A stretch of 64,000 nucleotides of DNA. It comes from Utricularia gibba. Its lineage: Eukaryota > Streptophyta > Magnoliopsida > Lamiales > Lentibulariaceae. Location: contig NEEC01000015.1 in assembly GCA_002189035.1 (NCBI GenBank), positions 1,860,001 to 1,924,000 of the forward strand, written 5' to 3'. Below the pieces are notes generated by a model. The model was not told the DNA's origin and searched no databases. It was given only the letters and a program-made list of their open reading frames with translations. Of the stretch, positions 1-64,000 are shown in pieces. Position numbers and translations under genes: made by a program. Position 1 is the stretch's first letter, and the number at the start of each line of letters is the position of its first letter.

Positions 1-97
1 TGATCATCCCGTGGTTTTTATGATACGCTGTTTTCATATTGTTTTCTTCCCTGTAAGATAATGGTATCGAAACTTTTTACATTTTCTCTACATGCAG

Positions 98-942
98 TCA
101 ATACTGAGGCAAGCCAATTTCAAAAATGCAAAATTATTAGGGGCGAGCTTCTTCGATGCAGATTTAACAGGTAGTCTCAGGACTGCATATCTAGAACGTG
201 CTTGTTTTTATCTGGAGGTGGTGTTCATTTGATTCTTGTTGTATAACCAGGAGCAGACCTTTCTGATGCTGATCTAAGAGGTGCTGACTTTCTTTGGCAA
301 ATGTTACTAAGGTGTGTTCTCATTTGTCTGCTGCAGCTCTCGTGTACCTTGCCTGCGCTTCTGCACAGTTGCCGTGTCTCACATTGATCTCAAAGCCACA
401 CTGCAACTGAATCGAACATTTTATTGTCATGTGCCAATTGGTTTTCTGAAATGTTGTTAGTAGGCGAACCTGAGCAATGCTAATTTGGAGGGAGCACTTG
501 CGACGGGGAATACATCATTCAGGGGCTCAAATATCACCGGTGCAGGTATGTGAAATAGACTATTAATGGCGTGCAACCAATTTGCAACAAGCTAGTGTCT
601 CGGTCTCTAATGCAAGAAAATTTGCTCAGATTTCACAGATGTTCCATTGAGGGATGACCAACGTGAGTACCTCTGTAAGGTTGCAGACGGGTAAGAAACG
701 CCAAATATTGAGATTCAAACTTGAAACTAAAACTTGGAACACTATGTCCAACGAGGAACAAATGCATGCATGCTTTCTTCTAGCTGCTGATTTGCTCTGG
801 TGTTGGTTTTTTTTTTTTTTTTCTAATGCAGCTTATTGTAAAACCATTGAAATTGATTCCTCTCATGTGTTGTGTTCTGGTGATTTGCAGAGTGAACCCT
901 GTGACAGGAAATGAAACCAGGGAAACGCTGCTCTGCAAGTGA
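98..942 (+). CDS. Thylakoid lumenal 15 kDa-type pentapeptide-repeat protein (3' part, one frameshift)
   Basis: Five exons can be read: 98-170, 251-311, 464-545, 630-690 and 891-942; the gene begins left of the window. The product has A(D/N)LxX pentapeptide repeats (GASFFDADLTGADLSDADL, then ANLSNANLEGA) and ends FTDVPLRDDQREYLCKVADG...LLCK with two cysteines. This matches the right-handed beta-helix lumenal proteins of the Arabidopsis At2g44920 type; their role is not settled. Exon 251-311 is 61 nt where phase requires 62: the repeat GADFSLAN is broken because the T-run at 289-291 is one base short. Everything downstream is conserved in sequence and phase, so a consensus error is more likely than a pseudogene. 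The gene converges on CDC5. The plastid and lumen transit peptides lie outside the window. Confidence 0.85.
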
Positions 943-1290
943 GTCACTGCACATACAGGCCTTCTCTTGTGTTGTTTGCTGATATCAATTTACAAGCTGT
1001 TGTTCGAAACATCGAGTGATGTTTTGTGAAATCAAATTGCCACAGTCGTTGAAATACATAGAACATCACTTCTCTCATTCGGATTTCATTACAATGTTCA
1101 AACCACACCTTACATCGCATGATCACATACATGCTTGTGCTCATCCAATGAGAGGAACCCGGCGTGTTTTAGGCGCACCATACATGGCACTCGCCTTGCT
1201 TTGTAGTGTCTCCTTTTCGTGGACCAGGAACTGAATAGTTTCTCGATAATGAGATTCAAGGATCAAATTCATAGCCAAGTTAATGATTCA
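943..1290. other. Convergent 3' spacer
   Basis: This is the space between the stop codons of the lumenal protein gene (+) and CDC5 (-). It presumably holds both 3' UTRs. I see no other gene in it. Confidence 0.6.
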
Positions 1291-5346
<4,056 letters not shown>

Positions 5347-6258
5347 ATGTGCAGTTCTCTTGAGAAAGACTACAAATTGTGCGAAGAACTCGGCCGTGGC
5401 CGCTTCGGCGTCGTCTACCGGTGCTACTCCCTCGCAGGCGACGGATTCTTCGCCTGCAAATCCATCAACAAGTCCTCAATCGCAGGCGACGACATCGATC
5501 GCCGTTGCATTGACGTCGAGCCCAAGATTTTGAGTCTCCTTTCCGGATCCCCTAACATTGTCGCCCTCCATGGAGTTTACGAAGACGATGAGTATGTAAA
5601 CCTCATTGTCGATCTCTGCGAAGGTGGTGACCTCTATGACCGCATTTCTTGCGGCCGTCGCTTGCCCGAGACTGAAGCCGCCGTCGTTCTGAAGCAATTG
5701 GTGACCGCCATTGCGTGTTGCCATCGATTAGGTATCGCGCACCGCGATATCAAGCCTTGTAACATCCTATTCGATTCTCTCGGGCGGTTAATGTTAGCCG
5801 ATTTCGGATCCGCGGAGCTGTTTCGAGTCTCGAAGATGACCGGAATTGTAGGAACGCCGTACTACGTCGCTCCGGAGATACTAAGCGGCGGCTATTACAC
5901 CGAGAAAGTGGACATTTGGAGCGCCGGCGTTATTTTGTACATACTGCTCGCCGGCATTCCTCCTTTTAACGGCGAAGGACCGGCAGAGATATTTCGTTCC
6001 GTAATCCACGGGAGTTTAAGATTTCCATCACAAATCTTTGGGTCAATTTCACCGGAGGCCAAGGATCTGCTGAGAAAGATGATATGCAGGGACGTATCTC
6101 GCAGGCTTTCCGCGGAGCAAGTTCTCAGTAAGCACTTCGATTAAACAATGCGAATGTGAAAAAATTCCGTATAACGAACTGTGAATTGAAGAGAGTCTCC
6201 CTTCTCTGTTGCAGGGCATCCATTCCTTCTTCTCCCATCAACGGCAGAAGTTCCTTGA
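5347..6258 (+). CDS. PPCK: Phosphoenolpyruvate carboxylase kinase
   Basis: Two exons, 5347-6127 and 6215-6258, give 274 residues, the usual size for PPCK, which is little more than a bare Ser/Thr kinase domain without the EF hands of CDPKs. The single late intron after SAEQVL is at the family's position. Visible motifs: glycine loop GRGRFGVV, Lys in FACKSINKS, catalytic loop HRDIKPCNILFD, ADFGSAEL, and activation segment GTPYYVAPE. PPCK phosphorylates PEP carboxylase near its N terminus, lowers its malate sensitivity, and is controlled mostly by transcript level and turnover. The catalytic loop has PCN where PDN is usual, and the last exon reads RHPF instead of RHPW. The required H-R-D, K and N are all present, so it should be active. 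Confidence 0.92.
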
Positions 6259-6953
6259 AGCAGGGGGGAGGGCCTGTTAGAGCAACACCAACCCCAGCCG
6301 TCGGATCGATCTTATCCTAACTTCGTTTTGGTATTCAGATGTAGAGTTTGTTGCTTTTGTGCATAACGAATCTTGGATTATTAAAAAATTAGAAGTGGTT
6401 ATCCTGTTAGTTCCCTTTTTTCCGGGAGTTAAATTCGTAATGCTAATGGATCTGTACGTCCAGGATTCAAAGATTCCTCGTGGATCCGACAAGTACAGAG
6501 CCTCGTGGGATTGCCCTAATCAACCGTACGTAATGGTAATTTAATGTTAGGCCTGAATCATGACACTTGAAAAAAAAAACTAAAAATCCTCGTCTTGCAT
6601 CATATATTCTAGACCGCCGGTTGTGAGTGATAAAATAAAACCATTGTTCTAATTCCAGGGAACAGAGATAAGTTTGTGGCGGGTGGCCACCAAGGCCCAG
6701 GGGAGATAAAATATCAAGCACCCATCCAAAAATATCACGTTCCTCGTGTCAGATATCTGTTAGAAATTAAAAAAATAAATTAAAATAAGATGAGCAGTTG
6801 CTCATCCTTATTTTCAGCAGTGAGTGCCATTCCTGACTGCTCTGCACCAACTTGGAGGAAGCAAGAAGATGAGCGAACGGTCTCATTGAATAAAAATGTT
6901 ACAGGAGAGAGAGAGGGGGCAGAAGTGCTTTTGATGTAATAGGAAGTTTCCTT
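6259..6953. other. Convergent spacer between PPCK and cyclophilin
   Basis: It holds the two 3' UTRs. Short open frames here lack any recognisable domain. I see nothing else. Confidence 0.5.
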
Positions 6954-7478
6954 CTATGGATCAGCAATCTGCCCACAGTCCTCCACAACCACAGGGGAGC
7001 TAGTAGTTCCGTCTTGAGAGCCAACTTTCTCCATAGCTTTTACTACGCTGTAACCATCGACAACCTTACCGAACACCACGTGCTTCCCATCAAGCCAAGA
7101 AGTCTTGGTTGTGGTGATGAAGAATTGGGATCCATTGGTGTGAGGCCCTGAATTTGCCATTGACAGAAGACCGGGCTCTGTGTGCTTCAGCTTGAAGTTC
7201 TCGTCTGAAAATTTCGCCCCGTATATTGATTCTCCTCCTGTCCCATTACCCCGAGTGAAGTCTCCACCTTGGCACATGAAGTTCGGAATTATGCGATGGA
7301 AGGTTGATCCCTTGTAGTGCAAAGGCTTCCCAGAGGCTCCGATCCCCTTCTCTCCAGTGCACAGCGCTCGGAAATTCTCGGCAGTTTTGGGAGTAATATC
7401 AGCAAACAGTTCCATCACAACTCGCCCTGCCTTTGCCTTCCCAATCAATATGTCGAAAAATACCCGTGGGTTCTTCAT
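6954..7478 (-). CDS. Cytosolic cyclophilin-type peptidyl-prolyl isomerase
   Basis: A single coding exon encodes 174 residues, starting at [10 protein letters not shown]. It contains the whole cyclophilin signature: [34 protein letters not shown], and [10 protein letters not shown] with the cyclosporin-binding Trp. The plant-type insertion ([14 protein letters not shown]) marks it as a CYP18/CYP19-class cytosolic enzyme, which catalyses prolyl cis-trans isomerisation and binds cyclosporin A. A longer in-frame extension upstream of the chosen ATG is intron sequence: a good acceptor (run of T then cag) lies at 7492-7494, 13 nt before the ATG. A matching donor (g|gtgagt) is at 7948, so a 5' UTR intron of about 457 bp is likely. 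Confidence 0.95.
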
Positions 7479-7491
7479 GGCTAAAGCGAAT

Positions 7492-7948
7492 CTGAAAAAA
7501 AAAATGAAGAACGGGAATGTAAAAGGAACGCATTCTTCCGTAGAAAATCCTAGCAAAAACCAACAAGACAGAAACAAGCTATAACAAGCAATTCCAAAAC
7601 TGCCTTACGAAATTTAGCAAACAGTTCGCGCGCACTACTAAATGAAACCAACGAAGACACAATTCAGGGGTAGGTCAACACTACGATGGGGTTATGTGCG
7701 TTCATCCCGTCATGAGCCTTCACAACCAACAAGCAGGCGACAAGGTCATTAACATACGGGCAACGAACACATACTTTCTATAGCACAATTTTTGAGCTCA
7801 ACGGAAATTTCAGCTAGTTTTTATCTCCGTGAAGCCTTCGATATGTGCACGCGCATCCTTTTTTAAAAAGCATCCAGAGAAATCCACACACTATCCAACT
7901 GGAAACATAGAAAACGTAAAATGCGACTCGAAATCAGTAAAAACTCAC
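7492..7948 (-). other. Probable 5' UTR intron of the cyclophilin gene
   Basis: On the minus strand the donor is TG|gtgagttt (7948-7947) and the acceptor is a T-tract followed by cag (7494-7492). Leader introns like this are common in highly expressed plant housekeeping genes. The first exon would end at 7949, with site II boxes (GGCCCA/GGGCCC) at 8050-8080 upstream. Confidence 0.6.
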
Positions 7949-8060
7949 CAAAATTCTTCGATGGCCAACGTTGCCGGACACTGTTTTTTAAACAACGCCG
8001 GCCACTAAAGCGTTCTAGGGTTTATTTAACAGATACTGAGGAGACAGAAATCGGGCCCAA

Positions 8061-9887
8061 AAGCCCATGAAGGCCCAATATCTACTCAAGGCGTCGCTTC
8101 TCCTGCTTTAAATAAAAGCCACCGGCAATATATTTTTAAAATATATATTTTATCATATAAATAACATTTTATTTATTAAATAATGAACGGCTAAATTGTT
8201 CTTTTTTCTTCACTTGTATTAATAAAATGCAAAGACGGTTCATTATATAAATAACATTTAAAGAATCTCCAAAATGCTTTTCAACAAAAAATAATTTAAA
8301 ATGTTAAAATTTAATATAGAAAAAACAAAAATTAGTAAAAAATAAAATGTATAATAAGAATTCAAATTTTAATATTTCTAAAAACTTTAGTATCAATAAT
8401 ATTGTTTAGAACATAGGAGGAGTAATCACCTCAATTTTGAGACGTGACCATGTTTGCATATTTAGACTAAACATGTAACCATCTCTAGAAATGTTTTGCA
8501 TATTACTTACTACTTGGTGCTCTATAGCAGACCCACCCGACCCGGCTTCGTATGCGGGTATTTGGTAGCCCCGTGAATGACCCGAGAGAATGCGAGAGCA
8601 TCTTTGTTCATGTATGGCAATGCCTGAAAAATAAAATGTGAAGTATTATTTTTCACAAAAAGTTTAATCTCGATTCATTCATGTCGTGTACAAGGAGTAT
8701 GCTTCTATTGGAATTATTCGATAAAGTTTAATTTATGAACTATTAATGAATATAAATCAAAAGAATGATAGTTTAAAGTGATACGTATGTATAATTAATT
8801 TATAATGACATAAGAAACTAACTTGACAGAATATTTCGAAAAATTAAATGAATTAGTTATCATTTAAATTTCATAGACAAAATTTAATGATAAAAAAAGA
8901 GAGAGAAAAGAAGAGGGTGGTTCTAGGGTTAGATTTGTGTTGTTAATGAAGGGTGTGGATGGATTTAATTGGCCGGTATCTGATGAGGCAAGTGGTGCGT
9001 GTATGTGTGTGTAGGGAGTAGGGACTGACCAGATGCACCGGACCACACGCACACATTCTCCCCAAGGAATTGCACTCCAATAATGTCTTGACCTAACCCT
9101 TTTTTTTTTTTTTACTGCATAACTATTTTTCGTTTTTTTTCTTTTTTTTAAATCTTAATTAAATATTCTTTTTTATTCATTGAGATGAGTCTTCCCCCGT
9201 AGAACTTGGAATTAAAAAGGAAATAAAATTGGGCCGACATGAAGAAGGGATGAGAAGAATGGTAAGAAAGAGACAAACAAGGAATGATTTCCCTGCATTG
9301 TAATATCGACTTAGGAGCAATATTTGAATTGATGAGAAAAAAAAAGCGAAATTTAATGATCAAATTTGAAGGAAATTTTGAGAATATTTAGTTAATAGGG
9401 TTCGATTTTTATAAAAAAATAAATTTCAAAAAAAGAAAATAGGTTTATTGAACGGCGAGGGATGAGTTGATTCCTTTCCGTTCTCCGGCTGCTGGTGCTG
9501 GTGGTGGGCAGCGTGGGGGTGTGTTGTTCATCTGAGGGAGGGAGGAAATAATGAAGGGGGCCGACAACGACAGGGAAGAAGACAAGACAGCGAAGAAGCC
9601 CCATAACTTTGAAACAGTAACTAACCCCACCACCGGAAACCTAAACCCCAGCCCCCTATCCTATTTTTCTTCTTCTTAAATACGTCTTGTTCTTTTCTAA
9701 TCACTCATTGGTCTTCTGCACTTTCTTTTTCCGCATAGTCTTCGCTGCTCTCCTGCAAATCTCTGTCTTTTTAACTCTCAGTCTTCGGATCATTTAATTC
9801 AGTTTTCACCAACTAGGGTTCTTCTTCCATACCCTCGTAATTCACCGTCTTCTTCTTCATCGGAAGAATACGGCCTAGTTTCCATAC
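8061..9887. other. AT-rich spacer and promoter of the AHL gene
   Basis: It is strongly AT-rich from 8100 to 9450, then pyrimidine-rich just before the AHL start (9650-9880), which looks like 5' UTR. No coding region, tRNA or transposon termini were recognised. Confidence 0.5.
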
Positions 9888-10754
9888 ATGGCGAACCGGT
9901 GGTGGACCGGGGATGTGGGGTTTCCGGGCTCAGCCACGGGGGTTGACTTGTCGTCTTCTTCATCCACCATGAAACCAGATCTTGGGATATCCATCAATCA
10001 GACCATAGGCTACTCCATCAAGAACCCAGATCTGAGTATATCCATGTACGACGGGGGAGTTGGGGAGGAGGAGGAAGAAAGGGAGCACAGTGATGAGCCC
10101 AAAGAAGGAGCCGTCGATATGCCCGCTCGCCGCGCTAGAGGCCGCCCGCCAGGATCCAAAAACAAGCCTAAACCCCCGATTTTCGTCACCAGGGACAGCC
10201 CCAATGCTCTCTGTAGCCACGTTTTGGAGGTCGCCAGCGGAGCCGACATCGCCGACTCCATCGCCCACTACGCTCGGAGAAGACAAAAGGGAGTTTGCGT
10301 CCTCAGCGCAAATGGAACAGTTACAAACGTCACCATCCGTCAGCCTACGGCCCCCGGCGCCGTAATGGCTCTTCAAGGAACTTACGAAATTCTCTCCCTC
10401 ACGGGTTCCTTTCTTCCAGGGCCGGCGCCGCCGGGTGCTACCGGACTCACAGTCTACTTATCTGCCGGACAGGGGCAAGTTGTCGGCGGAAGCGTGGTCG
10501 GTTCCTTGATTGCTGTTGGCCCCGTGCTGGTTATCGCTTCCACGTTCGCAAACGCCACCTACGAACGGCTTCCGATAGAGGAAGAGGACGCCGGCGGAAT
10601 TGAGACACCGGGGCAGCATAGTGGTAAAAGCGATCCGTCCTCCGGCCATTTAGAAGCTTACAATATGCAGAATTTGCTCAACAGTAGCGCCGGGGGCAAA
10701 TCAACAGTGAATCATCTCTTGGCTGGAGCCATGGACGCCATCCTTTCTAGTTAA
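9888..10754 (+). CDS. AT-hook motif nuclear-localized protein (AHL, single hook, PPC domain)
   Basis: An intronless gene of 288 residues. One AT-hook ([14 protein letters not shown], residues 84-97) is followed by a PPC/DUF296 domain (about 98-225) with [16 protein letters not shown] and [16 protein letters not shown], then [12 protein letters not shown] single hook and no introns fit Clade A AHLs, which bind AT-rich, matrix-attachment DNA as trimers and repress growth genes; some members bind gibberellin 3-oxidase promoters in Arabidopsis. The conserved hexapeptide GRFEIL of the PPC domain is GTYEIL here (residues 164-169). The N-terminus has a Ser run and an acidic stretch before the hook. 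Confidence 0.93.
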
Positions 10755-11967
10755 TCTCATGAATCGTCGCTCTTTTCTACTCTTGTTGTTCCTACTGCTG
10801 CTGCTGTTGCTATTGTGTATGTGTAATCCGTTTGTCACCATTCTCATCTACTGTTGCTGTGTTCCGTCGTCGCTTTTTCTTCTTCTTTTTTTTTTCTTTC
10901 CTGCTTCTCCCCATCAGTTAAAAAAATAAAAACTGTAAAATTCATCCTCTTCATCCCTTGTAAAAACCCTAGAGTGGAACGTGCAGGCGGTGTTGTTAAG
11001 ACAATAATTTGTATGAAACCCTTCATATTTTCGATCAGTAATAAACAAACGTTTATCCTAATAATATTTTCCATTGGGTGATTCCATCGTGAGCCCGTAT
11101 TTAGAAAAAAAAAAAAAATACCAAAGTGAGTTTTGACCGATTAATACTTCAGAGTTTTAATTCCGGCTCTTGCATGTATTTATATGCTATGAGTAGGTAC
11201 TAAAATCCCATTCATGAGCTATCACGGCACGACACTAAAGCTCAGCAGCCGCTACTTCAGTTATCAGATTCTGCTACTTGGGTTTCAGTCAAACAAAGGG
11301 TTACCAGATTTGTGTAAGCATGCCCTGCCCTGCCCTGCTCTGGTGTGTTCACATCACAGACAGTGAGAGCAAAAGATGTGTGAACGTGGGTGAAGGCGAT
11401 ATCAAAGTTAGGGATTGGGATGTGACACAAAGCAGCAGCAGTAGTAGGAGTAGTAGGAGTCGTAGATCATGAGTGGATCCATTAAAAAGCTACAGTCGAA
11501 TGAAAGACCCACTGCTGTTACCTCATTTTTCCATATGTGACCACTGGCGCGTACTTGATGGCTAGATGGGTATCAGATGCAATAAAGGGCCATCATTTTT
11601 GGTGATGATACCGCACCACCGACCATAATCCTACAAATAAAAGAGCAAAAAAACAAAGGGGATCTTGGTTCCCTGACCACAAGCTTCAGTTGAAAGAAAA
11701 TGGCTCCTAAGTGAAGTTGACAGCCACAAAACATGGTTCCAAGATCAGTGGCGATTAAAATTCGCCCCCACTTGTATACCAGGACTGAAAAATGAATGGC
11801 TCACATAAAGTTATCATCCAAGATTAGCAGAGGCAGTTGGCTTTGAGTTAGGATTAGTAAATAGGCACAGACTTAATATAGTCAAGCTCCATTTCCAATA
11901 TGTGTTGTGTGGTCTGGCAATGAAATATAATCAGAAAAGCACTGCCACAGGAAGGGGATGCTACTTT
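10755..11967. other. Convergent spacer between AHL and the CCA enzyme
   Basis: Besides 3' UTR sequence it holds a short AGC/AGT trinucleotide tract (about 11430-11465) and poly-A runs. No gene is recognised. Confidence 0.5.
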
Positions 11968-14041
11968 TTAGTCCATCCTGAGACGTTTGGATCGGGCTTC
12001 CATTATCCAGTCACGGCAGTCTTGTTTAGATCCTGAGGGAAAGGAAAGCTGCCACTCGAGCATCTTCTGTTGCCATTCCTTAACCAGGGGTCCTCCGGTT
12101 TTCAGCTCAAAGATTTCCATGATATCCTTGCCGTTCAACAGCGGTGTGAGTTCCCATACTCTATCCAGCCCCATGCCAAAAATCGTCTTTTGTACCCTGT
12201 CAATCAGCTCCTTCCTCTCATTTAATTCCTTGCTTTTGTTTGATGTGCCTTTGCTGAAAGCAATGCCTGCAGGGTAGAGGAGCATGGAAAGAACCAGGGC
12301 TGCTCGCCATGACTCTTTTACTTCTCGGATAATCAATCCACATAATATCTTAAGTTTTGAAGCAACGGGCACATCAATTAGTTCTTGCTTCCAGTCAACT
12401 TCAGGAACTTTTAAATCGTCATCAGATATAATATTAGGAATCAGAGACAAAAATTTCTCTGCTGCAACGTGAAGAGCGATAACATTTTCGGCATCACTGT
12501 TCTTCAGTTTGAGAGAAGTACAAATGACATAGTGCACGGCTGGAACCAATTTCCCATTTCTAGCCACGTAGGAGGAGGTTCTGAATGGCAGCATCAGAGC
12601 AGCGTACAAGCAAAGCCTCTGCTGGTCATTTGTCGAAAAATATGAGCCTAAACACTGGAGCAACGTCCACGCTGAATCCATGTAAGCCACACAGTTCCCT
12701 TCGCATCCCTCTGGAGCTAGAGGTTTCATCTCAGAAGGAAGGGTGAATACAACCCAAAAAAGTTGCAATTGTGAAATATACGCGATTGCTTTAACTGGTT
12801 GTTTTCCTGCTATCATCAGATCAACTTCATGACCAACACGCTCCCGACTGATTTTCTCAACGATGGCAGCTATCACATCATCATCCGCAGCTGCTATCTT
12901 AAGTTCTCCATCCAGCTCAAAGTTGAATCTTGAAGCAAAACGTATAGCTCGAAGAACTCTGAGAGGATCATCCAAAAAGGTCTGTTTTGGTGGCAATGGT
13001 GTTACTATTTTCCCAGCTTTCAAGTCAGAAATGCCTCTTCCTGTAAAATCCTCAACTGAATTTGTATTAATGTTGTAAAACAAGCTGTTGATTGTTAAAT
13101 CCCTACGGAAAGCATCCTCTTCGGGTGTGCCAAATCTCATTGTTGGGATTCGACTATTATTGCTGTAATCTTCAGCTCTTAAGTTGACAAAATCAATCTG
13201 TACACCAAAGATGCGCATGTTTGCAGTTTCTAAATGCTTGGACTGATCTGGATTTCGCTGAATCACACCAACCCCACGACTCTCTTCACCTTTATCCACC
13301 AAATACTTGTTCACCCTTTCACAGAACTCACTGCCCAGCATATCATCAAGCGCCACATCAATGTCATTACACTCCTTACCCAATAACTTGTCACGAACCC
13401 AGCCACCAGCAACACGAAGCTGAGTCTGGAGATCACAGTGGCGAACAACTTCAATCAAAAAATCAAAAATTTCCTTCTCCTTTGCTGAGAGATCGATACG
13501 CTCCTTCACACTGACTAGAGGTTGTGACGTACACATTGTAGACGTTCTGAAACCGAAACAAGAATACCTCTGGAGGCACAAAGGTGTAATCTTTAAATTG
13601 GGATGAGCGGTAAGTCCTGTAAGAAATGGCAGACGTGGTAGTGACAGACTCAGTCCCAAAAACCTGAAAGAAAAAGTCCACCTCATTAAGAACTTCCACG
13701 AAGGCATTTTTATTCAGATAGACATCCACAACTTCAACGAGAAATACATAGTACGGTTTATGAACACAATAAGAACCACTAGAGACGCTGACACTCAGAA
13801 CTCAAAAGGAGGCAATTCCCGATATCCATGTCCAAGCTCACAACTTAGAAACTGGGGATCGTACATACGGGTGATGGGATCACAGCCAGTACGCACCCAT
13901 TCCAGAACTTAAGAAGCAATGCCCGGAACGATTGCATATACAGTTTCCTCTTATTCACACAGCAGAAAAGTAAACAACACAGACATCCGATCCAGACTAT
14001 CCCCTAATAAAACCTTGACGAGAAGAGCACAAAACTCACAT
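11968..14041 (-). CDS. CCA tRNA nucleotidyltransferase (start codon formed by splicing)
   Basis: The enzyme adds or repairs the 3' CCA of tRNAs in nucleus/cytosol, mitochondria and plastids. The main exon 13663-11968 carries all class II motifs: A (GGWVRDKLLGKECNDIDVAL), B (RRDLTINSLFYN), D (DDPLRVLRAIRFASRF) and E (ERVGHEVDLM). A clear acceptor (tttctttcag) lies at 13664-13666 and a donor (CCAAT|gtgagt) at 14039. Joining them creates ATG from AT (14041-14040) and G (13663), with an in-frame TAG six bases upstream. The 565-residue product then starts MFLGLSLSLPRLPFL, an Arg-containing, acid-poor organelle presequence. A second Met (MCTSQPLVSVKER) could give the cytosolic form, as known for this family. 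Reading straight through the intron gives a longer, unlikely N-terminus. Confidence 0.92.
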
Positions 14042-14451
14042 TGGAATCTAAACCAGACTCGGCGTCTAGAAGCAGTTCCCACTTCGCATCTTCATTCCCC
14101 AAGTTCCCTCCAATACCTAAACCCTCGTCTCGTTCCCCAATATAAAGTATCCGCCTCTATATTTGCATCTCCACCACCACGATTTTCCCCTCAATCTTTC
14201 CCCTAATCAAATTTCAAATTTAGGGCTTTTGAATTTTGCATTTTTTAAAAAAATTAAAAATTGATTTACCCATTTTTTTATAGAATATATAAAACTTTGA
14301 GCTTTACTTCATTTGAACCCGAAATGTATCTGTATTAAGTTTTCAAAGAGTATTTCCAAGGTAGCATGAGCAACTGAAACAACAGCTTCAGCAACTCAAC
14401 GCAGTAATTCCTAATGGCGAAAAGCTACCACAATCTAACACGTTAGAGGCT

Positions 14452-15352
14452 TCACTCTTTTTGACACACATTCTTTGATGATTCTTCAGAATGGGAAATT
14501 CTCAGGTCTTCAATCTGCATGATGAAAAGCAGCCAATGTTACAAACTATAACACAGGAAAGGAGAAGGGAAGAAGAGTGCTATGGAAACGGTTACACAAG
14601 ACCTCTTGACATTTTGCTTGATGCTTGGCCAAAAGCTCGTCATATTGACGTTGAAGATCAGAGAAATCTGCCTTCAGCTTTTCATGTTCAGCAAGTGTAG
14701 GCCCTCCCAATCTTTGCTGGATGAACCTGTTGAATTAAACGAGTGTCACAATTGGCTTTTCGTGTGTTAAAAAAGGCCCCTTTTCCTAAAACCAAATCCA
14801 GATTTTGAGACATATCACTTACTCAATAGCTGAGGAAGGCTTCTCGTTCTGCTCATACAATGAGACAAGAGCTATACACAAAGGGAGCACAGTGTGGTTA
14901 CGAGATCACTCAATAGGATTTTGATAGAAACTAGCAAATGAAGAGGAGAGATCTAGCCAAGAGACAAACCTTTCGTTAGAGCATCAAGGACTCCGTTAGA
15001 ATCCAAGTACTTTCTAAATACCTCCTTCTTAGCTTCCTTTTCCTGTTGACGGTATAGAAAAGAGTCGAACTTATCACCTTTCCTTCAAAGCCACATCTTA
15101 TGCGCAGGAAAAAACTCTAAAGAGTTTAACACTTGGAAGAACGATGATAAACCTTCAATAAAAAAAAACCAGCTCCCGGATCCTAAAAACCAATACACCA
15201 TACACACAACACGACACGTCTGAACTCCCAAATTACAGACCAACACCCAAGCGCATTTACATAACCTCTATCCCACTACACCCACATTTAATAATCCTAA
15301 AAAACTGCTTCCGCAACAAATACTTGAGATCAGCATTCATACGGACCTCCAT
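14452..15352 (-). CDS. MYCBP/AMY-1-like small protein
   Basis: Five coding exons (15352-15347, 15042-14970, 14871-14823, 14726-14603, 14514-14452) join in phase to 104 residues, almost the size of human c-Myc-binding protein (103). Conserved blocks: KEAKKEVFRKYLDSNGVLDA, LVSLYEQNEKPSSAIEF, and the predicted coiled coil KLKADFSDLQRQYDELLAKH. Its animal relative binds Myc and AKAPs; the plant role is unknown. The first coding exon is only ATGGAG. The last intron has a weak donor (GAG|gtcttg); without splicing there the protein would end CQEVLCNRFHST instead of CQEIEDLRISHSEES. An upstream 5' UTR exon probably exists (donor near 15445, acceptor just before the ATG). Confidence 0.85.
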
Positions 15353-16033
15353 TGCTCTGTTAAAATGGGATCAAAAGGAACGCTTTACATTTCCAAGCAG
15401 GCAATCGGGTGCGGAAAACTTTACCATTCTTCACGAAGCTTTCGCCACTCCGAGATCTAACACTCGAGGATGTCCAGCAGCTCCGAGACAGTCGGTGGTG
15501 ATTTAGATCTTCGAAAGAATGCGAAAGATCTGTTGAGTATATACACGAAATGGGACATCAAGAAAGCGAAAGATCTTCATGATTGCACTATATGGGCCTC
15601 CCCTTCTTGTAACTCTACCAGCCCAATAAGGTTTTGCACCCGTACAAGAAGCCCGAAAAAAGACGTGAACAGCCCATTACAAGGTGGCCCCACAATACTG
15701 ACACCCTTGCAGCTTTGACTTCCATCTCCCCCGAGAATTCGGACAAGGCGGATGTGGATCACATTAGCGGCGCATTATAGCACCCAATTCGGCGGAACGT
15801 CAGTTCTGACTTGTGAGCACGCTAACGTGGCCCATATAGCGGCGCATTTTAGCGTTCGCCACCTGAAATCGATAGAATCATGAGTTTCAGCTCTACAAAA
15901 CAGAAAAAAAAAAAGATCGATTGGATGAATGGAAACTCATTCAATCATCCCCATATTTACATACCTGGGAAACATGACTTAGCTGCAACTGTTCATTGGA
16001 TGCGTAAGAGTTGCGAAAGGAACGTTTCCAACT
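15353..16033. other. Upstream region of the MYCBP-like gene
   Basis: It contains the likely 5' UTR exon (about 15445-15520, minus) and promoter with GGCCCA-type boxes (15594-15660). The space 15730-16033 up to the SWC2 stop codon shows no gene. Confidence 0.5.
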
Positions 16034-18257
16034 TCACTCGGAGTCCACGATTTCCGGGGCAGGGATTTTTCGGAAACGAGCAAAGGGACGACAGGCAGTC
16101 TCTTTGTCACGTGGCATCACTGATCTCTGCCGTTTATGAGAGAAGCCCTTCACGTAGCTTGGATCAACAAGGAGGGGCACGCTGTTTTCCATTTTACTGC
16201 GGGCATTCTCTTCAGCGAACCTGAAAATTTGGATGGCCTGGCGTATTTACCCAAAAGCCAGTAATAGAAATGAAGAAAAAGAGAGGCATAATCAAGTTCA
16301 CCTTTCACGAATGATCTTAAATGCTTCCGTTGTTGCATAAGGTAAACTGGTCTTCGGATCACGGTAGCTGCAACAGAAGTTACATCCGTCAGCACAGGTA
16401 TCAAGACCTGAAACCCATTTTTCTGCTTAAAGCTGCTCGGTCAAAAAATTTTAAAAAGTGTTGAGCCGAAACTTCAATATGCCCGCGAAAATCTACAGTC
16501 CCATTTCACAAAGGAGAAAGGGGAGGGGGTGCATGAACCATGGGTCACTCACCAAGCTGGTAGCCCAGTAACAGCACACAGAACCTTGTCGGGACCTGTT
16601 AAAGTGTGTAGCCAAAGGAAAATCAGCGTTGATGTGAGTTGGAGGCTATGATCATGTAAGGCATGTTGTTTATGTTGTGTACTTACACTGCGGAGATCCT
16701 GTTGAAAGATCAGAGCCAAAGGATGATCCATTCATGAAAGTTAAATATGAGGTACCTGCACCAGTAACAATAATTTCTTCAACACCCCAACATTAAAATC
16801 ATGTGAATTATCTGGAAATGGGAAACGCTTGCCATTTCGTGAAAGATATCGTATTTGTGGACCACTATAAACTTCCTTATGCGCAATAGCCCTTCTTTTA
16901 ACCTCTTCTTCTCTTGCCAGCACCTTCTGAAGGTTTCTCAAATTCATAACCTCTGCAAATTTTTTAAAAATCAAATAAATAGTCTAGAAAAAACAATGTA
17001 ACAGTCGTAGACAATAAGGCACCTGTTTGAGCTGCTTCCAGAAGCATTTCCTCTTGGGTCATCTTCTTCTCCTCTCCTTCCTTTTTTCTTTTTATGGGCT
17101 AAAATTCAAGAGGAATTTATAGAAAATTAACCCTTCGTTAACCAGTACAAATAGGCAGAACTAAACAGAAACTCTCAAGACAATTCCAATAGATAAAACA
17201 TCACTGTAGGCTAGCCATGTTCTCTTCCAGGTGTGCATAATTTAATGTTATCATTCAAGATACCTTCATGGTAGACTGCAATGCTGCACGTATAGCATCC
17301 CTCTCGGCTTGCCTGATGATTACAGAAGTTCTAGTTGACTTTCGAACAGTTTTCAAAGCCTCAGCATCATCATACACATCTTGATGCTCAGAAGGTGTGG
17401 ATGGCTCAGGACTTTCCCCATCAAAGGGTGTACTTTCAGGTTTAGAAATCAACTTAATTTTCTTCTTTGGTATTTTGGATTGCTTTCCAGGAAATATCAG
17501 CTTCTTCTTTTTCTTTTCTCTGTATAAAAACAAAAAAGAAATTAATAGCAAGCACAGCATTGGCCATTTGCATCTCAAGAAATGAAAATGGACCTCTCAT
17601 CAGGTTCTTTTTCACCTTCTTCATCCAGCTCAGGCTCCTATGAAAATCAATTGAAAACTACATAGAATCACCAAGAAAAAAGGCGCACAAAATACACATG
17701 ATGGAAAGGCAGTACCAAAATCCAGCATCTCTCCATCTTCTTAAATAATATTAGAAAACCGTGGGAAGATCATGTAGGCATCAAACTCCCAGGCGCGTGG
17801 GTGCAAGAGAGATTAAAAAGTCAAACTTACATCTTCATCAAAGTCGCTATCATAAACATCAGCTATCTCCTTTTCTTCTTCATATTCTTCATCATTCTCA
17901 TCCTGGAAACAAAAAGGAAGAACGATCAGGAAATCATAATGATTTTACCGGAGGAAATATCACATTATCAAAAGGATAAGTTATCAAGAAGTAAAAGCTC
18001 GCTACCCAGGTGCTGCATCGGTAAAACTGACACCCTGAAATGCAAGCACCCGGAGGCAAAACAAAAAAAAAAAAAAAAAGACATTCTTTAACCATACAGA
18101 ACCAAAACTCAACCTCTTTCAGCGCATCTTGGTTCCAAAACTGCTCGTCTTCTTCAAGCTCCTCATCAAGCAGCTTGGTCATCCTTTTGCCTCTGGTAGC
18201 CCGCGAAGCTCGATCAAGAAAAACATCTTGGCCTGCCCCTTTCTCTCTAGCCTCCAT
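16034..18257 (-). CDS. SWC2: SWR1-complex subunit SWC2 / YL1 (VPS72)
   Basis: Ten exons: 18257-18114, 17902-17831, 17637-17594, 17519-17264, 17098-17023, 16952-16833, 16755-16687, 16595-16553, 16367-16302, 16220-16034; total 358 residues, in phase throughout. The N-terminal YL1 part (FLDRASRATRGKRMTKLLDE, then acidic blocks and KKKIKLIS) binds H2A.Z-H2B; the C-terminal YL1_C domain reads CPDKVLCAVTGLPACYRDPK, then LPYATTEAFKIIRERF. SWC2 is the H2A.Z-handling subunit of the SWR1 remodeller, which in plants acts on flowering and stress genes. Intron 6 (16832-16756, 77 nt) uses a GC donor (AATG|gcaagc): only that choice restores the expected RYLSRNGTSYLTF. Reading past it gives unrelated sequence and a stop. 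Confidence 0.94.
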
Positions 18258-19447
18258 ACCTCCGCACGCACAGACAAGCAACAGTCAGGAAGCCTTCCCC
18301 CGAAAACAACAAGATTTACCAAATGATTCCGGATTCAGATTGTTGGTGGCACTTCACCGAACACCATGAACGCGCTAGCTCGATCAATTAGGGAATGAGC
18401 GAATCCGTGCCTCCGTGTAAAATCACTTGGGCCATAACCCCTTGTATTGGGGCTCTACTAATTAATTAGCGAGATAACATTGGGCCTTCTGAAAGTAACA
18501 GATGCCCAGCAAACTGCCGACCCAACGAAACCCATGGGTAACGATCAAAACCATTAGCCCATTAGCCCACCACAAGACGCCCTTCGTCGATATCTATTGC
18601 TTGGGGGGAATCGGTTTACTTGATTCAATCCAAGAAGAAGGATCTGTGTTGGAGGTCCGACCCACATGGATCGAATCCATCGGATCGTAGGCGACCCGAA
18701 ACTGCTAGAAGATAGAAGATTTAGAATCCAAGTAATGCTGTGTGTTTGGGTATACGTTCGTGGATGCCTTCTTCAGTGCCATGGGTGGAAAGGTTTCCTG
18801 TGTCTACCTTGGTGATAACGCTCTAGAACCAGTGTAGATTGCTAAAGGGCCACAATAAATACTGCAACCACAATTCATCAAAATGCCTTGAATTCAAGTT
18901 CCCCAAAGACCGGGCAACCCAACCAACTGGAAAAAAACGTGGTGCTCTTTACCACCTCTAAGAACACACGTGAATCCCCTGTCACATGCATGCCCCACCA
19001 GTTCCTTGAGTATAGAGCTGAGAAATCACAGAGTTGGAGCTTGCACTGTAACGAGTGAAAAATTAACAACACATTTGATAGTACCTGGACAGTGTTTCAT
19101 GCGAGAGAAATGCAAATGATGCAATGAACATGAGAACTTCCAACCAAGGGTAAGCGTTGAGCTTTCAAAAACAAGGTATAGGTGATGTGGTTTTCTTGTC
19201 TGGAAAAAAATGTAATGCCGAGATCATGAACTGCATGAGTAAAAAGGTGTTTGTGTAGCTTCAGTTCGACAAGCTTTACAGCTGCACAGAGACATTCGCA
19301 TTGAATTCCAACTAAAATAACATGCACATGAGTATGAGGAATGAACCCCCTCTTTCTGTATATAAACCAGCAAAATGAACTCTTTAGGGGCAAACTATCC
19401 TAGTGGCTTGCAGAATTGGAACCAGTACCTGAAATGCAATTTCTTCT
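18258..19447. other. Divergent spacer between SWC2 and the GDSL gene
   Basis: Next to SWC2 there are TTGGGCC site II-type boxes (about 18427 and 18480). The remainder up to the GDSL ATG has no recognisable gene. Confidence 0.5.
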
Positions 19448-20920
19448 ATGGGGGATCTCAACATTCTGTTCCTGTTCTTGCTGGTAACATCACTTTCGAT
19501 CAGAGCTTCAGAAGCACGGGCATTTTTCGTGTTTGGAGACTCGCTCGTTGACAGTGGCAACAACAACTACTTGGTCACTACAGCTCGAGCTGATTCCCCG
19601 CCCTATGGAATCGACTACCCAACTCATAGACCAACAGGGCGTTTCTCGAATGGCCTGAACATTGCTGATATTATTAGTACACTTCCTTAATCCCTCATTC
19701 AGTATAAGCAGAACGCAAACATATGATTCCTATCCATTCTCGGCTACTGCCAAAAGCTTACAGGAATGATACTTCTCATGTTATAGGTGAAAAAATCGGT
19801 GCAAGGGAACCACCATTGCCATACTTGGATCCAGCGCTGTATGGTCCAAGGCTGCTTGTGGGAGCCAACTTTGCTTCAGCTGGAGTTGGAATCCTCAATG
19901 ACACTGGTGTCCAATTTGTATGTGCTGAAGAACTTGAACTGGATACTGAAACTAGAAGACACTCTACCCCAACTCTTTCAAATTCTAGTGCTCCAAAATG
20001 AAGCTAACAATCCTTGATCTGACAATTGCTGCATTGTCCATGAACTGGCAGGTGAACATAATAAGAATTTACCAGCAACTACAGTACTTCCAACAGTACC
20101 AACAAAGAGTAAGTGCAATGATTGGACCAAGGGAGGCAAAAAGATTGGTGAATCAAGCTTTGGTTCTCATTACCTTGGGTGGAAATGACTTCGTCAACAA
20201 CTATTATCTGGTTCCCTATTCCTTGAGATCTCGCCAATTCTCTTTGCCTGCTTACGTTAAATATCTCATCTCGGAGTACCAAAAGATTCTAACTGTAAGT
20301 CAGATCTCAGTGAACCAACTGACAGCCTGGAGAGTTTGCAGATTATGAATGCATATTGCCCCTGTTTGCAGAGACTTTACGAACTAGGGGCTAGAAGGGT
20401 GATTGTTACCGGAACCGGACCCCTGGGCTGCGTGCCGGCGGAACTCGCTACAAGAAGCAGAAACGGAGAATGCTCTCCAGAACTCCAACAGGCGGCGGCG
20501 CTTTTCAATCCGCAGCTCATTAAAATCCTCCAGAAAATGAATTCCCAGTTCGGAAGCACCGTCTTCGTCGGCGCAAACACCCAGCAAATGAATAACGATT
20601 TCATCACCAACCCCGAGCCTACGGTACGAACCAGCCTCTCTCATTCTGGCTCGCTTCATGTACTGAAAAGAATTTCTAATTCCGTAGGATTCATAACCTC
20701 CAAGGTAGCCTGCTGTGGGCAAGGACCCAACAATGGCGTAGGCCTGTGCACACGATTCTCGAATTTATGCCCAAACCGAGACGTTTACGCCTTCTGGGAT
20801 CCATTTCATCCATCGGAGAAAGCAAATCGACTCATCGTGCAGCAAATCATGTCCGGATCCACCGAGTACATGATCCCCATGAATCTCAGCACCATCCTTG
20901 CGCTGGACTCTTCACTTTGA
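19448..20920 (+). CDS. GDSL-type esterase/lipase (one frameshift)
   Basis: Five exons: 19448-19676, 19787-19917, 20052-20294, 20372-20623, 20688-20920; about 362 residues. A signal peptide ([20 protein letters not shown]) indicates secretion. SGNH/GDSL blocks: [17 protein letters not shown] with the nucleophile Ser, [30 protein letters not shown] with the Asp-x-x-His pair. Such enzymes hydrolyse ester bonds of lipids, cutin precursors or acylated sugars in the wall. At the end of exon 4 the family has NPEAYGF; here GAGGCC reads GAGCC at 20615-20619, one base short, so exons 4 and 5 do not join in frame. Keeping the 64-nt last intron (20624-20687) happens to stay open and would add about 22 residues. 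Convergent with ethanolamine kinase. Confidence 0.88.
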
Positions 20921-21193
20921 CCCACCAAAATTGGAACTGCTCCCATTTTTTCGCAATCTTGTGTGTCAAGTACTTCACCGCCGTTAATAAGAAACGTATT
21001 CTGTCACGAATTTATTTTTATAACAATAAAATTGAAGAAGTAATTTTAAATTGTTAGAAAAAAAATTGAAAAATTCAACGAAATTATTATTTTATCTGCA
21101 TGTATTCTTTTTTACATTTTTATTCTAAAAAACAATAAAACGCCAATCCCACTAGAATAAGTATAGATTTTGCCCCACATCAGAACCTTCGTG

Positions 21194-22312
21194 TCAATTA
21201 CTCATGTTGACTTTCGAGAGATAGGAACGAGCCAGTGAGAAGCAATCCTCCTTCAGTTTCATGTACTGCTGATATCGCTTAAAGAAGTACTCAAGATAAT
21301 CGAACTCAATGGGGGATATTTTGGCCTGGATCAAGGACCACAGTGCCCAGTAAACATGCGAAGCAAGCATGTAACTGTTAGTCTCCACATACAGAGCATC
21401 AAGTTCTTGATCGAAATCCAAATCCTTTTGTTCACAGCTCAGGTAGTTTCTGAAGAAGAAATACTGCTCATCTTTGGAAGGGTATAGGCTGTAGTCACAT
21501 TCAAAGCCTGCATACTCATTGAAATGGTTCCCAATGTCGAAACCTCGGTAATTGTATGAGCCGTACTCAAAGTCAATGAGGTAAAGCTTGTCTTCTTCAT
21601 CATTGAGCATCAAGTTCCCCGGGAGGAGATCATTGTGAGCATACACGACAGGCGAATTGATGCGATCTGTGAGATCCTTGAGCATAGCGATCTCTTCTTT
21701 GATTTCACCAAATGAAACCTTATCATACATGATTTGCTTGTCCATCTCGTCGAATCGAAGATTCGAGGCTCTTTCAAAGAACTTGGAAATGTCGTTCCAC
21801 AGTTGAGGTTCTTTGGAACCAGGAATTTGGACGCTGTGAAACTTGTGGAGATGTTGAGCCACCACTGCCGCGATCCTCGGGATACTCAGATCGGAGAGTC
21901 TCAGAGTACGAGCATCGATGAACGACTGAACAATTCCATTACCGAAAACTCCGAGCAATCTTGCGCCGAATCCAGCGGCGGAGAGATGTGGAATGGCGCG
22001 AAGTTCCCTGTCCCGGTCTATAACGTCTTCAGTGTGGGGGCCGAATAATCTGACAACAACAAACGCGTTTTCCCCTTGTTTCTCTTCAATCGAAAGCTTG
22101 AAAAGCAGATTCGTGATTCCACCGGCCATCTTTGTGACTGAAAACTGAGAATCCCCCAAATTCGACCACTCAGTAAATATATCTTTGCATACCTCTACAA
22201 TTCGCAGGTTGAGCTCGTCAACAGGGAGAGACACGTTGATTATTCGAGCAGATGACGGAATGAAAGAATCCGCCATTCCCATCGCATTCCATACATTCTG
22301 CACGTCATCCAT
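21194..22312 (-). CDS. EMB1187: Ethanolamine kinase (choline/ethanolamine kinase family)
   Basis: An intronless frame of 372 residues from the ATG at 22312 (MDDVQNVWNAM); in-frame sequence further upstream has no ATG. The kinase core is conserved: nucleotide-binding SGGITN-like loop (AGGITNLLFK), Brenner motif HNDLLPGNLML, and metal site IDFEYGSYNYRGFDIGNHFN. It resembles Arabidopsis At2g26830 closely in the C-terminal half (YSLYPSKDEQYFF, ASHVYWALWSLIQAKISPIE). It phosphorylates ethanolamine, the first step of the CDP-ethanolamine route to phosphatidylethanolamine; in Arabidopsis the gene is needed for embryo development. No frame break is seen. Confidence 0.94.
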   Translation of the reverse strand: MDDVQNVWNAMGMADSFIPSSARIINVSLPVDELNLRIVEVCKDIFTEWSNLGDSQFSVTKMAGGITNLLFKLSIEEKQGENAFVVVRLFGPHTEDVIDRDRELRAIPHLSAAGFGARLLGVFGNGIVQSFIDARTLRLSDLSIPRIAAVVAQHLHKFHSVQIPGSKEPQLWNDISKFFERASNLRFDEMDKQIMYDKVSFGEIKEEIAMLKDLTDRINSPVVYAHNDLLPGNLMLNDEEDKLYLIDFEYGSYNYRGFDIGNHFNEYAGFECDYSLYPSKDEQYFFFRNYLSCEQKDLDFDQELDALYVETNSYMLASHVYWALWSLIQAKISPIEFDYLEYFFKRYQQYMKLKEDCFSLARSYLSKVNMSN

Positions 22313-23139
22313 GGACAAATGACAGGCAAAACAACTCTTCAAATAAAAGGCAGCGTTTCAGAGCCGGCGGCCGTCAATTTCCCGATCGCTGCAGAAAGCG
22401 CAGGAGAAGTAAACCTACCTCCAAGAAAACGTGCTGTAACTGCTACAAACTTCTTCCCGGGCATGTAGTACGTGAAATCAAATAGACCAGGGAAGCGACG
22501 GCTCTTATTAACTAATAATTTGCATCTAGGTCCCTCACCTTTTTACCCATTAAAGTTTTAACCCTCCGGACCCAAAAACGGTGACGAGGATCTCGTATTT
22601 AATATATTTAATAAGAAAGTAAGTTGTGCAAGTTTTATGTTAATTGTTTTACTACAACTCTTATAAATTTTATAATAAATTAACTAGTTGACATTTAAAT
22701 ATTAATTTGCATTAATTAAATCATCATAAATTTATGGTTGACCAAACTCCCAGCCAAATGTGTCCCTATTAATTTAATTTTTTTTTATATTTTTTTATTA
22801 CAACATGCGAAATGGTCCATAAACTCCAACCCTAAACATAACTTGCACGTTGATCATTGGTTTGATTCAAATTTAATATATGAAAAAAATTAATAAATGA
22901 ATATAACCCGCCACCCAACTAATGAACCAAACTTATAGTTTGGAGCAAATCCAAATATATTACTAAATCGAAAAATTTGTTCAATTCATTTAAATAATAT
23001 ATTTTTATTTTTAAAAAAATTAAAATTATTAAACTCAATTTAATTCATTATTAAAAAAATTCAGATAGTTTTTAAAAGACTGGTTTTTGGCATAAGCATT
23101 TGAAATCCCAATTATGATGCATGATGCATGGATAGTATT
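22313..23139. other. AT-rich spacer
   Basis: The first 130 bases are probably 5' UTR and promoter of ethanolamine kinase. From about 22560 it is very AT-rich low-complexity sequence with no gene visible. Confidence 0.5.
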
Positions 23140-24498
23140 TTACATTGGAAGCTTCACGGACTGGAGTGCTCCTTCAAAGTTCTTTTCCTTCAGATCGACG
23201 TACTCCTTCACCGCCACCGGACGGAAATACGGAACCGGGAAGATGGGAAGCGGCGCCACGGTGGAGTTCATCGCGGGACAACGAAATAGGCGCAGGTTAG
23301 GCGTTGCGCATCAGCGTTAGGAACAACCCGATGGTACGCGGCAGTGAAGCATGCGTTCGAAAGAATATGCATGAGGTCACCCAAGTTGACGACGAGGGCT
23401 CCGGCGACGGGAGGCACGGGCGACCAACCTGAACATGCACGAAAAACTTGGAGACCGTAGGTGTTGTTTTGATGGAGAATGGTGAGAGGGAAGGTGTCTG
23501 TGTGGGGAGCTAATCCGATGGCCTTGTTAGGGTTTGGACAAATAGGGTAAGAATTCAACTGCAGTGCTTCCGATGGGTTGTCATAGAGAAAGGAGATGCG
23601 GCTCTTGATGCCCTCTTCTTCCTCGTCCTCCACTCCCATTGCTTTTATGATGATAAGAAGAAGCTTGCGCGCTAGGGTTCTCATCTCCCTCTGATACTCC
23701 TCCATTGTACAACTGCAATTTTTTAATCTTTTAGTAAAGAAAAAAATGTTTTCCCATGGCATACTTATAAATACTTATTAAAAATAATTCAAATAAATAG
23801 GATATGTAACATTATAATATACACTAATGTCATATTGGAAACTAATTTGTTTAAAAAATATATTTTATAATAAAGAGACATCAACGTGCTGTGTTAACGA
23901 CCAAATTCTGTTAGTAATAAACCAAAAGATGATGCACATTGACATAACGACGGTTACCAGAAATCGTGATGGTCATTTGGCCAGAGAAGTTGAGCATGTT
24001 GCGCGACGGAGCCCATGATGGTGAAGCCCTCGTGCCACATTTGTTTCCGGAAGAAGGGGATATACGCGCCACCCCATAACCGGTGGCTCCGGTGGCAGAT
24101 CGGATGGCGAGAAGCTTCTTTTCCACCGGGAGTGAGAACAAACGCTGTATTTGCGCCTCCACCTCCCCTATAAGACTCTCCGATACTCGGTGGTTGATGA
24201 CCTGAAACATTCCCCACACCCTGCACGCACTCCTCACCCGTTCGACCACGTCATCCGACGCCAAATCGATCACCGGCGGCGAGACCGCTGAGTCGCCCGG
24301 AGTCGAATCCTCCCAGGCGTGAGTCTCGGGAAGCTGGAGAATCGAGGAGAAATCAAGTGGCACGATGTTGCTGAGCTGGATTCGGGATCCAGAGTAAGCA
24401 TTCGAGAGAGAAGAATCCATTCCCGGGATCGGAAACTCTTGTTGTACTATGGGAGTGGGGCAGCTGAGCATGGGATGCGACCCTTTAAAAGCGCCCAT
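23140..24498 (-). CDS. GA3OX: Gibberellin 3-beta-dioxygenase (GA3ox), two frameshifts
   Basis: Two exons, 24498-23958 and 23712-23140, with the single intron at the usual GA3ox place (DFC junction). The family start MDSSLSNAY (24420) is possible as well as the upstream in-frame ATG at 24498. GA3ox features: TGYGVARI, KQMWHEGFTIMGS, ALQLNSYPICPNP, Fe ligands in APHTDTF and AAYHRVV, and GLQVFRACSGWSPVPPVAG. It would convert GA9/GA20 to bioactive GA4/GA1. The 2OG-binding R-x-S is R-x-T (RLT). The C-run complementary to 24056-24059 is one base short (expected RIS-x-FFRKQMW), and a second base is missing near 23276-23281; beyond it the expected end (YFRPVAVKEYVDLKEKNFEG) continues in another frame to 23140. 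Either a pseudogene or assembly errors. Confidence 0.85.
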
Positions 24499-25164
24499 GC
24501 CCTTCAAATTCGACTTCTTTTATTAATTCGGCACAAGCAGACGACGCACAGGACAACGATGAATTGTCCCTTTTCCCCAATACGCAACCGAATCATGGAT
24601 TCCTGGCACCCAAAAAGGCTTTGATAACCAATTCATTATTTATAATATTAATTTTATTTCTAAAATAATTTTACTTTCTAAATAGATATCAAATTATTTT
24701 CTACTATAATTCTCTAATCATCGAAGTAGCTTCTCTAGCATATATAAGTTATTTTGATTGATTTTTTCCAATCGAGTAAAATGAAAAACTTCATGGGGGC
24801 GCTGCCCCCCATCGTCGTATTAGGTATAGAACCAGGGAGAGCATCTCGGGAATAAGGGTTTTGACGTGACTCGGACTTGTGTGAGTGTGCTCCCCATGGG
24901 AGGCGACATTAGTAGCTAGAAGACATGAGTCATTTCAAATATTCCGGAGAAAAAAGGACAAGCCGATAGAGAATTCATATTTTGGGTTTTAATATTTCCG
25001 GGAAAAGACAAAACACCGTTGCATCGTTTGTGTCACGGAAAGGTTACATCCCCTCGAAAACCTCCACTGATTCGTGTTTATCTACCTGGATCCCCCAACC
25101 CTTTTCTCCTCAATCCATTTATTCTTCCTCTTCTTCTTCTTCCCTGGAGAGACCGCCATCATCG
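24499..25164. promoter_or_regulatory. Shared divergent intergenic region of the GA3ox / GA20ox pair
   Basis: 666 bp lie between the two outermost start codons (744 bp if GA3ox starts at 24420). A TGACGTGA element, a TGACG core of the kind bound by TGA bZIPs, is at 24862-24869. The centre (24620-24780) is AT-rich and the GA20ox side is a CT-rich leader. The region is short enough for common control of both oxidases, but that is inference. Confidence 0.45.
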
Positions 25165-26603
25165 ATGGAAACCGAGAAGCCGGACTACATTTGTGCAATG
25201 AAGGCGTTATCCGAGAAGCCCACCAACATGCCGTCGCAATTCTGCTGGTCCCCGGAGGATCTAGCCTCCGCTGCCGCCGACGAGCTCTCCGGCGCGGCGG
25301 TTGATCTGAAAGGGTTCTTTGAAGGCGATGCGGAAGCGACGGGGATTGCTGTGAAAAAAATAAGAGAGGCGTGTCTGAGCCATGGGTTCTTCCACGTCGT
25401 CAACCACGGGTGGATGAGGGGTTGATAAGAGAGGCGCATGAGCAGATGGGTGTGCTATTTCAGCTGCCGATGGACCGGAAACTGGCCATGAAGCGGAAAC
25501 CTGGCGAGCTCTGCGGCTACTCCGGCGCCCACGCTGACAGATTCTCCGAGAATCTGCCGTGGAAGGAGATGCTTTCGTTTCACTACGAGCATGCGAGCTC
25601 CCCCGGACATGACGTCGTCCGTTACATCACTTCCATCCTCGGCAACGACTTCCATGAAACCGGGTTTTTTGTTTCTTCCCCTTCCTGGGTTTTCACTGTT
25701 AGGGCTCCACGTGTTAGTTATAATCGTCTGATGCAATGCATGCCCAGATTTGTCGTCTAGTTCCTACAACCACAACAGAAACAATGTGGGCTGCTGATAT
25801 TTATTACTATTATTCTTAATTCTGGTTATTGCGCATTTCAGGGTAGTCTTCCAGCGGTACTGTGAAGCGTTGAAGGAGTTGGCGATGGGAATATTCCGGT
25901 TGCTGGGGATGAGTCTGGGTGTGGAGGGGAGATATTTCGAGGAGATATTTGAGGACGGCGGATCTCTGATGAGGATAAATAACTATCCGCCGTGCCCGCA
26001 TGCAGAGCTCACGCTCGGCACCGGACCTCACACCGATCCCAACGCGCTCACCATCCTCCACGAAGATCTCGTCGGTGGCTTGCAGGTTTTCACGGACGGC
26101 AAGTGGCGCCGTGTCGCCCCGCTCTCACACGCGTTCGCCGTAAACATCGGGGACACGTTCATGGTACGCCACACGAGTTCAGACTTCAGTTCCCTCCCTT
26201 TCTTTACATTTTAATTGCCGGAAAAAAGAATAGATTCAAACGCACGGCGGTTTTTAAAATAATAATATTGTGTAAAAAAAGAGAAGTTTTGTCCTGCGTT
26301 GGATTCGCAGGCGCTATCGAACGGACGGTACAAGAGCTGCGTACACAGAGCAGTGGTGAACAAGCACAAGGAGCGGAGATCGATGGTTTTCTTCGTCAGT
26401 CCGAGGGACGACAAGTCCTACGGCCGCCGCCGGAGATTCTGACGACGGAATCAGGGGAGGAGAGGAAGTACGCAGACTTCACGTGGTCTCTTCTTCGAGG
26501 GTTCACGCAGAAGTATTACAGAGTTGACAGCGCTACCCTCCAAAGCTTCACCCGTTGGCTCGCCGTCTCAGGTGAAAACTCCTCCTCCGTCTTACGCAAT
26601 TGA
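25165..26603 (+). CDS. GA20OX: Gibberellin 20-oxidase (GA20ox), two frameshifts
   Basis: Three exons, 25165-25663, 25842-26163 and 26311-26603, with both introns at GA20ox positions. Family signatures: NMPSQFCW, LPWKEM (for LPWKET), NNYPPCPHAELTLGTGPHTD with Fe ligands His and Asp, VNIGDTFMALSNGRYKSC, distal His in HRAVVN, and R-x-S in RRSMVFF. It would oxidise GA12/GA53 stepwise to GA9/GA20, the substrates of the neighbouring GA3ox. Two single-base losses break the frame: GGG at 25408-25410 should be GGGG (VVNHGVDEGL), and AAGTCC at 26413-26418 should be AAGGTCC (DDKVLRPPPEIL). On either side the protein is well conserved, through DFTWSLLRGFTQKYYRVD. No other ATG lies in frame upstream. Confidence 0.87.
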
Positions 26604-27012
26604 AATATTTGTTTTCTGGTGTTCTGTCCATCGAAGACTTTGCTGCTGCTGCCGCTGCTGCTACTGTGACGTTGTAGACTATCTTCCTTGGGATTTGTCT
26701 TGTTTTGTCTTCTTGTTCTTAGGTCTTTTATTAAATTTTAATAAAAAATGATTAGTGTTTTAAAATTACATGTAAAATTTAAGATTATACCTGATTTAAT
26801 CCAAATTTATAAATAAATGAATGAATTTAATATATTAAATAATAAATTAATTCATTATAATTTAACCTATTTTCATCTAAATATATAAGTAAAATGAAAA
26901 ATGAATTCAAATTATTTTTAAAACCCTATCGATTTCGGGTTTTTTTTTTTTTATGAAAGTTCAACTTGACCTTCATTTTATTTTTTATTAATTACGAGAA
27001 AATGAAAAACTG
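26604..27012. other. Convergent AT-rich spacer
   Basis: It holds the GA20ox 3' UTR and AT-rich DNA up to the stop codon of the GUX gene. Nothing else is recognised. Confidence 0.5.
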
Positions 27013-28845
27013 CTATCCAGCGAGGGTTCTTAACGCCGGCGGCGTAGGGATCGGAAAATCGGCGTCAGTCCATTTCTTTTCGCCCCAATGGCGCAGCATG
27101 CTCCGCCAGTTACAGAACGGATCGATGCACCTTTTTATCCGTTTATCATGGATTGCGATCTTCCAATGTCCGTCGGAGAAATTCTCTTTCTCAGCCTGCA
27201 TTCTATCCCACGCCAACTGCGCCTTCTGCTTCGACGTCAGCAAGCAGAATTCCTGAAGAATCTGTGGCATCGCATCGTGGACTCTCCACCATCTCCTGTG
27301 CGCGGCGTCGCTGGCGAATTCTTGTAAAATTTCCACGTTCCAGTTACAATCGTAGTCTCTGAAACACATCCACGGCTTCGTGCCTAAGTAATGCAGAACG
27401 TAGAGAATCGGAGGTTCTGCGCCGAAGAGACGAGTCTTTTTTTCCCTCATGATTTTGTCGTCGCCGTACCAGAAGTTCTTCAGGAAATTGAGATGTTTCG
27501 GTACTCTGTGCCACCAAGTGAATATCTCGTTCAGATAACCTTGATCTCCACCGTTGTAGGATTCGAATTCGTTGATTTGATTCATCAATAGCTGGAATGT
27601 GCAATTCGACGGTTCAATCACCATCACGCCGGAGTTGAATAGAGTACCGTTGTTCCCGGTGGCGGCTATCTCCGGCATAGCAAAGAGGAAATCAATGTTT
27701 CGGAGGATAAGCAGATCCGCGTCGATGAAGATGATTTTGTCGTAATCGGTCAACTGCCACAACCGGAACTTGCTGTAATTCCACTCGTTGTACGCATCTT
27801 TCTCAGCCTTGGGGTTTCTGATTCTTTCTATGGTTCTCACTTTCCAGCCGGCTAATTGCAGCCCACTCCGGTGATATTCTCCTATCGTTTCATCCACGAG
27901 AATCACCAGATCCCGATCGGAGCCCGCCATTCGGATGCTCTGCGCCGCAGCGATGGCCCCGCAGACGTAAACGTGTGCCGAGTGAAGGATGGTGGCGTAT
28001 GCCTCACGCTGCCTATGCAACGAGCCCTGGTGTATATCCGCGTGCGCCACTTCACATGATCCAATCGGTAGCCGTAGTTTCTCCCTCAGAGCGCCCAGTC
28101 GCGGGCGGTACAACCATGCGCTGCCATCTTGTCCCAAGAGATCTCGGCATGTGAACAGGTTAGGTATCGGGAAACATTTCGTAACAAAAAGAATATGCAC
28201 CGGTGGGAATTGGAAATCCCCTGCTGCTAATGCTAAAGCCGCCGCCGCTCTCTGCAGATGCAACCGTGCGACGTCTCTGGACCAATTTCCCTCATTCCGG
28301 CATGGAAGTTTCACGGCAATTAGGTCTAGGCGTTGACTGGGAACCACAATTTCCGGCAGATTCGGGCACTCTGGAACTTCTTGCTCTTGTTCCTCGTCGA
28401 TCCACTCAGGGTACAGCGATTCCCAGGTAATGCTCTCCTCTGCGTAATCTATATGTAGAACAGTGTGATTAGCCCCTGGAATCAGTTCTCTGAATCCCTG
28501 AACCTCGTTCTCTACAAAATTCAGAAGCCCAACTTGCTGAAATTTGAAACTCTCGGGGAGTTTATTCAATGTTGAAGAGACCTCATCCCAGATTATATTC
28601 AAATCCGAAGCATACCCGTGATCCTTCCTGCATAAATCAAATATGAGTTCACTTAATGGAAGAAACAAAGAGAAGAAGGTTATGTACCTGGGAGATTTCT
28701 TGGGAATTATCTTTCTGAGAAAGGGAGGGGAAAGAATGCAGATGAAACACAAGTAGAGCAGAAATAGAACAGGCAACAGAGTTTTGCATCCATTGCTCTT
28801 GCTGGAAACAGAGTGTTTTAATGCCCTATGGAGGTCCTTTATCAT
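27013..28845 (-). CDS. GUX: GUX-type xylan glucuronosyltransferase (GT8, PGSIP family)
   Basis: Start at the first in-frame ATG (28845), MIKDLHRALKHS. A signal anchor (residues 20-37, LLPVLFLLYLCFICILS) gives the type II Golgi topology. The GT8 domain has REAYATILHSAHVYVCGAIA, EWNYSKFRLWQLTDYDKIIF followed by the DxD (IDADLLIL), FNSGVMVIEPSNCTF, YNGGDQGYLNEIF and HYLGTKPWMCFRDYDCNW. GUX enzymes add glucuronic acid to xylan. The long N-terminal domain (WESLYPEWIDEE) and the C-terminal NWRSMLRHWGEKKWTD suggest the PGSIP4/5 clade, whose activity is less clear. A 60-nt intron (28687-28628, AG|gtacat...atgcag) is open and in frame: 590 residues if spliced, 610 if retained. Confidence 0.92.
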   Translation of the reverse strand: MIKDLHRALKHSVSSKSNGCKTLLPVLFLLYLCFICILSPPFLRKIIPKKSPRYITFFSLFLPLSELIFDLCRKDHGYASDLNIIWDEVSSTLNKLPESFKFQQVGLLNFVENEVQGFRELIPGANHTVLHIDYAEESITWESLYPEWIDEEQEQEVPECPNLPEIVVPSQRLDLIAVKLPCRNEGNWSRDVARLHLQRAAAALALAAGDFQFPPVHILFVTKCFPIPNLFTCRDLLGQDGSAWLYRPRLGALREKLRLPIGSCEVAHADIHQGSLHRQREAYATILHSAHVYVCGAIAAAQSIRMAGSDRDLVILVDETIGEYHRSGLQLAGWKVRTIERIRNPKAEKDAYNEWNYSKFRLWQLTDYDKIIFIDADLLILRNIDFLFAMPEIAATGNNGTLFNSGVMVIEPSNCTFQLLMNQINEFESYNGGDQGYLNEIFTWWHRVPKHLNFLKNFWYGDDKIMREKKTRLFGAEPPILYVLHYLGTKPWMCFRDYDCNWNVEILQEFASDAAHRRWWRVHDAMPQILQEFCLLTSKQKAQLAWDRMQAEKENFSDGHWKIAIHDKRIKRCIDPFCNWRSMLRHWGEKKWTDADFPIPTPPALRTLAG

Positions 28846-29925
28846 CAACCTTTTAACTTTCCTCGCGTATGTTCCATCTCTGCAGATTGTTCTAATCACA
28901 ACAGGATGTAGAGATTGGATGGAGAATGCAAGAAAACAACCGGACTCACGATCGATGCTGTCTCTTGTCCATGTATGCAGCTCCTTTGCAACTTGATCAA
29001 TGTGCACAGAGCCCTTTTATCAAGCTCACTAATAAATGCAGGGATAAGGTAACCAGCCCCGTGATCGACGATCTTCAAAATCACATTTCAAGATTTGGTG
29101 TTTTTTCTTCCAGAAAAAATGGCTCTGGTGACCCAGAAAAAAAAGGTTCTCTCGTGATCGAGTTTGGTAGTGAAAATATGCTGCGTACTAGAAAAAATAC
29201 CAGGATTGGTTGGGATTAGGTTAGTGACAGCAATAGGTTTTAGTTGAAGCTGCATCGACCAGGCAGATAGAGTTGCGGAGTATTCCGTAGACGTGTTTGG
29301 CAAAAGTTTGTTGCTTGTCTGTCTGCTTCAGCTGCAATAAAGGGAAACATGCGTAACATGTTTCTCAAGGGAAAGGAAGACGAGGGGGTGAGACTGAAAC
29401 ATCGAGATGGATCGTTCAGTCTCACTCATATTTGTGCGCAACCTCCGGGCACTCTACGCACAAGGTAGGTGTCCAATCCAAGTTCAGTTGGAGTTCTTTT
29501 GTGTTCTAAGCAAAGCAGCCATTATTGAGCTTATAAACAAGATGGCCCAAGTAACTGGGCTGACACTGCAACAAGATGTGTTCTGACCCAGCCCAGTTTG
29601 CGCTGAATCTTTCATTAGAGAAGAAAACGAGGAATTATAATATAATAAAAAACAGCACTTGTGATGATCTTATAGTTGTTCTCGCGGCTACCTCATATGG
29701 TGATGGGAACAAGGAATCGGAAGTTGGAATTCTGCGGGTTCTTGTGGCTGCTTTCTCGTCCTCGCATTTGTTGGCAGTGTGATCCCAGTTCAATCAGTAA
29801 GGTTTTCCGACAGATGTCTTTGTGGGTTTAGTTACAATTGTATGTCGGAAATACGATCTTGTAAGTTAGTGTGAAATAGCATCGCATCATACGTGGGCGT
29901 CCGTTTCTCCTTCTGATGTGTGGTT
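28846..29925. other. Divergent spacer, GUX and glycerol-3-phosphate transporter
   Basis: About 1.1 kb between start codons. The bases 28846-29007 stay open in frame with GUX but lack an ATG, so this is 5' leader. The rest has no recognisable gene. Confidence 0.5.
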
Positions 29926-31608
29926 ATGGCGTTGACTTACGCGCCACCACCGGGACTGAGAATCTTCTCCGGCTTATTGGGATCGCAGAGGACCATTTTG
30001 TTTCACCAATTTCTGGTTCTTTCCCTCACCTTCATTGCTTATGCTGCTTTCCATGCTTCGCGGAAACCCCCAAGTATTGTTAAATCCAGTCTTACGTCCC
30101 CTGTTAATCACACTGAAACCACCTTGAGTTCTGATCAGAACTTTGGGTGGCCTCCATTTGATGGGCCTAGCGGCCCCCATCGTCTTGGTGAGCTTGATCT
30201 ATCTTTCCTCATGGCTTACGCCGTTGGTATGTACTTCGCAGGCCACATTGGGGATTCCATTGATTTAAGGATTTTCTTGACTATTGGGATGATTGGAAGC
30301 GGCATATTTGTGGTACTTTTTGGGTTGGGGTATTTTCTAGATTTGCATTCTTTTCTTTTCTTTGTTGTTGTACAGATACTATGTGGGTTGTTCCAGTCTA
30401 TTGGTTGGCCTTGTGTGGTTGCGATCGTGGGGAATTGGTTTGGGAAGGCAAAGAGAGGGCTTATCATGGGCGTGTGGAGTTCAAATACTTCAGTTGGCAA
30501 TATCCTTGGGTCTGTGATAGCTTCGTCTATGTTGGGATTTGGTTGGGGCTGGTCTTTTGTCCTACCAGGTGTTCTTATGATGCTTCTTGCTGGGATGGTT
30601 TTCACTTTCCTCGCAGTACATCCTGAAATTGTTGGTTTTGAGTTGCCTGAGAAGAATGTTGAGATGAATGTTGAAGGGGTTCCATTAGTTGATTCCGTGA
30701 CATCAAAAGAGGGAGTCCCGGAGTCCGGGATTGACACTCCGAACGCTATTGGTTTCTTAGACGCATGGAGGCTACCACATGTTGCTACATATGCATTTTG
30801 TTTGTTTTTCTCCAAGCTCGTTGCCTATACCTTCCTGTACTGGCTGCCCTTCTACATTAGGCACACAGGTATTTGCTTGCCACTCTACTTTTGGCTTGAT
30901 GCAGCATGTTTATTTACACTCCATCATCTGAACACAAGTGTGTGTTGCAGCTAGTCTCTGAAACTTTCAACAATATTCCTTCCATTTTGATGCTAAAAAT
31001 TAATTAATCATCAGCGTTTCATTCGGAAAAGAAATGTCTTGAGTCTCATTTTATATTGCGAATGAGTGGCAGGTGTAGCCGGAGTTCATCTGTCTCACCA
31101 AAGAGCTGGGATCCTATCCGTGATATTTGACATAGGAGGCATAGTTGGTGGAATTTCAGCTGGCTACATGTCTGATATCCTAGAAGCTCACGGCGTCACA
31201 TCATTCATATTTTTGTCCCTCTCAATTCCTACTATCATCTTCTACCGGCTCTTTGGATACACTTCTATGCCCGCGAATCTGGTTTTGATGTTCGCATCCG
31301 GTGTCCTTGTGAATGGCCCTTACTCTCTGATAGTAACAGCAGTGTCAGCTGACCTTGGGACGCAGAGCATGAACGCTCGGGCTTTAGCTACCGTGACTGC
31401 TATTATAGATGGCACCGGCTCCGTCGGAGCAGCCGTCGGGCCACTGCTAGCTGGTTACATTTCTACCAGAGGATGGAATAGCGTCTTCCTGATGCTCATT
31501 GTCTCCATATTGATTGCAGCGTGCTTGCTGGTTCGTGTGGTGATAAGAGAAATTCGAGCCAAGATAAACCAGGGAAGATGGCTCTTCTGCACCTCCATCC
31601 TCCGGTAA
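29926..31608 (+). CDS. G3PP: Glycerol-3-phosphate transporter (SLC37/G3Pp family, MFS)
   Basis: Two exons, 29926-30868 and 31073-31608, in phase, giving 492 residues with about 12 hydrophobic segments. The start is the ATG of [14 protein letters not shown]. Family marks: [18 protein letters not shown] after TM1, [55 protein letters not shown], and [17 protein letters not shown]. These organophosphate:phosphate antiporters (Arabidopsis G3Pp1-5) are strongly induced by phosphate starvation in some members. A hydrophilic loop of about 45 residues ([11 protein letters not shown]...ESGIDTP) lies between the two six-helix halves, as usual. No P1BS-type element was searched for systematically. Confidence 0.93.
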
Positions 31609-31845
31609 TAGTTTTGTGATTCACATGCCATTCTGTATTAACATTAGTACTACTTCAAGATGAATGAGTGGAGGATACCCATGAGAAAGTAGTTCAAGTA
31701 GCAGCGAGTCAAAATTTCTGTACAGATAGCATCCAAATCGACCTCAGTACACATTACACATGAGTTATCATCATGGTGGCAACAAAGCTCTACGACAGAT
31801 GGTTCATATGATATATGGCGAGGCCCCTTACATGGTGGTTTTTCA

Positions 31846-33391
31846 TCAGCACAGGTCGCTTCTGCACAGGGGGCAAGAGCCATGCCTCAGCAGCCAAGTA
31901 TCGATGCAAGTTAGATGAAACATGTGGTGGCAATGAGGCAAACGCCTGACGGTTTCTCCAACCAGAAAGTCCTGATCAGGGAAGATGAAAGGAGAGCGTG
32001 ATTGATTTCATATTGGCTGCGCAGAAAGCGGCATGAAAGAGTGCGAAGGGAACAAACAAACTACCTGTAAGCATACTGAACAGCAGGCTTCATCTCCTTT
32101 AGTATCAAAGCTGAAGTCTTTCGTAATGGTGAACTTGGGGATGTTTTCAACGCTGTCTGCGAGCAACCCTTTCGCCCCACCGATGTCGAACAGGTTGTGA
32201 ACTTCGTCGAACTGTGCTTCGACGGCACCCATCTGGATTAACAAAATAAGCGTAGGTGTGAGTGAAGGAAACAATTTGAGGAAAAACGAGTAGCCTGCGA
32301 ATGCATGCCTGGCTTTGCACTGCACTAAGCATCGCAGGGCCGATACGCTCACGAACGAGTCGACCGCTCACAAGGCTACTCAGAACATCAATCTGCACGC
32401 ACAACGTGGATTGACGAGTCACATCATTTCCTTCAAATTTGTCATTTCCAAAACAATATAAACATACACAGTACATAAAAGCTCACCAGATAGAGGAGGC
32501 AGCGCAGCCCTGACTCATCAGACTGCCATAGATGCAGTGAGGATTCAAAGACTTCGATGGAGAAAACAGCACCAGATATGGCGCCCACAGATGCACCTCT
32601 GATAAATCCACTCTCTGTTTCCTGGCCAATCACTGCTCCGGTCATTGCTCCTAAGAAGGTTCCCACTAAACAAGAACAGCATCAATGTTATCCCTTGCAA
32701 AGCTCCAGAAAACAACACAAGTAGATGTTGGAAGCAAGCAACCAAGATCCTAGATTCACCCAAATGAAGCCGCCCAACATGAATGCCACATCAACTATGT
32801 GCAAAACGAGAGTATAAACCAATGACTCAGGTCTCTGCACAGAGGATAATGAACAAGACAAAACTGGACAACATCCAGAAGTACCCAAGTTTTAAAATAT
32901 CATATAGTCGAAGACTTCTAATCAGAATAATCAATCCCTACACACTAACAAGGCTTTCAGAGAAAGTCCAGCTCCTCCGGATCTAGAGTCAGATCCTTGA
33001 TCACACAGAAAAAGCAGGACCGGTGGAGACTCTAACTTTTTAAAACCTTCAATTCTAAAATCCTCCGCATGAAATTAGAAAATCGCTTCATCAGGTTTAG
33101 GACCAAGCTACAGCTGTTGTCTAAGATTCAAAATGAAGACACAGGAATCAGGAAGTAAACGTGAAGCTCAGAACCCACAAAATGTTTCAAATTTGGAGCA
33201 AGACAATCAAAGAGCTCACCAAAAGCAAACACAAAAGTCAAGATCGCGGAGAAAACATTCCCAAGCACAGCAGAAACCGCACACCCGACACCTTCTCTGA
33301 CCCTAATGACAAAAGAACCGGGTGTTGCCAATGGGATCGATGAAGAAGGAGAAGATAAGGAATGCGAAGGGTGTGGATGATGAAACTCCAT
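31846..33391 (-). CDS. NEP1-interacting-type RING-H2 membrane protein
   Basis: Five exons: 33391-33220, 32665-32487, 32392-32309, 32232-32065 and 31971-31846, total 242 residues. The N-terminal part is hydrophobic ([17 protein letters not shown], then [21 protein letters not shown]) and spans the membrane; the conserved middle is [20 protein letters not shown]. The C terminus is a RING-H2 finger with eight zinc ligands (CSVCLQDF...[16 protein letters not shown]...CPLCRSD). It matches Arabidopsis NIP1/NIP2 (At4g35840 type), which recruit the plastid RNA polymerase RPOTmp to thylakoids. E3 ligase activity is inferred from the finger. Intron 3 has a GC donor (AGCCAG|gcatgc, 32308-32307); the phase and the QSQ-MGAV junction require it. 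Confidence 0.92.
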
Positions 33392-34292
33392 CAATATTCA
33401 ACAAATCCACAGACGCGAGCTTTTTTTTCCAGACCAGATGATCAAGAAAGGAATCAACAGTCGTCCCATGCCTTTCTCATCCATCTCTACATTTATTACC
33501 ATAATTACTCCAAGGGCCACGTAGTATGTGAGCCAAAAAGCTACCTTCAACCCCCCATTACCTTGTCCGTGTATAAAATATCACGGATTTTCACTCGGGG
33601 GTCTGCCTCGCACCGTTTCCAGTTTGACCTACGGTTCATCCATGTCATTTGGCAGAAGGGGTAACGAACTATACAAATGCAGCAAGTAGCAACTTGGAAC
33701 GGGTCTCCAAGTTAAGGGGCTGTGGCACATACTAGCAGTTGGGAATTATGACAGTAGGACCCAGATGAGTTAATTCAAACGGCGGCTGGGCATGGTAACG
33801 GCATTCAAAGCTTCCCACTCTGCCATCGCTTATCCGGAAATACAAAAAAAAGTTTCCTCTTCAACTCCAACGGAAAAATAAGCTGCTCGCCAAAATCCCA
33901 TAGTTGAACCATCTAAATAACGTGGGTTAATAATGGGAGACTTTATGTTGATTTCAAAGAAGACTCACGTGGTAGTTGAGGCCTCGGTCCATGGAATCCA
34001 GCTCCAGTTACTGTCAATGCACATGGTGGTTAATCGTTTCATTCGGCCCAGCACATGGATTTTCATGGCGGGATCCAGTTATTCTATTCGATAAAAAAAA
34101 AAAAATCAATAACTAACATAACTTCTAACGAGAAGGAGAGAGGGTGAGGTTGAGCGCATGACACTGCAGAATGACTTAGAGACACTCGCCGCTCAATATG
34201 GAAAAGCAATCATCAAAATCCACAGAACATCTTGCAACATAACGCTGGAAACCATCCGGAAACTAATGCCACAGTGAGAGGGCAGGCAAACC
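33392..34292. other. Spacer between the RING gene and the SR45a-like gene
   Basis: Promoter of the RING gene on the left (with GGCCAC/CCACGTAG near 33515) and the 3' UTR of the SR gene on the right. No further gene is recognised. Confidence 0.5.
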
Positions 34293-36256
34293 TCATCTTT
34301 TACCATGACCGTAGCCTCTTTCAAGGCCGCGTCGGGGAGAGTATGACCTATCCCATCTGGACCGCCGGGGGGAGGTGAATATCCCGGAGGGCGTCTGTAT
34401 GGTGAGCGCCCTGTGGACCTTCGGTAACCATATTCCTCGCGTCTTAAGCCTCCGTAGTCCCTACCACCACGATCACCTCTAGAGCCTTTCAACAAGCAAA
34501 TGAGTTGGGCAGTGGGTTGAGGGCCACGGCAGAAAATGGAAGAACAAGGAATCAACTTACCGTTGCTTTTAAAGCCAGCATAATGACCAGGAGTTGGAGG
34601 CCTTCCCCGTTGTCTTCGTGACTAGAAATTTAAGACATTCAAAATGACAAATAACTCAGAAAGCCAAGTAAAATCCAATAAAAGGCTCAATGAAGGAACA
34701 CAAAAAGCTTCCATGCATAACTGTATGGTCTGCAGTATACCGTGATGACAAATGAGAGAAAACAATGCTAGGTGTGGGATACCATAAAAGCCTGATTACA
34801 TGCTGACAAAGACCGTTGATTAATTGAGGGATGAGTATTTGCTGAGGTTGTAAAGGTGTTGAGCAATATAGATGGATGCAATTTAGTTGATCAAATGCAA
34901 TTGCAAAGCTGTTTTAGCTTGTTGCGATCGGGTGAGCTGATCAGCATTGGTTTCTGCCAACATGGCTTGAGACATTATCTTCTGAATATAACCAGAAAAC
35001 CTTCACGTCAACAAAAAAAACTACAACTAAATCCAAATAGGTGTGGACACAAGTTTGACCTGAAACGGCCGCTTACCATCTCAACAGTAATATATCCCCC
35101 TTGCAGCATTGTTTGGTTTAGATGTTTTATACAGTGCTTTGCATCCTCAACAGAGTCCATAGTTATAAAAGCAAAACCACGAGAGGTCCCTGACTGAGGA
35201 TCCACCACTAGGAAAACTGACTTAACCTGTAAATATCAATCAGGAAAATTAAAACAATAATTCGGCATACCCCATTGGCAGGGAGATGCATACTAGCAAA
35301 TAAGTGAACCAGCTACCTTTCCTTCCTTAGAGAAGTGGCCCTCAAGATCCCTCTCTGAGATCCTAGTTGACAAGCCAGCCACATAGAGAGTATTCCCAGG
35401 ATTTATAGCATCAGATCTGGGTAGGAAAGCCATCACAACATGTGGACCGGAAATAACATGCAATATTAAGCTTGAATGTCCAGCAAACCTGCCCCGGCCT
35501 CTTGACAAAGATCTTTCTCCATGTCTTGACCATGATCTCGAACGTGACCTGGATTTGGGCCGAAACCATGAACTAGATTTGGGCCGAGACTGCGATCTAG
35601 ATTTGGAGCGCTCCATTCGAGGTGGAGGGGACCGCTCAGATCTATATGTTTGATAAGACTTAAGAGTAAGGCAAGAGTGGAGAGCTAACTTGACAAAGAA
35701 ATCTTTTATCCAGAAAGAAAGTTGGAAAACATTGAATTTCCACGAGCAATACTAAATAATGTCATATTTAAACCCTAGAATTGTTTAGAAAAACCCAGAA
35801 ACATCATTATAGAAACTGAAATCAAACGCAAATAATTTCAAGTTTGCCTTACATTTTGTATGTGATCGATCAGGTTACACAAACGAAACGTCCCTCAACA
35901 ATAACGTTGAATATCATGCACGGCGCCAACCAAAGAAAGAAACTCATCCCTAAACCATTAAAATTCACCGCAAGCTACGGAATACCACTACAACTGGTGC
36001 AAAATCACGATGAATACTCCGGCCCCAAACAAAACAGTAGATCGCAAGAGGTTGGAAATAGCCTCAATGAAAAACGCTAAGAAAAACGGGAAAACGAAGC
36101 AAGCAACAAGAAAGTGTTACCGTCTGCGAGGTGTGTCAGCCTGCGAAACAGAACAATATTCTCAGTTTTCTTCCAATTGCCTCAAAGACTGAACCACAGA
36201 CAGCCAGGATACAAAGAAATCAAAAAATCTTGTAAACGAAGTCAGTCTCTTACCAT
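34293..36256 (-). CDS. SR45a: SR45a/Tra2-like serine-arginine-rich splicing factor (one frameshift)
   Basis: Seven exons: 36256-36254 (only ATG), 36140-36121 (20 nt), 35641-35489, 35416-35317, 35226-35077, 34621-34561 and 34485-34293; about 226 residues. Order: MADTPRRRSERS..., an RS-rich region (SRSQSRPKSSS, SRSRSRSWSRHGERS), one RRM with RNP2 TLYVAGLS and RNP1 SRGFAFITM, then a second Arg-rich tail. This is the RS1-RRM-RS2 layout of Tra2/SR45a, alternative-splicing regulators that respond to stress in plants. In the last exon the G-run at 34367-34372 (C-run in the gene) is one base off. The expected tail RRSRWDRSYSPRRGLERGYG then lies in the next frame and stops at 34293; unshifted, the frame becomes GGPDGIGHTLPD. 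Confidence 0.88.
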
Positions 36257-36565
36257 TGCGGAATTCAAACGCAAGAACCCTAAACCCGTTCAGCCCCTGC
36301 CTTTTCCCAGAACAACAATTTTTGCAAAACTGCTATAACCGTTTTCGGGGGAAATTGAAATTCCCCCGCTAAAACGGTTTCGGATCGGGCCAAACACTGC
36401 AATAGTAACTGTCATCAGCCCTATTTTCGTCATTACTGCCAGCCCCTCAACCAATAAGAGCCATCCAACGGAGTTGAAGCGGATCAATGACGTGACGGGT
36501 CTGCTCCAATTTCGCCCATTTTCCCTTCAAACAACACCCGGGATACTCGAAGTCGGTAAACGAAG
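36257..36565. promoter_or_regulatory. Compact bidirectional promoter, SR45a-like (-) and NTPCR (+)
   Basis: Only 309 bp separate the two start codons, and part of that must be 5' UTR of both genes. It contains a TGACGTGACGGG stretch at about 36487-36498 and GGGCC-type boxes near 36390. No TATA box is evident on either side. Confidence 0.6.
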
Positions 36566-37656
36566 ATGGCTGCCACCGGAAAATGCTTTCTCGTCACAGG
36601 ACCTCCGGTATTCGTTTACCTGTGCTTCATTTTCCATCTACATGTGTGGCGAGACTTTTTTGTACGCAGGGTGTTGGAAAAACTACTCTGATAATGCGAG
36701 TGATCGATGCCCTTAAGCAATCCAACCCCAACTTGAAGATTCAGGGGTTCTACACTCGTATGCATTCATAATTGATCTTATCAAACCGATGGGTTTTATT
36801 TTCCATGAGTTAATTTAAGGTTCTGGAGCATCATGATGTTAGTGATTTGTGCAATCGTGTGATTCACAGGTGAGTTAAGAGAAGGTTCAGACAGGGTAGG
36901 TTTTGAAGTGGTTACTCTCAAGGGCCGTACCGCTCTTCTTGCGTCCACTAAAATTTCTGGGTAATTATAAGAGTAGGAACCATATGCCATTGTGTTCTCA
37001 AAATTCAATTTCAGGGTCTACACATTTTCATGCAGAAGTGCTTGAAAAGGTGATAAGATCCATTTTCATGAGATATGAACACCATCTTGTGTTTACATCC
37101 ATCCATATGGCAGTCAAGAATCTCAGAGATGGCCTTGCGTGGGAAGGTACAAAGTAGATGTATCATCATTTGAATCAACAGCCTTGCCTGAGTTGCAGGC
37201 GAGTGAAATATGCAGAATGAATATCTGGAACTTGATTTATCTTCTTGGTTGCAGCTAACTGCTGTACAAATATGGAACAGCTGGTTCTTAGCAACTGTTT
37301 TGTGCACCAGGTTCAAGAAGACACTGACTTGTTCATCATTGATGAAGTGGGTAAAATGGAGCTATTTAGTTCATCATTTTTCCATCGTGTCTTGAAAGTC
37401 CTGGAGTCAGACATCCCTCTTTTGGCATCCATACCCAGTCCCAGATCCGGTTACGACATCCCCGGAGGTATTCAGCAAAACGGTTGAGTTTCCTTGGCAT
37501 CTTTTTCCCAGAGCCAACATATGCATCTCGTGTTTTGCAGTTGCACGATTGAAGAATCATCCTGGAGCTACGATTTTTACACTGAACATTGCTAACAGGG
37601 ATGCCATTAAAGATCAGTTACACTCTCAGTTGGCAACCTTGTTCCAGAGTCACTAG
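36566..37656 (+). CDS. THEP1/NTPCR-type nucleoside-triphosphatase
   Basis: Six exons: 36566-36607, 36670-36757, 36870-36960, 37114-37198, 37311-37467 and 37541-37656; 192 residues, close to human NTPCR (190). Walker A is GPPGVGKTT, split by the first intron; Walker B is DLFIIDEVGKMEL. RWPCVGRYKVDV and FESTALPELQ are conserved. These P-loop enzymes slowly hydrolyse NTPs in vitro and their cellular role is unclear. The intron after LPELQ has a GC donor (CAG|gcgagt at 37199-37200), the only choice that joins in phase to VQEDTDLF. Open but wrong alternatives exist around 37020-37110 (GSTHFHAEVLEK), which I rejected because they lose RWPCVGRYKVD. Confidence 0.92.
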
Positions 37657-38394
37657 GTCTTTGTTATACTTTTGGTGCTGAAAAAGTCTGGTCGTTTCAG
37701 ACGTTAAATGCCCAGCTTAGCCACAGGAAAATTCACTCTGATCCCACAGGTTTTGTGTAATGGAAAATAACAGAGCCTCAGACATCCAAGGAAGGAATAA
37801 GCAGCATAAGCTCTCAAGCCCGGCGAAAGGCGAAAGCTTTAGTCGGCCACTGCGAATGTTTTTGAGAAACAAGCCTTTGGATTTATCATCATGGGCATGA
37901 AGAGTAAAAGATGAACCAGGCAGATTAAAAAAGGATGGGGTGGGGGTGATTTTATATCAAATTAAAACAGTCACTGAAATCGATCATCCCTCTTCTAATC
38001 GGCGGTCTATGATCTTGAAGACGATGATACAAGAGGAACACTGGAGAGTCAGAAATTTTCCATGCCCGTATGGCCAGCAAAAGATAATTGCAAATGCTGG
38101 AAAAGTGAGGATGAATTGAAAAGATTCAATATGAGGGACTTGCTCATCTCTCGATGCCACTGACTATATGAGTGCAGAAGAGGCAGACGTTGAAAGTCCC
38201 AAAGAACACACACAGCTTCAGATTGAAAAAGTTTCCAATCCTATTCGCAAACAGTTCATTCAAACCACGAAGCCGGAAGCGCGACACGAATGAATCTATG
38301 CAGACAAATCACAATTCTGAAGGAAATACACGGCGGAAGAAGCAAAATCAAGGAAACACATCGGTCGGAGTTAGGGTTTCGCGGTGGAGACCCG
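37657..38394 (-). other. Unassigned, possibly transcribed region below an orphan promoter
   Basis: It lies downstream (minus sense) of the promoter at 38371-38448. On the minus strand the reading frames are short, the longest being about 65 codons without a good ATG, and show no known domain. A hairpin (CCAGCA/TGCTGG, about 38073-38099) and one box C-like ATGATGA (about 37885, minus) are visible. I could not assemble a convincing snoRNA or protein. Confidence 0.3.
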
Positions 38395-38448
38395 CTTTTA
38401 TATATAAGGATTTCTACGTTGGGCTTGGGCCTTCAATTCCTAGGCCCA
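38371..38448 (-). promoter_or_regulatory. Minus-strand core promoter: site II boxes, TATA box, telobox
   Basis: Read on the minus strand: TGGGCC at 38448-38443, a second box (GGCCCA sense) at 38431-38426, a TATA box TATATATAAAAG (38406-38395), then a telobox AAACCCTAA (38379-38371) in the expected leader. In plants this combination is typical of ribosomal-protein and snoRNA-cluster promoters. No gene of that sort is recognised downstream. Confidence 0.55.
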
Positions 38449-39629
38449 CAATCCGACAGTGCGGATCGGATCATTCAACGCTTTAACCTACTCAGAATAA
38501 CAAAAAAATATATAATAATAAATATTTTATCTCACAATAAAGAAAAGTACACCCTGGCATTTGTATCCCCTGATTACGAATATAACCAATATTATATTAC
38601 CTATTTTCCATCATTTTATTTTAACCCGAATTTCTATATATTATATTATTTAAAATAAGTGACAGGTCGGAATCCCGAGAGGGCACATCATGCGCGTGAC
38701 ATGTCAACCGTTGGCGTGAAAGGAATGACGCCGGAATTCGGCAACCCAACTTTAAAGTACATGGAAAACCACCCCCAAAAAAGCAATGCTTTAACGAATA
38801 GTGGCTATAAACCGGTAATATGAAAATAAAAATATACAAAAAAGTAACACGTAATGCCCTGTAAAATGAAACACGAACCTTTCCAAATTCAATCTCGTCA
38901 AGATTCCTCTTTAAAAAAATGCCGTTGAATAATTTTATACCACTAACCACGGAATTAAATTCAACAAAATGATTTATGATCGATTTTATGAGTTAGTACT
39001 TAGGACCCCTAATCATTCGGGTTTAAAAATTTACGTTACGAATGATTATTTTTATTATACAATATGATACATAGCTAGATTTGTAATTCATCAAGACAAA
39101 GCACCACTAGTACGTGGAGAAACAATGGGGGGGGGCTTGAATAGAGCATGTTGTCGACAAGAGGCGTTGGATTGGGGTGGCGCGTTCTGCAACTACTGGT
39201 TCAAGGTATCTTTCATCCCAATCGTGTAGCTTTAGGGGTGGTGGGGACCAAAGGGAGCTCTGTTGGTCCACCATCATCGTCGGATCATCGCCATTTATCA
39301 GAAACGGGTCCCCATGGCGCCCACCTTGTCCCCTCCTCCCGCACGTTGGCTCGCCAGCCTTTCTTTCACCATTTCATAAACTTTTTCTTCACGCCGGCTC
39401 CACTAACCACAAAGATCTACGCACACACGGATGGATGGATGGATGCACGCACCACCATCTTCCTGTCGTGGTAGGCCCCGCCTCACCGCACTGGCGCAGG
39501 CCCTTATCTTACCTGCATCCTCCCTCAGCTGTTATTCCCTTGGGCAAAGCACAGTTGCCGCTAAAGCATGTGTATGGGTCAGTGTACTGTTGGGCAGCCA
39601 TCCCTCATGCGTTGGCATTCCTCTTCTCC
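38449..39629. other. Spacer upstream of the DUF3511 gene
   Basis: It is AT-rich to 39100, then more balanced with GTGGG/CCCAC stretches and a GGAT tetranucleotide run (39428-39443). No gene is recognised. Confidence 0.45.
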
Positions 39630-39637
39630 TTTATAAA
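39630..39637 (+). promoter_or_regulatory. TATA box of the DUF3511 gene
   Basis: TTTATAAA lies about 50 bp before the chosen ATG (39688). It also argues against the in-frame ATG at 39637, which overlaps this box and would lie upstream of the transcription start. Confidence 0.6.
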
Positions 39638-39687
39638 TGAAGTGGATTCCTTCTAGGGGTTGCAACGCTCCCACTATTTTCTTCACC

Positions 39688-39915
39688 ATGGAGAGAGACA
39701 AGTCGTTCCCCTACTACCCTGCTTCCTATGCAGAGGCTCGGTTCAACTTCGAGGATCGCTGCAAATCCTATAGCTTCAACGGGCCTGACGAGAATCCGGA
39801 GTCCAAGAGAAGGAAGAGGGTCGCCTCCTACAACAAGTATGCTGTTGAAGGCAAAATAAAAGCGTCCCTTAGAGGTAGCTTCAAGTGGATAAAAAGCAAG
39901 CTCACCGAAGACTGA
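39688..39915 (+). CDS. DUF3511 domain protein
   Basis: A single exon encodes 75 residues. The protein is essentially one DUF3511 domain: RCKSYSFNGPDENPESKRRK, then RVASYNKYAVEGKIKASLRG and SFKWIKSKL. The family is plant-specific, small, basic and of unknown function. The start MERDKSFPYY is chosen because the only upstream in-frame ATG falls in the TATA box. It is slightly shorter at both ends than many relatives, which often have a Tyr/Gly-rich tail after the domain. Confidence 0.88.
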   Translation: MERDKSFPYYPASYAEARFNFEDRCKSYSFNGPDENPESKRRKRVASYNKYAVEGKIKASLRGSFKWIKSKLTED

Positions 39916-40699
39916 ATGTGTCTGCGGCTAGTCTTGTTGTTGTTATATCGTGGTGTTAGAAGATCTTGTAAGTTGCTTGAGAAGATATTCCTTTCTCTGC
40001 TACACCAGATTCATTTGGCTTCTCTACATTTCTTGTTTCTTGTATGGAGAGAATGATCCATGCTATCTGCTGAAACATCTGTAACCCTTTCAAAGCTCCA
40101 GAAATCCAGCTTTTTAAGTCCAAGCAAGGGTTTGGCCGGTGGTGCATGTTAAAACCATGTTCCTGTGCTGCAGCCCTTCGATTAACTTCTGGAAAAAAGA
40201 GAAAAAAAACATCCAAACTACCTTTCAGGAATCATTGATAACTCTAATCATCGACAACAAGTGAAAGCCACCGCACCTCTTGTAATCGGTGATTTCACCA
40301 GCAGGTAATCGTCCAAGGACACAACTAGGAACCGAGAAGATAAGGTGGTGGGACGAGGACGGGGATGGCGATGTTGCCGTAAGAGTAATTTGGAGCAGAA
40401 ATGAAGTGGATTCCCAACCAGCTGGCGACACGAATCGGTTGGCACCTCCAGATTTCATCCAATGAAAACAACACACGATTTGATGTGTCATAGGGGTCAA
40501 ATACCATTCCTTGTTTTATCGTCTTCATAGAAAACAAACGAAAGCCACTGGATGGTATAACAGAAACCTACAAGAAATGGCATGTCCAATAATGCACCTT
40601 GAAATGGCCGGACCCTGAAGCAGAACAATCCATAATCATGTTTAAATGCGTGAACGGGTATTCTATTCACCCAGATTTGCATCTGATAGCATCCTTTAC
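39916..40699. other. Convergent spacer between DUF3511 and PPR genes
   Basis: Probably 3' UTRs of both. Some minus-strand frames (40225-40540) are open for up to 90 codons but show no known domain or ATG context I trust. Confidence 0.45.
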
Positions 40700-42847
40700 T
40701 CATACAAGCTCTTCTGGAAGAAGGGATGATTCCAGATCAGAAATCACTTCTCCTTTCATCAACATGCAAAGCATCCGTAGCTCCAATCGAATATCGTTGA
40801 TGGCATAGTGTAAAGAATCCCCAACTACAAATACATGAACCTGGTTCTTCAGCTCAATCCAGCTGCATCCAGGCTCTTTGCTGACACCCCTAGCACTCAT
40901 TATTCTTCTGACTCTTTCAACATCGTCTAACTGTCCCATGGCCGAATATATACTCGACAACAATACATAGGCAGATGACTCTAGGGAACCCAATTCCATC
41001 AGTTTCTCTCCTGCATAAGCCCCAAGTTCGTAGTTCCGATGATTACGACAAGCACTCAATAAGACACGCCATAAACACAAACCATGTTCTATGGTTGCTG
41101 CTTCAATGAAATCTTTTGCCTCCTCCAGCCTTCCAGCACGACCTAATATATCAACCATACAAGCATAGTGCTCAATCGCCGGAGGTAAACTGAATTCATC
41201 AGCCATCAATTGAAAGTACTCTCTACCTTTATCCACCAACCCCATGTGACTACAAGCTGAAAGAACGTTCAAAAAGGTTACATTGTCTGGTTTCAAGCCT
41301 TCAAGCCGCATTTCCTCAAAGAGATCAAGAGCTTGACTTCCTTGGCCATTTTGAGAAAGGCCAGATATCATTGAATTCCAAGATACAACATCTCTTGAAG
41401 GCATCCTCCTGAATACGGCATTCTCATCATCAAGGCTTCCGCACTTGGCATACATGGTGGAAAGGGAGCTTCCTATTGGAACTTCAAGACTAAAACCATT
41501 CTTAACCACATGACCATGCATCTGTTTTCCTAGCTCCAAAGCAGAAAGACAAGAGCAGGCTTTCAACACGCTGGCCATTGTTAACTCGTTTGGAGCGATG
41601 CCTTCCATCTGCATTCTACAGTATAAACTAATAGCATTCTCATTGTCTCCGTTTTGCACATAGCCCCCAATCATGGAAGTCCATAACACAAGATCAGGTT
41701 CGTGTAGTTCAGCAAACCCCTTTTCGGCATCCACAATGAGACCACATTTTGCATACATATCAACCAAAGCTGTGGTTATGTAGATCTGAGACTCAAATCC
41801 TAACTTTATTAAATATGCATGAACCTGCTTTCCGACGTTAATTTCTTCAATATCACTGGAGGCATTGAGCACCCCAACTAGAGTGTATTTACTCGCTTTC
41901 ATTCCATTAAAATGCATATCCTTGAATAACATCAAAGCCTTCTGTCCATTAGCACTCTGTGCGTATCCTGTAATCATTGCAGACCACGTTATGGAATTCC
42001 GATCAGCAAGGAGCTCAAATAACTTAATAGCATCGTTCAATATCCCACATTTCGCATACATAGTAACCACAGCATTTCCAACTGAAACAATACTAAGGAG
42101 AGAGCTCTTAATTGATAAGCAATGAACCTGCATTCCCTTATGAACAACATCAGAAGATGCCAAGGCACTGAGAACACTGGTGAACACAAACTCATTAGGG
42201 TATTCTTCTCCTTGAGACAACATCACTTTAAATAGCACAAACGCCTCGTCTGCCATCCTCTGGGCAGCGTAACCCGAGATCATAGCAGACCATGTGATGG
42301 AGTTCCTCACCGGCATTTCATCGAATACCCTGCGGCCCTCAGACAACAAACCCAACTTGCAATACGCATTCAGCGTTGAACTGTAAACAAACACGTCAGA
42401 AGAGTCAATCAGCTTCGAAACAAGAGAATGTGCCTGGTGAACCATAAACATATCCTCCAGAACAGCTGCAGCAGAAAAGATACCAGAGAAAGTATGAGAA
42501 TTGGGGCGACTGCCATATCGAGTCATTCGCTGGAACAATCGAAGAGCAGAAACCGAGGAACCCACATAACCAGATTGCGAATAGCTGTTGATGAGAATAT
42601 TCCACGAAACAGAATCCATTTTGCACGGGAACTCCTCGAACAAGAGATGAGCCTCATCGAAGAGGTGACATTTGGCGTAGAAACTGAGTAGAGTAGTGGA
42701 GAGGAATTCACAAAATGGGAATAAACCGGACTTGACGAAGCGGCCATGAAGCGTTTTCCCCCCAGGAAGATCCCTCCTGTCAGCGAAAAACCGAAGCTTG
42801 GTGAAAAGACTCTGCGTTTGCACCGCCAAAGAAGCGGCTGGATTCAT
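40700..42847 (-). CDS. Pentatricopeptide repeat protein, PLS class with E/E+ tail
   Basis: An intronless frame of 715 residues, typical of plant PPR genes. Repeats alternate in P, L and S lengths, with recurrent units such as NSITWSAMISGYA, NAVVTMYAKCGILNDAIKLF, TSMIGGYVQNGDNENAISLY and NSMISGLSQNGQGSQALDLF. The C terminus (GCSWIELKNQVHVFVVGDSL) is an E/E+ extension without a DYW deaminase domain. PLS-E proteins bind one organelle transcript and help C-to-U editing with a DYW partner. It resembles Arabidopsis At2g33680. The N terminus (MNPAASLAVQTQSLFTKLRF) could be a mitochondrial presequence. The target RNA cannot be read with confidence by eye. The frame is clean over 2.1 kb. Confidence 0.95.
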   Translation of the reverse strand: MNPAASLAVQTQSLFTKLRFFADRRDLPGGKTLHGRFVKSGLFPFCEFLSTTLLSFYAKCHLFDEAHLLFEEFPCKMDSVSWNILINSYSQSGYVGSSVSALRLFQRMTRYGSRPNSHTFSGIFSAAAVLEDMFMVHQAHSLVSKLIDSSDVFVYSSTLNAYCKLGLLSEGRRVFDEMPVRNSITWSAMISGYAAQRMADEAFVLFKVMLSQGEEYPNEFVFTSVLSALASSDVVHKGMQVHCLSIKSSLLSIVSVGNAVVTMYAKCGILNDAIKLFELLADRNSITWSAMITGYAQSANGQKALMLFKDMHFNGMKASKYTLVGVLNASSDIEEINVGKQVHAYLIKLGFESQIYITTALVDMYAKCGLIVDAEKGFAELHEPDLVLWTSMIGGYVQNGDNENAISLYCRMQMEGIAPNELTMASVLKACSCLSALELGKQMHGHVVKNGFSLEVPIGSSLSTMYAKCGSLDDENAVFRRMPSRDVVSWNSMISGLSQNGQGSQALDLFEEMRLEGLKPDNVTFLNVLSACSHMGLVDKGREYFQLMADEFSLPPAIEHYACMVDILGRAGRLEEAKDFIEAATIEHGLCLWRVLLSACRNHRNYELGAYAGEKLMELGSLESSAYVLLSSIYSAMGQLDDVERVRRIMSARGVSKEPGCSWIELKNQVHVFVVGDSLHYAINDIRLELRMLCMLMKGEVISDLESSLLPEELV

Positions 42848-43203
42848 AAGAAGCCGAGCTTACAAAAACCGGTGATGTCCCGGCGGCATCCGTGTCCTCT
42901 CCCAATCACCCAGTAAAAACTCCTTTTATATCCACGGGACACGGGTTACAAGCATTTTCGACGCGCCAACTTTCGATATTTGCAACTAGCCCCTTTTGTT
43001 TTTAACTAGTAGCAAGTTTCAGCACAAGCCTTGCCATCAAAATTCAGAATCGTCAACAAACCAACCATTACGATCATAATGCACCGTTGACAATAACCAC
43101 CTACAACAAACTGACAGAAACCAGCGACACAAAAATCTCATGTCCACATTTGGTTGATTGCAGGAAACACGAGAGCAGCCAGTAAAAGCTGCCCTACGCC
43201 TGG
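42848..43203. other. Spacer between the PPR gene and CCT6 3' end
   Basis: Promoter and leader of the PPR gene and 3' flank of CCT6. No gene is recognised. Confidence 0.45.
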
Positions 43204-43271
43204 GGAGCTCCTGTATTTCAAAGAGGGTACTAGCTCGGAGCTCCTGTATTTCAAAGAGGGTACTAGCTCGG
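43204..43271. repeat. 33-bp tandem duplication over the CCT6 stop codon
   Basis: A unit beginning ggagctcctgtatttcaaag occurs twice in direct contact (43204-43236, 43237-43269, plus two matching bases). The right copy contains the CCT6 stop codon (minus strand, 43265-43263), so the left copy repeats the stop and the first 3' UTR bases downstream. The coding frame is not changed. Confidence 0.9.
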
Positions 43272-46200
43272 CTTCCTCATGTTCCTACCCGCACGTATAA
43301 CCTCATCAACGAGCAGCAGCTGAGCGGAAATCACAGGGCTGCGGCAGTGATGAGTGAGAGGGTGAGAGAGTTATCCAGGAGATGCATGGCAGATAAACAA
43401 AATGACAGCAGCACATACGCTGAGTTTATGATCTGACGTTTCACAGAGTAGTTATCGTAGATGCCCTCCATCTGGGGGTCGATAGGTTCTCCAGTTTGAA
43501 GATTAAGACCAACCACATTCCCCTTGTCGTGTTCTCCCTGAACAGAATCCTCCAACTGTCAATATGGCACGAAGATTTGGTGTGATTTAATCTATGAATT
43601 ACCTCAAGTTGAATGATCACATCCTGAGTGTCGAGGCCTGAATTTTCGGCTAGTGTCTTGGGCACCACAAGAAGCGCATCAGCAAAGGCTTCAACACCCA
43701 GCTGAGCACGCTGTTCAGAGTTCATCGGAGTCAGATCATATATTGCATGTAAAAAGAGAACCACGTTCAGTAATTCAGGTCAGCAGATATAAACAGTGGC
43801 ATACCCCTTGAACGGTTTTTTTCACTTCATTAACAAGATACTGTCTAGCTGCCACCTCGAAGGCCCCAGCACCCTGAGATAAGTAGAAATTAGCCATACA
43901 AAATAAACCTGGAAAGCCGTAACAAAAGGGATAATGAAATCACCAGAACAACAGCCTCATCTTCTAATGTATTTTTCACAGCCCGCAAACCATCACGGAT
44001 GGCATCTTTTATCTGAGCAATTGTATGATCATTTGGGCCTGCACCAAGGTAGCATAGTAAGTGGAACACAAACACATATCAAATATAACAGATGGTCCAG
44101 GCACACAAAAGCAGAAACTAGAAAGTACCTTTTATGAGAATTGTGCAAGATTGTGGATTTTTCACGTTTTCCACAAATGTATATTTCTCTTCCCCGAGGA
44201 TATGCTCATATACAAGACCAGCCCACCCAAGACAATCTGGACTAAGTTCATCAACGGAATTCACTGCCTCTCCACCGCAAGCCAAAACCAATCTCTCCAT
44301 GTTTCGCCTTTTTGCCCTACGGAGGGCAATTATCTAGATAGAAACAGTTAACATCAACGGACTAGGCTCATCTGCCAGCATAATATTCATTGCATTTTTC
44401 AATGCAGCATATGCAGACCATCCGATAGAGAACAAGACTAAACTCAAAATCTAAAAGGCAACTACATACCCCAGCTCGAGCAAGGAGGTCAAGAGAAGGA
44501 GGATCTATTCCCTTTTGGTTAATGACGACAAAATTGCTATCATTACCAGCACACACCTGAAAACAGTCATACAAAGTTAGACATTTGACAAGAAAAGAGA
44601 ACTTTAATCTGCACACCATATTTAAAATTCTCGTTAGAAACCTTGTTCTTCAACTCAATAATCTTCTGAACCCTTTCATCAACAGATCGCCTTTCTGCGG
44701 AAACCATGGCCTCCCTCTGCTCCGCATTCGAATAAAAGAATCCTGCATTTATTTCACTGCCAAAAAAAAATACCAGATCAATTAATTATAAAGTTAACAC
44801 TAGGAAAAATATCCAAAACTCTTACCTCTTTTCATATTCAAGTGACACATTGCAAGTTAATATATGGCAGTTCTCAGCCCTACGTTTCATATCAGGGTGC
44901 CGTGAACCATGATCAAGAACAAGCCCCTCAACCTAGTTTACAAAAGCAGAATTATAAATGACAGGTCGATAACATCCTTCCGGTGTAATTATTGGATAAA
45001 AGCATGCATAACGGGAATTTACAAAAAAGTTGATAAAAAAAATGTCGTAATAAGGCATACATGTCAGGATAAGGGACCAATCCCAACTGCAACTGAACAT
45101 GGAAGCATCACAAATAAAAAAAAAATGAATTTCTTAAAGTATAAATTGAGTTTAGAACATGCAGCTACAGTACAACGAAAACTAATACAAAAATGGTTGC
45201 AACTACAGTACAACAAAAACTAATACAAAAATGGCTTACCAAACCAGTATCCACATCAAACTTGTGGCGCATGTGCATTATCTCCACCATAAAAAGGTCT
45301 ATTGGCTCATCCACTTTCCGAATGCAAAGGACCTAAAATAAAGTTAAAAAGAGGTAAAAACAATGTCGGGCCTAATGAAAAATGCAATTGAACAAATGAA
45401 TCAAAGAAATCCGTCTCCATGATACGGAACAAGTAAAAAAAAAAATGAGCTGCCTTACAGCATTAACAACAATGTCAGTTAGTTGATCAGCTAGTGCCTC
45501 GTATAACTGCATAACAACACAAAGAAGCTTAAACATGTAAGCCTCAAGTGCTTAACATAATTCAGCTGTTTCAAAACCTTTGTCCTCAGAGTTGTCCTTG
45601 CCACCATCTTCAGTATCTCTCTATCTGGCTCCGTGCCCATCACCACAGGAGTTTTAAATTTTTCAAGAAATTGAAGGGTAGCCCTTTTAGCTATCTCAAA
45701 CCCATCAACGAGAACACGTGGATGCATCCCTGAAAAAAAAAACCAGCAAACAATTGAAGCAACAGAGGCAGATAGCAAATAATATTCCAGCCATTGTAAG
45801 CCTACATCAAATATACAACACAAAGACTATATAACCTTCATCAATGTACCGCTCAGATTGTTTCATGAGTTCCCCAATAAATATAACAGTGGTGGTAGTA
45901 CCATCACCGCTTGTATCGTCTTGAGCAACAGCAGTCCGAGCAATCATAATTGCTGTAGGGCTTTGAATTTGCTATAATCATACATGCAAATTGTAAAAAT
46001 AAAGAACAGGGGGGAAATAGAATTAACAAACTGATATAATATAAAATACAACAAACGACAAATGAAAAAATTTTCTTTAGATACTCCCCATTGCAAAAAC
46101 ACTTTTTTTATAAAAAAATGAATTGAAGAGTCTGAACTGATTAGGATTTGTCACAAAAAAATGCCATCCGAAATCCTCAGTGCAGACATTTTCCTTACAA

Positions 46201-46617
46201 AAACATTTTGGCTACAAATGTTCATCTTTCCAGGCATACTAAATCGAAGAATCACGCACCCCTTGACACTTTCTCAGAACTAAGAACAGCCGCAGATACG
46301 TGAGAACAAATCAATCATAGAAATGATAAGCTAGAGCATAAAAGGGATACCATTTCCTTGAGAAGTGTGTTCCCATCCTTAGTTAGTTTTATATCACCAG
46401 CCCCGCCAACAAGCCTGAGGTAACACAGTTATAATAGGCAAGAAAACCAAAACTACATTATCAAAAAAGGACCAAGACAGTACATTTTAATTGTTCCCTT
46501 TGGGCCTAGATTAGTCTTAAGTACATCCTGGAGGCCTTTTGCCGCGTTGATGTTCATGTGAAGCGCATGGGACTTGTTAAGAACCTCGGCATTCGGATTC
46601 AACACCCTCAACGACAT
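43263..46617 (-). CDS. CCT6: Chaperonin CCT subunit zeta (TCP-1-zeta)
   Basis: Fifteen exons, all in phase: 46617-46484, 46414-46351, 45971-45836, 45729-45578, 45506-45459, 45332-45240, 44932-44826, 44756-44642, 44556-44470, 44333-44129, 44038-43944, 43873-43805, 43710-43603, 43537-43419, 43338-43263. The product is 535 residues, equal to Arabidopsis CCT6. Group II chaperonin motifs: [42 protein letters not shown] with the catalytic Asp, and [15 protein letters not shown]. The eight-subunit TRiC/CCT ring folds actin, tubulin and other cytosolic proteins. One substitution near the end gives [16 protein letters not shown] where Gly is usual. The 5' flank (46980-47075) has several GGGCT/GGCCCA boxes. 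The stop codon lies in a tandem duplication. Confidence 0.96.
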
Positions 46618-49531
46618 CCTTTACACTATCTACCTTCGAAAGAAAAAAAAACAACAATCAAAATGCTGCATTATCAGCAGTCACTAGTTTCATCTAGTGG
46701 AATAAACCCACCGCGTCAACAAAATATCTGGAATCAGACTCTTTTGACGGGAGAGTGTAGCTTTGAACAGAGTTTACACTAGGGCTTCGAACTTTGCCTC
46801 GTCAGACAACAAAAAACGGCACGAATCCGAAATGGAAACTGTTTGTTGGATCAAAATTTACAGCTCGTACCTGGTACAACGGTAGTCCCAAGGGCTAAGG
46901 GAGGGGCGGCGTTACCGCAGCGAACTCGCAAGTATCAAGGAAGCACAGAAATGAAAACGCGGGATAATACCGGGTTGATGCCTGCCATTCTCAAAATAAA
47001 TGGGCTGGGCAAAAAGCCCATTTTCTTCTGTAAGAACAAACGACATGGCCCAATATCCCAGCCCATCCGAATCCAGAACCCTAAAGCATCGGGTCGGATG
47101 AATGGACCCGGTGTCCCCACCGAAGGATTCGAAAATGGCTTGCCCACTCAACCAGTGTTTGACAGTGGGTTGAATTGACCGGGTTTGGTGTGCCCATTAA
47201 ATACCTTCGGGGACCAACCCGGATCCATCTCCCCTCTTCCCAACCGCACCACTAGTGATGCACAAACAGCTCAATAATCCTGTCACATATCTCCACTGCT
47301 TTCGTACCTGGATTACTATGCGTTTGTTGGAAACAATTTCTAATTATCATAAAAACGATACAAAATCACTTTTATTATCAAATCTAAACGATTTCGATAT
47401 ATTTGAAAAATTTTTGTTTTAATTCTAATGACTTAGATTCGCATATTATAAGTCATTTTTAATAATCATTTTAATTCTATTACGAACTTCATCAAAAATT
47501 ATTTTTAGAATTTTTATTATAAGATATAAATTTACAAGTATACTCATACTTTTTATAAACAATTACAATCATTAACTTTCTTTAAAATAAAATATTCAAA
47601 TATTTAAAAATACTTTTTCTTTATTCAAATAAAATATTGTAACACTTTACTTTTTAAATTAGAACTTTAATACAAATCTTTTTAAATTATTGTGACAATA
47701 TAAAATATAATTTCTATACTTATATACGAATATGTCATTTACATATAAAAATCATTTATCAATTTTTTCGTACTATAATATTAATTAATTTTACAATAAT
47801 CATTCAAAAAAACTACTTCTAAATTAATTATTATTTTAAATTCTATTAAAATCAATCATGGAGTGATTTTTTTCTAACATAACATTTTGTTTCCCAAAAA
47901 CTAGAAATCTAAAAGCATTTCTAGAAAAAATTTGATAAACTGTTTTATTATCAAATATAAATGATTTCTATTTTGAAATTATAGAAATCTAAAAGCGTTT
48001 TTTTTATTTTTAAAAAATTGTAAAGATTGAATTTATGATTTATTAATTTATTTAGAATAAAATAACGCTCAAGAAAGTACATTTATCAAATGTATCATTT
48101 TTTATTCTGAATTCATTTTTAAAAAATGCACACTGTCGAGCTCAACTGGAAATGATGACTGGATTACGATTGGTAATTATTTTCTTTAGAGCCAACGTTG
48201 TTAATAGGAATATATTGAATATGATGACTCTATAATCTAATTAATAATAAATGTTAAGAGTTTAAATTTTATTATATAAAATAAAATGAAGAAAAAAAAA
48301 TTCTATGATCCAAATGTGTCACTCTTGGAGAGGTTGGGACCCGGGCCCCAGCAAAGTAGAATGACCGACGGATCAATGGCCCCCGACAAGGTTTTATATT
48401 TTATATTCCTTCTTTTTTGTCACTGCACGTGAAAGAAGCGTGACGGATCATCTCAACCACTCTCAATCAATACAGTGTGAAAATCAAGTTAGGAAGTACC
48501 ATAACGTTTACATATTGTACTGTTTGTGTAACCATGAGGTTTTCTGAAGCCTCGAAATTTTCGGTTCGATTCGATTCCATTGCATCTCGATTGCTCGGTT
48601 TTTGAAATCCGGAGGTGTTATTTCAATTCTATACTAAGATTTTTAATAGATGAATGAGAAAAATGACTATGCTATTTTTAGTGTGTGAGAAAAAATATGT
48701 ATTGTATATTAAAAAATTAATATTTGTATGTGAGAGAGAAAGCTATGATATTTAATTCTAAAAAATAATCAATTTTTAATAAGATTCTCGGGTTTCGGGT
48801 TAAAGAAGCATTTTGAAGTTCCAATTGTAATAATGATTTTAAATTCGAATACTTTCATTTACTTATAGGTTGAACTCTTTTTATAACGAGTTTCATATGT
48901 GTTAATTTATTATAGAAATAAAAACTTTTATATAAATTATAGAATGGAATTCAAAAAAATTATAAATTTCAATTTAGTTTCAACCTTGTTTGACTCACTG
49001 GTTTAGGGTTTTATATTGCGTGTGTCAATTGTTGTTCCATCGTGTGCTACATCCCAGTGGCTGATTGAGTATCTGGATATTTAAATGCATTGATTACGCC
49101 GAACCAACTACTAACTAACCCTTGCTTACGTGGGACTTGTGGTTTTGCGTTGTGTCTTAGCGACCAACTTCTATCCCGTTTCCAGAACCAGTAGGCTTAA
49201 CTCGACCCTACATCTTTTTCGGACAGATTTGTCGAGTTTCATCGGCGTGCGTGAGTTAGAGTATGTAATGTAAAAACAGAAGAGGAGCAAGTGCCACAGT
49301 AGGCTCGCATGATCTAAATCCAGCGGGATGATTGAACTGGAGATTATGCAGTCGATCCAAAGTTCAGTTGGTTCAGAGATGGAAAGATGTTCGACAGTTG
49401 CGCTCAGTCTTAATTAAGTGTGTTCTTTCATGATAGATTTGTTGTAGTTTGATGGGGTACAAGCAGAACCTACACAAACTTGTGGATACAGGCGTACAGA
49501 AGTGAGCGGTGAGGGGAAAGGGGGTTGTTCT
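46618..49531. other. 2.9-kb AT-rich spacer between CCT6 and CYP96
   Basis: 46618-47260 is CCT6 leader and promoter with TGGGCT/GGCCCA boxes. 47320-48300 is extremely AT-rich low-complexity DNA. 48330-49530 is more balanced. I see no coding region, no long terminal repeats and no tRNA fold. Confidence 0.5.
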
Positions 49532-51020
49532 TCAGGCCCACCTCTTTGTGACTCTGACCTTCAGGCCATTTTTCATGTAGAGAATGACAGAAACGTTGGG
49601 GCTCACTTGTGATCCTTGACTACTTCAATTCTGTAGTTATGAATGATGGCCGCTGCCACGGCCTTGAGCTGAGTGAAAGCAATCTCTTTCCCAAGACAGG
49701 TCCTTGGCCCAGCGTTGAACGCCATGAACTTGTAGGATGGCTCGTGCTTCACAGTTCCTCGCTCAGTCATCCATCTCTCCGGCTTGAATTTCTTGGAATC
49801 TTTCCCCAAATGAAATCCATCCTCCCCATGGAATATAAAGAAAACATGACCTTCATCTTTGGGGTCACGTAGTGACCACTGGGGAGGAAGACCGGTTGGA
49901 TCGGGGTTTTGTGTTGGAACGGGACCGGTGGGTAGAGTCTCAGTGACTCGCATAGGGAGCAGTGCAAGTACACGAGGTTTTGCAGCTCTTCGTTGGTGAA
50001 CACTCTTGGTTTCTGGGTTTCGCCTTGGGGTATTATGGCGTTGAGCTCTTGGCGCAGTTTGTTTTCGACTTCGGGGTGAGTGGAAACGAGCCATATGAAC
50101 CATGTTAGAGCGGAGCTGGTGGTGTCACGGCCGGCGATCATGAAGTTGAGTATGGTGTCTTTCAGGAATTTGTCGTCGCTAATCGGGTATGTCGATTCGT
50201 CTCCGGTCATGTAAGAGGTTAACAGATCGTGACCTTCTTCGCCGTTCTTCACTTCCTCCCGCTTCTTCGCGATGTAGTCGGCGATCACGGTGTGTAGGAC
50301 GTGTTGTGCTTGCTTAAGCTTCTGTTCAGGGCCGATCCGGAGAAGCTTCCCCAGCTTCCAGAGGCTCTCCGGGGTGATATGACGGATGAATATGGTTTCC
50401 TCCGCCGCGTCCATGGCGGCGGAGAAGGGTACATCGGGAAGATCGGGTGATAAGCACCCCGGATCAAACCCTGTCACCAGTATACACGTCGTGTCGAAAG
50501 TGAACCGCTGGAATACATCCTGTAAATCAATGACCATCCCTTCTCCGGCAACGTGGTCCAGTACCGGAATAAGCCCCTTCGCCACCTTGTCGGCGCTGGT
50601 TCTGATCAGAAACCGACGGAACCTCTCGTGAGTGATCAAAATCCGGGCCTGCTTACGTTGGCTACGCCACAATTCTCCATCGGAGTTGAATATCCCGTCT
50701 CCCAAAACATCGAAAATCTTCTTAAACTCATCCCCTTTAGGAAAATTAACGAAATTCTCACTCATAATGAAGTGAACATTAGCCGGATCGCCGGTCGCCA
50801 GGATGTCCATGTTGAGGAACCAGGGCCCTTTCACGACGAAAGTTCCGCCAACTTTCTCCATAATATCGGCGCAGCGGTCGTGGACTCTCCCGACGTGGCG
50901 CAGCAGGTGCGGCAGATTCCCCACCAGCGGCCAGTTCCGAACCCTGCGAAGCTTCCTCATCTTCAAGCAAGCGCACACTAAGAAGATCGCGATCACGGTC
51001 CCAGTGTAAGCGGACACCAT
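49532..51020 (-). CDS. Cytochrome P450, CYP96 family (two frameshifts)
   Basis: An intronless gene of about 496 residues, as usual for CYP96A. An N-terminal membrane anchor ([16 protein letters not shown]) is followed by [35 protein letters not shown]-helix [13 protein letters not shown], ExxR in [15 protein letters not shown] and heme loop [18 protein letters not shown]96 enzymes include the midchain alkane hydroxylase MAH1, which makes the secondary alcohols and ketones of wax; ER location. Two single-base losses break the frame: near 49801-49807 (expected [14 protein letters not shown]), and at 49606, where GATCACAAGTGA should read on as [20 protein letters not shown] to the stop at 49532. 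Sequence on both sides is highly conserved. Confidence 0.9.
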
Positions 51021-51884
51021 GTTTTCTCCCCCCGGGCGCCGTTAAGATCGAAGAGTTATGGTAATGAATGAAACATAATACTCGTTTTATACAACAAAAG
51101 GAAGCGTACAGGTGCTTTCTTGTCTATGCAAATAAGACAACTGCTTTTTGGTATACGTAGCCATGGTTAATTACTCTGGTTGGTAGCTGATCTGTCCCCT
51201 ACTGGACCGGCCCGGTTTACCCGGTTTATCTGTTGGAAACAGACGACACGATTCACTGCGGGGGGAGGAGACGTTAAGTGGCGACGTCATCAACCGGAGG
51301 AAAAGGAGACACCGTGGCGAACTGCTGACGTGGAATAGCTACGGAGTTTCCAACGCTATCGTCACCTTACAAATGCTTAGTGCCGAAAGATTCTTTCCAT
51401 TTTCGGTGCGTCGAAAATTAAAATATTAAATTCGATTTTTTTAAAACAAATACTCTAAAATGGAAAACATTTTATTCTAATGAAAGGAAATTGTGAGTAA
51501 AAGAGGCCCAAGAGCGTGGCCCATTAGCAGCCCAGAGGGTATTCATCCATTTTCAACTTATTCAAACAGAAACGCGCGTCCAATCAGAGGGCGCCATTTG
51601 CCATCCCTACCCCTCTTTCCCAAAGCGAACTTGGTCTAGGAGTGCAATCAATTTCTCAAATGTGTGTGTAATCGAAAAACATAAAATAAAGGAAGAAGGA
51701 GAAGCTTTGCTTTTGCGTTCATTGAGTTCTACGGGTTTTCTTTGAGGATTTTGAGCGTGGGGGCGTTTTCTTGGGGTGCACCAACTTTACCCAGAGACCC
51801 TAGCGATCTTCTTGTCTCCTCTTCACAAACAAGCGGAAAAAGATTCCAACTTTCCATCTGGGTTGACAGCAGATGCTCTAGCAG
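51021..51884. other. CYP96 upstream region
   Basis: Promoter of CYP96 (minus) and the unknown leader of a possible plus-strand unit. It contains GGCCCA/CGGCCCGG boxes near 51208 and 51508-51530. No gene is recognised. Confidence 0.4.
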
Positions 51885-52210
51885 GATTTCTGTTACCAGG
51901 ATCAGGGCCGCTCAGAAGAGGGAGGTGCTCTTCTTGCTGCAAATGTCAAGGAATTGGAATCTAGAATGGTTCGGTCAGGTACGGGACTTATGATGGATGT
52001 TTGTAGGAAGGGAGCGAAGCGCACAGTGTGGCAAAGTCTGTGAATGGGAATGCTGGTTTAATGTCTGGGGAAGTAGGGCATATGGAAAAGGAGGTGATTC
52101 CCGAGAAGAAGACAGTCGAGGAGGGTGTACAGGAAAATCCTGGCTTAGGAGAGCCAGCCAAGAGCAAGTTCAGGTATGCTGTGCTTGTTGATTATGGTAT
52201 TCAGAAGTAG
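51885..52210 (+). pseudogene. Unrecognised spliced coding potential or gene remnant
   Basis: Two stretches can be joined: 51885-51978 (acceptor tctagcag before it, donor gtacgg after; reads ...RSEEGGALLAANVKELESRM) and about 52009-52172 (reads GSEAHSVAKSVNGNAG...EEGVQENPGLGEPAKSKF). A donor-like gtatgc follows. I find no start codon, no known domain and no continuation; a run of A and then unrelated DNA follow by 52300. It may be a truncated gene copy or a non-coding leader. Very uncertain. Confidence 0.2.
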
Positions 52211-52434
52211 AGATATGTTGGATGGAATCGGGGCTCTCACCAGTGGGTGACACTCCAGCATCTGCAAATCATATCATGTATATGCAGAAGCTATGGAAAA
52301 AAAAAAAAAGCACACTTTTTTCCTTTAGATGGAAAACCAGTTTGTTGGATTTCCCATTTCCAGAAATTGGAAGAGAAGTAGGTTGAAAATTCTTCTGTCG
52401 ATTGATAATACAGACTTTATGTATGCATCGGCAT

Positions 52435-53975
52435 TCATGTAGGGTGCCTCGTCGTCGTCCAAGCCAAACTCAAAGCATGTAATCGCTGAATGTACTCTCC
52501 TAAAGCTAGCAGGCCGCGAGCCGCTTGGCTCGGTGAAAGTAGGCACGAAACTTGGCGAAGAGTTTCTCGCCGGAGATGGTCGGCTTCACTCACAAAAACG
52601 ACCAGATCTTGAAGCTTTTCCATGGAGGCGGAGACTTGCCAGGGATAGTTCCCTTCTCCGGCGATGGTTTCTGCTATAATCTGGTGTAGCCTCTCCATTC
52701 CCTTTGTCAATGCATCCTCTCCCTGCTGACACGACCGTATCAGAAGGGAGATGTCCAGCAGCTGTTGCTCCGACAACTGTCCCAAATGGGGCGATACCAC
52801 CTGTTCATCAAAGGCGTTCCCATGTCGGAAAGAACACAAACCAAAGCTTTCTAAGGATGAATAACCGAACCTTTAGAATCTCTGAAGGGCGAAAGCCTCC
52901 TATCCAGGAAAAAAGGCGTTCGGCTGGTGTTTTCCACAACCCAGACAAGATGTAGAAAGCATCGGCTTTGACAGCTGAAGCCTTCATCGAGAAGAGATTA
53001 TAGTAATGATTCAGCACTTTTTCAACGTAACCTACGAGCTCCATCTCTCCCATGCTCGAATTCATCGCACTTCTTAGCTCAGACATAAGTTTCCTCTGTT
53101 CTTCAACCCACCGTCCGTACTCCAATTCAAATGCCGCAGCACCTACATTGACTGAAGCATGACTTTGCAGTCGAGAAAGCGTAGTGTAAAACAAGCCACC
53201 AACCTTGATTCATGCCTCCGGGGCAGGCCGAAGGATGTATACTATCCAGTGAACCATCAAGATACGGCCCCTGCTACCAAAACGACACCGGATTTTAATG
53301 AAAAGCTGCTTGCTGCGCATCATCGTCGGAAAGTAATCTCTTCTTTTACCTGTGTACGAGTTTGATCCCGTTCTTGTTCTAATTGAATTAGCCTTTGCTT
53401 ACATTTTTCTAACTGCTGCACATACGCCTGCGTTGCAGTATGCTCTGTTAGCGAGCCCACGTCATACGCATAAAAGGGTAGCCGGAAATAGAGAAACCAG
53501 AAACCTTTTTGCGGAGCCGGCTTTTCCGTGCAGCCTCCCTGTTTTGCGCCTGCCGTCTCAATACCTGCAACGCTCCAAGATGATTCCATTCTAAAAGAAA
53601 AACAACATACAAATCAACTTTGAAAACAGATTGAAACTTCAGGGGATTGTCAGCCACCTTCTCAGGCTTAGTTGCTTGCTGATCGTGATGATTTTTTGAG
53701 CAAGATCCAAGCTTTCCATGGGAATTCGTATCCTCGGACTACGCATACGCCTCAAAAGATGTCAACCAAATAATCGAACTTGCAGAGATTAACAGAGGCA
53801 AGAAATAAAAACCCACCTGGTTTTCTGATATGGGGTCAATCTCGATTATCACCGGCGGAGGCGGTGGCGAATCCAAGTAACCGCTACTTTTGAAGTCATC
53901 CCAGATGGTCGCCATTTGATGGGTTTGCTTGCAGAACCTCGTAGAAGGAATGAATTGAGTCGATCCCGAATTCAT
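52435..53975 (-). CDS. TGA: TGA-type bZIP transcription factor (TGA1/TGA4 clade)
   Basis: Seven exons: 53975-53817, 53738-53658, 53564-53505, 53427-53350, 53270-53204, 53151-52871, 52800-52435; 363 residues in phase. The basic region QNREAARKSRLRKKAYVQQL runs into a short leucine zipper (LEKCKQRLIQLEQERDQTR). The DOG1/TGA domain follows (FELEYGRWVEEQRKLMSELR, YNLFSMKASAVKADAFYILS, SWIGGFRPSEIL, QAARGLLALGEYIQRLHAL). TGA factors bind TGACG elements and work with NPR1 in salicylate responses; the start MNSGSTQFIPS and overall length point to TGA1/TGA4, which are redox-sensitive. The second Arg of the usual RRLAQNREAA is followed by Q (RRQAQNREAA). A 5' UTR probably continues to about 54120. Confidence 0.95.
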
Positions 53976-56478
53976 TCTTTGCTTCCCTGTTCGATCATGG
54001 ATCAGTTTTTATCACCATAGCACAGAGTCTCTGAAACGGTAGCTACACGAACAACACGAATAAGAAGAGTTATCTGTGCGCTCCGAGAAGGCTGTCTACC
54101 TAAATAAGAAAGCAATACAGTTTTAGTGAAGGATGATTAGAGGATAATGGACGCCAAAGTATTCTGCAGATGTGAGTGTCGTTTTTATCTGCAGATACAG
54201 TGAAAGTGAAGATCCGTCCTTTTCATGATTTTCTATTTTTCATTTTTGAAGATTCCTTTAAGAATTGGTTTCTTTTTAATTATAATTTAAAATTTAATTA
54301 TAAAAATTAGAAGTACAATCCAACACATCAACCATTCACCTCTCCACCCATCATATGATACCATAAACTTTGATGTTTCAATTCCGTTAAGATCAAATAA
54401 ATCAAACTCTTGATTTAATCCATATTCATGATCTGTTAGGTGTAAAAATATAAAAATAATTACGAAATGATGATTAGAAAAATAAAAAAAATTGAATAGT
54501 TCTCGTTCATGTTTAATGAAAGGTTACTCTCATTTTATAAGATAAAGCGTACTTTTAATAAATCGTGATATTTATGTTCGATTCAATAAATTATATAAAA
54601 AATTAAAATTTAAAAATATTAAATATAATCAATTATTTTTAGTTTTTGTAATATATTTATAATAAATTAAATTAAGTTCAATCTATTATAAAAATAATTC
54701 AATTCGAAATCATAGCTAAATTATAATATAGATTCATGCCGATTTTTAACATTGAGTTATTAGATATATTGGTGCAATTGCTTAGATGTTATACTTGTGG
54801 CTTATTTAGAAAAATGAATACTATCAATTAATTTTGTTGAAATTCAGGATCCGATGGGTTGGACGAACGCACACGTGACACCTAAGTATACAATAAACGT
54901 GGATTGTAATAGAAAAAATTAGGCTTAACTAATTATTAATGATATATATTTATTTATATAATTGTTTATTTCATTTTCATTTTTCGATGTGTGATTATGT
55001 ATTTTAACAAGTTTATCATGTATTTAGATAAAAATTTTACACATAGGATGAACATTTTTTTCCGTACACTTTATGATGGGTAGATACTTTTGTAATTCAC
55101 GTTATACTTGTAGAAATTTTAACTGATATTTGAATAAAATGATCCCGATCAAGACAAGCGTGTTTAACTTTACAAATTTCTTGATTTCTAAAATTAAAAA
55201 AAAAAACAAACAAAAGGACATTCAACTACTTGCTTAGACTTTGCATATGGTATCCACCTCACCTTCTTTTGGCTTTTGTTCACATTGTCCCTCCCCTCAA
55301 TTGCCATACGTAAATGATTTACTCACTAACCGGCCTTTAGTCCATTCGGCAACACTCAAAAACTATATCTCATATTTTTCTGATTTTTTAGTTAAAAAAA
55401 CAAAGAATTGGAGGTTTGGGCGTGAAAAATTGCGGTGGCGACACGTCAACCCCACATGGAGCAGACGACGCGACGCGGGGGAAACAGGCGCGGCACTTGC
55501 GGATTTGTGTGTGTTACTATGGGTGCTTTTTGAAAGCATATGCATGCTCACTAAGTCACGTAAGCACCACTGCATTGACATATTCCTTTTTACAATGGTG
55601 GTGGAGTCGATGTTTGTGGAGTATGTTGTTGATGGGGAATATGATGAGGATGGTGATGTGATCCAGGCAAGCAATGGTCGATCCCACATCGGAACTCTAT
55701 TGGCGTCTTCTTCCCCTCGTGTCTATTTCTAATTCTAAGGCTGGAATCTGTTTTGAGGGGAAAAGGGCAGTGGAAACCAATGCGGTTATGGCAAATGGAT
55801 AAGTCTTATCTCATGCCATCCCGACGCAGCAACTTCTAAAGCTATAAAGTTGTTACTTTTTTTTTTTCTTTCTTGGCCTCGCTTTTTTTATTTCTTTCTT
55901 TTGTTTTTTGGCATTAGTAAAATGTGACTTTACGCGGTCTTTTCAGACTGCGGGGGCCCATCAATTGCAGGCCCGGTAGAGTGGCTCGGGCCCAAAAAGC
56001 CTAATGGAAGGGAAGTGCCGGGCGGGAGGGGGCATCTGTATTTTTGACGAGACGCCTCGCTTGGTCATAACGCTGCCCGGGCTGCCCGAAGCTGCAGTCA
56101 CTAGATTACGGTCAGCGCTCGTTGCTACGATCGGTGTCGGTTGCTTGAATCTCTTATGCTTTCTCCGCTTAATCCGTCGGCGGTGCAGGATAGAAGCTGC
56201 CTGAGGTCTCTACGTCGGAGGCTTTGAGCTCGCTGGGTTGCGGATCTCCTCTGGCAGACCAGATCTGAACATTTGGCGAGCCTTCTGAGTCGATTTTTCC
56301 GGTGAGATTCGCTCTTTTGCCATTCGTAATGGCACAAATCCGGTTTCTACTGCCACGATGTGACGTATTATCTGCAACGTACGCTCTTCTTACGGTCCGA
56401 TTGTTCTGTTAACTCTTAACCGACGGCTTGCATAGGTTGCTCTGTGCTACCCTTCTTCTCTGAGAGGTTCTTGTTGAG
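53976..56478. other. Divergent spacer, TGA gene and acidic protein gene
   Basis: 54200-55240 is strongly AT-rich. 55241-55735 is balanced and open in one frame but carries no known domain. 56000-56478 is GC-richer and probably holds 5' UTR exons of the acidic-protein gene, with TGGGCC/GGGCCC boxes at 55955-55995. A TCCCACATCG element (55682-55691) resembles the plant snRNA upstream element but no snRNA follows. Confidence 0.45.
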
Positions 56479-57222
56479 ATGGAGATTAACCGCTGTTTCG
56501 CTGAGTCATCTCCAAATGGCCGGAGCTTGGCGACGGTCAACGGCGTCGAGGCGGCCCTGCTTTGCTCTGCTTTCGGAGAACTCTACCTGGCAGTTCTCAC
56601 CCAGGTACGGACGGATACATATATATATATATATTATCCACGTGTGTTTTAGAACGGTGAAGGTGTTAATTACGGGTAATCGCCGTGGGTAAGAGGGAAA
56701 GACATTTGGGGGCAACATGGACATTCCACTCCGCTTTTCTTCATATCTTACGTCATTTGGTGGGGCCGTATACTGGATGCAATCAATGTTTTGACTTTGA
56801 CCGTTTTTTGCATGTGATAGGAAGTTTTGAGGTTACTTGTGGGTGGGGTGAATGTCAAGGGAGATGACACCGTTAACACGTCTGAGGCAGTGGATGCCGA
56901 CGGTGACGACGACGAGGATGAGGATGGTGATGATGAAGATGATGACGATGACGAGAACCTAGGAAATGGTAACCAAGGCAACTCGAAGAACGAAGCAAGT
57001 GGTGGGGCGGATGAGAATGGCGAAGCTGATGATGATGAAGAGGATGATGACGGCGAAGGAGATGACGACGATGGAGATGGTGGGGATGACGGCGAGGAAG
57101 AAGATGAGGATGTGGAGAGAGATGACGATGACGATGGCGATGACGATGACCAAGAGGAAGAAGAAGAAGAGGAGGAAGAAGAGGAAGAGGAAATCCAGCC
57201 TCCTAAGAAGAGGAAGAAGTGA
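56479..57222 (+). CDS. Asp/Glu-rich acidic protein with C-terminal nuclear signal
   Basis: Two exons, 56479-56604 and 56821-57222, give 175 residues. A folded-looking N terminus of about 57 residues (MEINRCFAESSPNGRSLATV, VEAALLCSAFGELYLAVL, EVLRLLVGGVNVKGDD) is followed by over 100 residues that are mostly Asp, Glu and Gly. The end is QPPKKRKK, a classic basic nuclear signal. The conserved N terminus recurs in plant proteins usually annotated only by composition. A histone- or ribosome-chaperone role is possible from the acidic tail but not shown. The acidic part is encoded by GAT/GAA-rich repeats that could vary in length. Confidence 0.8.
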
Positions 57223-57618
57223 AGCGATAAAACAGGTGCAGAGGACAGCCTCGGGGAGACATCCTCCTCCCTGCAAGTCTGTCTATAGCTGAATTCTCTA
57301 ACTCAGTTCCCTTCTTCCTCTGTCACGTTGGTATGTTTCAGTTAGTACTCTATTGCAGCAGCAGCAATCGAAGTACCTTCCCCGTTTCTCTTCCGCAGTT
57401 TCCGGCTCGATCAGCTACAAACTATGCTTCCAATCCGCCCCTTCGACCAATCGATGATCAATCTTTGTCTAAACGGGCAGCCCACCAATCGAAATTGGAG
57501 TTAGATAAGTGGAATTTTGGACACACAATTAACGGAATTAATATATTACATTTACACGACGCAGAGGAAGCGAAAGCAGCAAGGATCTTGGACTGAATGA
57601 AACCTTGCAGTTAGTTGT
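57223..57618. other. Convergent spacer
   Basis: 3' UTR of the acidic-protein gene and 3' flank of the next minus-strand gene. Nothing else is recognised. Confidence 0.45.
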
Positions 57619-57882
57619 TCAAGCGGAAAAGAAGCCATTTTCGGCAGCTCGACTGAGCTCGTGCTTGGGCTGAAAGAGCTTCTTCGTGGAACCCACCGCA
57701 GCTTCGCTTCCGCGTTTCTTCGAAACCGGCGACCATTTCAGAAACGCCAGGGTTTCGCCTCTCTCCGCTGCTCTAGCCACCATCTTCTCGTATTCCTCCG
57801 CCACCAGCATCGCTATTTCCGCCATCCTATCCTCTGTCTTCCTCAACTGTTTCTCCGCGTTAGTAGATAGATGGTTGGTCCC
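57619..57882 (-). CDS. Small conserved-looking protein, last exon (partial model)
   Basis: An 88-codon exon opens after the acceptor atatcaag and reads GTNHLSTNAEKQLRKTEDRM, AEIAMLVAEEYEKMVARAAE, RGETLAFLKWSPVSKKRG...FQPKHELSRAAENGFFSA, then stop. The first half is a likely amphipathic helix. I do not recognise the family and cannot place the first exon. It should lie within 57900-58130, where a CAAAACCCTAGG leader-like sequence and an ATG (minus, 58120) occur, but that ATG soon meets a stop, so another start or a frame error is needed. Confidence 0.55.
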   Translation of the reverse strand, partial: GTNHLSTNAEKQLRKTEDRMAEIAMLVAEEYEKMVARAAERGETLAFLKWSPVSKKRGSEAAVGSTKKLFQPKHELSRAAENGFFSA

Positions 57883-58332
57883 CTTGATATTTATCGTAAG
57901 ATAATGGGAAAGCGGGAGGAAAAGTGGATCACGATGGGGACTAATGAACAGGACGACCCGACGCTTTATTGCAGTCACAAATCCCCAAAACCATGGGCTG
58001 CGACTGCAGAGTTATGCGACTTGTCTTCCCTAAACAAAGACCCGAAGTCTCTTCGTCACCCCAAACTGATCTAACCCTGGTTTGCAAAACCCTAGGATAC
58101 GACGAAGGTGGCGATGCAAACCATGGTACGGTTACCCTTTTCAGAGCCGCCTAGCGGATTGCGATTGCGCCCATAGGAATGAAGCCCCGCCGGATTAATC
58201 CAGTCAATTGGCGGTATTCAAGATATTATTTTTTAATTGGCTGTTGAATTAGCATCGCAAATTGGAATCTTTCCAACTTTCCATTGGCAAATGCATCGCA
58301 TTTCATTATGCAGGGAGAACAAGTCGCCGGCC
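57883..58332. other. Upstream part of the small-protein gene and FKBP 3' flank
   Basis: It probably contains the first exon and promoter of the minus-strand small protein (57900-58130) and the 3' UTR of the FKBP gene (to 58332). I could not resolve an exon. Confidence 0.4.
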
Positions 58333-59348
58333 TTACCATTTCCTATTCCCCTTGTAGACCTCCACAAACTTGATGTCGTATATGAGCGTTGCATTGGCAG
58401 GAATGTTGCAGTCCCCTGTACAAAGCACCATCGCTCAGATGGATCAATGGCACCCAACTTTGGTCCACTGTCAGTTGGATCGGAGATACTCACCGGAAAA
58501 GCAGCCGGCTGGTTCTGGCCCATACGCCAGTTTGGGAGGAATAAGAAGCCTCCTTTTCCCTCCTGAGAAGAAGAGTATCGGTGAATTGAGCCCAAGGAGT
58601 AACAGGGCAACATCATCAACTCTTGATTCCATTGGCTAATGCAAAACAATGTCGATCTTACCAACGTGCATGGGCGGGACACCACCGCCACCCAGAATGC
58701 CCTGATCCAGACCCCGAATCACCTGCTCCACGAAACAAAGGCAACAGCAGACATGATTAGCGTTTATATAGTGCAAGAACTTGGAATGCATGAGCTGAGT
58801 GTTACTTTTCCCATTCCCAGCCGCATAGTGAGCGGCCTGCCCCGTTTGTAGCTGCTGTCAAACACAATTCCATCGTCGAACCTCGCAGTGTAATGAATCT
58901 ACAACATCAGATTTCTGATACCAATCATTTATCATCTCTGTAGAAAGTAAATACTTGAGGGGATCGAAGAACCATTGTTTCCAGAATTCAATTTCTCAAT
59001 GATGAACAAGCAATTTAAATTTTTGTATCTCAAACTCACGTTTATAAGCTCCGCGAGAGGAACCTGTTCACCAGAGCCCACAACCACATCGCAGTAGCCA
59101 AGGCCGGATCGCACAAAATTGAGTTCGCAAGACGGCTCAGCGACGGTGGCGTAGTACTCGATTCTGGTGGCGTCGGCATCCAGAGCCACCGCGGAGGAGG
59201 CCAAAATTGCTATCCCCATACCCACGATTCGCCGCTTCAATGCGGCGGTTGTTGATGCAGGAACGCTGGAGGTGGAACAAGACGCGCTCGCTCTGACAAG
59301 GGGTCGAGCCGTTGGATTGAAAACTGCTAAATGCGTCGCCGCCGCCAT
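58333..59348 (-). CDS. Thylakoid-lumen FKBP-type peptidyl-prolyl isomerase (FKBP16-2/PnsL4- or FKBP13-like)
   Basis: Five exons: 59348-59040, 58898-58806, 58722-58662, 58562-58494 and 58415-58333; 204 residues. The start at MAAATHLAVFNPTARP begins a plastid transit peptide. A twin-arginine lumen signal follows (KRRIVGMGIAILASSAVALD, residues 38-57). The FKBP domain has IHYTARFDDGIVFDSSYKRG, LTMRLGMGKVIRGLDQGILG and LAYGPEP. Two Cys pairs (SCELNFVRSGLGYC and GCFSGDC) correspond to the redox-active disulfides known for lumenal FKBP13. The ADATRIEYYATV motif suggests the FKBP16-2/PnsL4 group, a subunit of the chloroplast NDH complex; I am unsure which of the two it is. No frame break is seen. 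Confidence 0.92.
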
Positions 59349-60389
59349 TAACCTGATTCCGATTCCCTTTGGGAGGCTGTCCTCTCCTGAACGACGGAAA
59401 TCGAGGATAACTACCGATATTTCGTTGATATGGATGGAGATCAATGATAACGGGCCCAGTTTTTCAAATCCGGCCCATCAAGAAAGGCGCTCAGCCCAAC
59501 AGTCACATTCTCTCACATTGAAACTTGAATTGGCCCATTGGGCTTTTATTTGGATGTCTAGGCCCATAGGCATTTACCCAGTTACGTTGGATTCACCCAA
59601 TTACCTTTTTACTGCTGTTATAAAATTTCCACTGCATATTTTATCCCATAACAAACCCAGATTCACATGCAATGCACACACAAAAAAAAACTAATATTCC
59701 TAATATTAAAAGAAGGCACTTCCATCGAATAGTATCCATCAGTCAACTTCACGATTCTGGGGTTCGTTTGGGATGTCAAATCATCATTCCCAAAATCTCC
59801 TCTCCCCTTAGCTTCTCTTCTCTTAGCAGCAACAAACTTTAAATGTTGCTGTTACCCCACAGTTGCAGAGGAGCTGGTAAAAAGTCTTCTGGATTTGGTG
59901 GGTTCAGTGACAGATCCAGCGGTGTGCCCACTGTCCTCGATTTGTTGCATTTACTCAAATATTGACAACGGGATCCTCGTAGTATGGAAAAAGGCGTAGA
60001 TTAGCCCCCACAATCCCATTTATTTGCTCCTCCATTCATCTGTATTGTATGTATCCACGAGCAAATTCGCAGCTCAGTGTCGTCCCCCTTTATGGGTTCT
60101 CTCGCTTCAGTAAAATTTAATGTGTTCTTCTTCTTCTTCCTTGGGTTAGATTCGCATTGACCTGTCGCTTACTGAAAGTCAACCCCTCAAATCCTATTTC
60201 TTAGATGCTTGGAGGGAGGATGCTTTTTGTGGGTTGTGTCTGTCGTTTTTTTTACCTTCTGCCACTGTTCAGTTTTATCGTCTTCAATGTGATTGAGACA
60301 GAATAGAACCTGCCCCAGAATTCCTTCCCTTTTTTTAATCTATTGTGTTGTTTCTTCAGTTGGTGAGAAGAGAACGCAAGGGGGGGAAA
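59349..60389. other. Divergent spacer, lumenal FKBP and SOSEKI
   Basis: On the FKBP side there are many GGCCCA/GGGCC boxes (59450-59570). The SOSEKI side (59960-60389) is pyrimidine-rich leader. No further gene. Confidence 0.5.
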
Positions 60390-62029
60390 ATGGAGAGTGC
60401 CGGTAGTGTTCTTGGTGGTCCTGAGAGGAGGAGGCTTGCGTTTAGTCCAGAAAGATGCAAACTTTATACTCCGCCGGCGAGGGTTATCCGACCGACGGCG
60501 TTCAAGAAAGTTGAGATTGTCTATTATCTGACGAAGAACGGTCACTTGGAGCACCCCCATTTCATGGAAATTACCCATGCGGCTCATCGCCATCTCCGTT
60601 TGAGAGGTTTTTCTCCTTCTGATTGTTATGGTCTGAAAATGAGGGTTTTCCCTTTTGCTCACATACCCTTAACTCTTGTGTTTGTGCTGCAGATTTCATG
60701 GACAGGCTCACTGCTCTCAGAGGCAAAGGCATGCCATCGCTCTACTCATGGTCTTGTAAAAGGTGTGTGATATGTAAATTCTTCGAGTTCCTTTTTCGGT
60801 TGTTAACTCCACTGATGAAATGAAATTCTTGGGTTTCACAGGATCTACAAGAATGGATATGTGTGGAATGATTTATCAGAAAACGACGTGATTTTTCCAT
60901 CAGAAGGAGATGAGTATGTGCTCAAGGGATCTGAGTTGGTGTTGGGATGCAGTGGTAGATTTGTTTCTTCTTCCGTTTATGGTTATTTTTGTGGTCTGAG
61001 AAGTGAAAGCAACCACTGATTCTTCCTCCGTTTCTGTCTTATGATGATTACAGAGAAGATGAGTAATCTTGAAACTGGGGCTGCACAGGAACTGAATTTT
61101 CAGCCAAAACGGCGGTTTTTGCCTTCAAACCGACGGCCGAAATCTCTGGGAAACCAGTGTGATTATGCGGCGGGTGAGATGGGGGAGGAAGCGGAAGAGG
61201 AATACCAAGAGAAAACTATGTACACGAGGTGTTCAAGAAATGTTTCCACTGAAGAGTACCAGAACCACCGGGAGATCAGGCCGCCGCCCCCGCCGCCTCC
61301 ACCGCCACAGAAGAGTAACAACTCTCCCACGGAGCTTATTCTTGATCCCAACACATTCTCCGTTTCACCACCATCAACTGCTTCCTCCGACAACTCCAAC
61401 ACCGCCAGGAGATACGAAGACGGTGATCCTCTCGGCGTTGAGCCAATGCTGAGCCGCAACTCGATGCTTCTCAGTCTCATAGCTTGCGGTGGGTTAGGCT
61501 CTTTCCGAAAAACCACTCCACCACCGCCGCCACCACCACCCACGAACGACCAGCCATCTTCCGTGGCTAGAAAGAGCAGCAGTCTCCACAGAGTAGCCGT
61601 GTCCAAGGCTGCTGCAGCCGCCGCTGCCGCCGCAACCACCGTCCGAGTTCTAGCTGAAGAAGAAGAAGACATGATAAATTACATGCCGGGAAACCCCAGA
61701 TTCGGGAACTTGCAGTCACAGGAAAAGGAGTACTTCAGTGGAAGCATCGTGGACACCATAGCCACTGAGGAAAGACTTGTGGCTGAACCACGACTGAAGA
61801 AATCAAGTTCATATAATCAGGAAAAGTGAGTTTCATCTAGTTTTCTAACATTTTGTTATTCTGGGGATCAAAAAGTTTTCCCTTTGGTTATAACAGGAGC
61901 TTGGATGCGGGCCTGGGAGCAGCAGCAGCAGGGGAGAAGGAAGAAGGAAGAATCGGGAAGGGGCACAACTGGATTTGCATCCCCAGGAAGAACAAGGCCT
62001 CCTTCTCATTTAATCACTTGGATGATTAA
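60390..62029 (+). CDS. SOK: SOSEKI (DUF966) polarity protein
   Basis: Five exons: 60390-60606, 60693-60762, 60842-60954, 61054-61825 and 61897-62029; 434 residues. The N-terminal DIX-like SOSEKI domain reads [51 protein letters not shown] and [11 protein letters not shown] zinc-finger-like patch and conserved islands follow: [17 protein letters not shown], and the C-terminal [17 protein letters not shown] proteins polymerise through the DIX-like domain and mark cell edges and corners in plants. The linker carries two proline runs (nine and eight residues) and a polyalanine run (nine). The start ATG follows a purine-rich leader; the frame is clean. Confidence 0.94.
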
Positions 62030-62398
62030 GAATTAATTACGCTTGAGTTTCCTAATCTCCCTTTTAATGCTTCTTGTAATCTGTACGTCTTATGGTATAG
62101 TGCTGTCACACGCCCATTTCCTCATTAAATTAAAACTATTTCACATTAAATCGAAAACTAAATTGCAAAGTAATTATTTATAATGAATTTAATAATTAAA
62201 CATGGGCTGGGCCAGCATTAAAAAAATCGGGCCGTGGAAAGTATCCCGAGCCCAATGAGCTTGGTGACGGTGAGATACGTGGGCCCCACCTCTGAAAGGA
62301 TACCAACGCGGTTTCTCTTCCTTCTTCTTGGGACTGCGCCTCCTCATTCTCAAGTGTGAGCGCCTTGAGTTAACTTGCTACATTTCCGTACGAGATCC
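62030..62398. other. Spacer between SOSEKI and the Ole e 1 gene
   Basis: SOSEKI 3' UTR, then promoter of the next gene with GGCTGGGCC/GGGCCC boxes at 62205-62285. No gene is recognised. Confidence 0.5.
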
Positions 62399-63029
62399 AT
62401 GGGGAACGTTTTGTTTGCACTCCTCGCATTCTGTGTTGTGCCTTCCATTGCAGCTGCTCGTTACGGCGGGGATCCTCTTTTGCTCAAGGGATCTGTGTAC
62501 TGCGATACATGCCGGTGCGGCTTCGAGACTCCCGCCTCAACGCGCGTCGCTGGTAAACCGTCTCCCTCGTTCTTCTTTCCGATTGTCTTAGCTTTGCTGG
62601 ATCTGAGAATGTAACGGTTGGGAATTCAAATCGGTTTACTGCTGTTTGTTTTGTTTTGTCTCCGTGTTTCATACGAGTAACATCTTTTTTGTTTCCTTGA
62701 ATTCTGTAGGCGCGGTTGTGAGAGTAGAGTGCAGGAACAGGAAGACCTCTGAGCTAACCTACATCAAGGAGGCGGTCACCGATTCAGCGGGAAAGTACAA
62801 TATCCTGGTGCAAGATGACCGCGGTGATGACATATGCGACGCCGTTTTGGTGGAAAGCTCAGATCCGGAGTGCAGCGTCCCAAGCGCCGGCCGAGACAGG
62901 GCGCGCGTCATCCTCACGGCTAACAACGGCATGACCTCGAATTTCCGTTTCGCCAACGCCATGGGCTTCCTTAAGGCTACTCCATTGGCCGCCTGCTCCC
63001 AGATTCTTCAGAATTACCTGGAGGATTAA
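62399..63029 (+). CDS. Pollen Ole e 1-like extracellular protein
   Basis: Two exons, 62399-62552 and 62710-63029, give 157 residues. A signal peptide (MGNVLFALLAFCVVPSIAAA) precedes the Ole e 1 domain: GSVYCDTCRCGFETPASTRV, VECRNRKTSELTYIKEAVTD, and six cysteines in the spacing of the family (CDTCRC, ECRN, ICDAV, ECSVP). Members are secreted, often in pollen or roots, and their molecular function is unknown. The match is to the pollen-specific C13/LAT52 type. The ATG chosen directly precedes the signal peptide. Confidence 0.92.
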
Positions 63030-63689
63030 GGGGTTGGCAGTTTACTAATTACTTTACATTCCATTTAATTGTGATCCACATGGCTCGCTTTAACTAGGGG
63101 GTCTATGCCTATTAGTGTTTGCTAATCACTATAATTCCTGTTTTTCTACTATTTCCTTGTGACTTCATGAACTCGGTGTTAATGCAATGTTTAGAATGAT
63201 TTATGACTTACCCCGGATTTTTGTTACTCTTACTCATAAATTTACTGTAGTATGGCCCCTTGTGTGACATGTGATGATACCAAAAGGCCTCACTATGAAA
63301 GTGTTCCTCAAGCTTGTGAACTATGAATTGATTGACCTTCAACCCCGAAACGTGGCATCATTGGGCGTGGCTTATTTCATTTGGCCAAGGTGTGGGTTGT
63401 TAAATTAACTTTTTCTTTTTCAGAAAAAATGCCGTGGCCTTTGTCTGCTGTATATTCCGGCCAGGCCTGGCGCCACCGGTTCTGGTGCATAGACATGTGG
63501 GGGACAAATAGTGATCACGTTGAACTTTCTCTGTTGCTCCTCCATCCACTCTGAGTTCTCACTGCTTCACTTTGTTTCTTTCTTGTTCATGTGATCCCAA
63601 GGAGGTTGCTCTTTCTTTTTGTGTGTATTAATTTTCAAGCTTTTTTTTCTGGTTTTCCCGTGTTTTTGAGATGAAACAGGTTTGGTTTA
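63030..63689. other. Spacer upstream of the ERF-like gene
   Basis: Ole e 1 3' UTR on the left. On the right is a T-rich leader with a possible 5' UTR acceptor (gaaacag, about 63673-63679) 10 bases before the ATG. Nothing else is recognised. Confidence 0.45.
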
Positions 63690-64000
63690 ATGGCCGCAAC
63701 CTTGGATGTTTATGATCCTTACAAAGAAGAGCTTCTTATTATGCAGAAGGCCCTTCAACCTTTTATGAAAACGTCTGCTTCACATCCTACTTGGTCTCAT
63801 GGCTAACTCAAAATCTGAAGCCGCTGTCTGTAACCCATTATTCTTGGATCCCCTTACGCAGTGTCAGGCTGTTGGCATCCATCCATCCCTCAGTTTCAGC
63901 TCCAGCAACGGATTCCCAATCAAAAGACACAGAAACGGGTGAGGCTTTTCAGGGGAGCGAGGGCGGCATAGCCCCTGGGGGCAATGGGTGGCTGAGATCC
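63690..64000 (+). CDS. AP2/ERF transcription factor, 5' part (RAP2.4-like, frame disturbed)
   Basis: ATG at 63690 begins MAATLDVYDPYKEELL followed by QKALQPFMKTSAS, the N-terminal signature of the RAP2.4/ERF group. At the window edge a partial AP2 domain appears: RLFRGAR in one frame, then RHSPWGQWVAEI in the next, close to LYRGVRQRHWGKWVAEIR of the family. Between these the frame is broken at least twice: a TAA soon after SHPTWSHG (63804), and one base short near 63961-63963. The AP2 block also has a two-residue insertion or divergence (HSPW). The rest lies outside the window. ERFs of this group act in drought, light and stress responses. Confidence 0.55.

Follow-up and report, generated by a model that had tools for sequence, protein, structure and literature searches.

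Does the head-to-head position of a gibberellin 3-oxidase-type (GA3ox) and a gibberellin 20-oxidase-type (GA20ox) gene in Utricularia gibba mark a functional unit of hormone synthesis, or are the two genes neighbours by accident? The question was addressed in a window of 64,000 nucleotides (C412:1860001-1924000), the whole stretch of DNA that was analysed, which lies on a 2.57-Mb contig of an assembly of 100.09 Mb in 516 contigs. Gene models were obtained by spliced protein-to-DNA alignment with a custom aligner, using several reference proteins independently.

Identity and structure of the two genes

The GA3ox-type gene (23140-24420/24498, reverse strand) lies head to head with the GA20ox-type gene (25165-26603, forward strand), and the location given in the first-pass annotation was confirmed, with stop codons at 23140 and about 26603 (Table 1). 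The distance from ATG to ATG is 744 bp when measured from the GA3ox methionine at 24420, which is the better-matching start, and 666 bp when the first in-frame ATG (24498) is taken instead. All splice junctions of both genes are GT-AG and were recovered independently by several references; full-length homology and these exact junctions leave no doubt that both genes are real. The read-through proteins of both genes matched PF14226 and PF03171 well above the cut-off.

Table 1. Positions of the features of the gene pair, numbered from the first letter of the window.
Feature	Position	Strand	Remarks
GA3ox-type exon 2	23140..23712	-	stop codon 23140-23142; HTD...H and RLT; apparent 1-base deletion near 23275-23280
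GA3ox-type single intron	23713..23957	-	GT-AG, phase 2; column and phase shared with GA20ox intron 1
GA3ox-type exon 1	23958..24498	-	likely start Met 24420 (MDSSLSN...), earlier in-frame ATG 24498; apparent 1-base deletion near 24055
Divergent spacer common to both genes	24421..25164		744 bp, 41% GC
GA20ox-type exon 1	25165..25663	+	LPWKEM motif; apparent 1-base deletion near 25408-25412
GA20ox-type intron 1	25664..25841	+	GT-AG, phase 2
GA20ox-type exon 2	25842..26163	+	NNYPPC; HTD of iron site
GA20ox-type intron 2	26164..26310	+	GT-AG
GA20ox-type exon 3	26311..26603	+	VHR, RRS; apparent 1-base deletion near 26413-26416; stop 26601-26603

The subfamily assignments made in the first pass held in the protein trees, where the GA3ox-type protein fell inside the GA3ox clade (support 100/100) and the GA20ox-type protein inside the GA20ox clade (99/100 and 100/100); the GA20ox tree contained seven to eight paralogues from this genome together with Arabidopsis and rice references, and finer placement is provisional, the sequences of AtGA20ox1, part of OsGA20ox1, OsGA20ox2, AtGA3ox1 and AtGA2ox1 in the trees and alignments being uncurated. 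Both proteins are on long branches (0.9 and 1.1 changes per column).

The best solved relative of the GA3ox-type protein is rice GA3ox2 (PDB 7EKD), with 230 bits against 144 for the next match. Like this enzyme and Arabidopsis GA3ox1, the gene has the two exons and single intron of the subfamily, the MW-EG motif and HTD...H. The iron and 2-oxoglutarate (2OG) ligands are present as HTD, YHR and RLT, the last of which is allowed because RxS/T is the accepted 2OG-ligand pattern (PMC7432023). The protein differs from the plant GA 3-oxidases in having RLT instead of RLS and an identity of only 40-45%, and in departing at two normally invariant sites (NHG to NHR and SNG to SNA), changes by which its activity may have been altered or lost. 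The two canonical GA3ox loci of the genome share 80% identity, and this protein is far more divergent than they are; an origin as a lineage-specific copy of these other GA3ox genes was not rejected (AU p 0.40).

The GA20ox-type gene has three exons with introns at conserved sites, and three different reference proteins gave identical splice sites. It shares this structure, the LPWKE motif, HxD...H and RxS with plant GA 20-oxidases (Arabidopsis GA20ox1, rice GA20ox2/SD1), with which the protein aligns over its full length at 42-50% identity; the iron and 2OG ligands are kept as HTD, VHR and RRS. It differs from them in its long branch, in HTD instead of HCD, and in LPWKEM, which is one change from the LPWKET motif of the subfamily. 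There was no GA20ox among the solved-structure matches for this protein, so that its assignment is based on the intron pattern, the LPWKE motif, the paralogues and the uncurated references. A lineage-specific origin by copying from the other GA20ox loci in the genome was rejected (AU p 0.007), and the gene is thus an old, divergent paralogue. It is possibly of the rice SD1 type; clustering with SD1 was hinted at by the alignment score and had a tree support of only 50/20. Another divergent GA20ox-type locus, on a long branch and with possible frame breaks, was seen at C451:1354093-1355321 (L023).

The two proteins are 26% identical and belong to different subfamilies, so the pair is not a recent tandem copy, even with a common intron position; this agrees with the first-pass annotation, which had also argued from different intron positions. 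That argument stood only in part. The GA20ox-type gene does have an extra second intron, but the GA3ox intron and GA20ox intron 1 are in the same alignment column (232), both interrupt a codon between its second and third bases, and they look like one inherited intron. The intron pattern of the pair fits the published exon rule of three exons for GA20ox and two for GA3ox (PMC7329397; PMC4587577).

Frame breaks and the state of the genes

In this assembly neither gene has an uninterrupted coding sequence. Each needs two 1-base frame corrections; in all four cases one base is missing next to a short run of G or C. The breaks near 25412 and 26414 in the GA20ox-type gene are required by AtGA20ox1, OsGA20ox2 and a paralogue, and those near 24055 and 23277-23280 in the GA3ox-type gene by AtGA3ox1, 7EKD and a paralogue. 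Taken at face value, two breaks per gene that all reference proteins require would make this a dead or dying pair, two recent pseudogenes broken by frameshifts while the genome retains eight GA20ox and two GA3ox loci besides these; the redundancy of these paralogues, the departures of the GA3ox-type protein at invariant residues and the intact long open reading frames next to the pair (387 and 667 aa) point the same way.

The background of such lesions was determined by the identical method in 22 CYP86-clan P450 loci (33.8 kb of coding sequence), which gave 19 frame breaks in 12 of the 22 genes, or about 0.56 per kb; in 15 of the 19 cases a single base was missing, mostly beside G or C runs. 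At this rate about 1.25 breaks are expected in the 2.2 kb of the pair, and the four found are a mild excess (Poisson P ~0.04). In addition, two stretches on contigs C413 and C376 are 99.87% identical over 3.1 kb and differ in a G run of a coding exon (GGGGG and GGGG), only the longer of which keeps the P450 frame. On the basis of this contig difference and of the background rate in the P450 genes, the breaks are read as probable consensus errors. The four lesions of the pair are of the dominant kind in this assembly, which is also present in a CYP96A-like gene of the window, and the pair has kept all splice sites, its catalytic residues and a sequence without nonsense codons (none in 742 codons, where 0.1 neutral changes per site would leave about 7 and 0.3 would leave 17). 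A recent loss of both genes, the main rival, is thus unlikely, and the likeliest reading is one of consensus errors in genes that were kept by selection until at least recently. The observation carries a warning, as frame breaks in the G and C runs of this assembly can make live genes look dead.

Some further loci are relevant to consensus quality in their own right. The near-identical stretches C413:5391350-5392165 and C376:12195-12962 (L050, L051) represent redundant contigs or haplotypes and are a useful gauge of consensus error. The CYP96A-like P450 gene (window 49540-51041, reverse strand), 24 kb from the pair, seems to lack one base at each of two AAGG contexts towards its 3' end, and it has close relatives at C413:5390919-5392165 and C376:11716-12962. 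The second canonical GA3ox (C321:1096277-1097030, L035) likewise has frame breaks beside G runs.

Intact genes could still have acquired a new function, with one or both enzymes catalysing a different GA or diterpenoid oxidation and the pair making an unusual GA instead of GA4/GA1. The long branches, LPWKEM for LPWKET and HTD for HCD in the GA20ox-type protein, and the diverse activities of seed GA3ox-like enzymes in other plants (PMC7758035) are consistent with this. The core motifs are kept, however, and divergence of sequence alone shows no new activity; we consider neofunctionalisation about as improbable as the loss of both genes.

Genomic context and the spacer between the genes

Elsewhere the genome has eight GA20ox loci and two canonical GA3ox loci, none of them adjacent to another. 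The pair is flanked by an ethanolamine/choline-kinase gene and a GT8 glycosyltransferase gene. A second copy of the block from genome duplication was not found; the best paralogues of three neighbours are on different contigs, and there is thus no second copy by which the pairing could be dated. Blocks apparently duplicated in this way were seen elsewhere, as a canonical GA3ox and a CYP86A-like gene lie about 40 kb apart on both C1 (2908k / 2946k) and C321 (1096k / 1138k), with identities of 80% and ~92% between the two contigs.

The spacer is unique in the genome over 24499-25164, as judged by genome search, and has TATA-like strings only near 24638 and 24740. Its single TGACG, at 24862, is unremarkable, and no Rfam match pointed to a structured RNA here. 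Two genes of the window mentioned in the first-pass annotation are real, the AHL gene by its PCC domain and the TGA factor for its DOG1-domain part; neither gives a link to the pair.

The main claim of that annotation was a gibberellin mini-cluster. In its strongest form the pair would be a two-gene GA-activation module, kept by selection, in which the spacer, as a bidirectional promoter, turns consecutive steps on and off together. The head-to-head arrangement of genes for consecutive steps, less than a kilobase apart across a unique spacer, would suit such a module, and the two genes, both divergent and long-branched, could have specialised together. The surroundings and the comparisons argue against it. 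No terpene synthase was found on the contig of the pair, these genes lying elsewhere in the genome, and no GA P450 was recognised among the open reading frames of the window. A larger GA cluster was rejected on these grounds, the P450 at 50 kb being no GA P450 and, from its sequence, looking CYP96A-like. No second copy of the pair was found in the genome, and two genes of one superfamily differ from a plant biosynthetic gene cluster, which is defined by several non-homologous pathway genes that are linked and co-expressed.

Published gene tables of two eudicots, grape and sweet potato (PMC12916950), hold no GA20ox beside a GA3ox; the linkage of plant GA oxidase genes described in PMC12916950, PMC7329397 and PMC7758035 is within subfamilies, and a literature search of partial coverage gave no GA20ox/GA3ox pair of this kind in plants. 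The linked or duplicated GA oxidase genes of wheat (TaGA3ox3/TaGA1ox1; PMC7758035) and the GA3ox tandem arrays of sweet potato (PMC12916950) are recent within-subfamily duplicates, whereas the genes studied here come from two subfamilies. Fungal and bacterial gibberellin clusters or operons likewise have adjacent genes for consecutive GA steps, but they hold much of the pathway and use P450s for the C-20 step (PMC7758035), whereas this pair covers the last two 2OG-dioxygenase steps only.

The genome itself offers a simpler background. U. gibba has ~30,700 genes in ~82-100 Mb and is compact and shuffled (PMC10663240); at 2,658 of its divergent intergenic regions the genes on either side have expression levels at least 1.5-fold apart, and synteny with other genomes extends to only 7.1% of the divergent target regions (PMC10663240). 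From these figures a divergent spacer of 0.74 kb is ordinary in this plant and does not imply common regulation. Overall, we consider the module improbable, and more doubtful still its fuller version, in which ancient GA20ox and GA3ox paralogues have co-specialised, for example in reproductive tissue, as a selectively kept, co-regulated GA-activation unit with a bidirectional promoter. Lastly, a misjoin of genes that are not neighbours in the plant is very improbable: the assembly has a modest consensus quality and contains redundant, near-identical contig stretches, but the spacer, whose uniqueness and freedom from repeats beyond A+T-rich chance matches argue against it, is far shorter than a long read and lies inside a 2.57-Mb contig.

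Origin of the adjacency and its meaning

The reading that we favour, with moderate confidence, is that of two ordinary, divergent GA-oxidase genes that lineage-specific shuffling and compaction of the genome have made head-to-head neighbours, both probably encoding enzymes and each probably regulated separately. Each gene would most likely encode a cytosolic Fe(II)/2-oxoglutarate dioxygenase. The GA20ox-type enzyme is predicted to remove C-20 of GA12/GA53 to yield C19-GAs, and the GA3ox-type enzyme to oxidise the C19-GA at or near C-3. The 0.74-kb spacer probably serves the genes separately, one half for each, and not as a common switch.

Clade placement, the match to 7EKD, the conserved intron pattern, the kept HxD...H and RxS/T residues and the lack of nonsense codons count in favour of two enzyme genes; the unpaired state of the other GA20ox and GA3ox loci, the scattered paralogues of the neighbours and the contig's lack of a terpene synthase count in favour of a chance origin of the adjacency. 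On the other side are the excess of frame breaks, the NHR and SNA departures of the GA3ox-type protein, and the low chance of adjacency of the two families, only ~0.002 (9 GA20ox × 2 neighbours × 3 GA3ox / ~30,700 genes), a figure that is given before allowing for the many other gene pairs that a reader would have flagged. The arrangement is unusual, with new members of known families, and the adjacency is probably fortuitous.

If selection maintained the pair and its two genes were co-regulated, it would offer a plant example of hormone-pathway genes organised as a unit, in which a single spacer could govern the yield of two limiting steps. On the favoured reading of two separately regulated genes, the locus is a reminder that, where a genome is compact and shuffled, genes can become suggestive neighbours and yet have no common function.
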